From Leadbetterella sp. (GTDB lineage: Bacteria > Bacteroidota > Bacteroidia > Cytophagales > Spirosomataceae): DNA of 57,976 nt. Below, in pieces: positions 1 to 57,976 of the stretch (position 1 is the stretch's first letter; each line of letters starts with the position of its first letter). The stretch is taken from the NCBI GenBank assembly GCA_019638185.1, contig JAHBUH010000027.1:1-57976 (forward strand). Direction: 5' to 3'. The translations under genes and the position numbers were made by a program. The notes beneath the pieces are model-generated. The model made no database searches and was not told the DNA's origin. It worked only from the letters and a program-made list of their open reading frames with translations.

Positions 1-223
1 CGTGCTGGAAGTGGCCTGCGTGGGCGTGGAAGACGATAAATCTACCGAAGCCGTTAAGGTTTTTGTAGTCAAAAAAGACCCTGCACTGACCGCAGAAGAC
101 GTTATGGCCTTTGCCAAAGAGAACCTGACCGGCTACAAGCGGCCTAAGTACGTGGAGTTCCGCGATGACCTGCCGAAAACCAATGTGGGCAAGATTCTGC
201 GGCGGGAGCTTAAAAACGGGTGA
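1..223 (+). CDS. Long-chain fatty acid-CoA ligase, C-terminal fragment (cut by window edge)
   Basis: Only the last ~74 codons are present; the gene starts before the window. The fragment carries the C-terminal subdomain of the acyl-adenylate-forming (ANL) superfamily. It has the [10 protein letters not shown] stretch followed by [14 protein letters not shown], whose lysine in GKILRR is the conserved catalytic lysine of the adenylation step. The pattern is that of FadD-type long-chain acyl-CoA synthetases, which activate fatty acids with ATP and CoA at the inner face of the membrane. Acetyl-CoA or medium-chain ligases share the motif, so substrate length cannot be fixed from this piece. The truncation is due to the window, not to decay. 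Confidence 0.85.
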
Positions 224-311
224 GGTTCAACTTCTTTTTAACACATAGGCACATAGAAGCTAAAAACGGCGGAGAGAACGGAATCTGAACCGGGAGTGTT
301 ATAAGAAGGAG

Positions 312-566
312 ATGAAATTTCTGAACAAAACACTGGGCACCCTCTTCATTTTCCTGGTACGGTTTTACCAGGGAGCCATTTCTCCTTTCCTGCCTAACGC
401 CTGCCGGTATGACCCCACCTGTTCCCATTACATGATCGGGAGTATACAGGAGTGGGGGGTGATAAAAGGCACCTGGCTGGGCCTGAAGCGCATTGCAAGG
501 TGCCATCCCTGGGGCGGGTTCGGGTATGACCCGGTGAAGAAGAAAACGGAAGGCCCGGAAAAGTGA
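312..566 (+). CDS. yidD: Membrane protein insertion efficiency factor YidD
   Basis: This 84-residue protein has the complete YidD signature: an amphipathic N-terminal helix ([15 protein letters not shown]), then [10 protein letters not shown], and near the C-terminus [13 protein letters not shown]. The family assists YidC in inserting inner-membrane proteins. Its length is normal. It usually sits between rnpA and yidC; here it stands alone after the acyl-CoA ligase with an 88-base gap. The ATG start is preceded by AGAAGGAG, a good Shine-Dalgarno sequence, which is uncommon in this phylum. Confidence 0.95.
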
Positions 567-617
567 CCACGGGGCAGGAGCCCGATTCTGAAAATAACGC
601 AACCGTTTGTTTACTTT

Positions 618-1184
618 TCAGCCTCCTTTTTTTAATATCTCCACCAGTTCCTCCTGCAGCTCCACTCCCTTATCGGCATTGTACCATTTTTGGATTTCGG
701 TTTTAACGGTCTCAAAGTCGGCTTTTTCTGCCGTGAGCCGGGCATACACTTCCTGGCAACCGGCCGGGCGCGGTCCCCAGACGGCCAGGTCTTCCCCTGA
801 TGCATTTCTGAAAATAATTTTAGGGATAGACTTAGAGCCCTGGGTCAGGTAATCATTTATCCGGAAAGGGGCACTGTCTCTCAGCTCATAATCCACATGG
901 ATCAGGGGATTCAGCTCCGCCAGCAGGTGAAAAAACGGCACAGTGTGCGCGGCATCGCCACACCAGGGTTCGGTGATGACGATCCACGTTTGGGGCTCCC
1001 GGATGCCCCTGATGAGGGCGGTCAGTTCTTCAGACAGCTTACCCGTTTTTAGCCAGCGGCTCATGCGCGACCAGTTCATGCGGGTATAGTCTATGTAGTC
1101 GGGGTTATCGTATGGAGCGGTCTGCTCTTCGTTACTTTTGTCAATAATAGACCGGAAATATTGGAGATAATCCTGAAATGTCAT
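618..1184 (-). CDS. Thioredoxin-like protein with a single active-site cysteine
   Basis: A 188-residue cytoplasmic protein without signal peptide. Residues ~65-80 form the thioredoxin beta-strand and active-site loop, ending in W74-C75-G76-D77-A78. The second cysteine of the usual CxxC is missing, and SKSIPKIIF downstream supplies the cis-proline turn. Bacteroidota carry a conserved family with this WCGDA loop. With one cysteine it cannot run the ordinary dithiol exchange by itself, so a monothiol, peroxidatic or structural role is more likely. The N-terminal ~60 residues (YTRMNWSRMSRWLKTGKL) are family-specific. The gene is transcribed away from its neighbour at 1361. Confidence 0.8.
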   Translation of the reverse strand: MTFQDYLQYFRSIIDKSNEEQTAPYDNPDYIDYTRMNWSRMSRWLKTGKLSEELTALIRGIREPQTWIVITEPWCGDAAHTVPFFHLLAELNPLIHVDYELRDSAPFRINDYLTQGSKSIPKIIFRNASGEDLAVWGPRPAGCQEVYARLTAEKADFETVKTEIQKWYNADKGVELQEELVEILKKGG

Positions 1185-1360
1185 TAGTTAAATTTATATG
1201 CATTGATAACACAAAAAGGCAGCAATAGGTGCGATGACCTCGTATGACGGATATCACATTTATTTATGCCGCTATTTGGCCGGTTGAGCCTGAATGTGAT
1301 GGGTATCATTTTTTATGTGGGTCTTTAGAGGGTAATTTGTGTTCATTTTATGCTGTTTAT

Positions 1361-3151
1361 ATGCCTCATACATTTCATATCCCGGTTTTAGGTCTCGCCT
1401 ATTCGGTAGACACCCCAGTTAAAGTAGCTCACCTCGGAATTTCTTCCGTGACGTCTATTGTAGATGATTTTTTACTGGAACGCATGCGAAAATTCCATAC
1501 TGAAAAGCAGGGCTGGGCCTACAACCTCATTTCCACAAAGGAAGAAGATTACCGTTCTAAAAGGATCACCGCCTACCTGGACACCCTGCTCCGGATCATT
1601 CAGCAGAAAACAGAGGCCATGAAAAAAGAGAGCCTGGCGCAGAAAGGTGATCTGACCCGGTATTTTGAGCTGCTACCGGATACTTCTGCTTTAAAACGCC
1701 TATACCTTCAGTACACGGCTATGCCAGATGGCGCAGAGAAAGAGCGGCTGGAAGAGGAGCTGAAAGACCGGGTGGTGGCCGGCTCTGCAGACGTGAATAT
1801 CATGGCCAAGGTAGACAAAATGAATTATACGGTGACCGGGGAAGAGAGCGGCAGCGATGCCCTGGAGGCCCTGAAGGGCTTTGCCGATAGCCGGCTGGAA
1901 TCCTCCGTGGTGCTGTCTGCCGGTATGAACCCGCGGCTGTACAGCTACCTGGAGAATTTCCCTGATTTTTTCCCCGATACGCAGCAGCGGCTTCGTAAAC
2001 GACTGATCCTGAAGGTAAGTGATTTCCGCTCTGCACTGATCCAGGCAAAATTCCTGGCTAAAAAAGGGCTGTGGGTTTCCGAGTTCCGGATCGAGTCAGG
2101 GCTGAACTGCGGCGGGCACGCCTTTGCTACGGAAGGCTACCTCCTGGGCCCTATCCTGGAGGAATTTAAGAATAAGCGGCAGGAGATGATCCGGGAGCTG
2201 TTTCAGCTTTACACCCAGGCACTGGAAGCCAAGGGCATCCGCTGCCCCGAACCCCCGAAAATGAAGATATCGGTACAGGGAGGTATAGGCACGGCCGAAG
2301 AAAACGCCTTCCTGATGAATTACTACGAAATGGACGCCACCGGCTGGGGAAGCCCTTTCCTGCTGGTGCCTGAAGCTACCACGGTAGATGCTGAAACCCT
2401 CCGAGCACTGACCCATGCCGTACCGGAAGATTTTTATATCAGCAATGCCTCGCCCCTGGGCATCCCTTTCAATAATTTCCGGCCCAGTACTTCCGAAAAG
2501 CAGCGCCTGGAGCGGATTGCCAAAAACCGGCCGGGCAGCCCCTGCACTAAGAAATTCCTGGTGTCTAACACGGAATTTACCGAAGAACCCATCTGCACCG
2601 CTTCCCGGGAATACCAGGCACTAAAAATAAAGCAGCTAAAGCAGGAAGAAGAAAACCCGGCCGAACTACAGAAGAAAGTGGATGCCGTCACTGAAAAGGT
2701 CTGCCTGTGCGAAGGGCTGGCCACTTCAGCCTACCTGGCCCACAATATCCTGAAACCCCGGGAAAACAGCGCCGTGGCCATCTGCCCCGGCCCTAACCTG
2801 GCGTATTTCTCGGGCAGCTTTTCACTGGAAGAAATGGTGAAGCACATCTACGGTAAGCTGAACCTCCTGTCTGATACGCCCCGCTCCCACGTTTTTATCA
2901 ATGAGCTGAAACTGTATGTGGATTACCTCCGCAAAGACGTGGAAACCAGCATCCGCGATCTCAAAAAGGCAAAGTATCTCCAAAAGTTCAGCGACCAGCT
3001 GCAAAACGGTATCAATTATTACAAGGAGCTGATCCCGGCTATTTACAACCAGACCGAGGCCTTCCGCAGGAAAATGATGGAGGAGCTGCTGGAACTGGAG
3101 AAACAGGTGGTGGCGTTTCAGTTGCAGCCGTCCTTATCCGCCGGGTCTTAA
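1361..3151 (+). CDS. Conserved protein of unknown function, FMN-barrel-like, Cys-rich C-terminus
   Basis: I recognise this as a conserved Bacteroidota protein but cannot assign a function. The open frame reaches back to 1244. The first 39 codons are AT-rich and unlike the rest, and MPHTFHIPVLGLAYSVDTPVKVA reads like the true N-terminus, so I place the start at 1361 (596 aa). The middle contains GLNCGGHAFATEG and, further on, KISVQGGIGTAEEN followed by DATGWGSPFLLVPE. This resembles the phosphate-binding end of an FMN-dependent TIM barrel such as glutamate synthase or nitronate monooxygenase; that is inference. Later cysteines (EEPIC, VCLCEG, VAICPG) could ligate an Fe-S cluster. A helical, coiled-coil-like tail follows. 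Its stop codon overlaps that of the convergent TonB receptor gene by 4 bases. Confidence 0.7.
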   Translation: MPHTFHIPVLGLAYSVDTPVKVAHLGISSVTSIVDDFLLERMRKFHTEKQGWAYNLISTKEEDYRSKRITAYLDTLLRIIQQKTEAMKKESLAQKGDLTRYFELLPDTSALKRLYLQYTAMPDGAEKERLEEELKDRVVAGSADVNIMAKVDKMNYTVTGEESGSDALEALKGFADSRLESSVVLSAGMNPRLYSYLENFPDFFPDTQQRLRKRLILKVSDFRSALIQAKFLAKKGLWVSEFRIESGLNCGGHAFATEGYLLGPILEEFKNKRQEMIRELFQLYTQALEAKGIRCPEPPKMKISVQGGIGTAEENAFLMNYYEMDATGWGSPFLLVPEATTVDAETLRALTHAVPEDFYISNASPLGIPFNNFRPSTSEKQRLERIAKNRPGSPCTKKFLVSNTEFTEEPICTASREYQALKIKQLKQEEENPAELQKKVDAVTEKVCLCEGLATSAYLAHNILKPRENSAVAICPGPNLAYFSGSFSLEEMVKHIYGKLNLLSDTPRSHVFINELKLYVDYLRKDVETSIRDLKKAKYLQKFSDQLQNGINYYKELIPAIYNQTEAFRRKMMEELLELEKQVVAFQLQPSLSAGS

Positions 3152-5355
3152 AAGTTATATTTTAAGATCAGCCGGGCATTAAAGGGCGTACCGGGTGTAA
3201 AATGGATCTCTTCCACGCTGGCCGGCTCATTATACAGCCGGCTTTCGGTCAGGAACTGGGTTTCTTTCCATTGGGTATCCAGGAGGTTTTCCACGTTTAT
3301 GCCCACCCCGATCCTCCTCCACTGATAGCGGGCGGAAAGGTCGGTTACAAAATATCCACTGGCTATCAAGGAGTTATCCTCGTTAGCGGGGCGGTCACCC
3401 AGGTAGCGGCTGCGCAGGCTCCCTGAAAATCCTTTGCCCGTATTCAGGCTCAGGCCAGCGGTCAGCGTAAATACCGGCGCCAGGGGGATATAGTCTTGTC
3501 CTTTTTCTTCATCTATGGCCCGGGCATGGGTGTAGGTGGCATCGGTGTTCCAGAATAAGCCTTTGGTCAACTGGTACCGGAGACCCAGGTCTATGCCCCT
3601 CCTGGCCGTTTTGCCGCTGGGTTCTACCACGGCGGCATCGCCTACGTACACAAACTCCTGCTCCAGGAAAAGGTGCCAGAGGGCGGCATTGATCACCATG
3701 CGGGGCCAGGGTTTCCAGAGTACGCCCAGGTCTGCGCCGTAAGCGGCAGGCAGCACTTCTTTCCCGCTCCGGGCCGTGACTACGCGGGTGTCGTTACTGT
3801 GAAAGCCTTTGCCCAGCTTCAGAAATACGTTCAGGTCTTTATTTACCGAATACAGGAAATTCAGTTTAGGGCTGAGGATGGACTGGTATTCGCTTTTATG
3901 GGTATACACCGGTATCCGTTTATCCACATAGCTGAATTTCAGGTGATCCAGCCGTAAGCCCAGGTTCACCAGCAGCCGGCTAAACGTATAATCAGCACTG
4001 CCGTAGGCAAAGAGGTTATGCTGGCTGATATCACCCAGGCTCAGGTAGCTGAGCACAGCAGAGCGGTTCAGGGTATGGGATAATTCAGAGCCGGTAGTGA
4101 AGTCACTCCTCAGCCCCGCCCCTATCCGGTAATGAAAGGCCGCTCCCGGGGCATCGTTATACTCGGTCTGAAGCCCGAATATATTTCTTTTCTCCTTCTG
4201 CCGGATCTGGTCGCCGTTTACGGAGTCTTCCAGGAAAAAGGTAAAGTTAGAAAACAGCTCAAAATCATACCGGCTGAAATAAGCGGTATTCCGGATATAG
4301 GCCTTCCCACCTACCTGCTTCTCGTGCTGCAGGTTAATGTTAGTGCGGGCCGTAAAGCCCCCCTCTGTGCTGTCTATGGCCCCGAAATGGGAGATGAGGC
4401 CTGAGGAAACCGCCCTTTCGGGGATCTGGCCGCTGGCATCCCAACGGCTTTCAAAGTGAGAAACGGAGAGGGAGATCCGGTCTGCCGGCGACAGCCCTGC
4501 GGTATATTTCCCGAAAACGTTTACCCGGTTAAAGTTTTGCGGAGCCTTAAAATAGTTATCGGTCATGAGGTATTCCCCGGCAAAGTAGGCCGACTGGTTT
4601 TCCGAGCTCAGCAGGTTAAACATGCCCAGCCCCCGGAAGGTTCTGAACTGCCCGGTCTGCAGGGAAACCGTACTGTGATCCAGCCGGTCTTTGGTTTTAA
4701 AACCCACATAACCGGCTGTGGTGAAATCACCCTTGTCGGCAAAATAGGGACCTTTGTCAAAGTCTATGCTTTCAATGGTCTCCGGGATCAGGAAATGGAG
4801 GTCTGCGTAGCCCTGTCCGTGCGCGTGCGACACCATATTGACCGGCATGCCGTCTACCGAAATATTAATATCCGTACCGTGGTCAATATCAAAACCCCGG
4901 AGGAAGATCTGCTCGGCCTTGCCGCCACCGGCATGCTGGCCAATGAACAGCCCGGGCACCTTCCGCAGCAGCTCCTGGGAGGTATTCACGGGCTGGGTTT
5001 CCACATCTATGGCCGACAGCGTATTCAGGTACTTCAGGCCGGCTGAGATGGTCACCTCGTTCAGCATAAAGGGCTTCCGGATAAGGTGGATTTTCACTTC
5101 GTCAAAGTTTCTGACCACAAAAGCGAAGTCTTCAAAACCCGGAAAGGAAACCCGTACGCTGTCATTCAGCATAACCTTCTCTAAGGAAAAATACCCGGAG
5201 TGATCACTGTGCGCATGGGTCCCCTTTGTGAGGTTCTGCACAAGTGCGTTTTCTAAAGGAGTGCCGGCCTGCTCCCGCACTTTACCGGTCAGCATCTGCG
5301 CATTCGCTTCCAGGCAGGCCAGACCCATAATGGAGAAAAAGAAATATCGGATCAT
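3148..5355 (-). CDS. TonB-dependent outer-membrane receptor next to heavy-metal efflux operon
   Basis: A 735-residue TonB-dependent receptor: a signal peptide ending at about ANAQ20, a short carboxypeptidase-regulatory-like beta-sandwich (~22-95), a plug with VPGLFIGQHAGGG and the FLRGFDIDHGTDI loop (~130-230), and a 22-strand-type barrel ending in NARLILKYNF with the C-terminal phenylalanine needed for BAM recognition. Histidines are concentrated at THAHSDH (residues 46-52) and in the plug (VSHAHGQGYADLHF). It lies directly after the CzcCBA pump genes, and receptors with this HAHGQGYADLHF loop are common beside such pumps. A metal or metal-chelate substrate is therefore likely, but the direction and identity are inference. 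A strong terminator lies between it and the pump genes, so it probably has its own weak promoter or is served by read-through. Confidence 0.85.
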   Translation of the reverse strand: MIRYFFFSIMGLACLEANAQMLTGKVREQAGTPLENALVQNLTKGTHAHSDHSGYFSLEKVMLNDSVRVSFPGFEDFAFVVRNFDEVKIHLIRKPFMLNEVTISAGLKYLNTLSAIDVETQPVNTSQELLRKVPGLFIGQHAGGGKAEQIFLRGFDIDHGTDINISVDGMPVNMVSHAHGQGYADLHFLIPETIESIDFDKGPYFADKGDFTTAGYVGFKTKDRLDHSTVSLQTGQFRTFRGLGMFNLLSSENQSAYFAGEYLMTDNYFKAPQNFNRVNVFGKYTAGLSPADRISLSVSHFESRWDASGQIPERAVSSGLISHFGAIDSTEGGFTARTNINLQHEKQVGGKAYIRNTAYFSRYDFELFSNFTFFLEDSVNGDQIRQKEKRNIFGLQTEYNDAPGAAFHYRIGAGLRSDFTTGSELSHTLNRSAVLSYLSLGDISQHNLFAYGSADYTFSRLLVNLGLRLDHLKFSYVDKRIPVYTHKSEYQSILSPKLNFLYSVNKDLNVFLKLGKGFHSNDTRVVTARSGKEVLPAAYGADLGVLWKPWPRMVINAALWHLFLEQEFVYVGDAAVVEPSGKTARRGIDLGLRYQLTKGLFWNTDATYTHARAIDEEKGQDYIPLAPVFTLTAGLSLNTGKGFSGSLRSRYLGDRPANEDNSLIASGYFVTDLSARYQWRRIGVGINVENLLDTQWKETQFLTESRLYNEPASVEEIHFTPGTPFNARLILKYNF

Positions 5356-5426
5356 ACGTTCATCTGGTTCGGTTTCCTGCCGGAAAACCGGGCCGCAATA
5401 TACATAAAGATGGCCAGAATGGCGGT

Positions 5427-5460
5427 AAAAAAACAGGGCCCTGAAACCAGAGCCCCGTTT
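5427..5460 (-). terminator. Rho-independent terminator after the RND pump gene
   Basis: Read on the minus strand, AAACGGGGCT pairs imperfectly with AGGGCCCTGTTT across a short loop and is followed by seven T residues. It lies 27 bases past the stop codon of the pump gene and 72 bases before the TonB receptor start, separating the two transcription units. Confidence 0.7.
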
Positions 5461-5486
5461 AATTTTTTACCCCAAAATAAGATATA

Positions 5487-8400
5487 TTACCCTTTTTTTC
5501 GCTTATATACTCCGTAAAACACCTGGGGCAGGACCGTCAGTGACAATATCATGCAAATGAGCAGTCCGCCTACGATCATAATGGCCAGCGGCTTTTGGAT
5601 TTCGGATCCCATGCCGGTGGACAAGGCGGCCGGCAGCAGACCCAGGGAGCCCATCAGGGCAATCATCACAATGGGCCGGATGCGCGAGTGAACGCCCCGG
5701 TCAATGGCCTCTTTCAGGCTCATTTTTCGCAGGTTATCTTTCATTACCGCTATCAGGATGATGCTGTTAATGGTGTTTACCCCAAACAGGATAATGAAAC
5801 CGATACCGGCCGATATACCGAAGACCGTGCCCGTGAGCCAGAGCGACAGGAACCCGCCGATAAAGGCGTAAGGGATGGTACTGGCCGCAATGAGCGTATC
5901 TTTTATGGTGCCAAAGTTAAAGTACAGCAGGAAGAGGATGAGCAGGAGCACCGCCGGTACGATCACCGCCAGCTGAGCCGAAGCCCGCTCCTTGCTTTCA
6001 AATTCCCCGGCCCATACCATCTTGTGCTTTCCGGGGAGGTGAACTTTCTCTGCCACCCGGGCTTTGGCGTCCTGGATGGTGCTGCCCAGGTCACGCCCTT
6101 CAATGCTGAAGCCCACGGCGATGTAGCGGCTACTGCCCTCGCGGTAGATAAACGTAGGGCCGGTGAGGTACCGGATGGTGGCTATTTCCCGCAGCGGTAT
6201 CTTCCTGCCGCTTTTAGACGGAATGAGGATCTCACCGATCTTCTGGTCGTCATCGCGGTAGGCTTTATCAAACCGCAGCCTGACATCAAACATCCGCTCA
6301 TTTTCAAAGAATTTAGTGGCGGCGCGCCCGCCGATCGCCATTTCGATCACTGCCTGGGCGTCATGGATGTCTACGCCGTAGCGCGACATCTTGCTGTCGT
6401 GCAGCTGTATCCTCAACTCCGGCAGGCCGATGTTTTTGTAAACGTTCAGGTCCTGGATGCCGGGCACATCTTTAATGGCCTCCGCCACCTGGCCGGCGTA
6501 TTTTTCCAGCTCGAAGAGGTCCTCCCCAAAGATCTTCACCACCAGTGAGCTCTTCACCCCCGCCACATACTCTTCCACGTTATCCTGGATGGGCTGGCTG
6601 AAACCGAACACGATGCCCGGGTAGCTGCGTAGCTTCGACCGCATTTCTTCGATTAGCTCATTCTTGGAGATCTTGCGCGCCCATTCATTTTCAGGGTGCA
6701 ACTGGATGTGAAATTCAATGTTAAAGAAGCCGGTGGGATCGGTACCGTCATTAGGGCGACCCACCTGGTTCAGCACAAATTTCACCTCCTTAAATTCCCG
6801 GATCTGCTCTTTCATTTCCTTCGCCAGGCGCACCGACTCCTGGAGGTTCACGCTGTTAGGCAGGGTGGCCCGCACGTAAAGCGCCCCTTCATTCAGCTTC
6901 GGAATAAATTCAGTACCCATAAACATAAAGCCGGTGAGGCAGCTGGCCAGGAAAACCAGGAATGCCCCGATGGTGGCCCTCCGGTGCCGGGTGCTCCATT
7001 GGAAGAGGCGTGACAGCGTGTTTTTGAAAAACCGGGAAATGACGTTCTCTTTCTCTTCCATATTCCGGGTCAGCATGAGCTTACACATAGCCGGCACATA
7101 GGTAATGCTCAGGATCAGGGAGCCCAGGAGCGCATACCCCAGGGTAAAAGCCAGGGGAGAAAACATTTTCCCTTCCACTTTCCGGAAGGAGAAAATGGGG
7201 ATCAGCGCCACGATCAGGATGATCTGCGCAAACACGATGTACTTGGCCACACTGCCGGCGCTCTGGCGGATCAGCCCGGATTTACTCATGGCATTGAACC
7301 GCTTCATACCTACCTCGTGGGCCTTTTTCTCCATGGCCACAAACACCGTTTCCACAATCACCAGCGTACCTTCCAGCAGGAGACCGAAATCAATGGCCCC
7401 CAGCGATATGAGGTTAGCCGGCAGGCCCTGGATCCGGAGCATGGTGATAGCAAAAAGGAAAGACAGCGGAATGACCGTGGCCACGATCACCGTGGTACGC
7501 CAGTTGAAAAGGAAAATAAAAACCACCACTGAAACAAAAACGATACCCTCCACCAGGTTTTTGGTGACGGTATGTACGGTGGCATTGACCAGTTCCGTCC
7601 GGTCTATAAAGGGCTCGATCCTGACGTCAGCGGGGAGGATATTGCTATTCAGCTCGGCAATCTTTTCTTTCAGCCGGGGAATAACGTCACCGGGGTTTTC
7701 GCCGCGCAGCATCATCACCACCCCCTGCACCAGGTCATCTTCATCCTGCAAGCCCACCTGGCCCAGGCGAGGCTTGGCGGCCACTTCCACCTGCGCCACG
7801 TGCTTCACCAGCACGGGGTTATTGCCCTTCACTTCGATCAGGATATTTTCAATGTCATCAATGCTCTCCAGCAGGCCTACTCCCCGTACCACGTAAGCCT
7901 GGCTTCCCAGCTCAATGACATCGCCGCCCACGTTAATGTTACTCTTGGAAACGGCTTCGTAAACATCCAGGGGCGAGAGGTCGTAGTTAGCCAGCTCGGT
8001 GGGGTTGATCTTGATCTCATAGGTCTTTTCTTCGCCGCCAAAGCTGACCACATCGGCCACGCCGGGAACCGACACCAGCTCACGCTCTACCACCCAGTCC
8101 TGGATGGCGGTCAGCTCTTTCACAGGCCTTTTACTCCGGATCACATAGCGGAAGATCTCACCTGTGGCGCCATAGGGCGGTTCAATGGCCGCTTCCGCCC
8201 CATCCGGTAATTCGATTCCCTTGAGCCGGTTAGAAGCATATTGCTGCGCATAAAAATCTTCCACGTCATCGTCAAAGATAACTGTGACCACTGATAGCCC
8301 GAAAAGGGAGATAGACCGCACATCGGTTTTCTTAGGGATGGTGTTCATCTCCTTCATCAGGGGCAGCGTCACAAACTTCTCCACCTCTTCGGCGCTTCTT

Positions 8401-8573
8401 CCCGGCCACTGGGTAATGATCCGGGCACGGGTATTGGTCACATCCGGGAAGGCCTCCACAGGGGTATGCACATAGGAAATGACGCCGGCCACCACCAGCA
8501 GGGCCGTCATGAAAAAGACGATGATGGAGTTTTTCAGGGAAAACCCGACAATATTTTTAACCAGCTTCTGCAT
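5487..8573 (-). CDS. CzcA-type heavy-metal efflux RND transporter
   Basis: A 1028-residue inner-membrane proton/metal antiporter of the HME-RND family, the energy-coupling part of a tripartite pump. TM1 is at residues ~14-33, a first large periplasmic loop runs to ~335, then come six TM helices (~338-500). The second half repeats this architecture, with TM helices around 540-560 and from ~865 onward. The TM4 proton-relay motif at residues 392-411 reads D395-F-G-L-L-L-E401-G-T...E408-T. The CzcA consensus is DFGxxxDGAxxxxEN, so the second aspartate is replaced by glutamate and the final asparagine by threonine. The length is normal. The gene follows the adaptor by 12 bases in the order outer-membrane factor, adaptor, pump. 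Divalent cations (Co, Zn, Cd, Ni) are the usual substrates; which one applies here is not readable. Confidence 0.92.
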   Translation of the reverse strand: MQKLVKNIVGFSLKNSIIVFFMTALLVVAGVISYVHTPVEAFPDVTNTRARIITQWPGRSAEEVEKFVTLPLMKEMNTIPKKTDVRSISLFGLSVVTVIFDDDVEDFYAQQYASNRLKGIELPDGAEAAIEPPYGATGEIFRYVIRSKRPVKELTAIQDWVVERELVSVPGVADVVSFGGEEKTYEIKINPTELANYDLSPLDVYEAVSKSNINVGGDVIELGSQAYVVRGVGLLESIDDIENILIEVKGNNPVLVKHVAQVEVAAKPRLGQVGLQDEDDLVQGVVMMLRGENPGDVIPRLKEKIAELNSNILPADVRIEPFIDRTELVNATVHTVTKNLVEGIVFVSVVVFIFLFNWRTTVIVATVIPLSFLFAITMLRIQGLPANLISLGAIDFGLLLEGTLVIVETVFVAMEKKAHEVGMKRFNAMSKSGLIRQSAGSVAKYIVFAQIILIVALIPIFSFRKVEGKMFSPLAFTLGYALLGSLILSITYVPAMCKLMLTRNMEEKENVISRFFKNTLSRLFQWSTRHRRATIGAFLVFLASCLTGFMFMGTEFIPKLNEGALYVRATLPNSVNLQESVRLAKEMKEQIREFKEVKFVLNQVGRPNDGTDPTGFFNIEFHIQLHPENEWARKISKNELIEEMRSKLRSYPGIVFGFSQPIQDNVEEYVAGVKSSLVVKIFGEDLFELEKYAGQVAEAIKDVPGIQDLNVYKNIGLPELRIQLHDSKMSRYGVDIHDAQAVIEMAIGGRAATKFFENERMFDVRLRFDKAYRDDDQKIGEILIPSKSGRKIPLREIATIRYLTGPTFIYREGSSRYIAVGFSIEGRDLGSTIQDAKARVAEKVHLPGKHKMVWAGEFESKERASAQLAVIVPAVLLLILFLLYFNFGTIKDTLIAASTIPYAFIGGFLSLWLTGTVFGISAGIGFIILFGVNTINSIILIAVMKDNLRKMSLKEAIDRGVHSRIRPIVMIALMGSLGLLPAALSTGMGSEIQKPLAIMIVGGLLICMILSLTVLPQVFYGVYKRKKG

Positions 8574-8585
8574 AATCGTATTTTT

Positions 8586-9662
8586 CTATAATCCCAGTGA
8601 TTCAAAAACCAGCAGTTGATTTTTAGCGATGATCTGCTCGCCGGCCTGCAAGCCTTCGGAAATAAAGGTGGTATCCTCGTTTTTAACCTCTACCGTGATT
8701 TTCCGGGCTTCTATCCGGCACTCGTCTTTATACACCAGCACATAATACTGGTTATCAGAAAACACGATGGCCGAAGTGGGCACGCCCACCGCCTGCCGGT
8801 CAGTTTTCTTCCAGGCGGTTACGTCCACCAGCATGCCCGGCTTCAGCTTGAAGTCCCTGTTAGGCAGGATCACCCGGCCTTTCAGCGCCCTGGCGTTTTC
8901 GTCAAACACGGGAGAGATCTGCGAAACATTTCCTTTAAAGACATCGTCAGGGTAAGACAGCGTGGTGATGCTTATGTCCATGCCCTGGCGGATCTTATTC
9001 ACGTTAGAAGCGTAGATATTGATCATTACCCAGAGGTTATTAAGATCTGATACGGTAAAAAGCGAAGGCCCGCCGGCGGAGATCTGCTCACCGGGGTTAA
9101 TACCTTTTTCCGTGATGATCCCGGTGGCCGGGGCCTTAATCTGGAATACGCCTTTCCCGGAATTGCCGCTGTACAGGCTCATGTCTTTCTCGGTCCTGAT
9201 TTTTTCCGCTTTCAGCACTTCCAGCTCTGATACGGCATCGGCCAGCTCTTTCCGTGAGGCGAGGCCGTCGTCAAACATCGACTGCACGGAGGCGCGCTTC
9301 GATTCGGCTGCACGGATCCGGCTGTCCAGGGAGGAAAGGGAGGCTGACATCCCGCTCAGCTCGGTGCTCCGCATTTCGGCCAGCACCTGGCCTTTCGTGA
9401 CGCGGTCGCCGAGGGAGAAAAAAGTGGAGGTCACCACGCCACTCACCAGGGGCACATAGCTGACCACCTTATCCGGGTTTGCCTCTACGCTGCCCGTCAG
9501 GTGGATGCCTTCGGTGACGGTCTGCAGCTCCGCCGTGTAAAGCGAAATACGGGCCTTAAAAGAGTCGTCGAGGCAGAATTTCTTTTCTTCGGGTTCTTTT
9601 TCTTTCTTTCCGCATGCGCCGGCCAGTAGGGCCAGGGCGGACAGTAAAATGATGTTTTTCAT
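8586..9662 (-). CDS. CzcB-type periplasmic adaptor (membrane fusion) lipoprotein
   Basis: A 358-residue adaptor linking the RND pump to the outer-membrane channel. The signal sequence ends in LLAGAC, giving a lipid-modified Cys17. A first lipoyl half-domain (SYVPLVSGVVTSTFFSLGDRVTKGQVLAEM) leads to a coiled-coil hairpin (~105-160). The second lipoyl half follows (IKAPATGIITEKGINPGEQI), then the beta-barrel and membrane-proximal domains. The His-rich metal-binding N-terminus of some CzcB proteins is absent; only a KKEKEPEEKK linker and one extra cysteine (Cys30) are seen. The length is typical of the HlyD/CzcB family in this phylum. It lies 40 bases after czcC and 12 before czcA in one operon. 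Confidence 0.92.
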   Translation of the reverse strand: MKNIILLSALALLAGACGKKEKEPEEKKFCLDDSFKARISLYTAELQTVTEGIHLTGSVEANPDKVVSYVPLVSGVVTSTFFSLGDRVTKGQVLAEMRSTELSGMSASLSSLDSRIRAAESKRASVQSMFDDGLASRKELADAVSELEVLKAEKIRTEKDMSLYSGNSGKGVFQIKAPATGIITEKGINPGEQISAGGPSLFTVSDLNNLWVMINIYASNVNKIRQGMDISITTLSYPDDVFKGNVSQISPVFDENARALKGRVILPNRDFKLKPGMLVDVTAWKKTDRQAVGVPTSAIVFSDNQYYVLVYKDECRIEARKITVEVKNEDTTFISEGLQAGEQIIAKNQLLVFESLGL

Positions 9663-9702
9663 TGGGTATACGATTTAAGCTTTGAGCCGTGGGCTATTAA
9701 AA

Positions 9703-10977
9703 TTACAAGTCTTTTCCTACGGCATAGTTCAGCTGTTCCAGTTGCTCCCGCAGGTCTTTCCGGGCTTCAATAAGGATCTGCTTACTGTTCCGGTAGGTAT
9801 CGGAAAAATCCAGGTATTCCAACAGGCTGATGTTCCGGTTCATGAAGTTTTGGGTATAGACATTCAGCAGGTCATCCAGGGAGTTGTTGTAACTTTTGTC
9901 AATGCCATCGTAGAACTCCAGTGCATTTCTCAGGCCCTGCCAGGCCTGAATGATCCCGGTGCTGACGTTTAAGGCCTGCTGTTGAACCAGCGTGCCGGCC
10001 CTCAGGGCGTTAATGCGGGCGTACTGAATATTTCCCTGGTTCCGGTTAAAGAGCGGGAGGTCTATGCTGGCGCCGATACCAAAAAAGTTCAGCATGGCGT
10101 TTCCGTTCCGGTCATATTGAGCCTTAAGGGTCACATCCGGCTTGCTCCTGGCCCGCTCCAGGTCGGTCAGCTTATGGTAGTAGGTTTCTTCCAGCTGGGC
10201 CAGCTTTAAGTCGGGCCGCTCCGCTTCCTCCAGGAGCCGGACGGCTGACAGCCCCCGGTACCCGCTTAACTCGGGCTCCAGCGCATCGGTGATCACCAGC
10301 ACGGGAGCGGGATCTGTCTTTAAGAGTTGCTTCAGCCCGGCCTGCAGCTCAAAAGAGGCCCCTGCTATTTCACGAAGCTCCCGGCTGATCTCCAGCTCCA
10401 GGGCCTTCAGACGGGCCACTTCATTGCGCGGCACATTGCCCTGCTGCGCCTGGTTCTGGTAGGCCTGGCTCAGGCTTCTGACCGATAGCAGGCGGGCTTC
10501 TTCGTTCACTTTCCTTTGTTCCAGGGCCTGCAGGCCGGTCATCCGGTGACGAAGCTCCAGCTTCAGTCCGCGCAGCAGCTCCTGGAAACCGGCCAGGGCT
10601 TTGTCTACTCCTACCTGCTCCACGGCGATTTCTTTTCTACGCTTCCCGGCCGTTTCAATGAGCTGCTCCAGCTCCGCACCGAACTGCCGGTTCCGGCCAA
10701 AGGCTCCCCAGAGCGGCGGAACCACTTCCTTGCCGCCGGTTTGTTTTGCGGTAGCCCAGAGGTTCACCTGGTCTACGGTGAGGTTAGGATTAGGCCAGAG
10801 TCTGGCCTGCTGAACCAAGGCCTCCGCCTCCGAAACCTTCATTTTTTCTGCCACCAGCAGCAGGTTTTCTTTGAGGAAAAGCGCCTCCGCCTCCGTGCGG
10901 GAAAGGCGCAGGGTATCCTGGGCAAAACTCCCGAAAAAGATAAAAATGTTTGTTATTATTAAAATACTCCGACGCAT
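9703..10977 (-). CDS. TolC-family outer-membrane channel (CzcC type)
   Basis: A 424-residue outer-membrane factor with a signal peptide (cut near GSFAQ). It has the two-fold repeated long helices that build the periplasmic tunnel: helical stretches rich in A, E, Q and R at ~30-60 and 120-220, repeated from ~270 to the end. NPNLTVDQVN and the FNRNQGNIQYARI region are typical of CzcC/TolC proteins. It is the first gene of the pump operon, behind its own predicted promoter and operator, and passes the metal from pump and adaptor across the outer membrane. Confidence 0.9.
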   Translation of the reverse strand: MRRSILIITNIFIFFGSFAQDTLRLSRTEAEALFLKENLLLVAEKMKVSEAEALVQQARLWPNPNLTVDQVNLWATAKQTGGKEVVPPLWGAFGRNRQFGAELEQLIETAGKRRKEIAVEQVGVDKALAGFQELLRGLKLELRHRMTGLQALEQRKVNEEARLLSVRSLSQAYQNQAQQGNVPRNEVARLKALELEISRELREIAGASFELQAGLKQLLKTDPAPVLVITDALEPELSGYRGLSAVRLLEEAERPDLKLAQLEETYYHKLTDLERARSKPDVTLKAQYDRNGNAMLNFFGIGASIDLPLFNRNQGNIQYARINALRAGTLVQQQALNVSTGIIQAWQGLRNALEFYDGIDKSYNNSLDDLLNVYTQNFMNRNISLLEYLDFSDTYRNSKQILIEARKDLREQLEQLNYAVGKDL

Positions 10978-10996
10978 TCACTGCCTGTTTGGGCTG

Positions 10997-11004
10997 CAAA
11001 AGTC
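10997..11004 (-). promoter_or_regulatory. Predicted -7 promoter element for the czcCBA operon
   Basis: On the minus strand GACTTTTG matches the Bacteroidota -7 consensus TAnnTTTG at all positions but the first. It lies 20 bases before the czcC ATG. The -33 region would fall on the T-rich centre of the adjoining direct repeat, as expected for an activated promoter with a weak -33. Confidence 0.4.
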
Positions 11005-11015
11005 GGGTGAAAGAC

Positions 11016-11031
11016 CTTAAAAAGGGCTTAA
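11016..11031 (-). promoter_or_regulatory. Direct-repeat operator, candidate binding site of the adjacent response regulator
   Basis: Minus-strand TTAAG is repeated exactly 11 bases apart (TTAAG CCCTTT TTAAG). Direct half-sites one helical turn apart are the arrangement bound by OmpR/CusR-type response regulators, and such a regulator is encoded just upstream. The repeat sits in the 70-base gap between the kinase gene and czcC, overlapping the -33 region of the predicted promoter. Function is inferred from geometry and position. Confidence 0.5.
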
Positions 11032-11047
11032 GAGAAATAAAAATGAG

Positions 11048-12406
11048 TTAAAAGATATCCACCACAAACCGGTTCACTTCCTCTGCCGGCGTTTCGTAAT
11101 GAATAGTGGCCGAATGAAGTTTAAAAATCCGGTGGGTAAGCACCAGCCCCAGGCCGAAACCCGATTTATCGCGGCTGTTAGCGCCACGGAAGAAATGGCT
11201 GAACAGCAGGCGGGTCTCCTCCGCAGAAAGGGTCATTCCGCGGTTAGTGAAGCTGATCCTGATCTGCTGCGGGGCCGGGAATTCGATGAGCACCTCCACT
11301 TTGCCGTCATCGGAGTAGGTTACGCCATTCAGCAATAAATTCTGAAAGGCCTGTTTGATGAGCAGGCGGTTAGCTGAAATGTAGAGCTGATTTTCATCGA
11401 AGCTGACGGTGGGGTAATTTACCTCAAAAATATAGCCGGGATGGATGCGGTTCAGCTCCCCGATGATATCAAACAGCAGCTCATCTACCCGCATCGGCTT
11501 TTTAGCCACCTGCTGGCCGGAATCAATTTTGGAAATTTCCAGGAGCACGTTAATGATGTTGCCCAATGATTTCGCGCTGTCTGTCTGCCGGGTGATCTGA
11601 CGCTTGATCCGGTCCATATCCTCCTCTTTCTGCAGCTTTTCCAACTCCGACACCAGGATGGCGATGGGCGTTTTCAGCTCATGCGAAATGTGGTGGATGG
11701 TGTGTTTCTGGAACACAAAGGACTCCCGGGTGCGGTCCAGCAGTGCATTGAATTTTTCCGTCAGGTTTTTGAGCTCGGAGGTGGTGGTGCTGATCTCTAT
11801 CTTTGACGAGTCTTCCACCACCAGCTTACTCAGCTTCTCCGACAGGGCCACAATGGGCCGGGAAATGATGTTCGATAAGTGGCGGCTGATCAGCCAGACC
11901 ACCAGGGTAAAGGCCACAAACATACCCGTCAACAGCTTCCCCAAAAAATCCCGTTTGGAGTACCCTTCCGAGTCAAAGGCCTTGCTGATGGCATAATAGG
12001 CTTTCCCTTCAAACTCCAGGTAAGCGCCCACGATATCATAGTCGCCGCCTTTGGTTTCTATCCAGTGTACATTGGGCGACAGCTCCTGCAGGATCAGATC
12101 CGCCCTCCGGATCTTCAGGTTATCGATACTGGAGAAGATCAGGTGTTTATCCTGGTCATAGATAAGGAGCTTTTCGTCATAAAAATCATGGATATCCTGT
12201 TCATCCAGCAGCAGGGAAAGCTGCTCGCTCTTCTTTTTGTACTGGTTCACCAGCCTTACGGTGGAAGTGATCTTTTCCAGCTGCTGCTGCTGAAATTCTT
12301 CCTCCCGGTATTCTGAAAACAGGTAATAAATGACCACAAACGACACCAGCGTCAGGCCGATGACCGTCAATGAAAAGTAGAGCAATATTTTATTCCTGAT
12401 TTTCAT
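11048..12406 (-). CDS. Sensor histidine kinase of the metal-efflux two-component system
   Basis: A 452-residue membrane kinase. TM1 is at ~8-30, a ~125-residue periplasmic sensor at ~31-157 and TM2 at ~158-175. A HAMP linker (~178-230) leads to the DHp H-box with the phospho-acceptor H242 in HHISHELKTP, then the ATPase domain with its N-box (NLLLNG) and G-box (GFGLGL). The start overlaps the end of the response-regulator gene by 4 bases (ATGA), indicating translational coupling. The CusS/CzcS-like layout and the pump genes just downstream indicate sensing of periplasmic metal. No His- or Met-rich ligand cluster stands out in the sensor; it has a few scattered histidines (IHD, VHW), so the ligand is open. 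Confidence 0.92.
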   Translation of the reverse strand: MKIRNKILLYFSLTVIGLTLVSFVVIYYLFSEYREEEFQQQQLEKITSTVRLVNQYKKKSEQLSLLLDEQDIHDFYDEKLLIYDQDKHLIFSSIDNLKIRRADLILQELSPNVHWIETKGGDYDIVGAYLEFEGKAYYAISKAFDSEGYSKRDFLGKLLTGMFVAFTLVVWLISRHLSNIISRPIVALSEKLSKLVVEDSSKIEISTTTSELKNLTEKFNALLDRTRESFVFQKHTIHHISHELKTPIAILVSELEKLQKEEDMDRIKRQITRQTDSAKSLGNIINVLLEISKIDSGQQVAKKPMRVDELLFDIIGELNRIHPGYIFEVNYPTVSFDENQLYISANRLLIKQAFQNLLLNGVTYSDDGKVEVLIEFPAPQQIRISFTNRGMTLSAEETRLLFSHFFRGANSRDKSGFGLGLVLTHRIFKLHSATIHYETPAEEVNRFVVDIF

Positions 12407-13110
12407 GCGGGATCAAAATAGTAGCCGTAGCCTACCCGGGTTTTGATATTGCTTTTATCGAAGGGTTTGTCCAGCTTATTTCTCAGGAAATTGATATACA
12501 CTTCAATGGTATTGGTATTGACATCCAGGGCTGTACCCCAGATCTCGCGGATAAGGTCGTTTTTGGAAACCAGCTCGCCGGGTGTTTCACAGAGCTTGAC
12601 CAGGATCTGGTATTCCCGCGGGGTCAGTGCTATCTCGCGGCCCTGCCTTTCCACTTTTTTCTTCCGGGTATCGATCCGGATATCGTCTACGAAAAGAATG
12701 GTTTTCCTACCGGCTCCGGACGGGTCACCGGCCGCCGGATCGCCGCCAGCCGGGTTTCTTTTCAGGAGCGACTGCACCCGCAGCAGGAGCTCGCGCATGT
12801 AAAACGGCTTGGTGAGATAGTCATCGGCCCCGGTGTCAAAACCCCGCACCTTGTCTTCGAGGTCGCCAAAGGCCGTAAGCATCAGCACCGGCGTATGCTC
12901 ATTCTGCTCCCGGAAAGCCTGCAGCAGGTCAAAGCCGCTCTTCCCGGGCAGGTTCACGTCCATCACAATGCAGCCGTAGGTATTCTTCTGCAGCATCCGC
13001 TCTGCCAGGAGCCCGTCATAAACGTTTTCCGCCAGGTAACCTTCCGCCTCAAAAGCCTCGCGGATGTTCCGGCTCAGCGTAGGGTCATCTTCTACGATCA
13101 GGATTTTCAT
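12403..13110 (-). CDS. OmpR-family response regulator of the metal-efflux system
   Basis: A 235-residue DNA-binding response regulator. The receiver domain (1-~118) has the acidic pocket ED at 7-9, the phosphorylation site D51 in VMDVNLPG, the conserved threonine in LTAFGD and the lysine of LTKPF. A Gly/Ala/Pro-rich linker (~120-140) leads to a winged-helix domain (~145-232) with LTPREYQILVKL and the recognition-helix region ending in NKLDKPF. The gene is first in the minus-strand run regulator, kinase, czcC, czcB, czcA. The direct repeat at 11016-11031 is its most likely target. A CusR/CzcR-like role is inferred from context. Confidence 0.93.
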   Translation of the reverse strand: MKILIVEDDPTLSRNIREAFEAEGYLAENVYDGLLAERMLQKNTYGCIVMDVNLPGKSGFDLLQAFREQNEHTPVLMLTAFGDLEDKVRGFDTGADDYLTKPFYMRELLLRVQSLLKRNPAGGDPAAGDPSGAGRKTILFVDDIRIDTRKKKVERQGREIALTPREYQILVKLCETPGELVSKNDLIREIWGTALDVNTNTIEVYINFLRNKLDKPFDKSNIKTRVGYGYYFDPA

Positions 13111-13151
13111 GCGGGTAAAGATAGGCGGATCCTGTGATTAATTTATTGCTG

Positions 13152-13520
13152 TTAAATAAGTTTTTGTGGCTTCCCGCTTTTAAATCCATAAGCACAATGC
13201 CGGCATCCGTTGCCGCAGCAGTGCCCGCGAAGGATATGGTAAAATTCAGAGAACACGAAGAAGCCGTTTTCTTTATAATAGTGCAGGCCCTCTACCAGCA
13301 GCTCGGGGCTGGCGGGGAATTTATAAGTCCCTTTGGCCTTTACGGCCAGGTTAAGCTCTTCCAGGCACTTTTTACAAAGACATCCGTAACGGGTGCCGGC
13401 CAGGTATGTACAGGTTTCAGCTGATATTTTCACCCCGCTGCACTGGCAGCGGGCTACATCGCCCACCTTACATTCAAAGTGGCTTCCGCATCTCGGACAT
13501 TGGACTTCTTCGTGTTTCAT
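13152..13520 (-). CDS. Cysteine-rich CWC-type protein fused to a DUF5522-like tail
   Basis: The frame extends upstream into metE, but the natural start is the ATG at 13520 (MKHEEVQCPRCGSHF), giving 122 residues. The N-terminal part has eight cysteines in pairs (CPRC, CKVGDVARCQC, CLCKKC), the pattern of the cysteine-rich CWC family and probably two zinc sites. The C-terminal part ends in GHCCGNGCRHCAYGF, the hallmark of the small DUF5522 family. The two are usually separate or adjacent small proteins, so this is a natural fusion. No enzymatic function is known. It lies downstream of metE on the same strand behind a strong hairpin. Confidence 0.75.
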   Translation of the reverse strand: MKHEEVQCPRCGSHFECKVGDVARCQCSGVKISAETCTYLAGTRYGCLCKKCLEELNLAVKAKGTYKFPASPELLVEGLHYYKENGFFVFSEFYHILRGHCCGNGCRHCAYGFKSGKPQKLI

Positions 13521-13527
13521 AAGATTT

Positions 13528-13555
13528 GCCTTCCCCCTCCCGGGAGGAGGAAGGC
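13528..13555. terminator. Strong near-perfect hairpin after metE
   Basis: GCCTTCC-c-CCTCCC faces GGGAGG-a-GGAAGGC, a 28-base almost perfect palindrome with one mismatch, lying 6 bases past the metE stop and 7 before the next gene. On the minus strand it is followed by AAATCTT rather than a clean T-run. It may attenuate or process the transcript rather than terminate fully. Confidence 0.5.
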
Positions 13556-13561
13556 TTATAT

Positions 13562-15856
13562 TTAACTCACCCGTAACTTCTTCGCCGCCGAAACCATCTT
13601 CTCCAGGGCCAGGCGCGTCTCCTCCCAGTGCCGGGTTTTCAGTCCGCAGTCCGGGTTCACCCAAAGCTGGGCATCGGGGATCACCTTGCGGGCTTTCTCC
13701 ATCAGGGCCACCATTTCCGCTTCGGAAGGCACCCGGGGCGAATGGATATCGTAAACGCCGGGCCCGATCTCGTTCGGGTAGGCAAACTTATGAAAAGCAT
13801 CCAGTAATTCCATCTGCGACCGTGAACATTCTATGGTGATCACGTCAGCGTCCATGTCGGAAATGCTCCGGATGATATCATTAAACTCCGAATAGCACAT
13901 GTGGGTATGGATCTGGGTGGCATCTTCCACGCCACTGGCCGAAACCCGGAACGCCCGCACGGCCCAGTCGAGGTAGGTCCGCCGGTTTTCTTTCCGTAAG
14001 GGAAGCCCCTCGCGGATGGCCGGTTCATCGATCTGGATGATACGGATGCCGGCTTTTTCCAGGTCTGTCACCTCATCGCGGATGGCCAGGGCGATCTGCA
14101 TGCAGGTGTCGCGGCGCGGCTGATCATTCCGTACAAAAGACCACTGGAGGATGGTTACCGGACCGGTAAGCATACCTTTTACCCATTTTTGGGTCAGCGA
14201 CTGCGCGTATTCCGTCCAGCGGAGCGTCATGGGTTCGGGGCGGCTGACATCGCCGAAAATCACCGGTGGCTTCACACAGCGGCTGCCGTAACTCTGTACC
14301 CATCCGTTTTGAGTGAATACAAAACCTTCCAGCTTTTCGCCGAAATACTCCACCATGTCGTTCCGCTCAAACTCCCCGTGAACCAGTACGTCCATATCGA
14401 TCTCCTCCTGCCAGCGGATGGCATCTGCCGTTTCCCGCTCAATGAGGCGGTCATACTCTTCCTGCGTCAGTTCTCCTTTTTTCAAACGTGCCCGCCAGCT
14501 TCTCACTTCGGGTGTTTGCGGAAAAGAACCGATGGTGGTGGTAGGAAAGAGCGGCAGCCCCAGCACCTCCTGCTGTTTTTCCCGCCGGGTTTTAAACGTG
14601 CTCTTCCGGGCAGCATCGCGCTCGGTAATGGCCTCTACCCTTTCTTTTACGGCCGGGTTATGGATCAGGGAAGACGTTTTTTTGCCGGCTATAGCCCGAC
14701 GATTAGCCTCCCATACCGCTTTCAGCTCTTCCGACTCTTCGCCGGATGCCCATTTCTTCAGGAACACCACCTCTTCTGTTTTTTGCCTGGCAAAAGCCAT
14801 CCAGTTTTTGATCTCCGGGTTCAGCTTTTTCTCAAAATCCAGGTCGCACGGCGAATGCAGCAGGGAGCACGACGGCGCTATAAGGAGCCGCTCCGCACCC
14901 ACCGCCGCCCTGGCCTGCTCTATCAGCTGCAAAGAGGCTTCAAAGTCATTTTTCCAGATATTTCTGCCGTCTACCACCCCCAGCGAGAGCCGGGTTTTCT
15001 TCTGCGGGAACCCGGTTATCAGGATATCTTCCAGCTGTAACGGGCAGCGCACCAGGTCAAGGTGCAGGGTGTCTACCGGCAGCGCGATGGCGGTCTGCAG
15101 GTTTTCGCCATAACATTCAAAGTAGTTAGTCAGGATGATCTTTAGTGAAGGCACCGTTTCAGCAAAAAACGTGTAAGTACGCGAAATGGCCGCTCTTTCA
15201 GTATCCGTCAGATCCAGCGCCAGCGCCGGCTCATCGATCTGCACATACTCCACGCCCTCTTCTGCCAGTAATTTCAGGAGCTGCGCATACAGGGGCAGCA
15301 ACTGATCCAGCAGCTCTACCCGGTGAAAACCGGTTTCTTTTTCTTTTCCCAGGAGCAGGTAAGTCACCGGTCCGATGATCACGGGTTTGGCATGAATGCC
15401 GGCTTCGCGGGCTTCTTTAAGCTCATTCAGAAGCTTAGTGGGGTTCAGTTCAAACCTTTGTGCGGCCCTGAATTCCGGTACAATATAGTGGTAGTTCGTA
15501 TCAAACCATTTGGTCATCTCCATGGCGGTGAGGTCAAAACCGTCTTTCTGGTAGCCGCGGGCCATCGCAAAATACAGGTCGGTACCGGTATGCGTTTGAG
15601 CAAATTCCGTGTAGCGCTCCGGGATGGCACCCAGCAGTACGCTCATGTCCAGCACCTGGTCATAAAAAGAGAAATCGTTACAGGGAATGAGGTCAATGCC
15701 ACTTTCCTGCTGGATCTTCCAGTTTTGCAGGCGGATCTCCCGTCCTGTTTTTTCCAATTCAGCGGCCGGTATTTTACCCGCCCAATAGGCTTCTGAAGCC
15801 TTCTTCAGTTCACGCCGGCTACCAATCCGCGGGTAGCCCAGATTCTGTGTCTGCAT
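13562..15856 (-). CDS. metE: Cobalamin-independent methionine synthase
   Basis: A 764-residue enzyme transferring the methyl group of 5-methyltetrahydrofolate (polyglutamate) to homocysteine, the last step of methionine synthesis. The length is normal and both halves of the double barrel are present. The N-terminus (LGYPRIGSRRELKKA) is diagnostic. Catalytic zinc ligands are visible in the C-terminal barrel: HTHMCYSEF (His and Cys), VITIECSRS (Glu) and NPDCGLKTRHW (Cys). The gene is preceded by a cobalamin riboswitch, so it should be switched off when B12 is available. That implies a B12-dependent MetH elsewhere in the genome. Confidence 0.98.
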   Translation of the reverse strand: MQTQNLGYPRIGSRRELKKASEAYWAGKIPAAELEKTGREIRLQNWKIQQESGIDLIPCNDFSFYDQVLDMSVLLGAIPERYTEFAQTHTGTDLYFAMARGYQKDGFDLTAMEMTKWFDTNYHYIVPEFRAAQRFELNPTKLLNELKEAREAGIHAKPVIIGPVTYLLLGKEKETGFHRVELLDQLLPLYAQLLKLLAEEGVEYVQIDEPALALDLTDTERAAISRTYTFFAETVPSLKIILTNYFECYGENLQTAIALPVDTLHLDLVRCPLQLEDILITGFPQKKTRLSLGVVDGRNIWKNDFEASLQLIEQARAAVGAERLLIAPSCSLLHSPCDLDFEKKLNPEIKNWMAFARQKTEEVVFLKKWASGEESEELKAVWEANRRAIAGKKTSSLIHNPAVKERVEAITERDAARKSTFKTRREKQQEVLGLPLFPTTTIGSFPQTPEVRSWRARLKKGELTQEEYDRLIERETADAIRWQEEIDMDVLVHGEFERNDMVEYFGEKLEGFVFTQNGWVQSYGSRCVKPPVIFGDVSRPEPMTLRWTEYAQSLTQKWVKGMLTGPVTILQWSFVRNDQPRRDTCMQIALAIRDEVTDLEKAGIRIIQIDEPAIREGLPLRKENRRTYLDWAVRAFRVSASGVEDATQIHTHMCYSEFNDIIRSISDMDADVITIECSRSQMELLDAFHKFAYPNEIGPGVYDIHSPRVPSEAEMVALMEKARKVIPDAQLWVNPDCGLKTRHWEETRLALEKMVSAAKKLRVS

Positions 15857-16017
15857 AGTTTTTGATTATAAAATTTTGAGAAAAACAGTCTGAAACTCTG
15901 GGGTTTTCAACGGGAAGATCGCATAGAAGTGCATGCACAGGCAGGCTCCGGAAGGGGAGTATCCCGGTACATCAAAACCAACGAACAGCTTCAAACCGCG
16001 AAAGCCACTGTCAATAC
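15857..16017 (-). promoter_or_regulatory. metE leader between riboswitch and start codon (expression platform)
   Basis: No gene is seen here. The leader holds a perfect 10-base palindrome GTGCATGCAC (15929-15938). Just beside it, at 15940-15949, a stretch reads GGAGCCTGCC on the minus strand and copies the 3' end of the B12 box (GGAGACCTGCC) with one base missing. That copy could compete with the B12 box for its partner. There is no classical terminator T-run, so control at the level of translation or of a weak terminator is possible. Confidence 0.4.
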
Positions 16018-16208
16018 AGAAAAGGCAGGTCTCCTGGCTCGTGCCGCTTTTTGCCGCCCTTCCCGCCGGAGCAGTGGGCCTGTTCAGGGATTGAACCCCT
16101 CAGGCAAAAGCTTTGAAGGCACTTACAGTTGCGCGACAGCCCGTGATTCACACACGGTTCCCTTTTCGTCCCGGCTGGCGGGAACCTCTTCTGCTTTTGA
16201 TGAAGATC
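16018..16208 (-). promoter_or_regulatory. Cobalamin riboswitch controlling metE
   Basis: On the minus strand the conserved pieces appear in order. GTGTGAATCACGGGCTGTCGC is followed by GCAACTGTAAG, a paired arm ending at GCCCACTGC, GGGAAGG, and finally the B12 box AGCCAGGAGACCTGCC at 16039-16024. This is the adenosylcobalamin-type aptamer. It ends ~165 bases upstream of the metE ATG, leaving room for an expression platform. Binding of cobalamin is expected to lower metE expression. Confidence 0.95.
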
Positions 16209-16348
16209 AGAACTTTATCAGGGGTGAATATAGATGATTTATCTACAATAATAAAATTTTGTAGATTATTTATTTATAATATAAACTAAAAATAGATAAA
16301 ATAAATGTATTCTTATTGAATAGCAGTGAAATTATCTATTGGCAATAA
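16209..16348. other. AT-rich intergenic stretch upstream of the riboswitch
   Basis: No gene is visible in this AT-rich stretch. It contains an 8-base inverted repeat, ATCTACAA (16241-16248) and TTGTAGAT (16259-16266), separated by 10 bases. It should hold the promoter for the metE leader transcript on the minus strand, but I find no clean TTTG / TAnnTTTG pair. Confidence 0.4.
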
Positions 16349-16379
16349 CAAAAGCCCCGGACTCACAAAACAGCCCGGG
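16349..16379 (-). terminator. Terminator of the outer-membrane protein operon
   Basis: On the minus strand CCCGGGCT pairs with AGTCCGGG (one G-U pair) around an 8-base loop, followed by GGGGC... then TTTTG. It lies 12 bases past the stop of the small beta-barrel gene. The T-run is short. Confidence 0.5.
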
Positions 16380-16390
16380 TCTGGTATCAC

Positions 16391-16981
16391 TTACAACCGA
16401 AAGGAAAGCCCTAAGCGAATCCGTCCTTTTTCATTCGCATCATTTAAAACAGATTTTGGGGAAAATCTCCAGTTATAGGCAGCGTCAATCGAAAGTTTTT
16501 TGCCGACCGGGAATCGAATCCCGCCTTCCACAGAACCGATCACATGGGAATCTTTCACTTTTTGCATCTGTCCTTCGGTATTTTCAGTCTCTCCCCATTG
16601 AAAATTATAGCCTGCCGCTACCTGTACGAAAGGCTTTATTTTAATTCCAGGCGCATAATAGCGTACAAAAACTTCCGGTGCAACAGATTTATGGTTGTAC
16701 TCCCAGATATTGCCCGTACTCCCGCTTTTAAGTTCCATAGCGTCCTTTCCAAAAGACATACGCAAACCGGTGGCCAGGTTGTTTCCTACAAAGTAGCCTG
16801 CCCAGGGAGATAATGCCCATTTGGGATGTTTATAAACCGGGCTGTTATTGAAGCCGCCTGAGCCATAAAGCCCAATGATGTATTGACCTTTCCCAAGGCC
16901 TCTCCTTCCGGAGGATTCGGTTTCTTGCGCCTTAACCACTATAGAGAAGAACAGAAAAGCTAGTAAGAAGGGATGCTTCAT
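16391..16981 (-). CDS. Small outer-membrane beta-barrel protein
   Basis: A 196-residue protein with a signal peptide (cleaved after VVKAQ) and alternating beta-strands: GQYIIGLYGSGGF, WAGYFVGNNLATGLRMSFG, APEVFVRYYAPG, PFVQVAAGYNFQW, SVEGGIRFPVG and a final GRIRLGLSFRL. This is the OmpW/OmpA-like eight-stranded barrel common in this phylum. It is the third gene of an operon, 5 bases after the TonB receptor gene. Its substrate or partner is unknown; it may be a structural or accessory barrel of the same transport system. Confidence 0.75.
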   Translation of the reverse strand: MKHPFLLAFLFFSIVVKAQETESSGRRGLGKGQYIIGLYGSGGFNNSPVYKHPKWALSPWAGYFVGNNLATGLRMSFGKDAMELKSGSTGNIWEYNHKSVAPEVFVRYYAPGIKIKPFVQVAAGYNFQWGETENTEGQMQKVKDSHVIGSVEGGIRFPVGKKLSIDAAYNWRFSPKSVLNDANEKGRIRLGLSFRL

Positions 16982-16986
16982 TATGA

Positions 16987-19269
16987 TTAAAATTTAACAG
17001 TATAATTAATAAACGGTAAAACAGGAAACATGGAATATTGTTTGATCACCAGCGTGGGGTTCTGTCCCGTTTGTGGTTCACTTGTCTTTCTGAAATCCAG
17101 GTATAAAGGATTAGCGCGGTTGTAAACATTGTACAGTCCGAAGCTTAGTTTTGTTTCATACCTTTTCCAGAGTTTTCCGCTCCGGGTGACACCCAGATCC
17201 AGTTTGTGGAAATCCGGCATACGGCCGTTATTCCGTCCGTGGTAAATATATCTTGTATTACCGTTGTACTGAACCGCCCCTACCGGCAAAGTCACCGCAT
17301 GCCCTGTCTGGTAAATAAAGGTCCCGTTCAGGCTCCATTTCTTATTAAAGGTATAGGAGGCAGAGGCATTCAGGTTATGGAGGCGGTCGTATTTCATGGG
17401 GTACCACTGCCCGGCATTGATCTCCTCAAACTTCAGTTCACTCCTGGACAGGGTGTAGGAAACCCGGCCTCTTAGCTTCCCGGAATTTCGGGTGGCCATC
17501 ATTTCCAGTCCGGAGCTGCGTCCCCGCCCCCCGCTTTTTACGATATCCTCCCAGGAGTCGGCCAGCATCCCCGTGAAATTGGTGCCGTCCGGGTAGTCGA
17601 TCATATTCGTTATGTTTTTCCGGTAGTACTCCAACGACAGATCGATACCCGGCTTAACCAACTTACGCGACAGGCCCGCGGACCATTGCCGCGCTCTGGA
17701 CGGCGGTATACGTTCAGTGGCCGGCAGCCAGGCATCATAACCAAAACCATAGCCGTTATTGACCAGCAAATGCAGGTATTGATTCATGACGGTGGCACTA
17801 CCCGTTAATTTCCAATGGTCAGCAAATGACCAGGTGGCTGCCAGGCGGGGCTCCGGGTTACGAAAAGCCGCACCTCCCACGCTGTACTCCGTAAACCTTC
17901 CTCCCACATTCAGGCCCAGCCGTGAAGTCAGTTTTATATCTGTATCCAGGAATATGCTGGTTTGGGCCGCATTCAGGCGGGTCGGGTGGCCGGTAGTCAT
18001 CGGGGTATAATTACTGTTCATGCTGAAAGGAGAAAACCGGTGACGGGTATGATCTATGCCTATCCGCATTTCAAGCCACCGTACCGGGTAATAGTCCAGT
18101 TGTATTTTTCCGCCCACATCCGTGATCCGCGTATCGCTATAACGGTAAAAATCCTGTTCACCGTCTTTAGACCGGTTAGTAAACTGGCTGGTATAGTCCG
18201 AATAGATCAGGATGGCCCGCGAAAACAATTTGGGCGAGAGCATTTTACTGTAGCGGATGGTGCCCGTATTATTTCCCCAGTTATTACCTACCGCCGTAGA
18301 GACTTCCTTTTGATTGGTCTTACTCCATTCGTCATATTTAAACCGGTCAAAGCCGTTATAAAAACTCAGGTAGATGTGGTCGGTTTTGCTGATCTGGTAA
18401 TTTACCTTGGCGTTAAGATCATGGAATCTGTAGGTATAATCTTCACCAAAAGTATTGGCTCGTCTTTTAGGCGTTAATAAAGAACTTAAGCCCAGGGTAG
18501 ACACCCGGCCGGATACAATAAACGAAGCTTTATTCTTAACTATCGGCCCCTCCAGCGTCAGGCTTTGGTTCATCAGTCCTAATCCCAGTTCTCCCCCGAA
18601 CTCCCGGTTATTCCCTTCTTTCATGGTCAGGTCCATCACCGAAGAAAGCCGCCCACCGTAACGGGCCGGGAAAGCCCCCTTATACAAATCGGCACTTTTC
18701 AGGGAGGCCGGGTTAAATACCGAGAAAAAACCGCCCAGGTGCATGGCATTGTAGACAGGTACGTCATCCAGCAGGATCAGGTTCTGGTCCGGGGTGCCGC
18801 CTCTTACATATAACCCGGCGCTGCCTTCGTTACCAGTAGAAACCCCGGGTGTAAAGCTGAATGCTTTCAGCACATCGGCTTCGCCCAGTAGTACCGGCAT
18901 GTTCCGAATCTCGCTTATGGGCAAAGAAACCGGGTTACCGGGAAGTGTTTTGGGTGCCGTGATCACTACTTCCTCCAAAGCGGTGGCCCGCTTCAAGCGG
19001 ATGTCCATCGGCTCATTACCCGGCTGAATGTACTGCGGCTGATAGCCCACATAGCTGAACCGGATGGCCTGGGGCCGGGTGGCTAAAGTCAGGCTGAAAA
19101 AACCATACGTATTGGTGAAGGTACCGGCCCCCGACAGGCTGTCCCACACGCTAACACCGCCCAGCAGCTCCCCGCTCTCCAGGTCATAAACCCGGCCACT
19201 CACGGTAACCTGCTGCGCAGACACCTGAGCCGAACACCCTAAAAGAAGAATCCACAAAAATACTCTCAT
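16987..19269 (-). CDS. TonB-dependent receptor paired with a DUF4249 lipoprotein
   Basis: A 760-residue outer-membrane receptor. The signal peptide ends at VSAQ. The carboxypeptidase-regulatory-like domain (~20-100, VSGRVYDLESGELLGGVSV...) is followed by a plug domain (~105-225). The plug contains LGEADVLKAFSFTPGVS, GLYVRGGTPDQNLILLDDVPVYN and the RYGGRLSSVMDL box. The barrel then runs to LPFINYTVKF with a terminal Phe. The LDDVPVYNA and GGRLSSV wording is typical of the receptors that occur with DUF4249 lipoproteins. The gene starts at the base after the DUF4249 stop codon, so the two are translated together. The imported compound is unknown. Confidence 0.9.
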   Translation of the reverse strand: MRVFLWILLLGCSAQVSAQQVTVSGRVYDLESGELLGGVSVWDSLSGAGTFTNTYGFFSLTLATRPQAIRFSYVGYQPQYIQPGNEPMDIRLKRATALEEVVITAPKTLPGNPVSLPISEIRNMPVLLGEADVLKAFSFTPGVSTGNEGSAGLYVRGGTPDQNLILLDDVPVYNAMHLGGFFSVFNPASLKSADLYKGAFPARYGGRLSSVMDLTMKEGNNREFGGELGLGLMNQSLTLEGPIVKNKASFIVSGRVSTLGLSSLLTPKRRANTFGEDYTYRFHDLNAKVNYQISKTDHIYLSFYNGFDRFKYDEWSKTNQKEVSTAVGNNWGNNTGTIRYSKMLSPKLFSRAILIYSDYTSQFTNRSKDGEQDFYRYSDTRITDVGGKIQLDYYPVRWLEMRIGIDHTRHRFSPFSMNSNYTPMTTGHPTRLNAAQTSIFLDTDIKLTSRLGLNVGGRFTEYSVGGAAFRNPEPRLAATWSFADHWKLTGSATVMNQYLHLLVNNGYGFGYDAWLPATERIPPSRARQWSAGLSRKLVKPGIDLSLEYYRKNITNMIDYPDGTNFTGMLADSWEDIVKSGGRGRSSGLEMMATRNSGKLRGRVSYTLSRSELKFEEINAGQWYPMKYDRLHNLNASASYTFNKKWSLNGTFIYQTGHAVTLPVGAVQYNGNTRYIYHGRNNGRMPDFHKLDLGVTRSGKLWKRYETKLSFGLYNVYNRANPLYLDFRKTSEPQTGQNPTLVIKQYSMFPVLPFINYTVKF

Positions 19270-20202
19270 CTACATTATTGTGGTTAGAATGGCATTGTAG
19301 CCATAAATAATTCCATAGCCGTTTTTCACATTGGTATAAGCCTCCTGAGGTGGGAGCACCAGGTGGTCAAGTCCTTCCGGCTGTTTTTCTTCTATCTGGT
19401 TATACCGGAACCATTCTTTGGTGACGGCGGCCATCTGTAAAGTGAGCGTATGAGCCCTGATATATTCTCTGCCGAAACCGGGACGGGAATCAAGTTTTGA
19501 GCTGCTTACAAAAAAACCGAGCGGTGCATCTGCGGGAATGCATGCCCCATTCATCATAAACTGATAGGCAAACTCCCTGTCAAAGGATATTCCCGAAGTA
19601 TGACACTCCTCTTCATTGGCCACCAGATTAGTGGCAGCCGGGTACGAGTACGCCGACAGTGCATTATCACTAAAGGAAGCCCGGAAAGCAATAGTCAGGT
19701 ATGTATCCGGCAGGCGCTCATTGGCTTTAAAATAAAAGGCGATATAGTCCTGCGGGCCGCTACCTGAATTTCTCTCCGGATCCGCATCTCTTTTCCGGGT
19801 GTACCGGAACTCAGGAACAGACACCGGAACCGTCACTTCTTCCGACTCCGCCGTGGGGTAACCTTCGGCTTCCACGCGGACCGTGTAGGTTTGTCCGGCT
19901 TCTATGCTCCGGTCTGAGCCATAAAAACCGTCTTTACCGGTAGAGGCCAACTGAGTATAAAAATCTCCATTTTGAAACAGGGTAACCGTAGCCGTATTTA
20001 TGGTGGTCTCTTCCGGAAGAGGGCCCACAGCAGGAAAAGTCCGCATCACCTGTATACGTACAGGTTTTCCGGCTTCCAGCCTGCCCCATAGCACCAGTTT
20101 TTCTCCTTCGAAAACCAGGGGAATGACTACCTCACGCCCCCGGCAGGAGGTTAGCAAAAAAATAATAACACAGACCCAAACCGTCTTCTGAAAAAAATCC
20201 AT
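19270..20202 (-). CDS. DUF4249 lipoprotein, partner of the TonB receptor
   Basis: A 310-residue surface or periplasmic lipoprotein. The N-terminal hydrophobic run ends in LLTSC, giving lipid-modified Cys20. It is followed by the beta-rich DUF4249 fold: VVIPLVFEGEKLVLWGRLEAGKPVRIQV, then INTATVTLFQNGDFYTQL and GQTYTVRVEAEGYPTAESEEVTVP. The family is found next to TonB receptors in Bacteroidota and, by analogy with SusD, may hold ligand over the barrel; that role is inference. It is the first gene of its operon. Two dyads upstream (20259-20270 and 20295-20312) may be control sites. Confidence 0.85.
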   Translation of the reverse strand: MDFFQKTVWVCVIIFLLTSCRGREVVIPLVFEGEKLVLWGRLEAGKPVRIQVMRTFPAVGPLPEETTINTATVTLFQNGDFYTQLASTGKDGFYGSDRSIEAGQTYTVRVEAEGYPTAESEEVTVPVSVPEFRYTRKRDADPERNSGSGPQDYIAFYFKANERLPDTYLTIAFRASFSDNALSAYSYPAATNLVANEEECHTSGISFDREFAYQFMMNGACIPADAPLGFFVSSSKLDSRPGFGREYIRAHTLTLQMAAVTKEWFRYNQIEEKQPEGLDHLVLPPQEAYTNVKNGYGIIYGYNAILTTIM

Positions 20203-20258
20203 ATAGTTTGTATATAAAAGAATAGAACATTCTTATTATTCCCTAACTCCCCTGTATG

Positions 20259-20270
20259 GGCAATATTGCC
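20259..20270. promoter_or_regulatory. 12-base perfect palindrome upstream of the DUF4249/TonB operon
   Basis: GGCAATATTGCC is a perfect palindrome 57 bases before the DUF4249 start. A second dyad, TTGCTTTT-TT-AAAAGCAA (20295-20312), lies 24 bases further upstream. I could not place a convincing -33/-7 pair, so an operator role rests on symmetry and position alone. Confidence 0.3.
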
Positions 20271-20353
20271 TGATTCCGGTTCTTTCCTCTTATTTTGCTT
20301 TTTTAAAAGCAACAAATTTTGCGCCGGTAAAAGAAACCCGGCGATACCCCCAT

Positions 20354-20379
20354 AAAAAAAGGCCACCAAGATGGTGACC
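20354..20379 (-). terminator. Rho-independent terminator after the M28 peptidase gene
   Basis: On the minus strand GGTCACC pairs with GGTGGCC (one wobble) around ATCTT, followed by seven T residues. It ends the peptidase transcript 57 bases past its stop codon, ahead of the outer-membrane operon on the same strand. Confidence 0.75.
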
Positions 20380-20435
20380 AATTTCTGATTCAATTAAACA
20401 ACTAGATTTTTGTAACTATATTCTCTAAACCAATA

Positions 20436-21983
20436 TCATTTTTTCTCCTTTCTCGGGATCTTCTGATCGCGTTGGGCCGTATGATACACGAATGACGCTA
20501 CGATGGTGGCGGCCTGCTTCAGGTCATCCGGGTACAGGTGATCGTAGGTGTCCATGTTAGTATGGTGCGTACGGGTACTGTATTCCATGGGATCCTGGAT
20601 AAACTGGAAGCCGGGGATACCTACCCGGTCAAAGGAAAGGTGGTCGGTACCGCCCGTATTGCTGATGGTCACGGTTTTGGCGTCCAGGTCGTGGAAAGGC
20701 TCCAGCCACTTGGTGAATATGGTACGGGCGGCTTCATTTTCCTGCAGGTAAATCCCGCGGATCTTACCGGTACCGTTATCCAGGTTGTAATAGGCGGAGA
20801 TCTTGTCGCCGGTGGCGTTACTCCACTGTTTGGCGGTATCGCTGAGGTGATTCTTCACGTAGTTTCTTGAACCGTGAAGTCCCTGCTCTTCCGCGCTCCA
20901 CAGCGCTATACGGATGGTTCTTTTCGGCTTCAGGCCACTGGCTTTCAGTATCCTTACCGCTTCCAGCATAACGGAAGATCCGGCGGCGTTATCGGTGGCG
21001 CCGGTGCCGGTATGCCAGGAGTCCAGGTGAGCGCCCAGCATCACCACTTCGTCTTTCAGCTTGGGATCGGTGCCCTTGATCTCGGCCAGCACGTTATAGC
21101 CTTTCAGGTCAGCGGTATGAAATTTACTTTTCACTTCCAGCTCCATTTTCACCGGGATGCCCGCTTTGGCCAGCCGTACTATGGTCAGGTAGTCTTCGGT
21201 AGACATCACCATGTCCAGCATGTTTTCAGGATCTGAGGCCTTGAAAGAACCTCCGCCCTGTACAAACAGCGTACCGTCTTTACCGCGGGCATTGATGCTG
21301 ATAAAGGTAATGGCTCCTTCGGCGCGGGCCATTTCTTTGGTCTTATTGGAAACATAGCTGGCACGACGCATGTTAGCGATCATATCGCGGAATTCGGCAT
21401 TGTCACGGCCACCCTGTCCGCCCCTGGCCTGGAGTTCGGCCTGGGCCATTTTACTCAGTTCCTCGTCGGTATATCTCCGTACATCGGGGTTAAACCCGGA
21501 TGGCAGCTTGGCGTCACTGTACAGCAGCACCACTTTGTCTTTGAATTTACCTTTGTACTGCATCAGCCCGGTGGTGTCCTGCTCGTCTACCAGGAGCACT
21601 TCCGCCTGGCGGAGGCCGTTACTGCCGGCGGTCCATACCTTAGGCAGGGCCAGGATGGGCTTATAATACGGTGCGGTCATGGCTACATAGCATTTCTGCA
21701 GTTCCCAGCCTTTTCCGAACTCGCCCCAGGGCTCCAGTTGCACATTTTCCAGCCCCCATTCTTTCAGCTTATCCTGGGAGTATTTGGCGGCCCGCATAAA
21801 ACCGGGAGAACCCTGCAGCCTGGGACCGCTCACGTCAGTCAGATGAAAGGCGATATCCATCACTTTGGAGTTTTCCAGGCCTTCCTTCCGGATCTTTTTA
21901 ACAGCTTCTTCATCTACTTTGTCCTGGGCCATCACTGCCCCGCCAAAGCTCATGAGTAATACGAATGATAAAATTTTCTTCAT
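20436..21983 (-). CDS. Secreted M28-family zinc aminopeptidase with inserted PA-like domain
   Basis: A 515-residue exported metallopeptidase. The signal peptide ends near VMAQ. The catalytic domain shows the two-zinc ligand set of family M28: GAHLDSW (His), GATDNAAGS (Asp, with the G-A-T-D-N-A-A-G signature), SAEEQGLHGS (Glu pair, general base and ligand), YNLDNGTG (Asp) and RTHHTNMDTYD (His). Between the N-terminal ~100 residues and the catalytic domain lies a ~180-residue insert that resembles a protease-associated (PA) domain. It includes a charged stretch, LQARGGQGGRD. The enzyme probably trims peptides in the periplasm or outside the cell. It is a single-gene unit with its own terminator. 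Confidence 0.9.
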   Translation of the reverse strand: MKKILSFVLLMSFGGAVMAQDKVDEEAVKKIRKEGLENSKVMDIAFHLTDVSGPRLQGSPGFMRAAKYSQDKLKEWGLENVQLEPWGEFGKGWELQKCYVAMTAPYYKPILALPKVWTAGSNGLRQAEVLLVDEQDTTGLMQYKGKFKDKVVLLYSDAKLPSGFNPDVRRYTDEELSKMAQAELQARGGQGGRDNAEFRDMIANMRRASYVSNKTKEMARAEGAITFISINARGKDGTLFVQGGGSFKASDPENMLDMVMSTEDYLTIVRLAKAGIPVKMELEVKSKFHTADLKGYNVLAEIKGTDPKLKDEVVMLGAHLDSWHTGTGATDNAAGSSVMLEAVRILKASGLKPKRTIRIALWSAEEQGLHGSRNYVKNHLSDTAKQWSNATGDKISAYYNLDNGTGKIRGIYLQENEAARTIFTKWLEPFHDLDAKTVTISNTGGTDHLSFDRVGIPGFQFIQDPMEYSTRTHHTNMDTYDHLYPDDLKQAATIVASFVYHTAQRDQKIPRKEKK

Positions 21984-22125
21984 GTATCTGATGGTATTTG
22001 TTTAGAAGTAAATATCCACCTAAAGATAGTAAGGGATTTCTGCTCAGGGAGTCACTTTGCGATTATCCCCTTGATTAAGAAGATTAACCCCTGTTTTCAG
22101 CCGACTAAAAAAATCAGTGTGAGGC

Positions 22126-22755
22126 TCAAAAAGCAAACCAGATCGACAAAAAGTGCATAATGGCCGCTGCGAGCACAAAAAGGTGCCAGATGAAATGATT
22201 ATACTGCCAGCTGCGGATCTGGTAAAACAGTACACCGAAGAGATAAAGCAGCCCGCCGGCCACCAGGAGATACAGCGAAGGAGCCGGGAGCCCCGACCAG
22301 AATTTTTGCCCCATGGCCAGCACCATCACCCCCAGGCCGATATACACCAGGCTGGACAGCAGCCGGAACCGGCCGGTAAACAGGGCTTTATTAATCACAC
22401 CGGCCACAATCACGATCCACTGCACGATCAGCAGCCACCGCGCCCGGACGGGGTCAGCGTGCAGCAGCACCAGGGGCAGGTAAGTACCGCCTATCAGCAG
22501 GAAGATACTGATGTGGTCAAAGATCCGGAGGATGGATTTGGCCACCGGGTTTTCCGTGGCATGGTAGAGGGTGGAAAAAGTAAATACCATCAGCAGGCCG
22601 AAAACATAAAAGCTCACCGCAGCGGTCAGGAAAGGGACCCCGCTGGCAAAAGCCTTCAGGAAGAGCAAAGGAGAAAACGCCAGGATAAGAATGATGCCTA
22701 TCCCGTGCGACAGCGCATTGGCCATCTCCGTCTTTAGTTGCCTTTCGTTTTCCAA
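22126..22755 (-). CDS. Hemolysin III / PAQR family integral membrane protein
   Basis: A 209-residue protein with seven hydrophobic helices, the size and layout of bacterial hemolysin III (YqfA/TrhA) proteins of the PAQR superfamily. The family's polar residues are present: ANALSHGIG, STLYHATEN, FDHISIFLLIGGTYLP and the closing HFIWHLFVLAAAIMHF, whose histidines form the metal site of PAQR proteins. The haemolysin name is historical; bacterial members are linked to membrane fluidity control. The gene starts 4 bases after argB on the same strand. Confidence 0.92.
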   Translation of the reverse strand: MENERQLKTEMANALSHGIGIILILAFSPLLFLKAFASGVPFLTAAVSFYVFGLLMVFTFSTLYHATENPVAKSILRIFDHISIFLLIGGTYLPLVLLHADPVRARWLLIVQWIVIVAGVINKALFTGRFRLLSSLVYIGLGVMVLAMGQKFWSGLPAPSLYLLVAGGLLYLFGVLFYQIRSWQYNHFIWHLFVLAAAIMHFLSIWFAF

Positions 22756-22759
22756 ACTA

Positions 22760-23539
22760 TTACAGTTCTATCGTAGTTCCGGCAGCGCCTTCCACGGCTT
22801 CTGCTATATCATTCGCCTCACAGATGATCACTTTTCTTACCCCGGCCTGAACGGCAGCAAAGGCATTGTCCAGCTTGGGGATCATGCCGTCATAAATGAT
22901 GCCCCCGCTCTTGTATTTTTCGTAGGTTTCCGGGATCAGCCGGGGGATCAGCGTGGTATTATCATTGGCATCTTTTAACACCCCTTTCTTTTCAAAACAG
23001 TACACCAGGTTTACTGCGCCGGTGCCGCTTAGCGCCCGGGCGATCTCCGAGGCCTGGGTGTCGGCGTTAGTGTTCAGGATATCGCCCTGCACATCCATAG
23101 TCAGCGGTGCAAAAACCGGCGTAAGCCCGTTTTCCAGCAGCAGCGCGATAAACGGCGCATTGACTTTTTCCACATCGCCCACAAAGCCGTAGTCGATGGC
23201 CTTTACGGGCCGCTTATGCGAAAGCACACTGGCGCCGTCAGCCCCCGTCAGCCCGATGGCATTGCAGCCCAGGCTCTGCAGGCGCGCCACGATGCGCTTA
23301 TTGACCAGCCCGCCGTACACCATGGTCACCACGTCACGCATGGGGGCATCGGTGATCCGCCGCCCCTCCACCATCTTACTTTCTATTCCCAGCTCTTTGG
23401 CCATTTGAGTAGCGATCTTCCCGCCCCCGTGCACCAGGATGTTTTTCCCCGGAAGCTGCGAAAACCGACCGAGGAAACCGGCCAGCTTCTCCGCGTCATC
23501 AATGACGTTTCCGCCTATCTTAATTACATTTAACTGCAT
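22760..23539 (-). CDS. argB: Acetylglutamate kinase (arginine biosynthesis)
   Basis: A 259-residue amino-acid kinase of the ArgB family with NVIKIGGNVID at the N-terminus, the phosphate-binding VHGGGKIA, GLVNKRIVARLQ and the ADTQASEIARAL substrate loop. It phosphorylates the gamma-carboxylate of N-acylglutamate, the second step of arginine synthesis. Several Bacteroidota run this pathway with N-succinyl rather than N-acetyl intermediates, so the natural substrate could be N-succinylglutamate; the sequence alone does not settle this. The gene is not beside other arg genes. It heads a two-gene unit with the hemolysin III gene and has GGAG just before its ATG. Confidence 0.95.
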   Translation of the reverse strand: MQLNVIKIGGNVIDDAEKLAGFLGRFSQLPGKNILVHGGGKIATQMAKELGIESKMVEGRRITDAPMRDVVTMVYGGLVNKRIVARLQSLGCNAIGLTGADGASVLSHKRPVKAIDYGFVGDVEKVNAPFIALLLENGLTPVFAPLTMDVQGDILNTNADTQASEIARALSGTGAVNLVYCFEKKGVLKDANDNTTLIPRLIPETYEKYKSGGIIYDGMIPKLDNAFAAVQAGVRKVIICEANDIAEAVEGAAGTTIEL

Positions 23540-23556
23540 ACTCCTCTATTATGACT

Positions 23557-23587
23557 CAAAATTAGCCAAAGCCACGCGATAATGAAA
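23557..23587 (-). promoter_or_regulatory. Predicted argB promoter
   Basis: On the minus strand the -7 box TAATTTTG (23564-23557) matches TAnnTTTG perfectly. It is preceded, after 19 bases, by TTTC (23587-23584), three of four to the TTTG -33 box. It ends 17 bases before the argB ATG and is back to back with the receptor promoter at 23615. Confidence 0.6.
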
Positions 23588-23608
23588 ATAAGATGAAAAT
23601 AAGTTCCT

Positions 23609-23623
23609 TGCAACATTGTTGCA
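23609..23623 (+). promoter_or_regulatory. 7-1-7 inverted repeat, candidate Fur-family (Zur-like) operator
   Basis: TGCAACA-T-TGTTGCA is a perfect 15-base inverted repeat of 7-1-7 geometry, the arrangement bound by Fur, Zur and PerR dimers. It overlaps the -33 element of the receptor promoter (23615-23618), so an occupied site would block RNA polymerase. Zur is the favoured candidate because of the His-rich products downstream; the identity of the regulator is inference. Confidence 0.6.
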
Positions 23624-23645
23624 GTTAATTTATTTCCTACTTTTG
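23615..23645 (+). promoter_or_regulatory. Predicted promoter of the TonB receptor / DUF4625 operon
   Basis: The -33 box ATTG (23615-23618), a spacer of 19 bases and a perfect -7 box TACTTTTG (23638-23645) fit the Bacteroidota consensus. Transcription should start about 23651-23655, which excludes the upstream in-frame start at 23616 for the receptor. Confidence 0.7.
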
Positions 23646-23678
23646 CAATGCTATTACCTGATTGCATACGATGAATTT

Positions 23679-26072
23679 GTGGGTTTGAAACATTTTTTCT
23701 GGATTATCGTACTATTTACTTTCTCCGCTGCTTCCGGGCAAACCTATTCGGTTAAGGGGAAGGTCATCCACTTCAAAAGCGGGGTGCAGCATGCCGTAGT
23801 AGTGCTGGATGACTCCCTGCACCGTACCACGGATAAGCAGGGGGATTTTATGTTCTCCGGCCTGCCCCGGGGCGCTCATAAGCTCCTGGTCACCCATACC
23901 CAGTATAAGCCGGTGCTGTTAAAAGTGGAGATCGGATCAGACACCACCCTGCCGGTCATTGATCTCCAGGAGAGCATCTATGAACTGAAAGAGCTGGTGG
24001 TTTCGGAAAACCGCCGCGAAAAAGCCCGGAAAGACAATGCCCTGAACCTGGAAGTGGTTAACGCTGATTTTATCCGTAAAAACCTCAGCGGCAGCCTCAT
24101 GCAAACCCTGGAAAAAATACCCGGAGTGAACGCCATGACCATCGGCTCAGGACAGTCCAAACCCCAGATCCGCGGGCTGGGCTTTAACCAGGTGGTAGTG
24201 GTAGACGGCGGCATCAAGCACGAGGGACAGCAGTGGGGGGCCGATCACGGCCTGGAGATCGACCAGTTTGCGGCCGGTTCATTGGAGATCCTGAAAGGCG
24301 CCGCCTCCTACCTCTACGGATCGGACGCCATCGGCGGGATCATCCGCGTAAACCCGCCCCTTCCGCCGGCCCTGCACAGCCTGAATGTAGCGCTGAACAG
24401 CTCATATATGAGTAACAGTCGTGCGGTGGGAAACTCCCTGAATTTTAGCGCACGCCAGCACTCGTGGTACGTGGACGCCCGCGCCACCGTGCGTGACTAC
24501 GGCGACTACCGCGTGCCCACCGAGCTCATCTACGTGTACGATTACGACGTGCACCTGCCGGGTGGCTATGTGCGTAACTCCGCCGGGCGCGAAAGAAATT
24601 TTCACCTGGCCCTGGGCCGGATCACTGAAAACTACCAGACACGGCTGTCGGTCAGCAATGTTTTCGCTAAAAGCGGTTTTTTCGCCAATGCCCACGGACT
24701 GGAGCCACGCCGGGTGAATACGGCCCTGCATGACGCCTCCCACCGTGATATCCAGCTGCCCCAACAGCAGGTGAACCACTTTAAAGTCATCAGCAATACC
24801 GTGCGTACCGCCGGTAAGCATGAGCTGAGCCTGGATGCCGCCTACCAGCAAAATCTGCGCAAGGAAATGAGCCCCTACGTGAGCCACGGATTCATGCCGC
24901 CGGTGTTCCCTGATCCTTTCCCCTATCCTTCCGAGCTGGAACGGCAGTACGATAAGCAGGTGGTTTCAGGCAGCCTGCGCGATAAGCTGAGCCTGAAAAA
25001 CCACCAGCTCACCCTCGGCGGGAATTACGAGTACCAGGAAAACGAGATCGGCGGCTGGGGCTTCCTGATCCCGGCTTTTACCCAGCACCAGGCGGGGCTG
25101 TTTGCCTATGATAAATGGGAAGTAAGTAATAAGACCATCATTCACGGGGCCCTGCGCTATGACGGGGGGCATATCCGGATCCGGGAATACACCGACTGGT
25201 TTCCTTCCGGCCAGGACGGTACTTCGGAATACCTCATCCGGGTGCAGGCCACTGACCGCTCTTTTCATAACCTGAACTGGTCTTTGGGAGCGAATTACGC
25301 CCTCGGTAAAACCCAACTTAAGCTTAACCTGGGCACCAGCTTCCGGATGCCGCTGGCCAAAGAACTGGCCGCTAACGGCGTAAACTACCATTACTTCCGG
25401 TATGAGCGGGGGAACAGCGGGCTATCGCCGGAGAAATCCTACCAGTTGGACCTGGGCGTTTTCCACAAAACGGAGAAGCTGGAACTGGAGTTTACCCCAT
25501 TTTATAATTATTTCCCCAATTACATCTACCTGAACCCCACCGCCGGGCGGGATTACCTGTACGGTGCCGGGAACCAGGTATTTGAATACCAGCAGAGCCG
25601 GGTGATGCGCTACGGCGCGGAGGCGCTGGTGCGCTACCATTTTACAAAGCGCTGGACGGCCCAGCTCTCCGGCGACTACCTGTATAACCGTCAGCTCTCC
25701 GGCAGCAAAACCGGGTTTAACCTCCCCTTTTCGCCGCCACCTTCCGCATCAGGCAGCATTTCCTGGCTCCCGGGAGCCCGGCACCCGAAGATATGGAAAG
25801 ACAGCCATATTTCGTTGGATATAAAGCATGCGTTAAAGCAGGACCGGATCGTGCCGCCGGAGCGGGTCACCCCGGCGTATACCGTGCTGGGCCTTTCGGC
25901 GGGTACGGAGCTTCAGGCAGGCCGTCAGAAATGGAGCCTGGACCTGCAGGTCAATAACCTGCTGAATACGCGCTATCTGAATCATACCAGTTTTTACCGG
26001 CTCATTGACCTGCCGGAAACCGGGAGAAACATTACCGTAAATTTAAGAATACCGCTCAGTTTTGCTATCTAG
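23679..26072 (+). CDS. TonB-dependent receptor, probable metal (zinc) uptake
   Basis: The open frame begins at 23616, but that lies inside the promoter. The likely start is GTG at 23679 (797 aa) or TTG at 23685, followed by a signal peptide ending SAASGQ. Domains in order are a carboxypeptidase-regulatory-like sandwich (~25-105), a plug with LEKIPGVNAM, KPQIRGLGFNQVVVVDGG and SYLYGSDAIGG, and a barrel ending RNITVNLRIPLSFAI. A loop in the plug reads IKHEGQQWGADHGLE. Histidines recur in barrel loops (NAHGLEPRR, ALHDASHRD, NHFKV). This resembles ZnuD-type zinc receptors. The three following genes on the same strand encode His-rich exported proteins, and a 7-1-7 operator overlaps the promoter. 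A zinc substrate is inference; TonB-dependent receptor identity is secure. Confidence 0.85.
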   Translation: MGLKHFFWIIVLFTFSAASGQTYSVKGKVIHFKSGVQHAVVVLDDSLHRTTDKQGDFMFSGLPRGAHKLLVTHTQYKPVLLKVEIGSDTTLPVIDLQESIYELKELVVSENRREKARKDNALNLEVVNADFIRKNLSGSLMQTLEKIPGVNAMTIGSGQSKPQIRGLGFNQVVVVDGGIKHEGQQWGADHGLEIDQFAAGSLEILKGAASYLYGSDAIGGIIRVNPPLPPALHSLNVALNSSYMSNSRAVGNSLNFSARQHSWYVDARATVRDYGDYRVPTELIYVYDYDVHLPGGYVRNSAGRERNFHLALGRITENYQTRLSVSNVFAKSGFFANAHGLEPRRVNTALHDASHRDIQLPQQQVNHFKVISNTVRTAGKHELSLDAAYQQNLRKEMSPYVSHGFMPPVFPDPFPYPSELERQYDKQVVSGSLRDKLSLKNHQLTLGGNYEYQENEIGGWGFLIPAFTQHQAGLFAYDKWEVSNKTIIHGALRYDGGHIRIREYTDWFPSGQDGTSEYLIRVQATDRSFHNLNWSLGANYALGKTQLKLNLGTSFRMPLAKELAANGVNYHYFRYERGNSGLSPEKSYQLDLGVFHKTEKLELEFTPFYNYFPNYIYLNPTAGRDYLYGAGNQVFEYQQSRVMRYGAEALVRYHFTKRWTAQLSGDYLYNRQLSGSKTGFNLPFSPPPSASGSISWLPGARHPKIWKDSHISLDIKHALKQDRIVPPERVTPAYTVLGLSAGTELQAGRQKWSLDLQVNNLLNTRYLNHTSFYRLIDLPETGRNITVNLRIPLSFAI

Positions 26073-26358
26073 GCTGACACACATATCGAAACTCCTGGCG
26101 CTGACCGCCGCGGCTCTGCTGATCGTGATATCGGTACACGGACTCTTTTTGCATCACGATTCCCATGCCAAGCCCGGTGACAGCCACCCCTGTACCTTAT
26201 GTGAGGCCGCTATATTTCAATATACCTTCCCGGAAATCCCGCGTTTTGTGGCAGAGCTTACGGCTCCCGTCATTTCCCACACCTACCGGGAACCCCGCAT
26301 TTTCGTCAAAACCGTTCATCGTTTAGGCCTGAGAGGCCCCCCGTCTGTCGGCGTCTGA
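26062..26358 (+). CDS. Small membrane-anchored His/Cys-rich protein
   Basis: A 98-residue protein starting at TTG inside the last codons of the receptor gene (11-base overlap), so it is translationally coupled. One hydrophobic segment (LLALTAAALLIVISVHGLFL) is followed at once by HHDSHAKPGDSHPCTLCEA. That cluster, four histidines with a CxxC pair, looks like a metal site on the outer face of the membrane. The rest shows no known domain. I do not recognise a family with confidence. By position it probably takes part in metal handling with the receptor. Confidence 0.65.
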   Translation: MLSRLTHISKLLALTAAALLIVISVHGLFLHHDSHAKPGDSHPCTLCEAAIFQYTFPEIPRFVAELTAPVISHTYREPRIFVKTVHRLGLRGPPSVGV

Positions 26359-26363
26359 TTTTA

Positions 26364-26380
26364 CCCGGGGACACCCCGGG
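26364..26380 (+). terminator. GC-rich hairpin between the receptor pair and the DUF4625 genes
   Basis: CCCGGGG-ACA-CCCCGGG is a perfect 7-base stem with a 3-base loop, 6 bases past the stop codon, followed by CTACCTATTTTTA. It could partly terminate or process the transcript, giving unequal amounts of receptor and lipoproteins. Confidence 0.45.
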
Positions 26381-26469
26381 CTACCTATTTTTAGGATTTA
26401 GTGCAGGTACCGGGGAGTTTTCTTTTCCGGAAACCCGCGCTGTCCGTGAATTATATATCTTTTTAAACG

Positions 26470-26922
26470 ATGAAAAAATACTTATTTCTTTGGGTGGTGC
26501 TCCTGTCGGGATGCAGCTCCAATGAGCCGGAAATTGACAAAACCTATCCTGAGATCAGTACTCAGGGGATGTTTCCGCAGCCCTGTGCGGTGCTGGAACG
26601 GGGTAAAACACATACGTTCACCGTCACGTTTTCCGATAACCGTGAGCTGGGATCGTTTAACTTCGATATCCATAATAATTTTAATCATCATAACCACAGC
26701 ACCTCGGAGGGGACATGCGCGGAAGACCCGGTGAAAGCCCCGGTAAACCCGTTCCTACTGATCAAATCCGGGGATATCCCGGCCGGTAATACGCAGTATA
26801 CCGCTAATGTGCCGGTGACCGTTCCGGCCGACGTAGACGAGGGGGATTACCATTTTGCGGTGGGCGTGACAGATAAGACCGGCTGGCAGACCATCAAAAC
26901 GATGAGTATAAAAATCAAATAA
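26470..26922 (+). CDS. DUF4625 lipoprotein, His-rich
   Basis: A 150-residue exported lipoprotein. The signal sequence ends in LLSGC (Cys15). The mature part is one immunoglobulin-like DUF4625 domain: ERGKTHTFTVTFSDNRELGSFNFDIHNNFNHHNHST, then DEGDYHFAVGVTDKTGWQT. The central loop holds five histidines within twelve residues and a nearby Cys (GTCAED) with a partner earlier (QPCAVL), which suggests metal binding. The family is restricted mainly to Bacteroidota and has no assigned function. It lies downstream of the TonB receptor and 12 bases before a second DUF4625 gene. It could present metal to the receptor, as SusD-type lipoproteins do for sugars; this is inference. Confidence 0.8.
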   Translation: MKKYLFLWVVLLSGCSSNEPEIDKTYPEISTQGMFPQPCAVLERGKTHTFTVTFSDNRELGSFNFDIHNNFNHHNHSTSEGTCAEDPVKAPVNPFLLIKSGDIPAGNTQYTANVPVTVPADVDEGDYHFAVGVTDKTGWQTIKTMSIKIK

Positions 26923-26934
26923 TTTTAAATCAAA

Positions 26935-27324
26935 ATGAAAAACATATTTTTAGTAGTATTTGCCCTGGTTCTTTTTATTTCATGCAAAGACAAGGATGTG
27001 ACCGCTCCGCCGGTGATCTCCGATGTGGAAGTAGGTACGGGAGAAACCAATAACGGAAAAGTGGTGCGCGGCACCGAGCTTCACGTGGAAGCGCAGATTC
27101 TGGCCGAAGGCACCATCAGTAAGGCCGAAGTGCATATCAGCGGTGCAGGATGGGTATACGAGATGGACTTCCCTAACCTGGCAGGTAAGAAAAACGGCGA
27201 GATCCATACGCACATTGACGTGCCCGCTACCGCAGCGGTGGGGCATTACCATGTGCATATTTCAGTGACCGACCAGAAGGGACAGACCACCGAAGAAGAA
27301 GCCGAACTGGATATTACCGCGTGA
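26935..27324 (+). CDS. Second DUF4625 lipoprotein, His-rich
   Basis: A 129-residue lipoprotein with the lipobox LFISC (Cys17). The single DUF4625-like domain runs from PPVISDVEVG through RGTELHVEAQILAEG and ends with GHYHVHISVTDQKGQTTEEEA. Histidines appear in EIHTHIDVP and GHYHVHIS on neighbouring strands, a different arrangement from its upstream paralogue. The two are diverged tandem copies rather than a recent duplication. It is the last gene of the unit, followed by a strong hairpin. Confidence 0.75.
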   Translation: MKNIFLVVFALVLFISCKDKDVTAPPVISDVEVGTGETNNGKVVRGTELHVEAQILAEGTISKAEVHISGAGWVYEMDFPNLAGKKNGEIHTHIDVPATAAVGHYHVHISVTDQKGQTTEEEAELDITA

Positions 27325-27364
27325 TCCGGTACTGCCCGAAAAGACGTAATCTTTTGAAAATAAC

Positions 27365-27389
27365 GAAGGTGCCTTTCCCAGGCACCTTC
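27365..27389 (+). terminator. Hairpin ending the receptor / DUF4625 operon
   Basis: GAAGGTGCC and GGCACCTTC form a perfect 9-base stem around TTTCCCA, 40 bases past the stop codon. It is followed by CACTTTAAAAA, so the T-run is poor, but no gene lies between and the next promoter follows. Confidence 0.6.
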
Positions 27390-27415
27390 CACTTTAAAAA
27401 CTCTTCTGCATTCTG

Positions 27416-27446
27416 TTTCTTCACTCACCGGTAACCTTTATATTTA
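27416..27446 (+). promoter_or_regulatory. Predicted promoter of the second outer-membrane operon
   Basis: TTTC (27416-27419), a 19-base spacer and TATATTTA (27439-27446) each differ by one base from the TTTG / TAnnTTTG consensus. The expected start of transcription is about 20 bases before the ATG at 27474. Confidence 0.45.
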
Positions 27447-27473
27447 CGGGTTGATTGCTGATATCTGTTGAGA

Positions 27474-28130
27474 ATGAAAAAGCTATTAGAATGTTGGTTT
27501 TGTATTTTACCCTTAATCCCCGCCACTGCTCAAAGTTCCAAAGAAAAAATCTATGACGGAAGGGAATATGTACTCAGCAGTGTTCGTATTTCCGGAACTT
27601 CCTTTTTCCGGGATGGCGAAAACCCGCAGAATAACACCCTCCTGTTTGACAAGGTACTCTACCGGGATGTGCGGCTGCTCTACGACATCCGCACGGACGA
27701 GCTCATCACCCAGCGGCCCGGAGTGGCCAAAGACATCATTGTGGTGAAGGAACTGGTAGATTTCTTTACGCTGGGTAGAGATACCCTGGTCCACCTGAAA
27801 GAAGCGGGCACGGGGCTACCCGACGGCTTTTACCTGCAGATTTTTAACTCGCCCGCCTATAAAAGCGTGGCGCGTTATAAAAAGGAGCTCAAAGAGCCCC
27901 GGGCGGTTAAAGAAAAAAGCTATTATTCAGAAACGGTGAAATACTTTATGAAGACCCCGGGTTCAGATCATTTTATACCGGTAAGAAATATACAGAACTT
28001 ACTTTCTATCGATAAACAGTACAAAAAGAAATTGAGACGTTTATTACGTACTGAGGGAGACAGCGATAACTTCCCGGCATCCATTGCCCTGGTTTTGGAC
28101 TATCTTAACAAAGCCTCCAGACATGAATAA
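27474..28130 (+). CDS. Secreted protein of unknown function preceding a TonB receptor
   Basis: A 218-residue protein starting at ATG 27474, with a signal peptide ending near PATAQ. The mature part is mixed alpha/beta, with KIYDGREYVLSSVRISGTSFF early and a lysine/arginine-rich helical C-terminus (KQYKKKLRRLLRTEGD). No domain is recognised. Its last 8 bases overlap the start of the STN-type receptor gene, so the two are co-translated. It probably works with that receptor in the envelope, for example as a periplasmic accessory factor. Confidence 0.65.
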   Translation: MKKLLECWFCILPLIPATAQSSKEKIYDGREYVLSSVRISGTSFFRDGENPQNNTLLFDKVLYRDVRLLYDIRTDELITQRPGVAKDIIVVKELVDFFTLGRDTLVHLKEAGTGLPDGFYLQIFNSPAYKSVARYKKELKEPRAVKEKSYYSETVKYFMKTPGSDHFIPVRNIQNLLSIDKQYKKKLRRLLRTEGDSDNFPASIALVLDYLNKASRHE

Positions 28131-30849
28131 AACCTGTTTTTTCTGGCTGATTATTTTTGTATCCCTCAAAGGAATGGCCCAAAATGACCGGGTAAGCCTG
28201 AACCTGGCTTCTGCCCGCTTCAGCGATATGGTCCGGAGCCTGGAAAGCCAGACGCCCTATAAATTCTATTACCTGCCTGCAGATACCGACAGCCTCCTGA
28301 TCAGCTATTCAGGTACCAATAAAGCCCTGTCTGAAGTACTATCCGAAATACTGCATCCCCTGAATTTCCGGTTTGCCACAGATCCCCGTAAAAAGATCTA
28401 TATCACCCGGGATGCATTTATTCTTACGGAATTCCGGGACATCCACGGTTCAAAACCCACCGCTATACCTGATGTAGTGATCCGCGACTTCCTGGAAGCT
28501 CAGCCCGAAGACATCTCCATTGAAAATAAGGTGTTTGAGATCGGGAATAAAGACCGGCCCGTGAAAGGGGAGAAGACGCTTTCCGGCTATATCCGGAGTA
28601 AAAATACAGGCGCCCCCGTAAGCTCCGCCACCGTAAGCCTGGTGGGCCGGTCTGCGGCCGTACAGACCGACCAGCACGGGTACTACAGCCTTATCGTTCC
28701 TGAAGAGCGCAGCGTTTTAGTGGTCAGCAGTGTAGGCCTGCGTGAAACCCGGCGGCAGCTGGTAATGTACGGAAGCGGCCGGCTGGATATTGAAATGACA
28801 GACCAGGTTTTCTCCCTGAACGAGGTAGTAGTGGCCGGCGAAAGGGGTAACCAGGTAAAGAGAATCCAGATGGGCCTGGAAAAACTAAATATCAAAACCA
28901 TCAAACAGACGCCCGCCGTTTTCGGAGAAGCCGATGTGATCAGTGTGATCCTGACGCTACCGGGCGTACAGACCGTGGGCGAAGCGGCTAACGGCTTTAA
29001 TGTACGGGGCGGTGCCACGGATCAGAACCTGGTCCTCTTTAATGACGCCACCATCTTTAACCCCTCGCATTTCTTCGGCCTGTTTTCTTCTTTTAACCCC
29101 GATGCCGTTAACCAGGTGGAGCTCTATAAAAGCAGTATCCCTGCCCGCTTCGGAGGGCGGCTGTCGTCCGTGCTGGACGTGGCCGGGAAAGAGGGGAACC
29201 GGAACAAACTCTCCGGGGCCGGTGGTATAGGCCTGCTCACCGGGAGGGTATCGCTGGATGGCCCCATCGGGAAAAAAACGCAGTTCCTGGCCGGCGCCCG
29301 GAGCACGTATTCCGACTGGCTGCTGAAAGTGATCCCGGATGATGCCTACCGTAACAGCAGCGCTTCTTTTTACGACATTAACGGGCAGATCAGCCATTAT
29401 CTGAACGAGAAAGACGCGTTTTACCTGACCGGATATGCCAGCCGCGACCGCTTCAGCTTTGAAAACGGCATCACCTACGGTTACCGGAACGCCAACGTAA
29501 ACGGCAAATGGAAGCGGATATTTAATGGCAATGTCCATAGTATTCTCACCCTGGGTCATGATGAATACGGCTTCAATGTAGCCGACCGGAATAACGCGGC
29601 CAATGCATTTGATATGCAGTATTTCATAGGCCAATCTTTCTTAAAGGCCGATGTTTACCACCAGCTCCACGAGCGGCATAAGCTGAACTACGGGCTGCAA
29701 ACCACGCTTTACGCCATTCAGCCGGGCAAAAGGCTTCCGGCAGGGGAAGAGTCAATCGTGACTCCCCAATCCCTCCAGAATGAACAGGCCCTGGAATCTG
29801 CGCTCTATGTTTCAGACACCTATACCCTGAGTGACCGGTTCAGTGTGGACGCCGGCATCCGGTATGTGATGTACCAATACCTGGGGCCCCGCAGTGTCAA
29901 CCGTTACAGCGACGGCCTGCCCAAAAGCCCGGAAACCCTGGAGGAAACCCTTCACTACGGATCCGGAAAAAACATCAAAACCTATACGGGTCCGGAATTC
30001 AGGCTCGGCCTCCGCTATGCGTTTTCGAACCAGAGTTCCGTAAAGCTGGGCTATAACTCCCTGCATCAATTCATTCATATGCTGTCCAATACCACGGCAG
30101 CCACGCCTACCGACTCCTGGAAGCTGAGTGACCCGCACATTAAACCGCAGTTCGGCGACCAGCTGAGCCTGGGCTATTACCGGAATATGGCCTCCTCCAA
30201 AGTGGAAACATCGGTGGAAGTTTACTATAAACGCATTCATCATTACCTGGACTACAAAAGTGGTGCGGTGCTGCTCATGAATGAAACCATAGAAACGGAT
30301 GTGCTGGGAACCGAAGCCCGCGCCTACGGGGTGGAACTGATGGCCAAAAAAACTACCGGTAAACTGAACGGGTGGATCAGCTATACCCTGTCTAAAGCAC
30401 AGCAAAGGACCACCGGGGCGGAAACCATTAATAACGGCCGTTATTATAACAGTAATTTCGACAAGCCGCATAACCTGACCATGGTAGGAAATTACCGGTT
30501 TTCGCATCGCTACAGTTTTTCCATGAATACCACCTACAGTACGGGAAGGCCCATCACCCTGCCCATCGCCAAATATGAATTTGCAGGATCGGAACGCGTA
30601 TTTTACTCGGAAAGGAATAAATACAGGGTGCCTGATTTTTTCAGGATGGACCTTTCCCTTAACATAGAAGGGAATCACAAGATCAAAAAACTGGCCCACA
30701 GTTCCTGGACCGTGGGGGTGTATAACGTGACCGGCAGAAAGAACCCGTTCTCCATCTACTACGTATCGGAAGCGGGTAAAATTAAAGGGTACAAGCTTTC
30801 TGTTTTCGGCCACCAGATTCCTTTCCTGACTTATAACTTCAGATTTTGA
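28123..30849 (+). CDS. TonB-dependent receptor with STN domain
   Basis: A 908-residue receptor; the start is ATG 28123, within the end of the preceding gene. The signal peptide ends at GMAQ. Residues ~20-95 form an STN (secretin/TonB short N-terminal) domain (VSLNLASARFSDMVRSLESQ...). Then come a linker, a carboxypeptidase-regulatory-like domain (~165-245), a plug (~250-370; FGEADVISVILTLPGVQT, FNVRGGATDQNLVLFNDATIFN, RFGGRLSSVLDV) and a barrel ending in IPFLTYNFRF. STN domains in FecA-type transducers contact anti-sigma factors, but no sigma/anti-sigma pair is encoded nearby; many Bacteroidota receptors carry STN without one. It is followed by a DUF4249 gene, as in the operon at 16.4-20.2 kb. 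Confidence 0.9.
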   Translation: MNKTCFFWLIIFVSLKGMAQNDRVSLNLASARFSDMVRSLESQTPYKFYYLPADTDSLLISYSGTNKALSEVLSEILHPLNFRFATDPRKKIYITRDAFILTEFRDIHGSKPTAIPDVVIRDFLEAQPEDISIENKVFEIGNKDRPVKGEKTLSGYIRSKNTGAPVSSATVSLVGRSAAVQTDQHGYYSLIVPEERSVLVVSSVGLRETRRQLVMYGSGRLDIEMTDQVFSLNEVVVAGERGNQVKRIQMGLEKLNIKTIKQTPAVFGEADVISVILTLPGVQTVGEAANGFNVRGGATDQNLVLFNDATIFNPSHFFGLFSSFNPDAVNQVELYKSSIPARFGGRLSSVLDVAGKEGNRNKLSGAGGIGLLTGRVSLDGPIGKKTQFLAGARSTYSDWLLKVIPDDAYRNSSASFYDINGQISHYLNEKDAFYLTGYASRDRFSFENGITYGYRNANVNGKWKRIFNGNVHSILTLGHDEYGFNVADRNNAANAFDMQYFIGQSFLKADVYHQLHERHKLNYGLQTTLYAIQPGKRLPAGEESIVTPQSLQNEQALESALYVSDTYTLSDRFSVDAGIRYVMYQYLGPRSVNRYSDGLPKSPETLEETLHYGSGKNIKTYTGPEFRLGLRYAFSNQSSVKLGYNSLHQFIHMLSNTTAATPTDSWKLSDPHIKPQFGDQLSLGYYRNMASSKVETSVEVYYKRIHHYLDYKSGAVLLMNETIETDVLGTEARAYGVELMAKKTTGKLNGWISYTLSKAQQRTTGAETINNGRYYNSNFDKPHNLTMVGNYRFSHRYSFSMNTTYSTGRPITLPIAKYEFAGSERVFYSERNKYRVPDFFRMDLSLNIEGNHKIKKLAHSSWTVGVYNVTGRKNPFSIYYVSEAGKIKGYKLSVFGHQIPFLTYNFRF

Positions 30850-30854
30850 CGAGC

Positions 30855-32015
30855 ATGAAAGCGGTTACTAAAATATTTCAGCTGATCATGGGGGCTATGC
30901 TTCTTTTTTCCTGTGAAGAACTTTATACCCCCGTTTACGAGCAGGAAGATGCCAGCCCTATCCTGATCATTGAGGGTTATATCGATATGAGCGGTAACTC
31001 CCGCTTCAAACTCAGCCAGACGGTGCCGCTGAACGCCGAAGAGAGTAGGGTGCCCGTGGCAAACGCCACTTTAGCGGTGGAATCAGAAACAGGCCAGGCT
31101 TATGCTTCTTTCACTTCCACGGCGGGAGGGCAATACACCCTCTCCCACCCGGCACTGCCTATGACCACCCGCTACCGCGTGCGCATTAAAACACGGGGAA
31201 ATGAATACCTTTCCGATTGGGTCACGCCCTACGCCACTTCTGAAATATCCGGGATAGATCACCAGAGAACCGATACCGGGGTAGATATCCTGGTAAGTAC
31301 CGTGAACCGTAACGATAACTCCCGGTATTACCGCTGGGAATTTGAGGAAACCTGGAAATTCTCCGCCCGCTTTTTTAGCGCGATGGTTTTTGAAAGGGGT
31401 GAGGTCAGGTTCCGGAAGCAACCCGAAGAGAACATTTCCGTATGTTTCCGGCAGGAAAAATCTTCAGACATCGTCATCGGCACTACGGATAATCTCTCAG
31501 ACAATACCATCTCCAGGCAAAAGATACAGTTTATTCCCAATTTATCCGACAAACTGATGAACCGCTACTCTATCCTGGTAAAGCAGTTCAGCATCAGTAA
31601 GGAGGCCTGGCTTTTCTGGAGTATCCTGAAAAAAAATTCAGAGTCGGTAGGCGATATTTTCGGCTCCATGCCCTCTGAGCTAAAAGGAAACGTACACAAT
31701 ACCACCAACCCCCGGGAGCCGGTAATTGCCATGATAGAAGCCTCATGGCCGGCTCAGAAAAGAGTTTATATCAGTAATAATGACATGGGGTCCTGGGCCG
31801 TTTCCATCCCCTTTTACAGCGGCTGTGAATATATGGAAGTACCTGTGGGAGAAGCCGCATCCCTCTTTAGTAACCCGGCTGTTATCCCACTCAGTGACAT
31901 TTACAAGGTGCCGGACGCACCGCCCACTCATTATTCCTATACCACCAGCAGATGTACCGACTGTACACTGAGAGGCGGCTATCTGAATGTACCTGATTTC
32001 TGGACAGATTTATAA
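30855..32015 (+). CDS. DUF4249 lipoprotein (second copy)
   Basis: A 386-residue lipoprotein starting at ATG 30855, 5 bases after the receptor stop codon. The signal ends in LLFSC. The DUF4249 fold starts at SPILIIEGYIDMSGNSRFKLSQT and continues with VANATLAVESETGQAY and TRYRVRIKTRGNEYLSDW. It is about 75 residues longer than the copy at 19.3-20.2 kb, chiefly in the C-terminal half, which ends in a Cys pair (SRCTDCTLRGGYLNVPDFW) that is typical of the family. It is the receptor's partner by position; the ligand is unknown. Confidence 0.85.
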   Translation: MKAVTKIFQLIMGAMLLFSCEELYTPVYEQEDASPILIIEGYIDMSGNSRFKLSQTVPLNAEESRVPVANATLAVESETGQAYASFTSTAGGQYTLSHPALPMTTRYRVRIKTRGNEYLSDWVTPYATSEISGIDHQRTDTGVDILVSTVNRNDNSRYYRWEFEETWKFSARFFSAMVFERGEVRFRKQPEENISVCFRQEKSSDIVIGTTDNLSDNTISRQKIQFIPNLSDKLMNRYSILVKQFSISKEAWLFWSILKKNSESVGDIFGSMPSELKGNVHNTTNPREPVIAMIEASWPAQKRVYISNNDMGSWAVSIPFYSGCEYMEVPVGEAASLFSNPAVIPLSDIYKVPDAPPTHYSYTTSRCTDCTLRGGYLNVPDFWTDL

Positions 32016-32019
32016 TACT

Positions 32020-34350
32020 ATGCGGTTCATAATTCCTATTATACTGGTGATAAGTTATTCGCTGTCTTTTGGTCAGAAGGCAGGAACGGAAAGCATTTAT
32101 GTTCATACCGACAAGGAAATTTATTTCCCGGGCGAGATTCTCTGGTATAAAGTATATGCCGTACATACGGATGACCTCACGCCGGTAAACCAGCGTTCTG
32201 TGGCGTATATTGACCTCACAGACAGCCAGGGCACCCCGGTACTTCAGAATAAGGCAGAGCTGGGGCCGGCTACCCGGAACGGAGGGTCTGTTTTTATTCC
32301 CCAGCGGCTGGCCTCCGGTACCTACACGCTGACCGGTGCCACGCTGGCGTCAGAAGCGGGCGGGCGGTCATTCTCCAAAAAAATCACCATTCTGAACCCC
32401 TTTACCCTCCTGGATACCCTCTCCGCGCCTCCCGGAACTACCTATACGCTCCGGTTATTCCCCGAGGGCGGAACGCTGGTGAGCGGCATACCCACCCGCA
32501 TAGGGTATAAAGTATCGGACAGCCGGGGAAAGGGAGTAAAGGCCTCACTTATTTTTCCTGACGGCACCCGCGGTTTTTCCAATGCCTTCGGAATCGGAAG
32601 CTTCCGGGTAGTTCCGGGCGGCGTTACGTCGGGCGGCGTTACGTCGGCGGCCGGCGTTCCGGGCGGCGTTCCGGGCGGCGTTACGTCGGGCGGCGATCCG
32701 TCGGATGGCCTCCAGCCCAAAGTAAAAGTCCTCCTTCCTGACGGGCAGGAGTTCGAACAGCCGCTGCCCGCCGCCCTGAAAACAGGATACGTGTTAAATG
32801 CCGAAGATAAAGGAGATCACTACCTGGTCCATATCGCCTCGGCAGGCCATGACGGCGAAACCCTCACCCTGTTTTCGGAATCTTCCGCCAGGAAAACCGT
32901 AAAATACGGGATAAACCTGAGCGCTTCGGGTGCAGCCACCCAGCGGATTCCCCGGGCACAGCTACCGGAAGGAACCTCACGGCTCACCCTGCTTCGTCAT
33001 GACGGCAGCCCTTTGGCCGAAAGAATACTCTTCCGTGCCCCGGAGAAAATCCTCCGGTTAAACCCGGCTTTGAACAAAACCACCTTTTCCGGCCGGGAAG
33101 AGGTTACCCTGTCCCTGAACCAGCTCACCCCGGATCCGGCCCTCACGGCCGATATTTCGGTTTCTGTCAAAAAAACAGATGACGTGCAGCAGCCTTCCCC
33201 GGAAACTATCCGCTCCTATCTCTATCTCCGCAAAGACCTGTCAGGCGAGATTGAAAACCCGGATTACTATTTCTCCGATGCTGAGACCGGGAAGGCAGAC
33301 CTGGATAACCTGCTACTGACCCATGGCTGGAGAAAATTCAAAAACCAACCCACCGGTGAGGAAGGCCGTTATCACAGCATACGCATACGGTTTACCGGGA
33401 AACCCGACGGGGAGCCTTTAAGCGGCCGGGAAGCCACCCTGAGTGTGCCGTCACGAAACCCCATGATTTATACGGCGGTTACGGATACCAACGGCGTGGC
33501 GGTTTTCCAGGTAAAAAATATATACGGAACCTATAACCTGGTCACCCGCCTGACCTCCGGTGAGCTTTCCCATGCCGAAATCCTGAAATTCCGTCCCGAA
33601 GCGGAATCCTTTTCGCCCACCGACCTCAGCGGTATATCGCAAAGCACTTATAATGAATATGCCATTAATGCCCAGGTAGAGAGTATTTTTTCCGGGAAGA
33701 ACCGGACTACTTATTCCCTTCCTGCCGCGCTGGATTCCATTCCTTTTTTCGGTAAAGCCGATGCCCGGTATCGCCTGAACGACTACACCCGCTTTGTGAT
33801 CATGGAAGAGGTATTGCGGGAATATGTGAAGGAAGTGATGGTTAGAAAAAACAAAGACGATTTCCGCCTCCGGGCTCTGGATGCAGCCCGGAGAGCCTAT
33901 TTTAACGATAACCCCCTGATCCTGCTGGACGGTGTTCCCGTAGCTCACCCTAATTCTATCCTGGCTTATGATCCTTTGAAAGTGGAGACCATTGATGTAG
34001 TTACCTCCCGTTTCTATTTTGGAGAAAATACCTATGACGGCATCGTCAGCTTTAACACTTATAAAGGGGTATTGGAAGACTACTCCCTGGATCCCTCCTG
34101 CAGTGTATTTACCTATGAGGGGCTGCAGCCCGAAAGGGAGTTTTACTCCCCGCGGGCGCCGGGAGTGGCCTCCGTACCGGATAACCGCACCGTACTTTAC
34201 TGGAATCCCACGGTTATCCTTTCGGGGGAAGAAAGCCGGTCATTAAAATTTTCCACTTCGGATCTGCCCGGAGAATATGTGATCGATATCCAGGGAATAG
34301 ACCGTGCCGGCAGGCCCGGAAGCGCTACCCTGAGGTTTTCCGTGAAGTAG
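32020..34350 (+). CDS. Macroglobulin-like exported protein with a TonB-plug-like C-terminus
   Basis: A 776-residue protein starting at ATG 32020, 4 bases after the DUF4249 gene. The signal peptide ends at SFGQ. The N-terminal part (ESIYVHTDKEIYFPGEILWYKVYA) is the MG2 domain of the alpha-2-macroglobulin family, followed by further beta-sandwich domains. Around 32611-32706 an in-frame tandem repeat encodes a Gly/Val/Ser-rich linker. The C-terminal ~150 residues contain NPLILLDGVPVAHPNSILAYDP and VETIDVVTSRFYFG, the wording of a TonB-receptor plug, but no barrel follows. Such proteins are frequent beside TonB/DUF4249 loci in this phylum and are thought to act in the periplasm or at the surface. 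The exact role is unknown. Confidence 0.75.
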   Translation: MRFIIPIILVISYSLSFGQKAGTESIYVHTDKEIYFPGEILWYKVYAVHTDDLTPVNQRSVAYIDLTDSQGTPVLQNKAELGPATRNGGSVFIPQRLASGTYTLTGATLASEAGGRSFSKKITILNPFTLLDTLSAPPGTTYTLRLFPEGGTLVSGIPTRIGYKVSDSRGKGVKASLIFPDGTRGFSNAFGIGSFRVVPGGVTSGGVTSAAGVPGGVPGGVTSGGDPSDGLQPKVKVLLPDGQEFEQPLPAALKTGYVLNAEDKGDHYLVHIASAGHDGETLTLFSESSARKTVKYGINLSASGAATQRIPRAQLPEGTSRLTLLRHDGSPLAERILFRAPEKILRLNPALNKTTFSGREEVTLSLNQLTPDPALTADISVSVKKTDDVQQPSPETIRSYLYLRKDLSGEIENPDYYFSDAETGKADLDNLLLTHGWRKFKNQPTGEEGRYHSIRIRFTGKPDGEPLSGREATLSVPSRNPMIYTAVTDTNGVAVFQVKNIYGTYNLVTRLTSGELSHAEILKFRPEAESFSPTDLSGISQSTYNEYAINAQVESIFSGKNRTTYSLPAALDSIPFFGKADARYRLNDYTRFVIMEEVLREYVKEVMVRKNKDDFRLRALDAARRAYFNDNPLILLDGVPVAHPNSILAYDPLKVETIDVVTSRFYFGENTYDGIVSFNTYKGVLEDYSLDPSCSVFTYEGLQPEREFYSPRAPGVASVPDNRTVLYWNPTVILSGEESRSLKFSTSDLPGEYVIDIQGIDRAGRPGSATLRFSVK
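32611..32706 (+). repeat. In-frame GC-rich tandem repeat inside the macroglobulin-like gene
   Basis: Units of the kind GTTCCGGGCGGC (12 bases) and GTTACGTCGGGCGGC (15 bases), with one 18-base variant, follow each other about seven times. All unit lengths are multiples of three, so gain or loss of units changes only the length of a Gly-Val-Ser/Pro linker, never the frame. The stretch is absent from the usual domain layout of this family. Confidence 0.8.
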
Positions 34351-34353
34351 GAA

Positions 34354-34361
34354 TATATTTG
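34354..34361 (+). promoter_or_regulatory. Predicted -7 promoter element for the metalloprotease gene
   Basis: TATATTTG is a perfect match to TAnnTTTG, 4 bases past the preceding stop codon and 54 bases before the ATG. No TTTG is found 19 bases upstream, only a T-rich GTTTTC at a shorter spacing. Confidence 0.35.
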
Positions 34362-34414
34362 CACTACTTTTCGTACTTTTATGCTTCTTTACAAACTAAC
34401 TCTAAATTTTAATC

Positions 34415-36949
34415 ATGTTCAAAAAAACGCTATTACTTTTTATGGCACTCACCACCGCACTGACCTACAGTGCGGATGCCCAAAAGAAAAAGAAAAAAGA
34501 AGAAGAAGCTAAACCAGTAGCCCAGGAGGTTAAGAAACCCGAATCTCCGAAAAGACCCGAAGCTCCCAAGAAAGGGCCTAAACCTTACAAAGAGATCATT
34601 GACAGCACCGCCAAAACCAAAGTCGGCCTTCATACCGTGCACAAGGTAGGCGACAAGTTCTATTTTGAGATCCCGGATTCCCTGATCGGAAGAGACATCA
34701 TTGCCGTTACCCGTTACTCCAAAGTACCGGCCGGCGGCGGTATTTTCGGGGGTGAAGAAGTGAACCGCCAGGTGGTAAGATGGGAAAAAGGCCCGAATAA
34801 TAACCTGCTTCTCCGTACCATAAGTTACATCATGATGTCTCCTGACAGCACGAAGCCCATAGCCCGGTCAGTAGCGAACTCCAGCGTGGACCCTATCGTG
34901 GGGAATTTTGAGATCCTTGCCATTAACGGCAATACCGGCGGTAGCGGTAAAAACTATGTGGTCGATGTGACCAGCACGTTTGACGGCGACTTCCAGCCTT
35001 TCTCGGTAAGTCCTATCATGAAACAACTGCTGAACCTGACGGCCTTCCAGAAAGACAAGTCGTTCATCCAGTCTGTTAACACCTACCCTATTAATACGGA
35101 GGTCCGTACGGTGAAGACCTACTCCGTAACTCCGCCCCGCATTTCCATGACCCCCATGCCGCAGATCGGGGTGAATTTCCCGGCGGGTTACGATGCCGGC
35201 GTGGTGACCATGGAGTTTAACACCTCGCTGCTGCTGCTTCCGAAAGAGCCTATGCGTAAGCGTAAATACGATGCGCGTGTGGGTTACTTTGCTAACCAGT
35301 ACAGCGTGTTCGGCGAGGAATCCCAGAAATCAGACCGCGATATCTTTGCCGTAAGATGGAAACTGGAGCCTAAAAATGCCGAAGACCTGGCTAAACTGAA
35401 AAGAGGCGAGCTGATAGAGCCTAAGAACCCTATTGTTTATTACATTGACCCGGCTACGCCTGAAAAGTGGAAAAAATACCTCAAAGCGGGGATTGACGAC
35501 TGGCAACCGGCCTTTGAAGCAGCCGGCTGGAAGAATGCTATCCGCGGTGAATACTGGCCGGAAAATGATTCTACCATGAGCCTGGAAGACGCGCGGTATT
35601 CGGTGATCCGGTATTTTGCGGCCGACATCCAGAATGCCTATGGCCCTAACGTTCATGACCCCAGAAGCGGGCAGATCCTGGAAAGCCACATCGGCTGGTA
35701 CCATAATGTTATGAGCCTGCTCAGAGACTGGTACATGATCCAGACCGCGGCGGTAGACCCTGCAGCCCGGCACAAGAAATTCAGCGATGAGCTGATGGGG
35801 GAACTGGTTCGCTTCGTGTCTTCACACGAGGTAGGGCATACCCTGGGACTTCGTCATAACATGGGCGCCAGTAACGCCACGCCGGTAGAAAAGCTGCGTG
35901 ACCCTGAATTCCAGGCTAAAAACGGCCATACTTCCTCCATCATGGACTACGCCCGTTTTAATTACGTGGCTCAGCCGGAAGATGGCGTGAAGCACTTCTT
36001 CCCTAAGATCGGGGATTACGACAAGTGGGCCATTAAATGGGGTTATACCTACTTCCCGGATGCCAAATCAGCCGACGAAGAAAAAGCGCTGCTCCATAAA
36101 ATGACTTCCGAAGCCGTTAAAAATCCAAGACTCCGCTTCGGTACCGAAACCAGCCCCATTGACCCGCGCTACCAGACCGAAGACCTGGGCGATAACGCCG
36201 CCAAAGCGTCTGAATACGGGATCAAAAACCTGAAAAGAATACTTCCCGAACTGGAAAAATGGTCACGGGAAGACGGCGAAAACTACAGCGAGCTGAACAC
36301 CCTGTACAACAGCCTCACCGGCCAGTTCAGGAGATACATGGGCCATGTGACTAAATACATTGGCGGTATTTACGATACCCCGGTAACCTATGATTCGGAA
36401 AGTAACCGGTTCGAGATCGTTCCGAAAGACCTGCAGGTGGAAGCCCTGAATTTCCTGAATGCCCAGCTCTTCACTACTCCGAAATGGATCATTGACCCCA
36501 ATATCATGAACAAGGTCCGGCCTGAAAACGGCGTGGAAGCCATTAAGGCCATGCAGGTATCTACCCTGGCCAGCCTGCTTTCTACCGACAGAGCTGCCCG
36601 GCTGATGGAGGCTTCTTCCCAGGGAAATAAGTATTTCTCCCTGGATGACCTGTACACCGGCTTGAAAAACGGTATCTTCAGCGAGCTGAAGTCCGGCTCA
36701 TCCATTGATATCTACCGGAGAAACCTGCAGAAGGCGTTTGTTTCCAGCCTCACGAAACAGCTGAACGCTGCTCCGCTTCCGGGAAGGCCTGATTTTACGC
36801 AGACCGACCTGAGCTCCATTACCCGGGGTACACTGGTGTCCCTGAAAAATGAGCTGAACGCGGCTGCACCGAGAATAACCGATAAGGTGAGCAAATACCA
36901 TGTTCAGGATCTGGTGGCCCGTATTAACGAGGCCCTGGAGAAGAAATAA
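34415..36949 (+). CDS. Exported zinc-dependent metalloprotease (DUF5117/DUF5118 type)
   Basis: An 844-residue exported protein. The signal peptide ends at YSADAQ, and a striking Lys/Glu/Pro-rich stretch follows (KKKKKEEEAKPV...). Then come a DUF5118-like segment (~55-100) and a DUF5117 region (~100-290). The metzincin-like catalytic domain has H471-E-V-G-H475-T-L-G-L-R-H481 and a Met-turn SSIMDYA about 45 residues later. An all-helical C-terminal part follows. This is the large-metalloprotease family common in Bacteroidota, of unknown substrate. A paralogue lies at 48289-50715. It has its own promoter-like element and a clean terminator. Confidence 0.9.
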   Translation: MFKKTLLLFMALTTALTYSADAQKKKKKEEEAKPVAQEVKKPESPKRPEAPKKGPKPYKEIIDSTAKTKVGLHTVHKVGDKFYFEIPDSLIGRDIIAVTRYSKVPAGGGIFGGEEVNRQVVRWEKGPNNNLLLRTISYIMMSPDSTKPIARSVANSSVDPIVGNFEILAINGNTGGSGKNYVVDVTSTFDGDFQPFSVSPIMKQLLNLTAFQKDKSFIQSVNTYPINTEVRTVKTYSVTPPRISMTPMPQIGVNFPAGYDAGVVTMEFNTSLLLLPKEPMRKRKYDARVGYFANQYSVFGEESQKSDRDIFAVRWKLEPKNAEDLAKLKRGELIEPKNPIVYYIDPATPEKWKKYLKAGIDDWQPAFEAAGWKNAIRGEYWPENDSTMSLEDARYSVIRYFAADIQNAYGPNVHDPRSGQILESHIGWYHNVMSLLRDWYMIQTAAVDPAARHKKFSDELMGELVRFVSSHEVGHTLGLRHNMGASNATPVEKLRDPEFQAKNGHTSSIMDYARFNYVAQPEDGVKHFFPKIGDYDKWAIKWGYTYFPDAKSADEEKALLHKMTSEAVKNPRLRFGTETSPIDPRYQTEDLGDNAAKASEYGIKNLKRILPELEKWSREDGENYSELNTLYNSLTGQFRRYMGHVTKYIGGIYDTPVTYDSESNRFEIVPKDLQVEALNFLNAQLFTTPKWIIDPNIMNKVRPENGVEAIKAMQVSTLASLLSTDRAARLMEASSQGNKYFSLDDLYTGLKNGIFSELKSGSSIDIYRRNLQKAFVSSLTKQLNAAPLPGRPDFTQTDLSSITRGTLVSLKNELNAAAPRITDKVSKYHVQDLVARINEALEKK

Positions 36950-36969
36950 GTATAGATTTCTATAGAAGA

Positions 36970-37004
36970 GGGTGCTGCCTGTTATCCGGGCGGCACCCTT
37001 TTTT
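36970..37004 (+). terminator. Rho-independent terminator after the metalloprotease gene
   Basis: GGGTGCTGCC pairs with GGCGGCACCC (one G-U pair) around a 9-base loop, followed by six T residues. It lies 20 bases past the stop codon and separates this gene from the convergent dnaB. Confidence 0.85.
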
Positions 37005-37021
37005 AATACCCGTAAAAAAAC

Positions 37022-38485
37022 TCAGGTAAGATCATTGGCGCGACTGCCCAGGGTTTTGATCCCGCTCCGCTCCTCGTACTCTTCCGGCGTGGCAATAAAG
37101 CCGTCAAACTCCGAGAAACGCGTATATTTCCCGATAAATCTCAGCTCCACGCTGTCTACCGAACCACTCCGGTTTTTAGCAATGATCACTTCCGCCAGGC
37201 CCTTGGTACTTTTCCCCTGCTCCGTCTCCTCAAACTGGTAATACTCCGGGCGGTAGAGGAACATCACCACGTCAGCATCCTGTTCAATGGAGCCCGATTC
37301 CCTCAGGTCAGAAAGCATGGGCCGCTTATCCGGGCGCGATTCCACCGAACGGCTCAGCTGGGACAGCGCGATCACCGGGATGTTCAGTTCCTTGGCAATG
37401 GTCTTCAGGGAGCGCGAAATAGTGGCAATCTCCTGCTCCCGGTTCATACCGGTCTTTCCGTTACCGGCCGTCATCAGCTGCAGGTAATCCACTATCAGCA
37501 GCTTGATATTATGAAAAGCCTTTAAGCGCCGGGCCTTGGTACGGAGCTCCAGCACGGACAGCGCCGGAGTGTCATCAATATAAATGGGCGCGTTATCCAG
37601 GTTATTCAGGCGCGAGTGGATGGCCTTCCAGTCGTCCGTCTCCAGGTCACCCTTTCTCAGCTTCTGGGAGTCTACTTCCGCCTCAGCGGAGATCAGCCGG
37701 TACATCACCTGCTGTGACGACATCTCCAGGGAAAACAGCGCTACCGGCATTTTATAGTCAATGGCCGCATTTCTCAGCGCAGAAACCACAAAGGCCGTTT
37801 TCCCCATTCCGGGGCGGGCCGCTATGATGATAAGCTCGGTATTGTGCCAGCCGCCCGTGAGGCGGTCCAGGGTGGGAAACCCGGAGGGCACGCTGCTCAC
37901 GCCGGCGTCCTGTTCCTCCTTATTGCGCAGCTCCTGTATGGTCTTCTGCACCACCAGCTGCAGGTCCGGAATATTTTTATTCAGGTTACCTTCCTGGATA
38001 TCGCGCAGGCCCTGCTCAGTGGCATCCAGCAGGTTAAAAACGTCAGTGGTGTCTTCCTGGGCTTTGATCAGCACATCGTCCATGATGCGCATGATGCTGC
38101 GCTGAATGGCGTACTGCAGGATGATGCGGGCATCCCGCTCTATGTGCGTAGACACTTTCCGGGCCGTGATCCGGGCCAGGTAGGCCGGGCCGCCTATAAA
38201 TTCCAGTTCGCCGGTCTGGCGCAACTGGTTAGTGAGGGTGAGCAGGTCTACCGGCTCCGACTTCCCGAAAAGCAGCAGGATGGCCTGGTAAATGGCCTCG
38301 TGCTTCTCGGAAATGAAGCTGTCGGGCTTCAGCACGTCAATGACCATGGTGAGCGCATCCTTTTCCCGGATCACCCCGCCCAATACCGAAGCTTCCAGCT
38401 CCACAATGTGCGAAGACTGCTGAAACTCCAGCGTCTGATCCGGGTTTCTTTTTCTTGCTTCCGGTAATCTCCTTCTTTGCTTCAT
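37022..38485 (-). CDS. dnaB: Replicative DNA helicase DnaB
   Basis: A 487-residue protein with the N-terminal helicase-collar domain (~22-125, SSHIVELEASVLGGVI...) and the RecA-like domain. The latter has Walker A ARPGMGKT (residues 223-230), Walker B LLIVDYLQLM and the DnaB signatures LSQLSRSVESR and LRESGSIEQDADVVMFLYRP. It unwinds DNA at the replication fork as a hexamer. The length is normal and no intein is present, although dnaB is a frequent intein host. It lies 39 bases after the tamB stop on the same strand, with a heptanucleotide repeat between them. Confidence 0.98.
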   Translation of the reverse strand: MKQRRRLPEARKRNPDQTLEFQQSSHIVELEASVLGGVIREKDALTMVIDVLKPDSFISEKHEAIYQAILLLFGKSEPVDLLTLTNQLRQTGELEFIGGPAYLARITARKVSTHIERDARIILQYAIQRSIMRIMDDVLIKAQEDTTDVFNLLDATEQGLRDIQEGNLNKNIPDLQLVVQKTIQELRNKEEQDAGVSSVPSGFPTLDRLTGGWHNTELIIIAARPGMGKTAFVVSALRNAAIDYKMPVALFSLEMSSQQVMYRLISAEAEVDSQKLRKGDLETDDWKAIHSRLNNLDNAPIYIDDTPALSVLELRTKARRLKAFHNIKLLIVDYLQLMTAGNGKTGMNREQEIATISRSLKTIAKELNIPVIALSQLSRSVESRPDKRPMLSDLRESGSIEQDADVVMFLYRPEYYQFEETEQGKSTKGLAEVIIAKNRSGSVDSVELRFIGKYTRFSEFDGFIATPEEYEERSGIKTLGSRANDLT

Positions 38486-38499
38486 AAATATGTCAATCC

Positions 38500-38528
38500 A
38501 CCATTAACCATTAATAATTAACCATTAA
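38500..38528. repeat. Heptanucleotide repeat ACCATTA upstream of dnaB
   Basis: ACCATTA occurs at 38500, 38507 and 38521, with a degenerate copy (ATAATTA) at 38514, so the period is 7 bases. The array fills most of the gap between dnaB and tamB and runs into the last codons of tamB. Iterated sites before a replication gene can bind regulators, but it may also be simple AT-rich repetition. Confidence 0.5.
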
Positions 38529-41500
38529 TCATCCTTCCCCCCTCCCGAACCTACTCCCAAAGGTATGCTTCCGTTATTCTTTTTTCTAAAGAATGAATTG
38601 AAATTTCTGGAAATAATGAGACTTCCGCCGGAAACCACCACGTTTCCCTGGGAATAGAACACGTAATAATTAGTAGGCACGCTCCTGGAGTACAGCTTAA
38701 ACCGGTAGGCACCGTCATCGGAAATGAGGTATTCCAGCTCACCGCCCACTGACAGCTGGCCGTAGGTATTGGTATTCAGGCTGATACTATTCTCCAGGCT
38801 GTTTACAAAAGCCCCCTTACCGCTCAGTTTCACCCGGTTATTGAGGAACTTATAGCTGAAGTCCAGCTGCATATTATTCAGCAGGTTTTCCCGGAAATCG
38901 CCGAAACGCACCCCGAATTCCAGGTTAGGATTCAGCTTATTGGCCAGGTTCCCGATCTGGTTAGAGAGCAGGCTGCTGATGTTATCGATCAGGAACTGCT
39001 GGGTCAGGGCATCCGCCAGGTTATTATCGGGGAAGACCTCGTTAAACACCAGGATGCTGGACACGTTCCGGCTAAGCAGCTGCTCGTCATTACTCAGGCG
39101 CTGCTCAAAAGCCAGGATATCCGTCTGCCCGCTGATGGGGATCTGCTTCAGGTCAAAGGCGATGTCATAGCGGATGGTAGGCGTCAGCAGCCGGTCTGCC
39201 AGGAATACGTTCACGTACACCGGGAAGCGGGCGGAGGAATTGGTCATCTGGGGCGAAACCTTGTTCAGCGAGATGTTAGCCGTGTAGGTGGCTTTGATGT
39301 CCAGGATGGCCTGCAGGGGATCGCCGTTAAACGTGATCTTACTGTTATCCGTAATATCAAACCGCCGCAGGGAGGCCAGGTTCTGGAAGCTGAAAAAGTA
39401 CTTACCGCCGCGCACGTTATAGGGCCCGTTAATGGTAAACTCGCCCCGGCTGTCGTACAATACGCTCAGGCGGCCGTCGCCGTACAGGCTGAGCACGTCA
39501 TTATTAGCCCGGTCAAAGATGATCTCTCCCTGGGCCTCGGGGGTCAGGGTCAGGTTAAACGCCAGCCGTACCCCGCCGGTTTTCACGGCGGGCAGGCGCC
39601 GCTTATTGGGCCTCAGGGCGCTGCTGTCTACCCGTACCGGCTTTTTCAGGAAGGGAATGCCCTCCTGCTGGGTATCTATTTTGGTATCGCTGTCGGTGGG
39701 GATCGTGATGGCCGTGCCGTCACGGCTGCTCAGGTTCCCTGAAACCACCAGGTTATCAAAATCCCCGCTCAGGTTTACATCCCCGTTCACATAAGCCGTG
39801 CCGAAAATATAGTCATTACTGAAAGCCGGGATATCCATGATCTTAAAGCCCGAGCGGCTGTTGATATCCGCCTTCAGGTCAATGGTGAAGCCCGGTGTGC
39901 TGCGGTAATAGACGCCGCCGGTCAGGCGCGCCGTATTTCCGCCGGGGGCGTCTCTCACCTCCACGCCGGCCGCAGGCAGCACAAAACCCCGGCTGTTCAG
40001 CAGGATCTTGTCTTCAAAATACAGGGAAGTGCCGGATACGGCCACTTTGAGGGAACCGCCCGTAATTTCCACCTCCCCGTCAAAAACCGGGCGCCGGGGC
40101 GTACCACTGACTTTAAACGCGCCGTTTGCCTTGCCTTTCAGCTCGGAAAACACGTCACCGGTCATGCCCAGGAACATATCCATATCGGCATTGCGCAGGG
40201 CGCCTTCCAGCTCCAGCCCCTTGTTTCCCTTACCGGGGGTGAAGAAGCCCTCCAGCTTCAGGATCTCCTCCATATTCCGGAAAACGCTGCCTTCCAGCCG
40301 GAGGCGGTCCCGGCTCTCATCCCACAGCGCTGAAGTGGTCACCGTACCCACCAGGCTCTTTTTGTAATAGAAATCCGTTACGTGCAGGTTACTCACATAC
40401 AGCGGGTTAGTGGTATAGAAATTCTGCAGGCGCAGGTTTCCGGTGGCCGTGCCGCGCAGGTCCACATTCACAAAAGGCAGCAGGTTTTCAATATCAAACT
40501 CGTTCACCTCCAGGGTCAGGGCATCCGCCGGGTTACTGGACATCACCCCGTTCAGGCCGATGTACTGGGAGGTGCCGCCCCGGATGTTGAAATTATTAAA
40601 CGTAATGTGCCGTTTCCGGAAATCGATCCGGTTATCCGGTGCAAAGGCCCAGTCCATGTCAATCAGCCGCACCACCGTCTGATCCGGGAGCAGCCTCAGG
40701 CTAAAGCCTTCCCGGAAGAAATCCAGCTTGCCGCGCAGGTCGATCAGGCTGCCTGAATTATTCTGGGTGATAAACGTACGGAAATCAATGGTATTCGTCC
40801 CTTCCCAGTTGGCATTCACCACCAGCTCTTCGGTCAGCACGTTATTTCCCGTCTTCTGCTTATCGGATTTGATCCGGATCTTATTCACCACCGTGGGCGA
40901 CAGGATCTCCTTTTGCGCATAATAATCGAAAAACGTAGCATAAAACTCATTGCCTTTCACCGAAAGCGTGTCGGTATTCCCCGCGATCTGCAGGGTGCTG
41001 GTCAGGCCGGCTTCATAACTGCCGTTAATCTCCGCATTTTTAGAAACATATACGGCCGGCGCAAAGAAGTCGAAAAACGGGGCGGGCCGGTTAAAGCGCA
41101 CATTAAACGCGGAGCGGTAGCTCTCCGTGCTGTAATCCCGGGTATCCTTTTTCCGAGTATAATAGGCGCTCCGCTCGTCTTCCGTGGTTTCAAAATACAT
41201 GCGATGCTCCGACACAAAATCACTCACATCCATCAGCAGGCGGCTGGGTACAAAATTGCCCCGTATACCGGCATTAAAAAATTCCGATTCGATCTTAAAG
41301 CTCCGCTCCTTCCCGATCAGGTCCGAGAAAAAGTACATGGAATCTACCTTCAGGATCTTGTCCTGCTCCCGCAGCTCAAAATCAGAAAAACTGGCCTCGC
41401 CCAGCCAGTCGTCCAGCCGGTTCCCCTTAAAGTCAAAGTTAAGGCGCGACCGCAGCATGAAATCACGGGTGGTAAAGCCCAGGGTCTTCAGGTTAGCGTA

Positions 41501-43147
41501 ACCCACATAACCCTCAATATTAAAGGCATTTACCTCCTGGTTAAAGTCGATCTTCCCCTCTATGTCCGCCAGGATGTTCGGGTCATCTATGTTCAGCTTG
41601 CCGTCAAACAGCGACTGCCCCAGGTTACCGTCCACCGCGATATTCCGGTAGCGGTACCCTTTAAAATCAATGGCGCTCACGTGCCCGTCCAGGTGCACGC
41701 GGGCTTCTTCCAGCTCCCGCCCGAGGCCGTTGATCTTGCCGTGAAACGTAATCTCATCCAACTGGTTATTCTCCAGGAAATCGCCTATCTTAAACTGGTT
41801 GACCACCAGGTTTCCCGAATATTCCAGCTGGCCTTTGGCCTTCACATTCACCTCCCCCACGATCTCGCCAAGGCGGGGGGAAACCAGGCGCGGGCGCGAC
41901 TGGAAGTCGTTATACACCCCGTTAAACGTACCGGAAAAGTCCAGCCGCTCTACTTTGGCAATATACTTCTGAAAATTCTCATGGGCCGAATACTGGGCCA
42001 CATCCCTAGCCAGCAGCACCGAAGGCTCCAGGTCCAGCACGCTGTGCGTGGTTTTCAGGTCAGGCAGCCCGGTAAGCTTCCCATTGCCGCGGATGTGCGA
42101 GCCCTTCCCGAAATCCAGGGTCATATCTTTCAGCTGCAAAGACGCCACTGTGCCGTTAAGGCGGGTAGTGACCCGGTACTCCTCCTTATAGTTTTTCATG
42201 ACGGGAATAAAAAGCCCGATGTCTTTGGCCTGCAGTACGGAATTCCGCATATCCGCATCAATGTGCACCTTATGGAAGAAATCCCCGAAATCCGAAGGCC
42301 GGCTGTAGCTGAAATACAGCCTGTCCTGCAGCTGGGAATCATTCAGCTGAGCGTGCAGGTTATCCAGGCGTATGCCCTTGCGGCAGTGGAAAAACCGCCC
42401 GGTGGCATTCCGGATCTCCAGCTCGCTGAAGCCGTCTTTGGCTGAAAGATTTTTAGATACCAGCAGGATGGTATCGCGTTTGAACGACAGCTTCTCCAGG
42501 CGGGCATTCAGGTCACGAAACTCGAAATTGGCAAAATCAAAGGTGCCGTCCGTATGCCGCCGCGAATGCTCCGTCACAATACTTATAATCCCGTCTTTAA
42601 TGTCCACGTTATCCAGGGTGAACGGCTTTACCGGCTTTTTCCCGTCTTTCTTCTTTTTGGTGAGTTTATCGATCTCCAGCAGCCAGTAGTCGAAATTCAG
42701 CATCCCCTTCCGGTCCCGGATAAAACGGGCTTCGGGGTTATTCAGGGTCACAAAATCCAGGTTATTATCAAAGCGGATGATCTTGCCCGGCTGAAACTTC
42801 AGCGAGCGCCACCCCACCTTCTTGTCGTATTCGAAAGCACTTCTCAGGCTCAGGTTGAGGTTTGTGCGGGCATCCACGTACACTTCCCGCACAAAGATCA
42901 TATTCCGGTCCTGGTTATCCTTAATGTTCAGGTCTTCCAGCACGATCTTATCAAACCAGGAGATCCTGACCTTGCTCACCGATATGTTTCCCCCCAGCCT
43001 TTCGCTCAGCCAGTCCATGGCGTTATGGCTGAGCTGGGTCTGCACCTCCGGGAGCTGCAAAGCGTAAAAAGCGATAAACAGGATAAAAAATGCCCCCATA
43101 AAGGCATAAGAAAGAATCCTGATCACTATGCTGGCTATACGCTTCAA
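38525..43147 (-). CDS. tamB: TamB-like translocation and assembly module protein (DUF490)
   Basis: A 1540-residue envelope protein. The open frame runs further upstream across tsaD, but the natural start is TTG at 43147 (LKRIASIVIRILSYAFMG). This gives a single N-terminal membrane anchor (~8-30) and an AsmA-like opening (YALQLPEVQTQLSHNAMDWLSERLG). A very long run of beta-strands follows, expected to fold as a periplasm-spanning hydrophobic groove. The C-terminal ~350 residues contain the DUF490 domain (INGPYNVRGGKYFFSFQNLASLRRFDI..., and DILAFEQRLSNDEQLLSRNVSSILVF). The family shuttles phospholipids to the outer membrane and helps assemble certain barrels. The length is at the upper end of the usual range, normal for Bacteroidota. 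It is divergent from tsaD with a 67-base gap. Confidence 0.9.
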   Translation of the reverse strand: MKRIASIVIRILSYAFMGAFFILFIAFYALQLPEVQTQLSHNAMDWLSERLGGNISVSKVRISWFDKIVLEDLNIKDNQDRNMIFVREVYVDARTNLNLSLRSAFEYDKKVGWRSLKFQPGKIIRFDNNLDFVTLNNPEARFIRDRKGMLNFDYWLLEIDKLTKKKKDGKKPVKPFTLDNVDIKDGIISIVTEHSRRHTDGTFDFANFEFRDLNARLEKLSFKRDTILLVSKNLSAKDGFSELEIRNATGRFFHCRKGIRLDNLHAQLNDSQLQDRLYFSYSRPSDFGDFFHKVHIDADMRNSVLQAKDIGLFIPVMKNYKEEYRVTTRLNGTVASLQLKDMTLDFGKGSHIRGNGKLTGLPDLKTTHSVLDLEPSVLLARDVAQYSAHENFQKYIAKVERLDFSGTFNGVYNDFQSRPRLVSPRLGEIVGEVNVKAKGQLEYSGNLVVNQFKIGDFLENNQLDEITFHGKINGLGRELEEARVHLDGHVSAIDFKGYRYRNIAVDGNLGQSLFDGKLNIDDPNILADIEGKIDFNQEVNAFNIEGYVGYANLKTLGFTTRDFMLRSRLNFDFKGNRLDDWLGEASFSDFELREQDKILKVDSMYFFSDLIGKERSFKIESEFFNAGIRGNFVPSRLLMDVSDFVSEHRMYFETTEDERSAYYTRKKDTRDYSTESYRSAFNVRFNRPAPFFDFFAPAVYVSKNAEINGSYEAGLTSTLQIAGNTDTLSVKGNEFYATFFDYYAQKEILSPTVVNKIRIKSDKQKTGNNVLTEELVVNANWEGTNTIDFRTFITQNNSGSLIDLRGKLDFFREGFSLRLLPDQTVVRLIDMDWAFAPDNRIDFRKRHITFNNFNIRGGTSQYIGLNGVMSSNPADALTLEVNEFDIENLLPFVNVDLRGTATGNLRLQNFYTTNPLYVSNLHVTDFYYKKSLVGTVTTSALWDESRDRLRLEGSVFRNMEEILKLEGFFTPGKGNKGLELEGALRNADMDMFLGMTGDVFSELKGKANGAFKVSGTPRRPVFDGEVEITGGSLKVAVSGTSLYFEDKILLNSRGFVLPAAGVEVRDAPGGNTARLTGGVYYRSTPGFTIDLKADINSRSGFKIMDIPAFSNDYIFGTAYVNGDVNLSGDFDNLVVSGNLSSRDGTAITIPTDSDTKIDTQQEGIPFLKKPVRVDSSALRPNKRRLPAVKTGGVRLAFNLTLTPEAQGEIIFDRANNDVLSLYGDGRLSVLYDSRGEFTINGPYNVRGGKYFFSFQNLASLRRFDITDNSKITFNGDPLQAILDIKATYTANISLNKVSPQMTNSSARFPVYVNVFLADRLLTPTIRYDIAFDLKQIPISGQTDILAFEQRLSNDEQLLSRNVSSILVFNEVFPDNNLADALTQQFLIDNISSLLSNQIGNLANKLNPNLEFGVRFGDFRENLLNNMQLDFSYKFLNNRVKLSGKGAFVNSLENSISLNTNTYGQLSVGGELEYLISDDGAYRFKLYSRSVPTNYYVFYSQGNVVVSGGSLIISRNFNSFFRKKNNGSIPLGVGSGGGKDD

Positions 43148-43158
43148 TACTATTTTGT

Positions 43159-43187
43159 TACTTTTGCAGATACAATCTGCAAAAATC
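43159..43187. promoter_or_regulatory. Face-to-face tsaD and tamB promoter elements around a perfect dyad
   Basis: On the plus strand TACTTTTG (43159-43166) is a perfect -7 box for tsaD. On the minus strand GATTTTTG (43187-43180) is a near-perfect -7 box for tamB, with TTTT at -33 after 19 bases (43210-43207). Between and partly within them lies a perfect 10-base inverted repeat, TTTTGCAGAT-ACA-ATCTGCAAAA (43162-43184). Both transcripts would start inside the dyad and run through the other promoter. Confidence 0.5.
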
Positions 43188-43214
43188 TTACATTTTACCG
43201 ATATTAAAAAACGA

Positions 43215-44216
43215 ATGAACGACGATATTACCCTACTGGCCATCGAGTCGTCCTGCGATGAAACCTCTGCTGCAGTGATTAAGAACGGAAAAATCCTGAA
43301 TAACATTGTGGCATCACAGATCATCCATGAGCAATACGGCGGTGTGGTGCCGGAGCTGGCTTCCCGGGCGCACCAGCAGGACATCGTACGGGTGGTGCAG
43401 GAAGCGCTGACCGATGCCGGCGTGGAGAAAACGGATCTTTCCGCCGTGGCTTTCACCCGCGGGCCGGGCCTGCTGGGCTCCCTCCTGGTGGGTACTTCCT
43501 TTGCCAAGGCCCTGGCCCTGGGGCTGAACATCCCGCTCATCGAAGTGAACCACATGCAGGCGCACGTACTGGCCCACTTTATTGATGATCCCCATCCCGT
43601 TTTCCCTTTCCTCTGCCTGACCGTCAGCGGCGGGCATACTCAGCTGGTGCTGGTCAGGAGCCCCCTGGAGATGGAGGTGGTAGGCGAAACCGCCGATGAC
43701 GCCGTAGGCGAAGCCTTCGATAAGGCCGCCAAGATGCTGGGGCTGGGCTATCCCGGCGGCCCGCGCATAGACCACCTGGCCGCGGAAGGAAACCCCGAGG
43801 CCTTCCCCTTCCCCCTTTCCGAAATGCCCGATCTGAAGTTTTCTTTCAGCGGCATCAAGACCTCCCTCCTGTATTTTATCCGGGAAAAAGGCGGGGAATT
43901 TGTACAGGAAAACATGCGCGATATCTGTGCGTCTTACCAGCACGCCCTGATCCGGATGCTGATGGGCAAGCTACGCAAGGCGGCAAAAAAATACCGGGTG
44001 CGGGAGATCGCCATAGCGGGCGGGGTTTCGGCTAACCGCGGGCTGCGCCAGGCACTGGCACAGGAAGCGGAGAAGCAAAAATGGAATATTTACATTCCTG
44101 ATTTCCAATATTGTACGGATAATGCCGGTATGATCGCCATCGCCGCCCATTACCAGTACCTTAGCGGTAATTTTGCGGGCCAGGACGTCAGCCCCCTGCC
44201 CCGTTTGAAAATATAA
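43215..44216 (+). CDS. tsaD: tRNA N6-threonylcarbamoyladenosine transferase TsaD
   Basis: A 333-residue enzyme that transfers threonylcarbamoyl from its AMP ester to A37 of ANN-decoding tRNAs, in complex with TsaB and TsaE. The start is ATG 43215 (MNDDITLLAIESSCDETSAA). An earlier in-frame ATG at 43128 lies upstream of the promoter. The iron ligands are H113 and H117 in VNHMQAHV, and the third, aspartate, ligand is in CTDNAGMIA near the C-terminus. The ATP-grasping SGGHTQL loop and GGVSANRGLR are present. The length is normal. Confidence 0.98.
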   Translation: MNDDITLLAIESSCDETSAAVIKNGKILNNIVASQIIHEQYGGVVPELASRAHQQDIVRVVQEALTDAGVEKTDLSAVAFTRGPGLLGSLLVGTSFAKALALGLNIPLIEVNHMQAHVLAHFIDDPHPVFPFLCLTVSGGHTQLVLVRSPLEMEVVGETADDAVGEAFDKAAKMLGLGYPGGPRIDHLAAEGNPEAFPFPLSEMPDLKFSFSGIKTSLLYFIREKGGEFVQENMRDICASYQHALIRMLMGKLRKAAKKYRVREIAIAGGVSANRGLRQALAQEAEKQKWNIYIPDFQYCTDNAGMIAIAAHYQYLSGNFAGQDVSPLPRLKI

Positions 44217-44313
44217 GACACTAATATTTTCCATTTTTAAACAATAAGTTAATACGGAAACCATTTTAACTATTAACTTTACTTTTCTAAACTAACCGGC
44301 ATCACCCTGTAAG

Positions 44314-46647
44314 ATGAGATTCTTTGAACGTTTCAGCACAGGTAAATACAAAAGTCTGATCAAGCTTTCCTATAAATTAGTCTTCTACGGCCTCGCCGCG
44401 GCAGCCATTTTCCTTATTGCCCTGAACCTGAACCTGTTCTGGCTTTTCGGTAAGATGCCGTCGGTAGATGACCTGGATAACCCCAAGAGCGAGATCGCTT
44501 CGGAGATCATTTCTTCCGACAATAAGATCATAGGTAAATTTTTCTTTGAGAACCGGAGCACCATGACCTATGCGGAAATCCCGGAAAATTTCAAAGACGC
44601 CCTGCTGGCCACGGAAGACGTGCGTTTTGCCATGCATTCCGGTATTGACGCCCGGAGTATGCTGCGGGTGGTAGGCGGTGTGCTGACCTTTGACCGCAAA
44701 GGGGGCGGAAGTACCATCACCCAGCAGCTGGCCAAAAACCTGTTTAAGCTGCGCCGGGATGACTCCTACGAGGGCCTCCTCTACAAAGTACCCGGGGTAA
44801 AAGTGCTGCTGATCAAGCTGAAAGAGTGGATCACCGCCATTAAGCTGGAAAAAAGATATACCAAGCCCGAGATCATGACCATGTACCTGAACACCATTGA
44901 GTTCAGCAGTGGCGCCTACGGTCTGAAATCGGCCGCCAAAACCTACTTCAAGAAAAACCCGGAAAACCTGAAGCCGGAAGAATCCGCCCTGCTGGTGGGC
45001 ATGATCCAGAACCCCTCGCGGTTTAACCCCAAATTTTTCCCGAAAAATGCCCGGGAAAGGCGGGATGTGGTGATTTCCCAGATGGTGAAATTCAATAAGA
45101 TCACCCCGGAAGAAGGAAAAGAGCTGGCCGCCATTCCTATTGTACTGGATTATTCGCCCGAGAGCCATAACTATGGCCTGGCCCGCTATTTCAGGGAGTA
45201 TCTGAAAGATGTGATGAAAGAGGAGCTGAAAAAACTGGGCTACTCGGAAACCGACCTCTATACCAAAGGCTTTAAGATCTACACCACCATTGACTCCCGC
45301 ATGCAGCGCTACGCCGAAGAGGCCATGATGGAGCACATGAAAAATTACCAGAGCATCTTTGATAACCACTTCAAAGGCCGGAATCCCTGGCTCAAGCTGA
45401 GGCCGGGGTCTAATTCCCAGTACGAAGAATACCCGAATTTTATTGAAGAGGCAGCCCGGCGCACGGGCTATTACCAGACCCTGAAGCGCCAGTACGGCAA
45501 TGACGTGAATAAGATCAATGCCAAAATGAATGAAAGAATGCCCATGCGGGTATTCACCTGGCAGGGAGAGCGCGATACGGTGATGTCACACATGGACTCC
45601 CTCAGGCATTACAAAAGATTCCTGAACATCGGTATGCTGGCCATGGATCCGCGTAACGGGAGCATCAAGGCCTGGGTGGGAGGTATTAACTACAAATACT
45701 TCAAATTTGATAACGTATTCCAGAGCACAAGGCAGCCCGGATCTACCTTTAAGCCTTTTGTATACGTAACGGCCATTGATAACGGCTTTTCTACCTGCGA
45801 CCGCGTCCGTGACGAACCCATTACCTTCCATATCCCCGGAAGCGCCTCCTGGACCCCGCGGAATGCTGACGGCCGCTATACCTATAATGACCTGACCCTG
45901 AGGCAGGCCCTGGGGGCTTCGGTAAACACCGTGAGCGCTAAGCTGATCAAGGAGTTCGGGGCAGATAAGGTGATCGACTATGCCCGTCAACTGGGCATCA
46001 AGACCCCGCTGGCTAATTCGCCCTCGCTCTGCCTGGGGGTTTCTGATGTGAAGCTGTATGAGCTTTTAAGCGGGTATGCGGTCTTTGCTAACCGCGGTAT
46101 CTATTCCGAGCCCATGGTACTGCTGAGAATTGAAGATAAAAACGGGGAGGTCATTAAGGAATACTTCCCCATTCAGAAAGAAGTGCTGAGCAAGGAAACC
46201 GCCTACAAGATGATCCACCTGATGCGGGGTGCCACCGCTCCCGGCGGGACCGCCGTGGGCCTCGCCCGCTACGGCCTGATAGACGGTAACGAGATCGCCG
46301 CCAAAACCGGAACTACCTCTAACTTCTCCGATGCCTGGTTCATGGGCATGACCCAGGACCTGATCGGTGGCGTGTGGGTAGGCGGTGAAGACCGGGCCGT
46401 TCACTTTGAAAGCATCCAGTACGGTCAGGGGGCCCGCATGGCCATGCCGGCCTGGGGACTCTTCATGAAAAAAGTCTACGAAGACCCCAATGTGGAGTAC
46501 AAGAAGACCCGCTTTGAGATTCCGCCTACCATCCGTATAGCGGGCGACTGCGCCGTAACGGCGAATGAAGGGTTTGGTACCGGCCTCATGAACACCACGC
46601 CAAACGGCGGTGAGCTGAAGCCACCGGATGATGATGAACAGCTCTGA
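44314..46647 (+). CDS. Bifunctional penicillin-binding protein 1A (class A PBP)
   Basis: A 777-residue cell-wall synthase. One N-terminal membrane helix (~22-46) anchors the protein. The glycosyltransferase domain (GT51, ~60-240) has catalytic E101 in LLATEDVRF, GGSTITQQLAKNLF and the KRYTKPEIMTMYLN motif. The transpeptidase domain has the serine acyl-enzyme motif S477-T-F-K, S536-V-N and K664-T-G-T. It polymerises lipid II and cross-links peptidoglycan in the periplasm. The length is normal. Its stop codon is immediately followed by the stop codon of the convergent parA gene, with no base between. Confidence 0.95.
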   Translation: MRFFERFSTGKYKSLIKLSYKLVFYGLAAAAIFLIALNLNLFWLFGKMPSVDDLDNPKSEIASEIISSDNKIIGKFFFENRSTMTYAEIPENFKDALLATEDVRFAMHSGIDARSMLRVVGGVLTFDRKGGGSTITQQLAKNLFKLRRDDSYEGLLYKVPGVKVLLIKLKEWITAIKLEKRYTKPEIMTMYLNTIEFSSGAYGLKSAAKTYFKKNPENLKPEESALLVGMIQNPSRFNPKFFPKNARERRDVVISQMVKFNKITPEEGKELAAIPIVLDYSPESHNYGLARYFREYLKDVMKEELKKLGYSETDLYTKGFKIYTTIDSRMQRYAEEAMMEHMKNYQSIFDNHFKGRNPWLKLRPGSNSQYEEYPNFIEEAARRTGYYQTLKRQYGNDVNKINAKMNERMPMRVFTWQGERDTVMSHMDSLRHYKRFLNIGMLAMDPRNGSIKAWVGGINYKYFKFDNVFQSTRQPGSTFKPFVYVTAIDNGFSTCDRVRDEPITFHIPGSASWTPRNADGRYTYNDLTLRQALGASVNTVSAKLIKEFGADKVIDYARQLGIKTPLANSPSLCLGVSDVKLYELLSGYAVFANRGIYSEPMVLLRIEDKNGEVIKEYFPIQKEVLSKETAYKMIHLMRGATAPGGTAVGLARYGLIDGNEIAAKTGTTSNFSDAWFMGMTQDLIGGVWVGGEDRAVHFESIQYGQGARMAMPAWGLFMKKVYEDPNVEYKKTRFEIPPTIRIAGDCAVTANEGFGTGLMNTTPNGGELKPPDDDEQL

Positions 46648-47433
46648 TCAAAACTTCATTTTTCCCAGGTTATACTTCTCCAGGAATTCCAGGATGAGGC
46701 GGTCGTAGGCATCTGCGCCCTCCGACCGCTGCGGGGAAAGGATCACCGGCACCTGCAGGGCCGTGGAATCAATAAAAGCCGGATCACGGGGAATGTAGGT
46801 GTCAAACACCAGTTCACCGAAATTAGCCCGCATCAGGTTCAGGATATTCGTGGAAAGCTGGTTTTCCGTATCGTGCAGGGTCAGCAGGATTCCCTCTACA
46901 TACAGCGAGGGCTTCAGCCGCTTCTGGATGATCCGCAGGGTACCCAGGATCAGCTCCAGTCCTTCTATCCCGAAAAACTCGCATTGCAGCGGGATAATAA
47001 TGGAATCAGCCGCCAGCAGGCTGTTCACGGGCACAATACCCAGTGAAGGCGGACAGTCAATAATAATGAAATCATACAGCGGCTTAATGGGCTCCAGTTT
47101 CTCGGTGAGCTTATACTCCCGGTCTATGAAATTCACCATTTCTATCTCCGCCCCTACCAGGTGGTGGGTAGACGGGATCAGGTCCAGGTTCCGGTAGCCC
47201 GTAGGGATGATGCAATCCTGGATAGGACTCAGCCCCACCAGCGCGGCATAAATGCTGCGGTTATCAAACTCCGATTTCAGGCCGAAAGCCACCGTGCAGC
47301 TGGCCTGGTGGTCGGTATCGATCAAAAGCACCTTGTAACCCCGGGCCGAGAGACCCGCGGAAAAATTGACGGCCGTGGTGGTTTTGCCCACCCCGCCTTT
47401 TTGATTGGAAATTGCTATTACCTTAGGAAGCAT
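46648..47433 (-). CDS. parA: ParA/Soj-family partition ATPase
   Basis: A 261-residue ATPase starting at MLPKVIAISNQ. It has the deviant Walker A K12-GGVGK17-T, switch I region DTDHQASCT and Walker B IIIDCPPSLGIVP, the typical layout of chromosomal ParA/Soj proteins. It lacks an N-terminal DNA-binding domain, unlike plasmid type Ia ParA. No parB gene or obvious parS site is next to it. The gene is the third of an unusual run with a metalloprotease and a Rossmann protein, so its partner lies elsewhere. It may instead position another cargo. Confidence 0.9.
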   Translation of the reverse strand: MLPKVIAISNQKGGVGKTTTAVNFSAGLSARGYKVLLIDTDHQASCTVAFGLKSEFDNRSIYAALVGLSPIQDCIIPTGYRNLDLIPSTHHLVGAEIEMVNFIDREYKLTEKLEPIKPLYDFIIIDCPPSLGIVPVNSLLAADSIIIPLQCEFFGIEGLELILGTLRIIQKRLKPSLYVEGILLTLHDTENQLSTNILNLMRANFGELVFDTYIPRDPAFIDSTALQVPVILSPQRSEGADAYDRLILEFLEKYNLGKMKF

Positions 47434-47472
47434 CACGAAAGTCTTACGAACCACGAAGTTACTAAAAAAGTA

Positions 47473-48273
47473 TCATTCCAGCCGGTGCCAGTCAGAAATA
47501 CTTTCCGTAAGGGTAGAATACACCCGGATCAGGTCATCATCGTCCCGGAGGAAGTCAAGGTGCATATTCAGCGTGCGCGTATCCTGCCGCATGGCCGGGC
47601 CCGTCTGCCCGTCGGCCGGATGAGCCGCCTGCATCATTTTCCGGACGGTTTCCGTGATCAGCGGTTTTAGCAACTCAAAATCCAGGTGTTCCGACTCCAG
47701 TATCTCTTTCGACAACGCCCAGAGGTGGTTCGTAAAATTGCAGGAAAACACCGCCGATACGTGATAAACCAGGCGCTCGCGGGAGTTGACCGGCAGCACC
47801 TTGCCCGACAGGCGTTTTGCCAGGCCGGTCAGCACCGCCAGCGCATTTTTATCCTCCGATTCCACCAGGATGGGAATGCGGCTGAAATCCACCGGCACAC
47901 CCCGGGTGAAGGTCTGCAAAGGATAAAACACGCCGCAATCCACCCGTTTCCCGTGGTACAGCGAGGTGGCCCCATCCAGCACCGCCAGCGGCCGGGCGCC
48001 GGAAGTATGGGCCAGTACGGCGCCGTCAGGCAGGAGTACCTGCGAGGCCACCGACTCCAGCGCATCGTCAGAAACGCAGAGAAAAAATACGCCCGATTTA
48101 CTCCGGGTAAAATCCAGGCTGTTCACGGCCACGGCGGCATACAGGTCATCGGCCAGCTCGGCCGCCTTCCGGATATCACGCGCGTAAATCTCGTTCACGG
48201 CCACCTCAGCCCGCTCCAGCGCCCGCGCCAGGTGGCCCGCCAGGTTCCCTGCTCCTATGATGGTTACTTTCAT
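47473..48273 (-). CDS. Rossmann-fold DUF2520 oxidoreductase-like protein
   Basis: A 266-residue cytoplasmic protein. The N-terminal NAD(P)-binding fold has MKVTIIGAGNLAGHLARAL, followed by FFLCVSDDALESVA and LAHTSGARPL. The C-terminal all-helical DUF2520 domain contains YHVSAVFSCNFTNHLWAL. The arrangement is that of 6-phosphogluconate- or ketopantoate-reductase-like enzymes, but no substrate is established for the family. It lies 15 bases after the metalloprotease gene and 39 before parA on the same strand. Confidence 0.85.
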   Translation of the reverse strand: MKVTIIGAGNLAGHLARALERAEVAVNEIYARDIRKAAELADDLYAAVAVNSLDFTRSKSGVFFLCVSDDALESVASQVLLPDGAVLAHTSGARPLAVLDGATSLYHGKRVDCGVFYPLQTFTRGVPVDFSRIPILVESEDKNALAVLTGLAKRLSGKVLPVNSRERLVYHVSAVFSCNFTNHLWALSKEILESEHLDFELLKPLITETVRKMMQAAHPADGQTGPAMRQDTRTLNMHLDFLRDDDDLIRVYSTLTESISDWHRLE

Positions 48274-48288
48274 GGTATAAAAATTAGT

Positions 48289-50715
48289 TCATCCACCCGT
48301 ACACTCTTCTTCCCCCAGCCAGTCGTAATCCTGGTCTATCGGCTGCCCGTCAGGCGCCACAAAGAAGCTTTCCGGCTGAAACTCTTTCGGATTTTCTTCA
48401 AACCGGCGGATCAGGCCCTGCACCATCCGGTTAAGCCCGGTACCGGCCTGCGTAAGCCCTTTGATCTCATAAACAGCATCCAGGGCGGCCATTTTCGCTT
48501 CCACGGAAACAGACGGCGCCTGGCTCAGCCGCATCAGTTCAGCCAGGTACATCACGGCCGTTACCCGTCGGATCTGGCCTTTGTAATCCGCCGCTGCCAG
48601 GCCCGGGGCCTTCCAGAGGGTGCGGGTGGTTTTAGCCAGGATATCCGCCAGCGAAGGCAGGTCAGGCTGGAGCAGTTTCTGACTGGCCAGTCGCGAGGCC
48701 CGCTCCGGGTTCAGCAAAAGACTTAGCGTCAACTGGGCCGAGGCCTCGGCCGGCCCCAGCGGATCAAAGGTCATGCCCGTATGCCGCCGGAAGGTTTCGC
48801 GCTGATTAGCCCCGAACCGGTAGGCCCGCGGCGGGATCAGCCGGATCAGCTCCGGTGAAAGTGCCAGGAAATCCGGGTCCAGCGTAGAAAGCAGGGCATC
48901 CAGAGCCTCAGTCTGCTCTTTGGCCGGCGCCGGGGTGTAAACGGGCAGCTTATCGCCTTTCAGCCCGAAAGAATAATAGGCGCCGCCGATGGCCTTGGCC
49001 GCCGCCTGGGTCTGAAACCGGTGCAGCATAAACACCGGCACCAGCACCTCTTCCAGGTTAGCGTAAGGCGTGCCGGCCGGGATCCGGGCCGTACCGAAAC
49101 CCCGCAGGGCCAGTGTCCGCACCTGCAGGATATGCTTCAGGTCTTCGGTGGCATTGGCACCGTTATCCCATAAATGCGTCTGGGGATGCACTGAGCCGTC
49201 TGACCGGGCATCCTGGTCGCTGAGGAAGAGGTACCCATTCCCGATCACCTCTTCCGTTATCTTATTCAGCTCCGCCTTCTCATCGGCACCGGCAGGGATC
49301 TCCTGGTAGCCCCAGCGGATAGCCATCTTATCAAACTCGCCGATCCCCATGGCATAAGCGTCAGAGAGGTCTATCTTCCCTTCCGTGATCTTCAGGGTAG
49401 GATGCGGGTAATCCATCACCGAAGCCCGCGAAGCCACACTGGCAATGTAATTATGCGGCAGTCCCAGCGTATGTCCGATCTCGTGGGCCGACAGCTGTTT
49501 CAGGCGGTCCAGCGCCATTTTCATCAGGTGGGGCTGCTCTTTCCCCGAATCAAAGTCGGCCGTCAGGCCCTGGGCTATCAGGTAATCCTGCCTTACCCGC
49601 AGCGAGCCCAGCGTGACCTTCCCTTTCAGGATCTCGCCCGTGCGGGGATCCGTGATGCTGCTGCCGTAAGACCAGCCCCGCGTGCTACGGTGCACCCATT
49701 GCACCACATTGTACCGGATATCCATGGGATCCGCATCCGGCGGAAGCATCTTCACCTGGAAGGCATTCTTAAAGCCGGCGGCCTCGAAAGCCTGGTTCCA
49801 CCAGGTAGCACCTTCAAACAGGGCGGAGCGGATGGGCTCCGGCACTCCCGAGTCCAGGTAATACACAATAGGCTTCACGGGCTCACTCACCGCCTGATCC
49901 GGGTATTTCTTTTCCAGCCGGTGACGGGCAATCAGCCTTTTCTCAATAGGCTGGTCAATAGCCGAAGAATAATCATAATACGATACCCCGAAATAACCGA
50001 TCCGCGGATCCAGCTCCCGGGTTTTGAAACCGGGCTCAGGCAGCTTCACAAAAGAATGGTGCTGGTGCATGGTCACATTTTCCGGGCTGGGCACCACTGA
50101 CCTCAGGTAAGGGCCGCCGTTAGTGCCACTCAGCGTAATAATGGCCTCAAACTCCGTATTTTCAGGAAAAGATTTACACATCTCCATAAACAGCCCTGAC
50201 CGCGAAGCATCAAACGAATAACTGCCCTGCCGGGTGGCCGTGATGGCCTGGAGGGCTCCTACACCGTCTCTCAGCAGAAACGGAGTGAAGTCTATTAAAG
50301 AGACCCCGTTTTTAGTGGCCAGCACTTCAAAACCGAAAAGTACGGAAGTGGCAAACGACTCCCTGACCGCATTCTGCTCCAGGCTGTCGGCAGAAGAAGC
50401 CCGGTAAGAATAATTGGGCTCTGTCAGCAGCAGTTTATTCCCTGCCCGGATAAATTTCACCACCTTGCCCTGGCCGATCCTCCCCCGGTCCAGCCCGATG
50501 TCGTTCGACCCTATCCCCCGGGAAAGACTGGAATAATAGAGGAACTCCCGGCCGGTATTTCCCACTTCCAGGTAGATCTTGCCTTTGGCATCCTGCACAT
50601 GATAGGTGAAAAAGCCTTCGGCTTTCCGGGTGTCTTTCAGGTAAGAATCAAAATCCTGGGCCCGCAGCGGCAATAGGGGCGCCAGCAGGAGAAGAAGGAG
50701 AAGTCTGCTTTTCAT
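48289..50715 (-). CDS. Exported zinc-dependent metalloprotease (second DUF5117 paralogue)
   Basis: An 808-residue exported protein with a signal peptide (LLLLLLLAPLLPLRAQ). A short DUF5118-like region is followed by DUF5117 (YSSLSRGIGSNDIGLDRGRIG...) and the catalytic H411-E-I-G-H-T-L-G-L-P-H421 with its Met-turn SVMDYPHP. It shares fold and order with the protein at 34415-36949 but lacks the Lys/Glu-rich leader and is clearly diverged. Substrates are unknown. A well-formed promoter precedes it and it heads a three-gene run with the DUF2520 protein and parA. Confidence 0.9.
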   Translation of the reverse strand: MKSRLLLLLLLAPLLPLRAQDFDSYLKDTRKAEGFFTYHVQDAKGKIYLEVGNTGREFLYYSSLSRGIGSNDIGLDRGRIGQGKVVKFIRAGNKLLLTEPNYSYRASSADSLEQNAVRESFATSVLFGFEVLATKNGVSLIDFTPFLLRDGVGALQAITATRQGSYSFDASRSGLFMEMCKSFPENTEFEAIITLSGTNGGPYLRSVVPSPENVTMHQHHSFVKLPEPGFKTRELDPRIGYFGVSYYDYSSAIDQPIEKRLIARHRLEKKYPDQAVSEPVKPIVYYLDSGVPEPIRSALFEGATWWNQAFEAAGFKNAFQVKMLPPDADPMDIRYNVVQWVHRSTRGWSYGSSITDPRTGEILKGKVTLGSLRVRQDYLIAQGLTADFDSGKEQPHLMKMALDRLKQLSAHEIGHTLGLPHNYIASVASRASVMDYPHPTLKITEGKIDLSDAYAMGIGEFDKMAIRWGYQEIPAGADEKAELNKITEEVIGNGYLFLSDQDARSDGSVHPQTHLWDNGANATEDLKHILQVRTLALRGFGTARIPAGTPYANLEEVLVPVFMLHRFQTQAAAKAIGGAYYSFGLKGDKLPVYTPAPAKEQTEALDALLSTLDPDFLALSPELIRLIPPRAYRFGANQRETFRRHTGMTFDPLGPAEASAQLTLSLLLNPERASRLASQKLLQPDLPSLADILAKTTRTLWKAPGLAAADYKGQIRRVTAVMYLAELMRLSQAPSVSVEAKMAALDAVYEIKGLTQAGTGLNRMVQGLIRRFEENPKEFQPESFFVAPDGQPIDQDYDWLGEEECTGG

Positions 50716-50735
50716 TCCGTAAAGGTTTTATTCAG

Positions 50736-50766
50736 CAAAAATACCCTTTTTTGGCACTTAGGCAAG
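50736..50766 (-). promoter_or_regulatory. Predicted promoter of the metalloprotease-DUF2520-parA run
   Basis: On the minus strand CTTG (50766-50763), a 19-base spacer and a perfect TATTTTTG (50743-50736) form a Bacteroidota-type promoter. The expected transcript start is about 15 bases before the ATG at 50715. Confidence 0.6.
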
Positions 50767-50879
50767 TACCCGGGGGCTTCGGCCCGCGGTGTGGCGCTTT
50801 AAGCGGGCGGATCCGGTATTAAAAAACCGCATCTCACGACCCATACGCACTTATACTTAGGGCATTGCATGCGCAGGTA

Positions 50880-52163
50880 TCAGTTATTCAAAAAATGCAG
50901 GATCTTGTCCGTGGCTCCGGCATTCCGGTTTACATAGATGGCGGCCTTTCGCCGGATTTCCTCCGTATCCAGGCCTTCAAAAACTTCCTCCAGGCTGCTA
51001 GGTACCGTAAAAGCCACTCCCAGTTCCAGCAGATCCACTGCCTCCTGGAATTTCCTGTATTTTTGGTCTCCGAAAAAAACGGGCACCCCAAAAACCGCCG
51101 GCTCCAGGATGTTATGCAGCCCGGTTTTGAACCCGCCCCCCACAAACGCATAGTCTGCATACTTATACAGGCGGGCCAGCAGGCCGATGCTGTCGATAAA
51201 GAGCACATTCTGCTTATCGTATTGCGCTATTTCCGAATACCGCAGCCCGGAAGTCTCCTGCACCCACCGGCTGATCTGTTCGGGTTTAATATCATGCGGG
51301 GCAAGAATGAATTTCATTTCAGGATGAGCCGCCATAAAGGGTTTCAGCACCTCCATGTCTTCGGGCCAGACCGAGCCGGCTACCAGGACTTGGGTTCCGG
51401 GTACTTTAAGGGAGAGTTCCGGGCCCGTGGCATCCTCTTTGCCAGGGCCATTATCCCCCTGAACAAGGCCGGATGAGTTAATAAACCCCCGGATGCCCGG
51501 CACCTCAGATGAATCCCTGGCCGTAGCCATCACCCGGTCAAACCGCGTATCCCCCGCCACTTCATAACGGGTGTAACCCATAGACTCCAGCAGGTCTGCC
51601 GAGTTTTGATTCTGCACAAAAAGGAAATCGAAATGCTGTAATATTTTGCGGAAAAATCCGCCCCAGGGTTTAAAAAAGGCCTGCCCCGGCCGCAGGATCA
51701 CCGAAATGCCGATAAGCCGGGCGCCGGAGCGCTTGATCTCCCGGATGATATTAGGCCAGAACTCATATTTCACAAATACCACGATATCCGGCCGGGCAGC
51801 CTCCACAAACTCCCGTGCGCCCCGCGCCGTATCCAGCGGCAGATAGCAGATAAAATCGGCCAGCGGGTAGTTTTTCCGCACTTCATAGCCCGACGGCGAA
51901 AAAAAAGTAAGCAGTACTCCATACGCCGGGTGCTGCTCCCGGAAAGCCTCCAGCACGGGCCGCCCCTGCTCAAACTCGCCCAGGGAAGCACAATGAAACC
52001 AGATGATTTTTTCCCTGGACTTCCTCCAGGCGGCCAGCTCATGCAGGTTCAGTCTCTCCTGCCCTTCAATCAGCAGGCGGGCTTTATTCCCCAGTAATTT
52101 TCCGGCAGGAAGCAGAGCCGAAGCCAGGCGCATGCCTATATTGTATAATGTACTAAAAATCAT
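50880..52163 (-). CDS. waaA: 3-deoxy-D-manno-octulosonic acid (Kdo) transferase
   Basis: A 427-residue inner-membrane GT-B glycosyltransferase (family GT30) that adds Kdo from CMP-Kdo to lipid IVA in lipopolysaccharide core synthesis. The N-terminal hydrophobic segment anchors it. WFHCASLGEFEQGRPV contains the catalytic base E63, and VFVKYEFWPN, GISVILRPGQ and FVGGGFKTGLHNILEPAVFG are standard family blocks, the last binding CMP-Kdo. The length is normal. A ~30-residue non-conserved insert (QGDNGPGKEDATGPEL) lies in the middle. Confidence 0.95.
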   Translation of the reverse strand: MIFSTLYNIGMRLASALLPAGKLLGNKARLLIEGQERLNLHELAAWRKSREKIIWFHCASLGEFEQGRPVLEAFREQHPAYGVLLTFFSPSGYEVRKNYPLADFICYLPLDTARGAREFVEAARPDIVVFVKYEFWPNIIREIKRSGARLIGISVILRPGQAFFKPWGGFFRKILQHFDFLFVQNQNSADLLESMGYTRYEVAGDTRFDRVMATARDSSEVPGIRGFINSSGLVQGDNGPGKEDATGPELSLKVPGTQVLVAGSVWPEDMEVLKPFMAAHPEMKFILAPHDIKPEQISRWVQETSGLRYSEIAQYDKQNVLFIDSIGLLARLYKYADYAFVGGGFKTGLHNILEPAVFGVPVFFGDQKYRKFQEAVDLLELGVAFTVPSSLEEVFEGLDTEEIRRKAAIYVNRNAGATDKILHFLNN

Positions 52164-52270
52164 TTATTCGGAACAATTCTCCATCAAATTTCTAAGAAAA
52201 TACCGAAAATCCTATTTCCCAGTCTTATTATTGCAAACTCGTCTAACGCTAAAACAGATCCGGGGTAGAT

Positions 52271-52693
52271 TTACCTTTCGTTATAAACCAGGTTTAGGTT
52301 TTGCTTTTCGTAATCCTTAAATTTACTGTCCGAAGAAATTAGAGTATATCTATCTGTTATCGCATGCGAAATTATAGAATGATCAAAAGGATCTTTATGA
52401 CCTGCTACTATTTCCAGGTTTGAGAGTGTTTTAGTATGTTCCTTTCCAAAGTGAACAATATTTATCCCTAAAACATCATGAATATAATCAGGCAATTCAT
52501 TAAGCTTCGTCCCTTTCTTTAATTTTATTTTCCCAATTCTACATAATTGTACCAGTTCCATCATAGCAATAGAACTGGTTTCGACCTGGTTATAGTAGTC
52601 ATCCAAAATAAAATTAACTTCGTGGGAGAGTTCGTCATCCTCTTCTGTGATAAGGAAAACCAAAATATTGGTATCCAGCAAGTACCGAGCCAT
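52271..52693 (-). CDS. vapC: PIN-domain toxin (VapC family)
   Basis: A 140-residue ribonuclease toxin. The acidic quartet of the PIN domain is visible: D7 in LLDTNIL, E46 in AMMELVQL, D101/D104 in HKDPFDH and D122 in ISSDSKF. VapC toxins cut tRNA or rRNA with Mg2+ or Mn2+ when their antitoxin is degraded. Its ATG overlaps the stop of the small upstream gene as TAATG, the usual antitoxin-toxin coupling. The gene is AT-rich, unlike its neighbours waaA and ileS, which points to horizontal transfer. Confidence 0.9.
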   Translation of the reverse strand: MARYLLDTNILVFLITEEDDELSHEVNFILDDYYNQVETSSIAMMELVQLCRIGKIKLKKGTKLNELPDYIHDVLGINIVHFGKEHTKTLSNLEIVAGHKDPFDHSIISHAITDRYTLISSDSKFKDYEKQNLNLVYNER

Positions 52694-52824
52694 TATTTTA
52701 AAACAGCTCTTTTGTCTACGATATCTGCAATTTTGATCCCCATTAACCTGGCAGCTCCTAACTTAGAAAGTTTTTCGGGTCTTTTTTGCTCCTTTTCGCT
52801 TGGTTTCTCAGGTATTTTTTTCAT
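52693..52824 (-). CDS. Small antitoxin gene preceding VapC
   Basis: A 43-residue reading frame starting at ATG 52824 (MKKIPEKPSEKEQK...) and ending in the TAATG junction with vapC. It is Lys/Glu-rich at the start, then LGAARLMGIKIADIVDKRAVLK. An in-frame ATG at 52860 would give 55 residues. Small size, charge, coupling and position make it the cognate antitoxin. It is shorter than typical VapB proteins and shows no recognisable AbrB or ribbon-helix-helix DNA-binding domain, so the module may not repress itself in the usual way. A perfect -7 box (TATCTTTG) lies upstream. Confidence 0.7.
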   Translation of the reverse strand: MKKIPEKPSEKEQKRPEKLSKLGAARLMGIKIADIVDKRAVLK

Positions 52825-52891
52825 GATTCTGAAGTTTAAAATTGAGTGATGAGCCCGCATTATACATATACCATGCTATTAAATCTACAAA

Positions 52892-52899
52892 CAAAGATA
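52892..52899 (-). promoter_or_regulatory. Predicted -7 element of the toxin-antitoxin operon
   Basis: Minus-strand TATCTTTG matches TAnnTTTG perfectly and lies 67 bases before the antitoxin ATG at 52824 (31 before the alternative ATG at 52860). No good -33 box is seen. Confidence 0.4.
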
Positions 52900-53008
52900 C
52901 TCCGGAGGAAGTTCTTTTATAATATGTAATTCTTTGTACTACAGCCCTGTTTACTTGATAAATCTTACCTTTTAGTTAATCTCCACCATAATCTCTTTCA
53001 AAAATTCG

Positions 53009-53016
53009 TAACTTTG
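53009..53016 (+). promoter_or_regulatory. Predicted -7 element of ileS
   Basis: TAACTTTG matches TAnnTTTG perfectly, 20 bases before the ileS ATG. The -33 region is not a clear match. Confidence 0.5.
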
Positions 53017-53036
53017 CAGCCAATTTTTTTGACGAA

Positions 53037-56000
53037 ATGAAATACCCGGAATACAAGTCGGTCAACTACGCTGAAATAGCAGAAGAGATATTAGCTTTTT
53101 GGAAAGAGAATAACATTTTCGAAAAATCCATCCAGGTGAGAGAAGGCTCCCCGGCCTTCACTTTCTATGAAGGGCCGCCATCCGCTAACGGCACTCCGGG
53201 CATTCACCACGTGATGGCCCGTACCATCAAAGACATCTTCTGCCGCTACAAAACCCTGCGCGGCTTCCAGGTAAACCGGAAAGCCGGCTGGGATACCCAC
53301 GGCCTGCCCGTGGAGCTGCAGGTGGAAAAAGAACTGGGCATCACGAAGGAAGATATCGGCAAAAAAATCAGCGTGGAGGAATATAACCGCAAATGCCGGG
53401 AAGCCGTGATGCGCTTTACCGACATCTGGCGCGATATGACCGACCGCATGGGCTACTGGGTGGATATGGATAACCCGTATATCACCTATGAGAGCCCTTA
53501 TATTGAGTCGGTGTGGAGCCTGCTGAAAAAGCTGCACGACAAAGGCCTGCTCTACAAAGGGTACACCATCCAGCCGTATTCTCCGGCTGCGGGTACCGGT
53601 CTGAGCTCGCACGAACTGAACCAGCCGGGCACCTACAAGGATGTGAAAGACACCTCCCTCACCGCCCAGTTTAAAGCCATAAAAAATGAGCGCTCGCAGT
53701 TTCTTTTTGATGCAGCCGGCAGCGATAACGTATATTTCCTGGCCTGGACCACCACCCCCTGGACCCTGCCTTCCAATGCCGCCCTCACCGTAGGTAAAGG
53801 CATTGAATATGCACTGGTAAAAACGTTTAATCCGTATACTTTTCTCCCGGTTTACGTGATTCTGGCTAAAGATCTCATCGGGAAATATTTTAACGAAAAA
53901 GGCAAAGACGGCGATTTTGAAGGCTTCGAAACTTCCGATAAAAAGATCCTTCCATGGACGGTTCTGGGCAGCTGGAAAGGCGCTCAACTGGAAGGAACAA
54001 CGTACGAACAACTCATGCCTTACGTGCAGCCCAAATCAGCGGCTTTCCGCGTGATTATCGGTGATTTTGTCACCACCGAAGACGGTACCGGTATAGTGCA
54101 CACCGCCCCTACTTTCGGTGCGGATGACTACCGCGTAGCCGCTCAGAACGGCATCCCGGCCATCCTGGTAGAAGACGAAAACGGCAAAGACGCCCCGCTG
54201 GTGGACCGGAAAGGCCGTTTCGTGAAAGAAGTGGCTGATTTTGCCCTGGAATATGTAAAAGAGGCCTATTATACCGCAGAAGAGCTTGAAGCAGAAAAGC
54301 AAAAGCAGGGCCGCGATAGATACCTGTCGGTAGATGAACGTATCGCCATTAAGTTGAAAACCGAAAATAAGGCCTTCAACGTGCAGCGCTACGAACACTC
54401 CTACCCCCACTGCTGGCGTACCGATAAGCCCGTGCTTTATTACCCGCTGGATTCCTGGTTTATCCGGACCACCGCGGCGAAAGATAAACTGGCCCAGCTG
54501 AACAAAACCATCAACTGGCAGCCGGAAAGCACCGGATCGGGCCGCTTCGGCAACTGGCTGGAGAACCTGGTGGACTGGAACCTCAGTCGCAGCCGGTACT
54601 GGGGAACGCCCCTGCCCATCTGGAAAAACGAGGACGACGAGGTGTGCATCGGCAGCATCGACGAGCTGGTGAGAAGCGTTAAAAATGCACTGGATACCCA
54701 TGCCCTTTCCGACGAGCAACGCGCCAAAAACGAGGCCTTCCTGGCCGCAGCAGCCGACAAGGCCTCGCTGGACCTGCATCGCCCATACGTGGATGAGATC
54801 TACCTGGTTTCGGCTTCGGGAGAGGTGATGTACCGGGAGGCTGACCTGATCGATGTATGGTTTGACTCCGGCGCCATGCCCTACGCCCAGTGGCACTACC
54901 CCTTTGAAAACCAGGAGATCTTTGACAAGGCCTTCCCGGCTGATTTTATCTCCGAAGGCGTAGACCAGACCCGGGGCTGGTTCTTCACCCTGCATGCCAT
55001 TGCCGGTATGCTGTTTGACTCCGTAGCCTTTAAAAACGTGGTTTCTACCGGCCTGGTGCTGGATAAAAACGGTAATAAGATGTCGAAACGGCTGGGCAAC
55101 GCCATCGATCCGTTTAAAACCCTGGCCCAATATGGCGCTGATCCTACCCGCTGGTACATGATCACAAACGCCGAGCCCTGGGATAACCTCCGCTTTAACC
55201 TGGACGGCGTGCAGGAAGTGCAGCGCAAGCTGTTTGGCACCCTGACCAATACCTATAATTTCTTCGCGCTCTACGCTAACCTTGATAACTACACCATCGA
55301 GCAGTTTAACCGCGTACCCCGTGAAAAACTGACCCAGCTGGACCGCTGGATCGTGTCGCGGATCTACACCCTGGTGAAAGAAGTGACCGAAGAATTTGAC
55401 AATTATAACCCGACCAAAGCCGGACGCCTGATCCAGGATTTTGTAAACGATGACCTGTCAAACTGGTACGTGCGCCTGAACCGGAGACGTTTCTGGCAGG
55501 GCGAAATAACCGATGATAAGCGGGCCGCCTACCAGACCCTCCAGCACGCGCTTTGCGCGGTGGGGCAGCTGATGTCGCCCATTGCGCCGTTCTACGCCGA
55601 GTGGCTGTACCGGAACCTGACGGAGGGCGTGAGAGCGGAATCTATTGAGAAAAATACACCATTCCAATACGAGTCGGTTCATTTTACCGAATGGCACACC
55701 TACGAACCGGAATGGGTAGACGCCGAACTGGAAGAGGCCATGGCCCTGGCTCAGAAGATCTGTTCCATGGTGCACGCCTTGCGGAAGAAAAGCGGGCTGA
55801 AGGTGCGTCAGCCGCTGCAGAAGATCCTGATCCCGGCCTTAAACGGTACGGTGAAGGAGGAGATCGAAAGCGTGGCGCACATCATCATGAGCGAGGTGAA
55901 TATCAAGGAGATCGAATTTATCACCGACGACTCCGGCATCCTGAAGAAAAAGGTAAAACCCAACTTCAAGACCTTGGGACCGAAGTTCGGAAAAGACATG

Positions 56001-56456
56001 AAGGCCGTGGCAGAAGCCATCACCGGCATGCCGGCTGAGGCGCTGAAAACGCTGGAATCGGCTGGGACGGTCACCCTTTCCGGCTTTGAGATAGCCCTGG
56101 CTGATGTGGAGATCCTGACCGAGGATATCCCCGGCTGGCTGCTGGCCGTGGAAGGCGGCCTGACCGTAGCCCTGGACATCAACGTCACCGCAGAACTGAA
56201 GCAGGAAGGCATTGCCCGTGATTTTGTAAACCGTATCCAGAATCTGCGGAAAGACAGCGGTTTTGAAGTAACCGACAAGATCCGGATTTATCTTCAGAAC
56301 ACGGATGCCGAAATTTCCGGCGCCGTAGCCCGGCATACCGCCTACATCAGCACCGAGGTGCAGGCCCTGAGCCTGGAAATCCGGGATACGGTAGACGGCG
56401 CCCAGGCCATAGACTTTGACGAGCAGGAGATTTTCGTAAAAATTGAAGTAGCCTAA
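53037..56456 (+). CDS. ileS: Isoleucyl-tRNA synthetase, eukaryote-like (type 2)
   Basis: A 1139-residue class Ia synthetase charging tRNA-Ile. The HIGH motif appears as G55-I-H-H in PPSANGTPGIHH. The CP1 editing domain (~200-420) has TTPWTLPSN and the GTGIVHTAPTFGADDY editing block. The KMSKS loop reads K681-M-S-K-R-L-G-N, and the C-terminal anticodon-binding part is long. The KMSKR form and the length above 1100 residues mark the type 2, eukaryote-like lineage, which is associated with low mupirocin sensitivity. It has a promoter-like -7 box of its own. Confidence 0.96.
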   Translation: MKYPEYKSVNYAEIAEEILAFWKENNIFEKSIQVREGSPAFTFYEGPPSANGTPGIHHVMARTIKDIFCRYKTLRGFQVNRKAGWDTHGLPVELQVEKELGITKEDIGKKISVEEYNRKCREAVMRFTDIWRDMTDRMGYWVDMDNPYITYESPYIESVWSLLKKLHDKGLLYKGYTIQPYSPAAGTGLSSHELNQPGTYKDVKDTSLTAQFKAIKNERSQFLFDAAGSDNVYFLAWTTTPWTLPSNAALTVGKGIEYALVKTFNPYTFLPVYVILAKDLIGKYFNEKGKDGDFEGFETSDKKILPWTVLGSWKGAQLEGTTYEQLMPYVQPKSAAFRVIIGDFVTTEDGTGIVHTAPTFGADDYRVAAQNGIPAILVEDENGKDAPLVDRKGRFVKEVADFALEYVKEAYYTAEELEAEKQKQGRDRYLSVDERIAIKLKTENKAFNVQRYEHSYPHCWRTDKPVLYYPLDSWFIRTTAAKDKLAQLNKTINWQPESTGSGRFGNWLENLVDWNLSRSRYWGTPLPIWKNEDDEVCIGSIDELVRSVKNALDTHALSDEQRAKNEAFLAAAADKASLDLHRPYVDEIYLVSASGEVMYREADLIDVWFDSGAMPYAQWHYPFENQEIFDKAFPADFISEGVDQTRGWFFTLHAIAGMLFDSVAFKNVVSTGLVLDKNGNKMSKRLGNAIDPFKTLAQYGADPTRWYMITNAEPWDNLRFNLDGVQEVQRKLFGTLTNTYNFFALYANLDNYTIEQFNRVPREKLTQLDRWIVSRIYTLVKEVTEEFDNYNPTKAGRLIQDFVNDDLSNWYVRLNRRRFWQGEITDDKRAAYQTLQHALCAVGQLMSPIAPFYAEWLYRNLTEGVRAESIEKNTPFQYESVHFTEWHTYEPEWVDAELEEAMALAQKICSMVHALRKKSGLKVRQPLQKILIPALNGTVKEEIESVAHIIMSEVNIKEIEFITDDSGILKKKVKPNFKTLGPKFGKDMKAVAEAITGMPAEALKTLESAGTVTLSGFEIALADVEILTEDIPGWLLAVEGGLTVALDINVTAELKQEGIARDFVNRIQNLRKDSGFEVTDKIRIYLQNTDAEISGAVARHTAYISTEVQALSLEIRDTVDGAQAIDFDEQEIFVKIEVA

Positions 56457-56513
56457 CGGTTTGTCGGATAAGCGCTTACAAAAATCATCGAAAAAACTCC
56501 AAGAAATTTCTTC

Positions 56514-56539
56514 GCCTGATTTTGTAAAATAAAATCGGG
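56514..56539 (+). terminator. Weak hairpin after ileS, overlapping the tRNA promoter
   Basis: CCTGATTTT pairs with AAAATCGGG (one T-G pair) around a short A/T-rich loop, 57 bases past the ileS stop. There is no T-run after it. Its left arm contains most of the -33 box of the tRNA-Asp promoter, so it may be coincidental. Confidence 0.3.
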
Positions 56540-56551
56540 CTGCTATCTTTG
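56521..56551 (+). promoter_or_regulatory. Consensus promoter of tRNA-Asp
   Basis: TTTG (56521-56524), exactly 19 bases, and TATCTTTG (56544-56551) match the Bacteroidota -33/-7 consensus at every fixed position. This is the best promoter in the window, as expected for a stable RNA gene 50 bases downstream. Confidence 0.85.
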
Positions 56552-56601
56552 CACCACCAAAACGGAAACGAGGTCTGATAAAGACAGCGAAGAAGTAAAA
56601 A

Positions 56602-56675
56602 GGTCCGGTAGTTCAGCTGGTTAGAATACCTGCCTGTCACGCAGGGGGTCGCGGGTTCGAGTCCCGTCCATACCG
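56602..56675 (+). tRNA. tRNA-Asp (anticodon GTC) with a mismatched acceptor stem
   Basis: A 74-base cloverleaf. The D-arm is GTTCAGCTGGTTAGAAT. The anticodon stem CCTGC/GCAGG encloses CTGTCAC with anticodon GTC. The T-arm is GCGGG-TTCGAGT-CCCGT and the discriminator base is G. The acceptor strands GGTCCGG and CCATACC pair at positions 1-3 and 6-7 only; positions 4:69 (C-U) and 5:68 (C-A) are mismatched. CCGGACC would restore full pairing. CCA is not encoded (CAA follows). The gene is preceded by a consensus promoter and followed by a terminator. Folding and charging may be impaired. Confidence 0.85.
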
Positions 56676-56679
56676 CAAA

Positions 56680-56712
56680 AGAGCAATTCAGTAATGAGTT
56701 GCTCTTTTTTTT
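56680..56712 (+). terminator. Rho-independent terminator after tRNA-Asp
   Basis: AGAGCAA and TTGCTCT form a 7-base stem, extendable by three inner pairs around AGTAAT, followed by eight T residues. It lies 5 bases past the tRNA. Confidence 0.88.
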
Positions 56713-56748
56713 ATCTAATATTTATGTGTTAATTTGGGATCAAGGGGA

Positions 56749-57069
56749 TCAATCGGAAAAGTTGTGTTTGATTTGAATATTGCTATAACATTCAACAATT
56801 ACTAAGATAAAATAATTTGAATTAGGGATTATTAAACTATGTGCCAAATTGTATTTCTGACCGACACTCTCACTAATCTGTTCTATTAATTCAATCCGAT
56901 GAGCCAGTATTAAAACTCTATGAACAGTATGGGTTCTCACACTGTATTTATGAATATCTTTTGCTATAGAAGTAAAAAGACGTGTCTTACCTGTGCCCGT
57001 AGGCATTTGGAGCATAACACTAAGACTTGTATCAGAAGGTAATGATGCAAGCAAGTTGAAATCTAACAT
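56749..57069 (-). pseudogene. DEAD/DEAH-type helicase, truncated N-terminal remnant
   Basis: A 106-residue frame starting MLDFNLLASLPSD. It carries helicase motif I (MPTGTGKTRLF) and motif Ia (VLILAHRIELIEQI), as in SF2 helicases of restriction-type systems, where full proteins are several hundred residues. After about residue 82 the sequence loses similarity to any helicase (NSNYFILVIVECYSN...) and stops. No continuation is found before the tRNA. It is most simply the 5' end of a helicase gene cut when the island edge formed. The DNA is AT-rich, and it starts 21 bases after the UvrD-like gene on the same strand. Confidence 0.7.
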
Positions 57070-57090
57070 CTTCTATATTTTTATAAATTT

Positions 57091-57976
57091 TCATTTCGAA
57101 GGCACAATCCAACAACTTTTCGCACCTATTCCGGTAATAAAAATTGATTGAATTGCCCTTGAAAAAACTACATAATACAATGACCTTTCCTGTTGATCGT
57201 ACTGCTGACGTTCTCTATCGGTGAGATATTCATACTGGCTGTGTTTATAAGGAACACTATCCTCCGACATTCCTCTGACAAAGACAATTTTAAATTCATG
57301 GCCTTTCATGTTGTGAAAGGTCGAAACATTTACCGCATTAGCGGCATGTTTGAGACTACTTATATCTGAATATTTGATTCCGGTAGTGTTCAGTAGTTTT
57401 TTTGTTTCGTCTAATCCACAGTTGGTGCGGGCACAAATACAAATTTCGTTAGGATTGATTAAATCATTAATTATAAACTGGTTCAATTTGTCGATGATGA
57501 ACTGATCTTCTTCTTCCGGCGTATTAAAAGTAATGTAGCCCGGTTCGTCACCGTGCATCAGCGATAAATAGCCCTTCATATTTTCCGGATTTCCATCAAA
57601 ATCTTCCACAGAAACTTCAGCTAACACCTCCATGGCTAAATGTTTAATTTCCTCTGTAGTGCGATAATTGATTTTTAGTCTTTTACTTCTTCGTCCTTTT
57701 ACACTGATGCCTGATTTGGAGAAATTCTGCGCTTTTTTATAGATGTTCTGGAACGGGTCGCCTACCAGGAACAAATCGTTTTCTTTTTCTTCCACCAGCG
57801 AACGCAACAGCTTTAATTCGGGGTTGCTGAAATCCTGTATCTCATCGCATACAACAAACGAGAACGGTTTTATCTTTTGTTTTTCAAAGAAATTTGACAA
57901 CAGCATACAAAGTTCTATTTTTGAATAGTTACCCGCCTTTTGGTGTTGAAATTCATTAACCACCTGCCAGATTTCT
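57091..57976 (-). CDS. UvrD-like SF1 DNA helicase, C-terminal part (continues beyond the window)
   Basis: The last ~295 codons of a superfamily I helicase; the frame is open to the window edge. Visible motifs are the Walker B region FVVCDEIQDFSNPE, motif III LFLVGDPFQNIYKKA, motif IV-like LKINYRTTEEIKHLA, motif V STFHNMKGHEFKIVFVRG and motif VI ERSLYYVVFSRAIQ. The Walker A part lies outside. The composition is AT-rich (19 of 60 G+C in one line counted), unlike the chromosome around it. Placed next to a second helicase and a damaged tRNA, it is probably part of an integrated element, perhaps a defence or restriction-type locus. Ordinary DNA-repair helicase is the alternative. Confidence 0.85.
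   Translation of the reverse strand, partial: EIWQVVNEFQHQKAGNYSKIELCMLLSNFFEKQKIKPFSFVVCDEIQDFSNPELKLLRSLVEEKENDLFLVGDPFQNIYKKAQNFSKSGISVKGRRSKRLKINYRTTEEIKHLAMEVLAEVSVEDFDGNPENMKGYLSLMHGDEPGYITFNTPEEEDQFIIDKLNQFIINDLINPNEICICARTNCGLDETKKLLNTTGIKYSDISSLKHAANAVNVSTFHNMKGHEFKIVFVRGMSEDSVPYKHSQYEYLTDRERQQYDQQERSLYYVVFSRAIQSIFITGIGAKSCWIVPSK

What the first reader, a model, noticed from the sequence alone, without database searches (positions are those of the whole stretch)
23609..27324. Candidate metal-scavenging locus: TonB receptor, His/Cys small protein and two DUF4625 lipoproteins behind a Fur-type operator
Seen: a perfect 7-1-7 inverted repeat (TGCAACA-T-TGTTGCA) overlaps the -33 box of a good promoter. 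Downstream, on one strand, lie a TonB receptor with His-bearing loops, a 98-residue membrane protein with HHDSH...H and CTLC, and two diverged DUF4625 lipoproteins rich in histidines (HNNFNHHNHST; EIHTHID and GHYHVHIS). Known: 7-1-7 repeats are the operator form of Fur-family repressors, and DUF4625 has no assigned function. Inference: this is a Zur-controlled zinc capture system in which the DUF4625 lipoproteins hand metal to the receptor, as SusD does for glycans. That role for DUF4625 would be new.
Basis: partly seen in the sequence, partly recalled or inferred. Interest (0 to 1): 0.75.

Follow-up and report, generated by a model that had tools for sequence, protein, structure and literature searches.

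The report
Zinc-uptake operon with DUF4625 lipoproteins
A bacterium of the Bacteroidota carries an operon, behind what looks like a zinc-sensor DNA switch, that pairs a ZnuD-like receptor with histidine-bearing lipoproteins of a family without an assigned role (DUF4625), which makes that family testable as zinc catchers.

Summary
TGCAACATTGTTGCA (23609-23623) is perfect and overlaps a Bacteroidota-type promoter. Its only other exact copy in the genome precedes a ZigA-type zinc-chaperone GTPase. The exact pattern is in 98 of 150 family genomes, the reversed one in none. Genes beside it include ZigA, AztD-like and MerC-like genes, His-rich lipoproteins and some Fur-family genes. The receptor's best solved match is the zinc receptor ZnuD, whose ligands Asp99-His100 are kept. 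Of 80 DUF4625 loci, 79 have the receptor and 59 a site with at most 2 mismatches upstream, against 11 of 826 background windows. AztD-like genes lie in 47 of 88 loci. Both DUF4625 clades carry near-invariant histidines; the 98-residue protein has relatives in 61 other loci.

So this is most likely a Zur-repressed zinc acquisition operon. Hand-over of zinc from DUF4625 to the receptor is inference, with XusB/XusA as precedent. Against: no ZnuA gene here, no site at the own Fur-family genes, no metal data. A new variant of a known kind.

The parts
23609..23623 (.). Operator: perfect 7-1-7 inverted repeat TGCAACA-T-TGTTGCA (proposed Zur box)
23615..23645 (+). Promoter of the Bacteroidota type: ATTG (23615-23618), 19 bases, TACTTTTG (23638-23645); the first box lies inside the operator
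   Evidence: sequence; TAnnTTTG spacing; the promoter consensus is recalled
23679..26072 (+). ZnuD-like TonB-dependent receptor (start GTG 23679 or TTG 23685) with CarboxypepD-like, plug and barrel domains
26062..26358 (+). 98-residue small membrane-type protein with HHDSH, CTLC and C-terminal LRGPP; member of a small family of these operons
26470..26922 (+). DUF4625 lipoprotein, clade A (HNNFNHHNHST; conserved H68, H73, H74, H76, H128)
26935..27324 (+). DUF4625 lipoprotein, clade B (EIHTHID; conserved H50, H91, H93)
27365..27389 (.). Stem-loop after the last gene, a possible operon end
   Evidence: reported as terminator-like on the minus strand; 3 such sites in the stretch against 1.5 by chance, so weak

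Best explanation
This is a zinc-limitation operon repressed by a Fur-family zinc sensor (Zur). When zinc is plentiful the zinc-loaded repressor sits on TGCAACA-N-TGTTGCA over the promoter. When zinc is scarce it lets go, and the operon makes a ZnuD-like TonB-dependent receptor, a small HxH/CxxC membrane-type protein and two lipoproteins of the DUF4625 family with an Ig-like fold. The lipoproteins, probably on the cell surface, bind zinc through conserved histidines (clade A: H68, H74, H76, H128; clade B: H50, H91, H93) and pass it to the receptor, which moves it into the periplasm using TonB. Shown here by comparison: operator, its regulon, gene association, ligand conservation. Inferred: repression by zinc-Zur, zinc as the cargo, surface position, metal binding, hand-over. 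The confidence given is for a Zur-type zinc-limitation uptake operon; the hand-over step alone I put at about 0.45.
For: Operator: the exact word also stands upstream of a ZigA-type GTPase (544 bits, cut-off 600). One-mismatch sites stand before a MerC-like gene with a His-rich lipoprotein, and before a small transporter followed by a heavy-metal ATPase with a His-rich N-terminus (names partly by eye). 98 of 150 family genomes hold the exact pattern; the reversed control is 0 in every row. 64 of 74 site groups adjoin a recurrent gene class, and 33 of 74 adjoin ZigA, AztD-like, MerC-like or His-lipoprotein genes. At DUF4625 loci 41, 59 and 73 of 80 have a site with at most 1, 2 and 3 mismatches upstream, against 5, 11 and 47 of 826 background windows. 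The receptor is in 79 of 80 loci and in 12 of 16 places of a second draw. AztD-like genes are in 47 of 88 loci. A divergent Fur-family gene with motif copies (1-3 mismatches) between it and the operon is present in 6 of 7 loci examined. The receptor's best solved relative is ZnuD, with D187-H188 on its ligands Asp99-His100. Histidines: clade A H68, H74, H76, H128 in 55 of 55; clade B H50, H91, H93 in 51 of 52.
Against: No expression or binding data. The own genome lacks ZnuA, so the inner-membrane step is unknown, and no site with 3 mismatches or fewer was found around its four Fur-family genes. One site-linked gene matches exporter-type zinc/cadmium ATPases, odd for a zinc-starvation regulon. 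The receptor scores far below the curated ZnuD cut-off (135 against 950 bits); the ZnuD ligand His499 has a candidate counterpart, H569, two residues off its column, and Glu340 was not aligned. No site of 2 mismatches or fewer at 21 of 80 loci, 15 of them Pedobacter and close relatives, nor at 2 of the 12 receptor loci of the second draw (L235, L237). Across the phylum the exact word is in only 9 of 198 genomes, the reversed one in 1. No metal-binding transport protein stands out among fold matches of the lipoproteins. Acidic residues after the lipid cysteine are frequent but not universal (31 of 55, 43 of 51).
Confidence: 0.82

Rival explanations
1. Same zinc-limitation operon, but the DUF4625 lipoproteins do not feed the receptor: they store or buffer zinc at the outer membrane, load periplasmic carriers (as AztD is thought to do, recalled), or strip zinc from proteins outside, while the receptor takes up zinc or a zinc chelate alone. 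This shares the operon-level reading with the best explanation and differs in the hand-over step only.
For: AztD-like chaperone genes lie in 47 of 88 loci, so one operon may hold several zinc binders with different places. At three DUF4625-B places no receptor was found (L047; L236 and L239). In L048 the receptor stands with a different His-rich lipoprotein as well as a DUF4625-like one.
Against: Clade A and the receptor go together in 79 of 80 loci, closer than expected for a general buffer. XusB/XusA shows the hand-over arrangement in the same phylum (abstract of PMC13142918).
Confidence: 0.4
2. The cargo is another metal or a metal complex (copper, nickel, cobalt, heme or a metallophore) and the regulator another member of the Fur family.
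For: Heme, copper and B12 receptor models also match the receptor at lower scores, and the copper receptor OprC is among weaker solved matches. MerC-like proteins are known from mercury systems (recalled).
Against: ZigA and AztD models carry zinc functions and are the best or only family for the neighbours tested, though both below their curated cut-offs. ZnuD is the best match of the receptor in both NCBIfam and PDB. The operator word differs from the usual iron Fur box (recalled).
Confidence: 0.1
3. The palindrome is a chance match next to an ordinary TonB locus.
For: 7-1-7 palindromes as a class are near chance level in the window (5 against 3.5).
Against: Word-specific recurrence and conservation at orthologous loci, and promoter spacing: TAnnTTTG starts 29-34 bases from the site start 76 times among 384 site occurrences, against once in a control stretch (each site counted on both strands and some loci overlap, so counts are not independent).
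Confidence: 0.01

Closest known systems
ZnuD (TdfJ), zinc receptor of Neisseria (PDB 4rdr)
   Same: TonB-dependent zinc receptor; best solved match of this receptor; zinc ligands Asp99-His100 conserved as D187-H188
   Different: Only distant similarity (135 bits against a cut-off of 950). TdfJ is described as lacking a lipoprotein partner like TbpB (passage of PMC6965322), while this one stands with two DUF4625 lipoproteins and a small CxxC protein, and has a CarboxypepD-like N-terminal domain
XusB/XusA of Bacteroides thetaiotaomicron
   Same: Lipoprotein that recognises a metal complex and passes it to its TonB-dependent transporter, in the same phylum (abstract of PMC13142918)
   Different: Iron-siderophore cargo; whether the lipoproteins are related was not compared
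Zur regulons of other phyla
   Same: COG0523 GTPases, TonB receptors, aztABC and Zur autoregulation recur; 7-1-7 boxes are one described form (passages of PMC6103462)
   Different: Operator word TGCAACA-N-TGTTGCA, different members (DUF4625, MerC-like, small CxxC/GPP protein), no ZnuA in this genome
SusD/SusC
   Same: Proposed division of labour: lipoprotein catches, TonB receptor imports
   Different: DUF4625 is a short Ig-like domain in the models, not SusD; the receptor does not reach the SusC signature cut-off (14 against 46 bits)
AztD zinc metallochaperone
   Same: Related genes sit beside many DUF4625 operons (79-105 bits to the AztD model in six tested)
   Different: Below the model's cut-off of 400; another family from DUF4625, and none is in the operon of this window

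Membership tests
DUF4625 (PF15418) | Profile score over the curated cut-off of 27 bits | tested here: met
   126.2 and 75.6 bits
ZnuD-type zinc receptor | TonB plug and barrel | tested here: met
   PF07715 56.8 bits, PF00593 112.1 bits
ZnuD-type zinc receptor | Curated NCBIfam ZnuD cut-off (950 bits) | tested here: not met
   135.2 bits, though the best of the families listed. Hence called ZnuD-like, not ZnuD
ZnuD-type zinc receptor | Zinc ligands Asp99-His100 | tested here: met
   D187 and H188 invariant in 34 aligned receptors, aligned to the Asp-His pair of 4rdr; ligand list from a passage of PMC6288298; the numbering offset of 14 is my deduction
ZnuD-type zinc receptor | Zinc ligands His499 and Glu340 | tested here: inconclusive
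   H569 (77 of 78) lies two residues from the column of His499; Glu340 falls in an unaligned stretch
ZnuD-type zinc receptor | Zinc transport and zinc-repressed expression | not testable with these tools
   needs experiment
Zur regulon | Palindromic operator shared with other zinc-homeostasis genes of the genome | tested here: met
   ZigA-type GTPase (exact site); MerC-like plus His-rich lipoprotein genes and a small transporter plus His-rich ATPase (one mismatch)
Zur regulon | Operator linked to the Fur-family gene itself | tested here: inconclusive
   Met in relatives: L075, 6 of 7 loci with a Fur-family gene examined, L246. Not met in the own genome: no site with 3 mismatches or fewer in the stretches around its four Fur-family genes (L053-L055)
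Zur regulon | Site at znuABC | tested here: not met
   no PF01297 gene in this genome (11 of 14 control genomes have one)
Zur regulon | Site at zinc-free ribosomal-protein paralogues | not tested
   none seen by eye among the neighbours of 74 site groups, but no targeted search was made
Zur regulon | Zinc-dependent repression | not testable with these tools
   needs experiment
SusC/SusD pair | SusC signature in the receptor | tested here: not met
   TIGR04057 14.4 bits against 46.2
Surface-exposed lipoprotein | Lipid-anchor cysteine followed by an acidic surface-export signal | tested here: inconclusive
   Cys15 in 55 of 55, Cys17 in 51 of 52; two or more acidic residues in the next five in 31 of 55 and 43 of 51; the signal rule is recalled
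DUF2946 (small protein) | Profile match | tested here: not met
   window member no match; 1 of 22 members at E 0.0012

The most novel reading that the evidence does not exclude
DUF4625 lipoproteins are a dedicated outer-surface zinc capture device: two Ig-like domains with different histidine sites act in relay on a ZnuD-like receptor, the first lipoprotein-assisted TonB zinc importer, controlled by an undescribed Zur box (TGCAACA-N-TGTTGCA) in Cytophagales, Sphingobacteriales and Flavobacterium, with a small CxxC/GPP membrane protein and often an AztD-like chaperone completing the path.
Probability: 0.45. Interest if true: 0.75.

Novelty: new variant of a known kind. Interest (0 to 1): 0.62.

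Why it matters
How zinc crosses the outer membrane of Bacteroidota seems little described, and this genome has no ZnuA-type gene at all. The evidence gives DUF4625 (no hit in the 5.39 million papers searched) a first testable role. It also names a candidate Zur operator that marks a regulon of several unstudied families, and it predicts a lipoprotein-assisted zinc receptor, parallel to the iron-stealing XusB/XusA. Relatives of the operon occur in Flavobacterium, Pedobacter, Dyadobacter, Chitinophaga and Algoriphagus.

Tried and rejected
The first receptor comparison against the 80 loci used a query in the wrong frame and is discarded; one search replaces it. A first attempt to define operon starts automatically (14, 25 and 38 of 78 loci with a site of at most 1, 2 and 3 mismatches) missed small upstream genes, so it undercounts; it was replaced by a fixed 1.1-kb window with background. 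Both are told because the second gives higher counts. Clade B was first counted by tblastn hits (75 of 80, my count); a recount of separate ORFs of 100 residues or more gives 70 of 80, so that number is used.

Rejected: a chance palindrome. Rejected as a label: SusC/SusD, DUF2946, ZnuD proper. Sequence searches of DUF4625 against PDB gave nothing useful; fold search gave generic Ig-like matches, for clade B mainly NPC2 at the top.

Literature: no paper with DUF4625. No Zur regulon of Bacteroidota was recognised in the listings (25 of 26 listed; 20 of 527 listed; none found; 12 of 30 listed), judged by titles and abstract starts except for the papers opened. Seen: passages of PMC11960050, PMC12574912, PMC6965322, PMC6288298, PMC9976891, PMC6103462; abstract, start of the introduction and outline of PMC13142918; the rest as search listings only.
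Full report
Check of the observation. The repeat TGCAACA-T-TGTTGCA stands at 23609-23623 and is perfect. Palindromes of that shape are not rare: five in the window against a mean of 3.5 in Markov controls. The word itself is what matters. It occurs exactly twice in the 4.2-Mb genome, and nine times with up to two mismatches against two for the reversed pattern. The promoter lies over it: ATTG at 23615-23618, 19 bases, TACTTTTG at 23638-23645. Over the held loci, TAnnTTTG begins 29-34 bases from the site start 76 times in 384 site occurrences, against once in a control stretch (each site counted on both strands, some loci overlap). Many relatives have two sites, mostly 38-40 bases apart (85 of 115 neighbouring pairs within 120 bases, my addition; overlapping loci again), and in some places (L044, L047, the ZigA gene) a TAnnTTTG overlaps the start of a site. 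That is the geometry of a repressor.

The genes. Receptor, small protein and two DUF4625 lipoproteins are confirmed. The receptor's usable start is GTG 23679 or TTG 23685, because TTG 23616 lies in the operator. The 98-residue ORF overlaps the receptor's end. A stem-loop at 27365-27389 may close the operon; the scan reads it on the minus strand. The order peptidase, TrhA-like, argB-like, site, receptor, small gene, A, B is kept in one same-genus genome, G073 (L041). DUF4625 was found in 2 of the 10 same-genus genomes and in 11 of 150 family genomes, 8 of them over the cut-off.

What the site controls elsewhere. The second exact site in this genome is directly upstream of a CobW/COG0523 GTPase that scores 544 bits to the zinc chaperone ZigA (cut-off 600). 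The one-mismatch sites are (i) between a MerC-like gene followed by a His-rich lipoprotein and a divergent secreted protein, and (ii) before a small transporter followed by a heavy-metal ATPase with a His-rich N-terminus. MerC-like is named by eye, as Pfam gave no such family. The ATPase, cut by the contig end, matches zinc/cadmium exporter models best, which is odd for a starvation regulon. In 150 family genomes the exact pattern occurs in 98; by my own addition of the printed column that is about 200 sites, and the reversed control is 0 in every row. The listing of places was capped. I read the neighbours of 74 site groups: four own loci plus the 68 other loci covering the places listed, one listed place (L047) being read apart. 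64 adjoin a recurrent class, and 33 adjoin ZigA, AztD-like, MerC-like or His-lipoprotein genes; the recurrent classes include the receptor class that holds this window itself. The ten groups without a recurrent class are L051, L075, L079, L080, L081, L083, L084, one of L180, L184 and L198. In L075 the exact site overlaps the start of a Fur-family ORF. Outside the family the exact word is rarer: 9 of 198 genomes of the phylum draw, the reversed pattern in 1.

Conservation at orthologous loci. A scan of genome contigs found 318 relatives of DUF4625 clade A; the best 80 loci were kept. The receptor (46-54% identity in the best segment) is in 79 of 80; a separate clade-B ORF of 100 residues or more was found in 70 of 80. 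Within 1.1 kb upstream of the first of these genes a site with at most 1, 2 or 3 mismatches is present in 41, 59 and 73 of 80 loci; background windows of the same length give 5, 11 and 47 of 826. Of the 21 loci without a site of 2 mismatches or fewer, 15 are Pedobacter and close relatives. A second draw of 296 phylum genomes had DUF4625 over the cut-off in 14. I read 16 places from 13 of them, the own genome left out; three further genomes below the cut-off were not read. The receptor is in 12 of 16. Ten of those 12 have a site with 2 mismatches or fewer in the stretch; L235 and L237 have none. Two places are lone clade-B genes, one (L239) with a one-mismatch site just upstream. Two weak members (43 and 28 bits) have neither receptor nor such a site.

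Zinc partners. AztD-like genes lie in 47 of 88 DUF4625 loci. Six tested proteins match only the AztD model, at 79-105 bits, below its cut-off of 400. The 88 loci include at least four genomes seen twice (family and named copies). ZigA relatives lie in 7 (one of them, L044, a distant COG0523 member) and a relative of the own C39 Fur-family protein in 11 of 88. Seven loci with such a gene were examined; in six (L091, L092, L098, L110, L129, L162) it is divergent from the operon with motif copies of 1-3 mismatches between, in L044 it is not adjacent. In L246 a Fur-family gene, a MerC-like gene, DUF4625 A and B, receptor and small gene lie within 13 kb with four sites of at most one mismatch, one of them just upstream of the Fur-family gene. 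The Fur proteins of these loci and two of the four own-genome paralogues (C39:104450 and C1:310179) mostly share a recognition-helix pattern [DS]R[VI][TS]xYR (L246 has NKTTIYR), unlike the other two own paralogues. So the own-genome Zur is probably one of those two, undecided; neither has a site in the stretch read around it.

The receptor. ZnuD is its best family in NCBIfam (135 bits, cut-off 950) and its best solved match. ZnuD binds zinc with Asp99, His100, Glu340 and His499 (passage of PMC6288298). D187-H188 align to Asp99-His100 and are invariant in 34 aligned receptors. H569 lies two residues from the His499 column. Glu340 is not covered. Further histidines H179, H365, H401, H440 and H767 are in 78 of 78 receptors aligned.

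The lipoproteins. The alignments used 55 clade-A sequences (three from the window and family loci, 52 of the 80 loci) and 52 clade-B sequences (three plus 49 of the 80 stretches printed). Clade A: Cys15, Cys39, Cys83, H68, H74, H76 and H128 in 55 of 55, H73 in 51 of 55. Clade B: H50, H91 and H93 in 51 of 52. Models are good (mean pLDDT 87.6 and 90.5) and Ig-like, but the stretch of clade A that holds its His-rich loop (residues 71-80) has a mean of only 67. In clade A, H68 ends one strand, H74 and H76 lie in the loop after it, and H128 stands in a later strand that neighbours it in Ig folds. In clade B, H50 and H91/H93 lie on strands that neighbour each other in such folds. A metal site is therefore plausible in both, but coordinates were not at hand and this is inference. 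No metal-transport protein stands out in the fold searches.

The small protein. Relatives with an N-terminal hydrophobic stretch, H or HxH, CxxC and a C-terminal [KR][GA]PP were found by pattern in 62 of 89 loci, the window included. Both cysteines and PP are invariant in the 22 aligned. Pfam has no family for it (DUF2946 matches 1 of 22 weakly).

Mechanism. Best reading: zinc-Zur covers the promoter; zinc shortage frees it; receptor, lipoproteins and small protein are made together; lipoproteins bind zinc, probably outside, and pass it to the receptor; TonB drives it in. Steps shown by comparison are the operator, the regulon, the gene partnership and ligand conservation. The sensing, cargo, location, binding and hand-over are inferred. 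XusB passes iron-siderophores to XusA in Bacteroides (abstract of PMC13142918), so a lipoprotein hand-over has a precedent in this phylum. The Neisseria zinc receptor is described as lacking such a partner (PMC6965322 passage).

Novelty. No paper in the library holds the term DUF4625. The 2018 review of Zur regulons has no word beginning with 'bacteroid' in its main text. The listings showed no described Zur regulon in Bacteroidota, as far as titles and abstract starts tell; subscription papers and regulon databases were not seen, so the operator may be known there. I rate it a new variant of a known kind.

Noticed in passing
G000:C12 (L049 6003-6953) and class CL1: A FAD/NAD(P)-dependent, thioredoxin-reductase-like gene (named by eye) is among the site-adjacent genes 14 times and stands directly after ZigA in this genome; its role in zinc shortage is unexplained.
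   Followed up: no
L056-L065, L069, L070, L166, L186, L197 and others, class CL0: A family of about 183-residue lipoproteins (DDNELITTVEL...) is the commonest neighbour of the exact operator (22 genes); the one member tested has no Pfam or NCBIfam family, and MerC-like or ZigA genes are next to it in several loci.
   Followed up: partly
Classes CL2 and CL5 (for example L068, L166, L192; L050, L074, L085): Small MerC-like membrane proteins (named by eye) recur behind the operator, 10 and 7 genes; in a genome without ZnuA they are candidates for the inner-membrane zinc step.
   Followed up: no
window genome G000: No ZnuA-type gene (PF01297) is found although 11 of 14 control genomes have one.
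   Followed up: partly
window 16987-20202 (-) and 28084-32015 (+): Two further TonB receptor plus lipoprotein pairs flank the zinc operon; the lipoproteins look like the DUF4249 type (recalled, not tested).
   Followed up: no
L246 5661-6320: A GTP cyclohydrolase I-like gene (named by eye) follows a MerC-like gene behind a site shared with a divergent Fur-family gene; the Zur review lists folE2 in several Zur regulons.
   Followed up: no
L194 and L196: On the other side of the exact site stands a Fur-family gene of the ordinary type (46-49% to own C38 and C39:110245), not of the type proposed as Zur.
   Followed up: no
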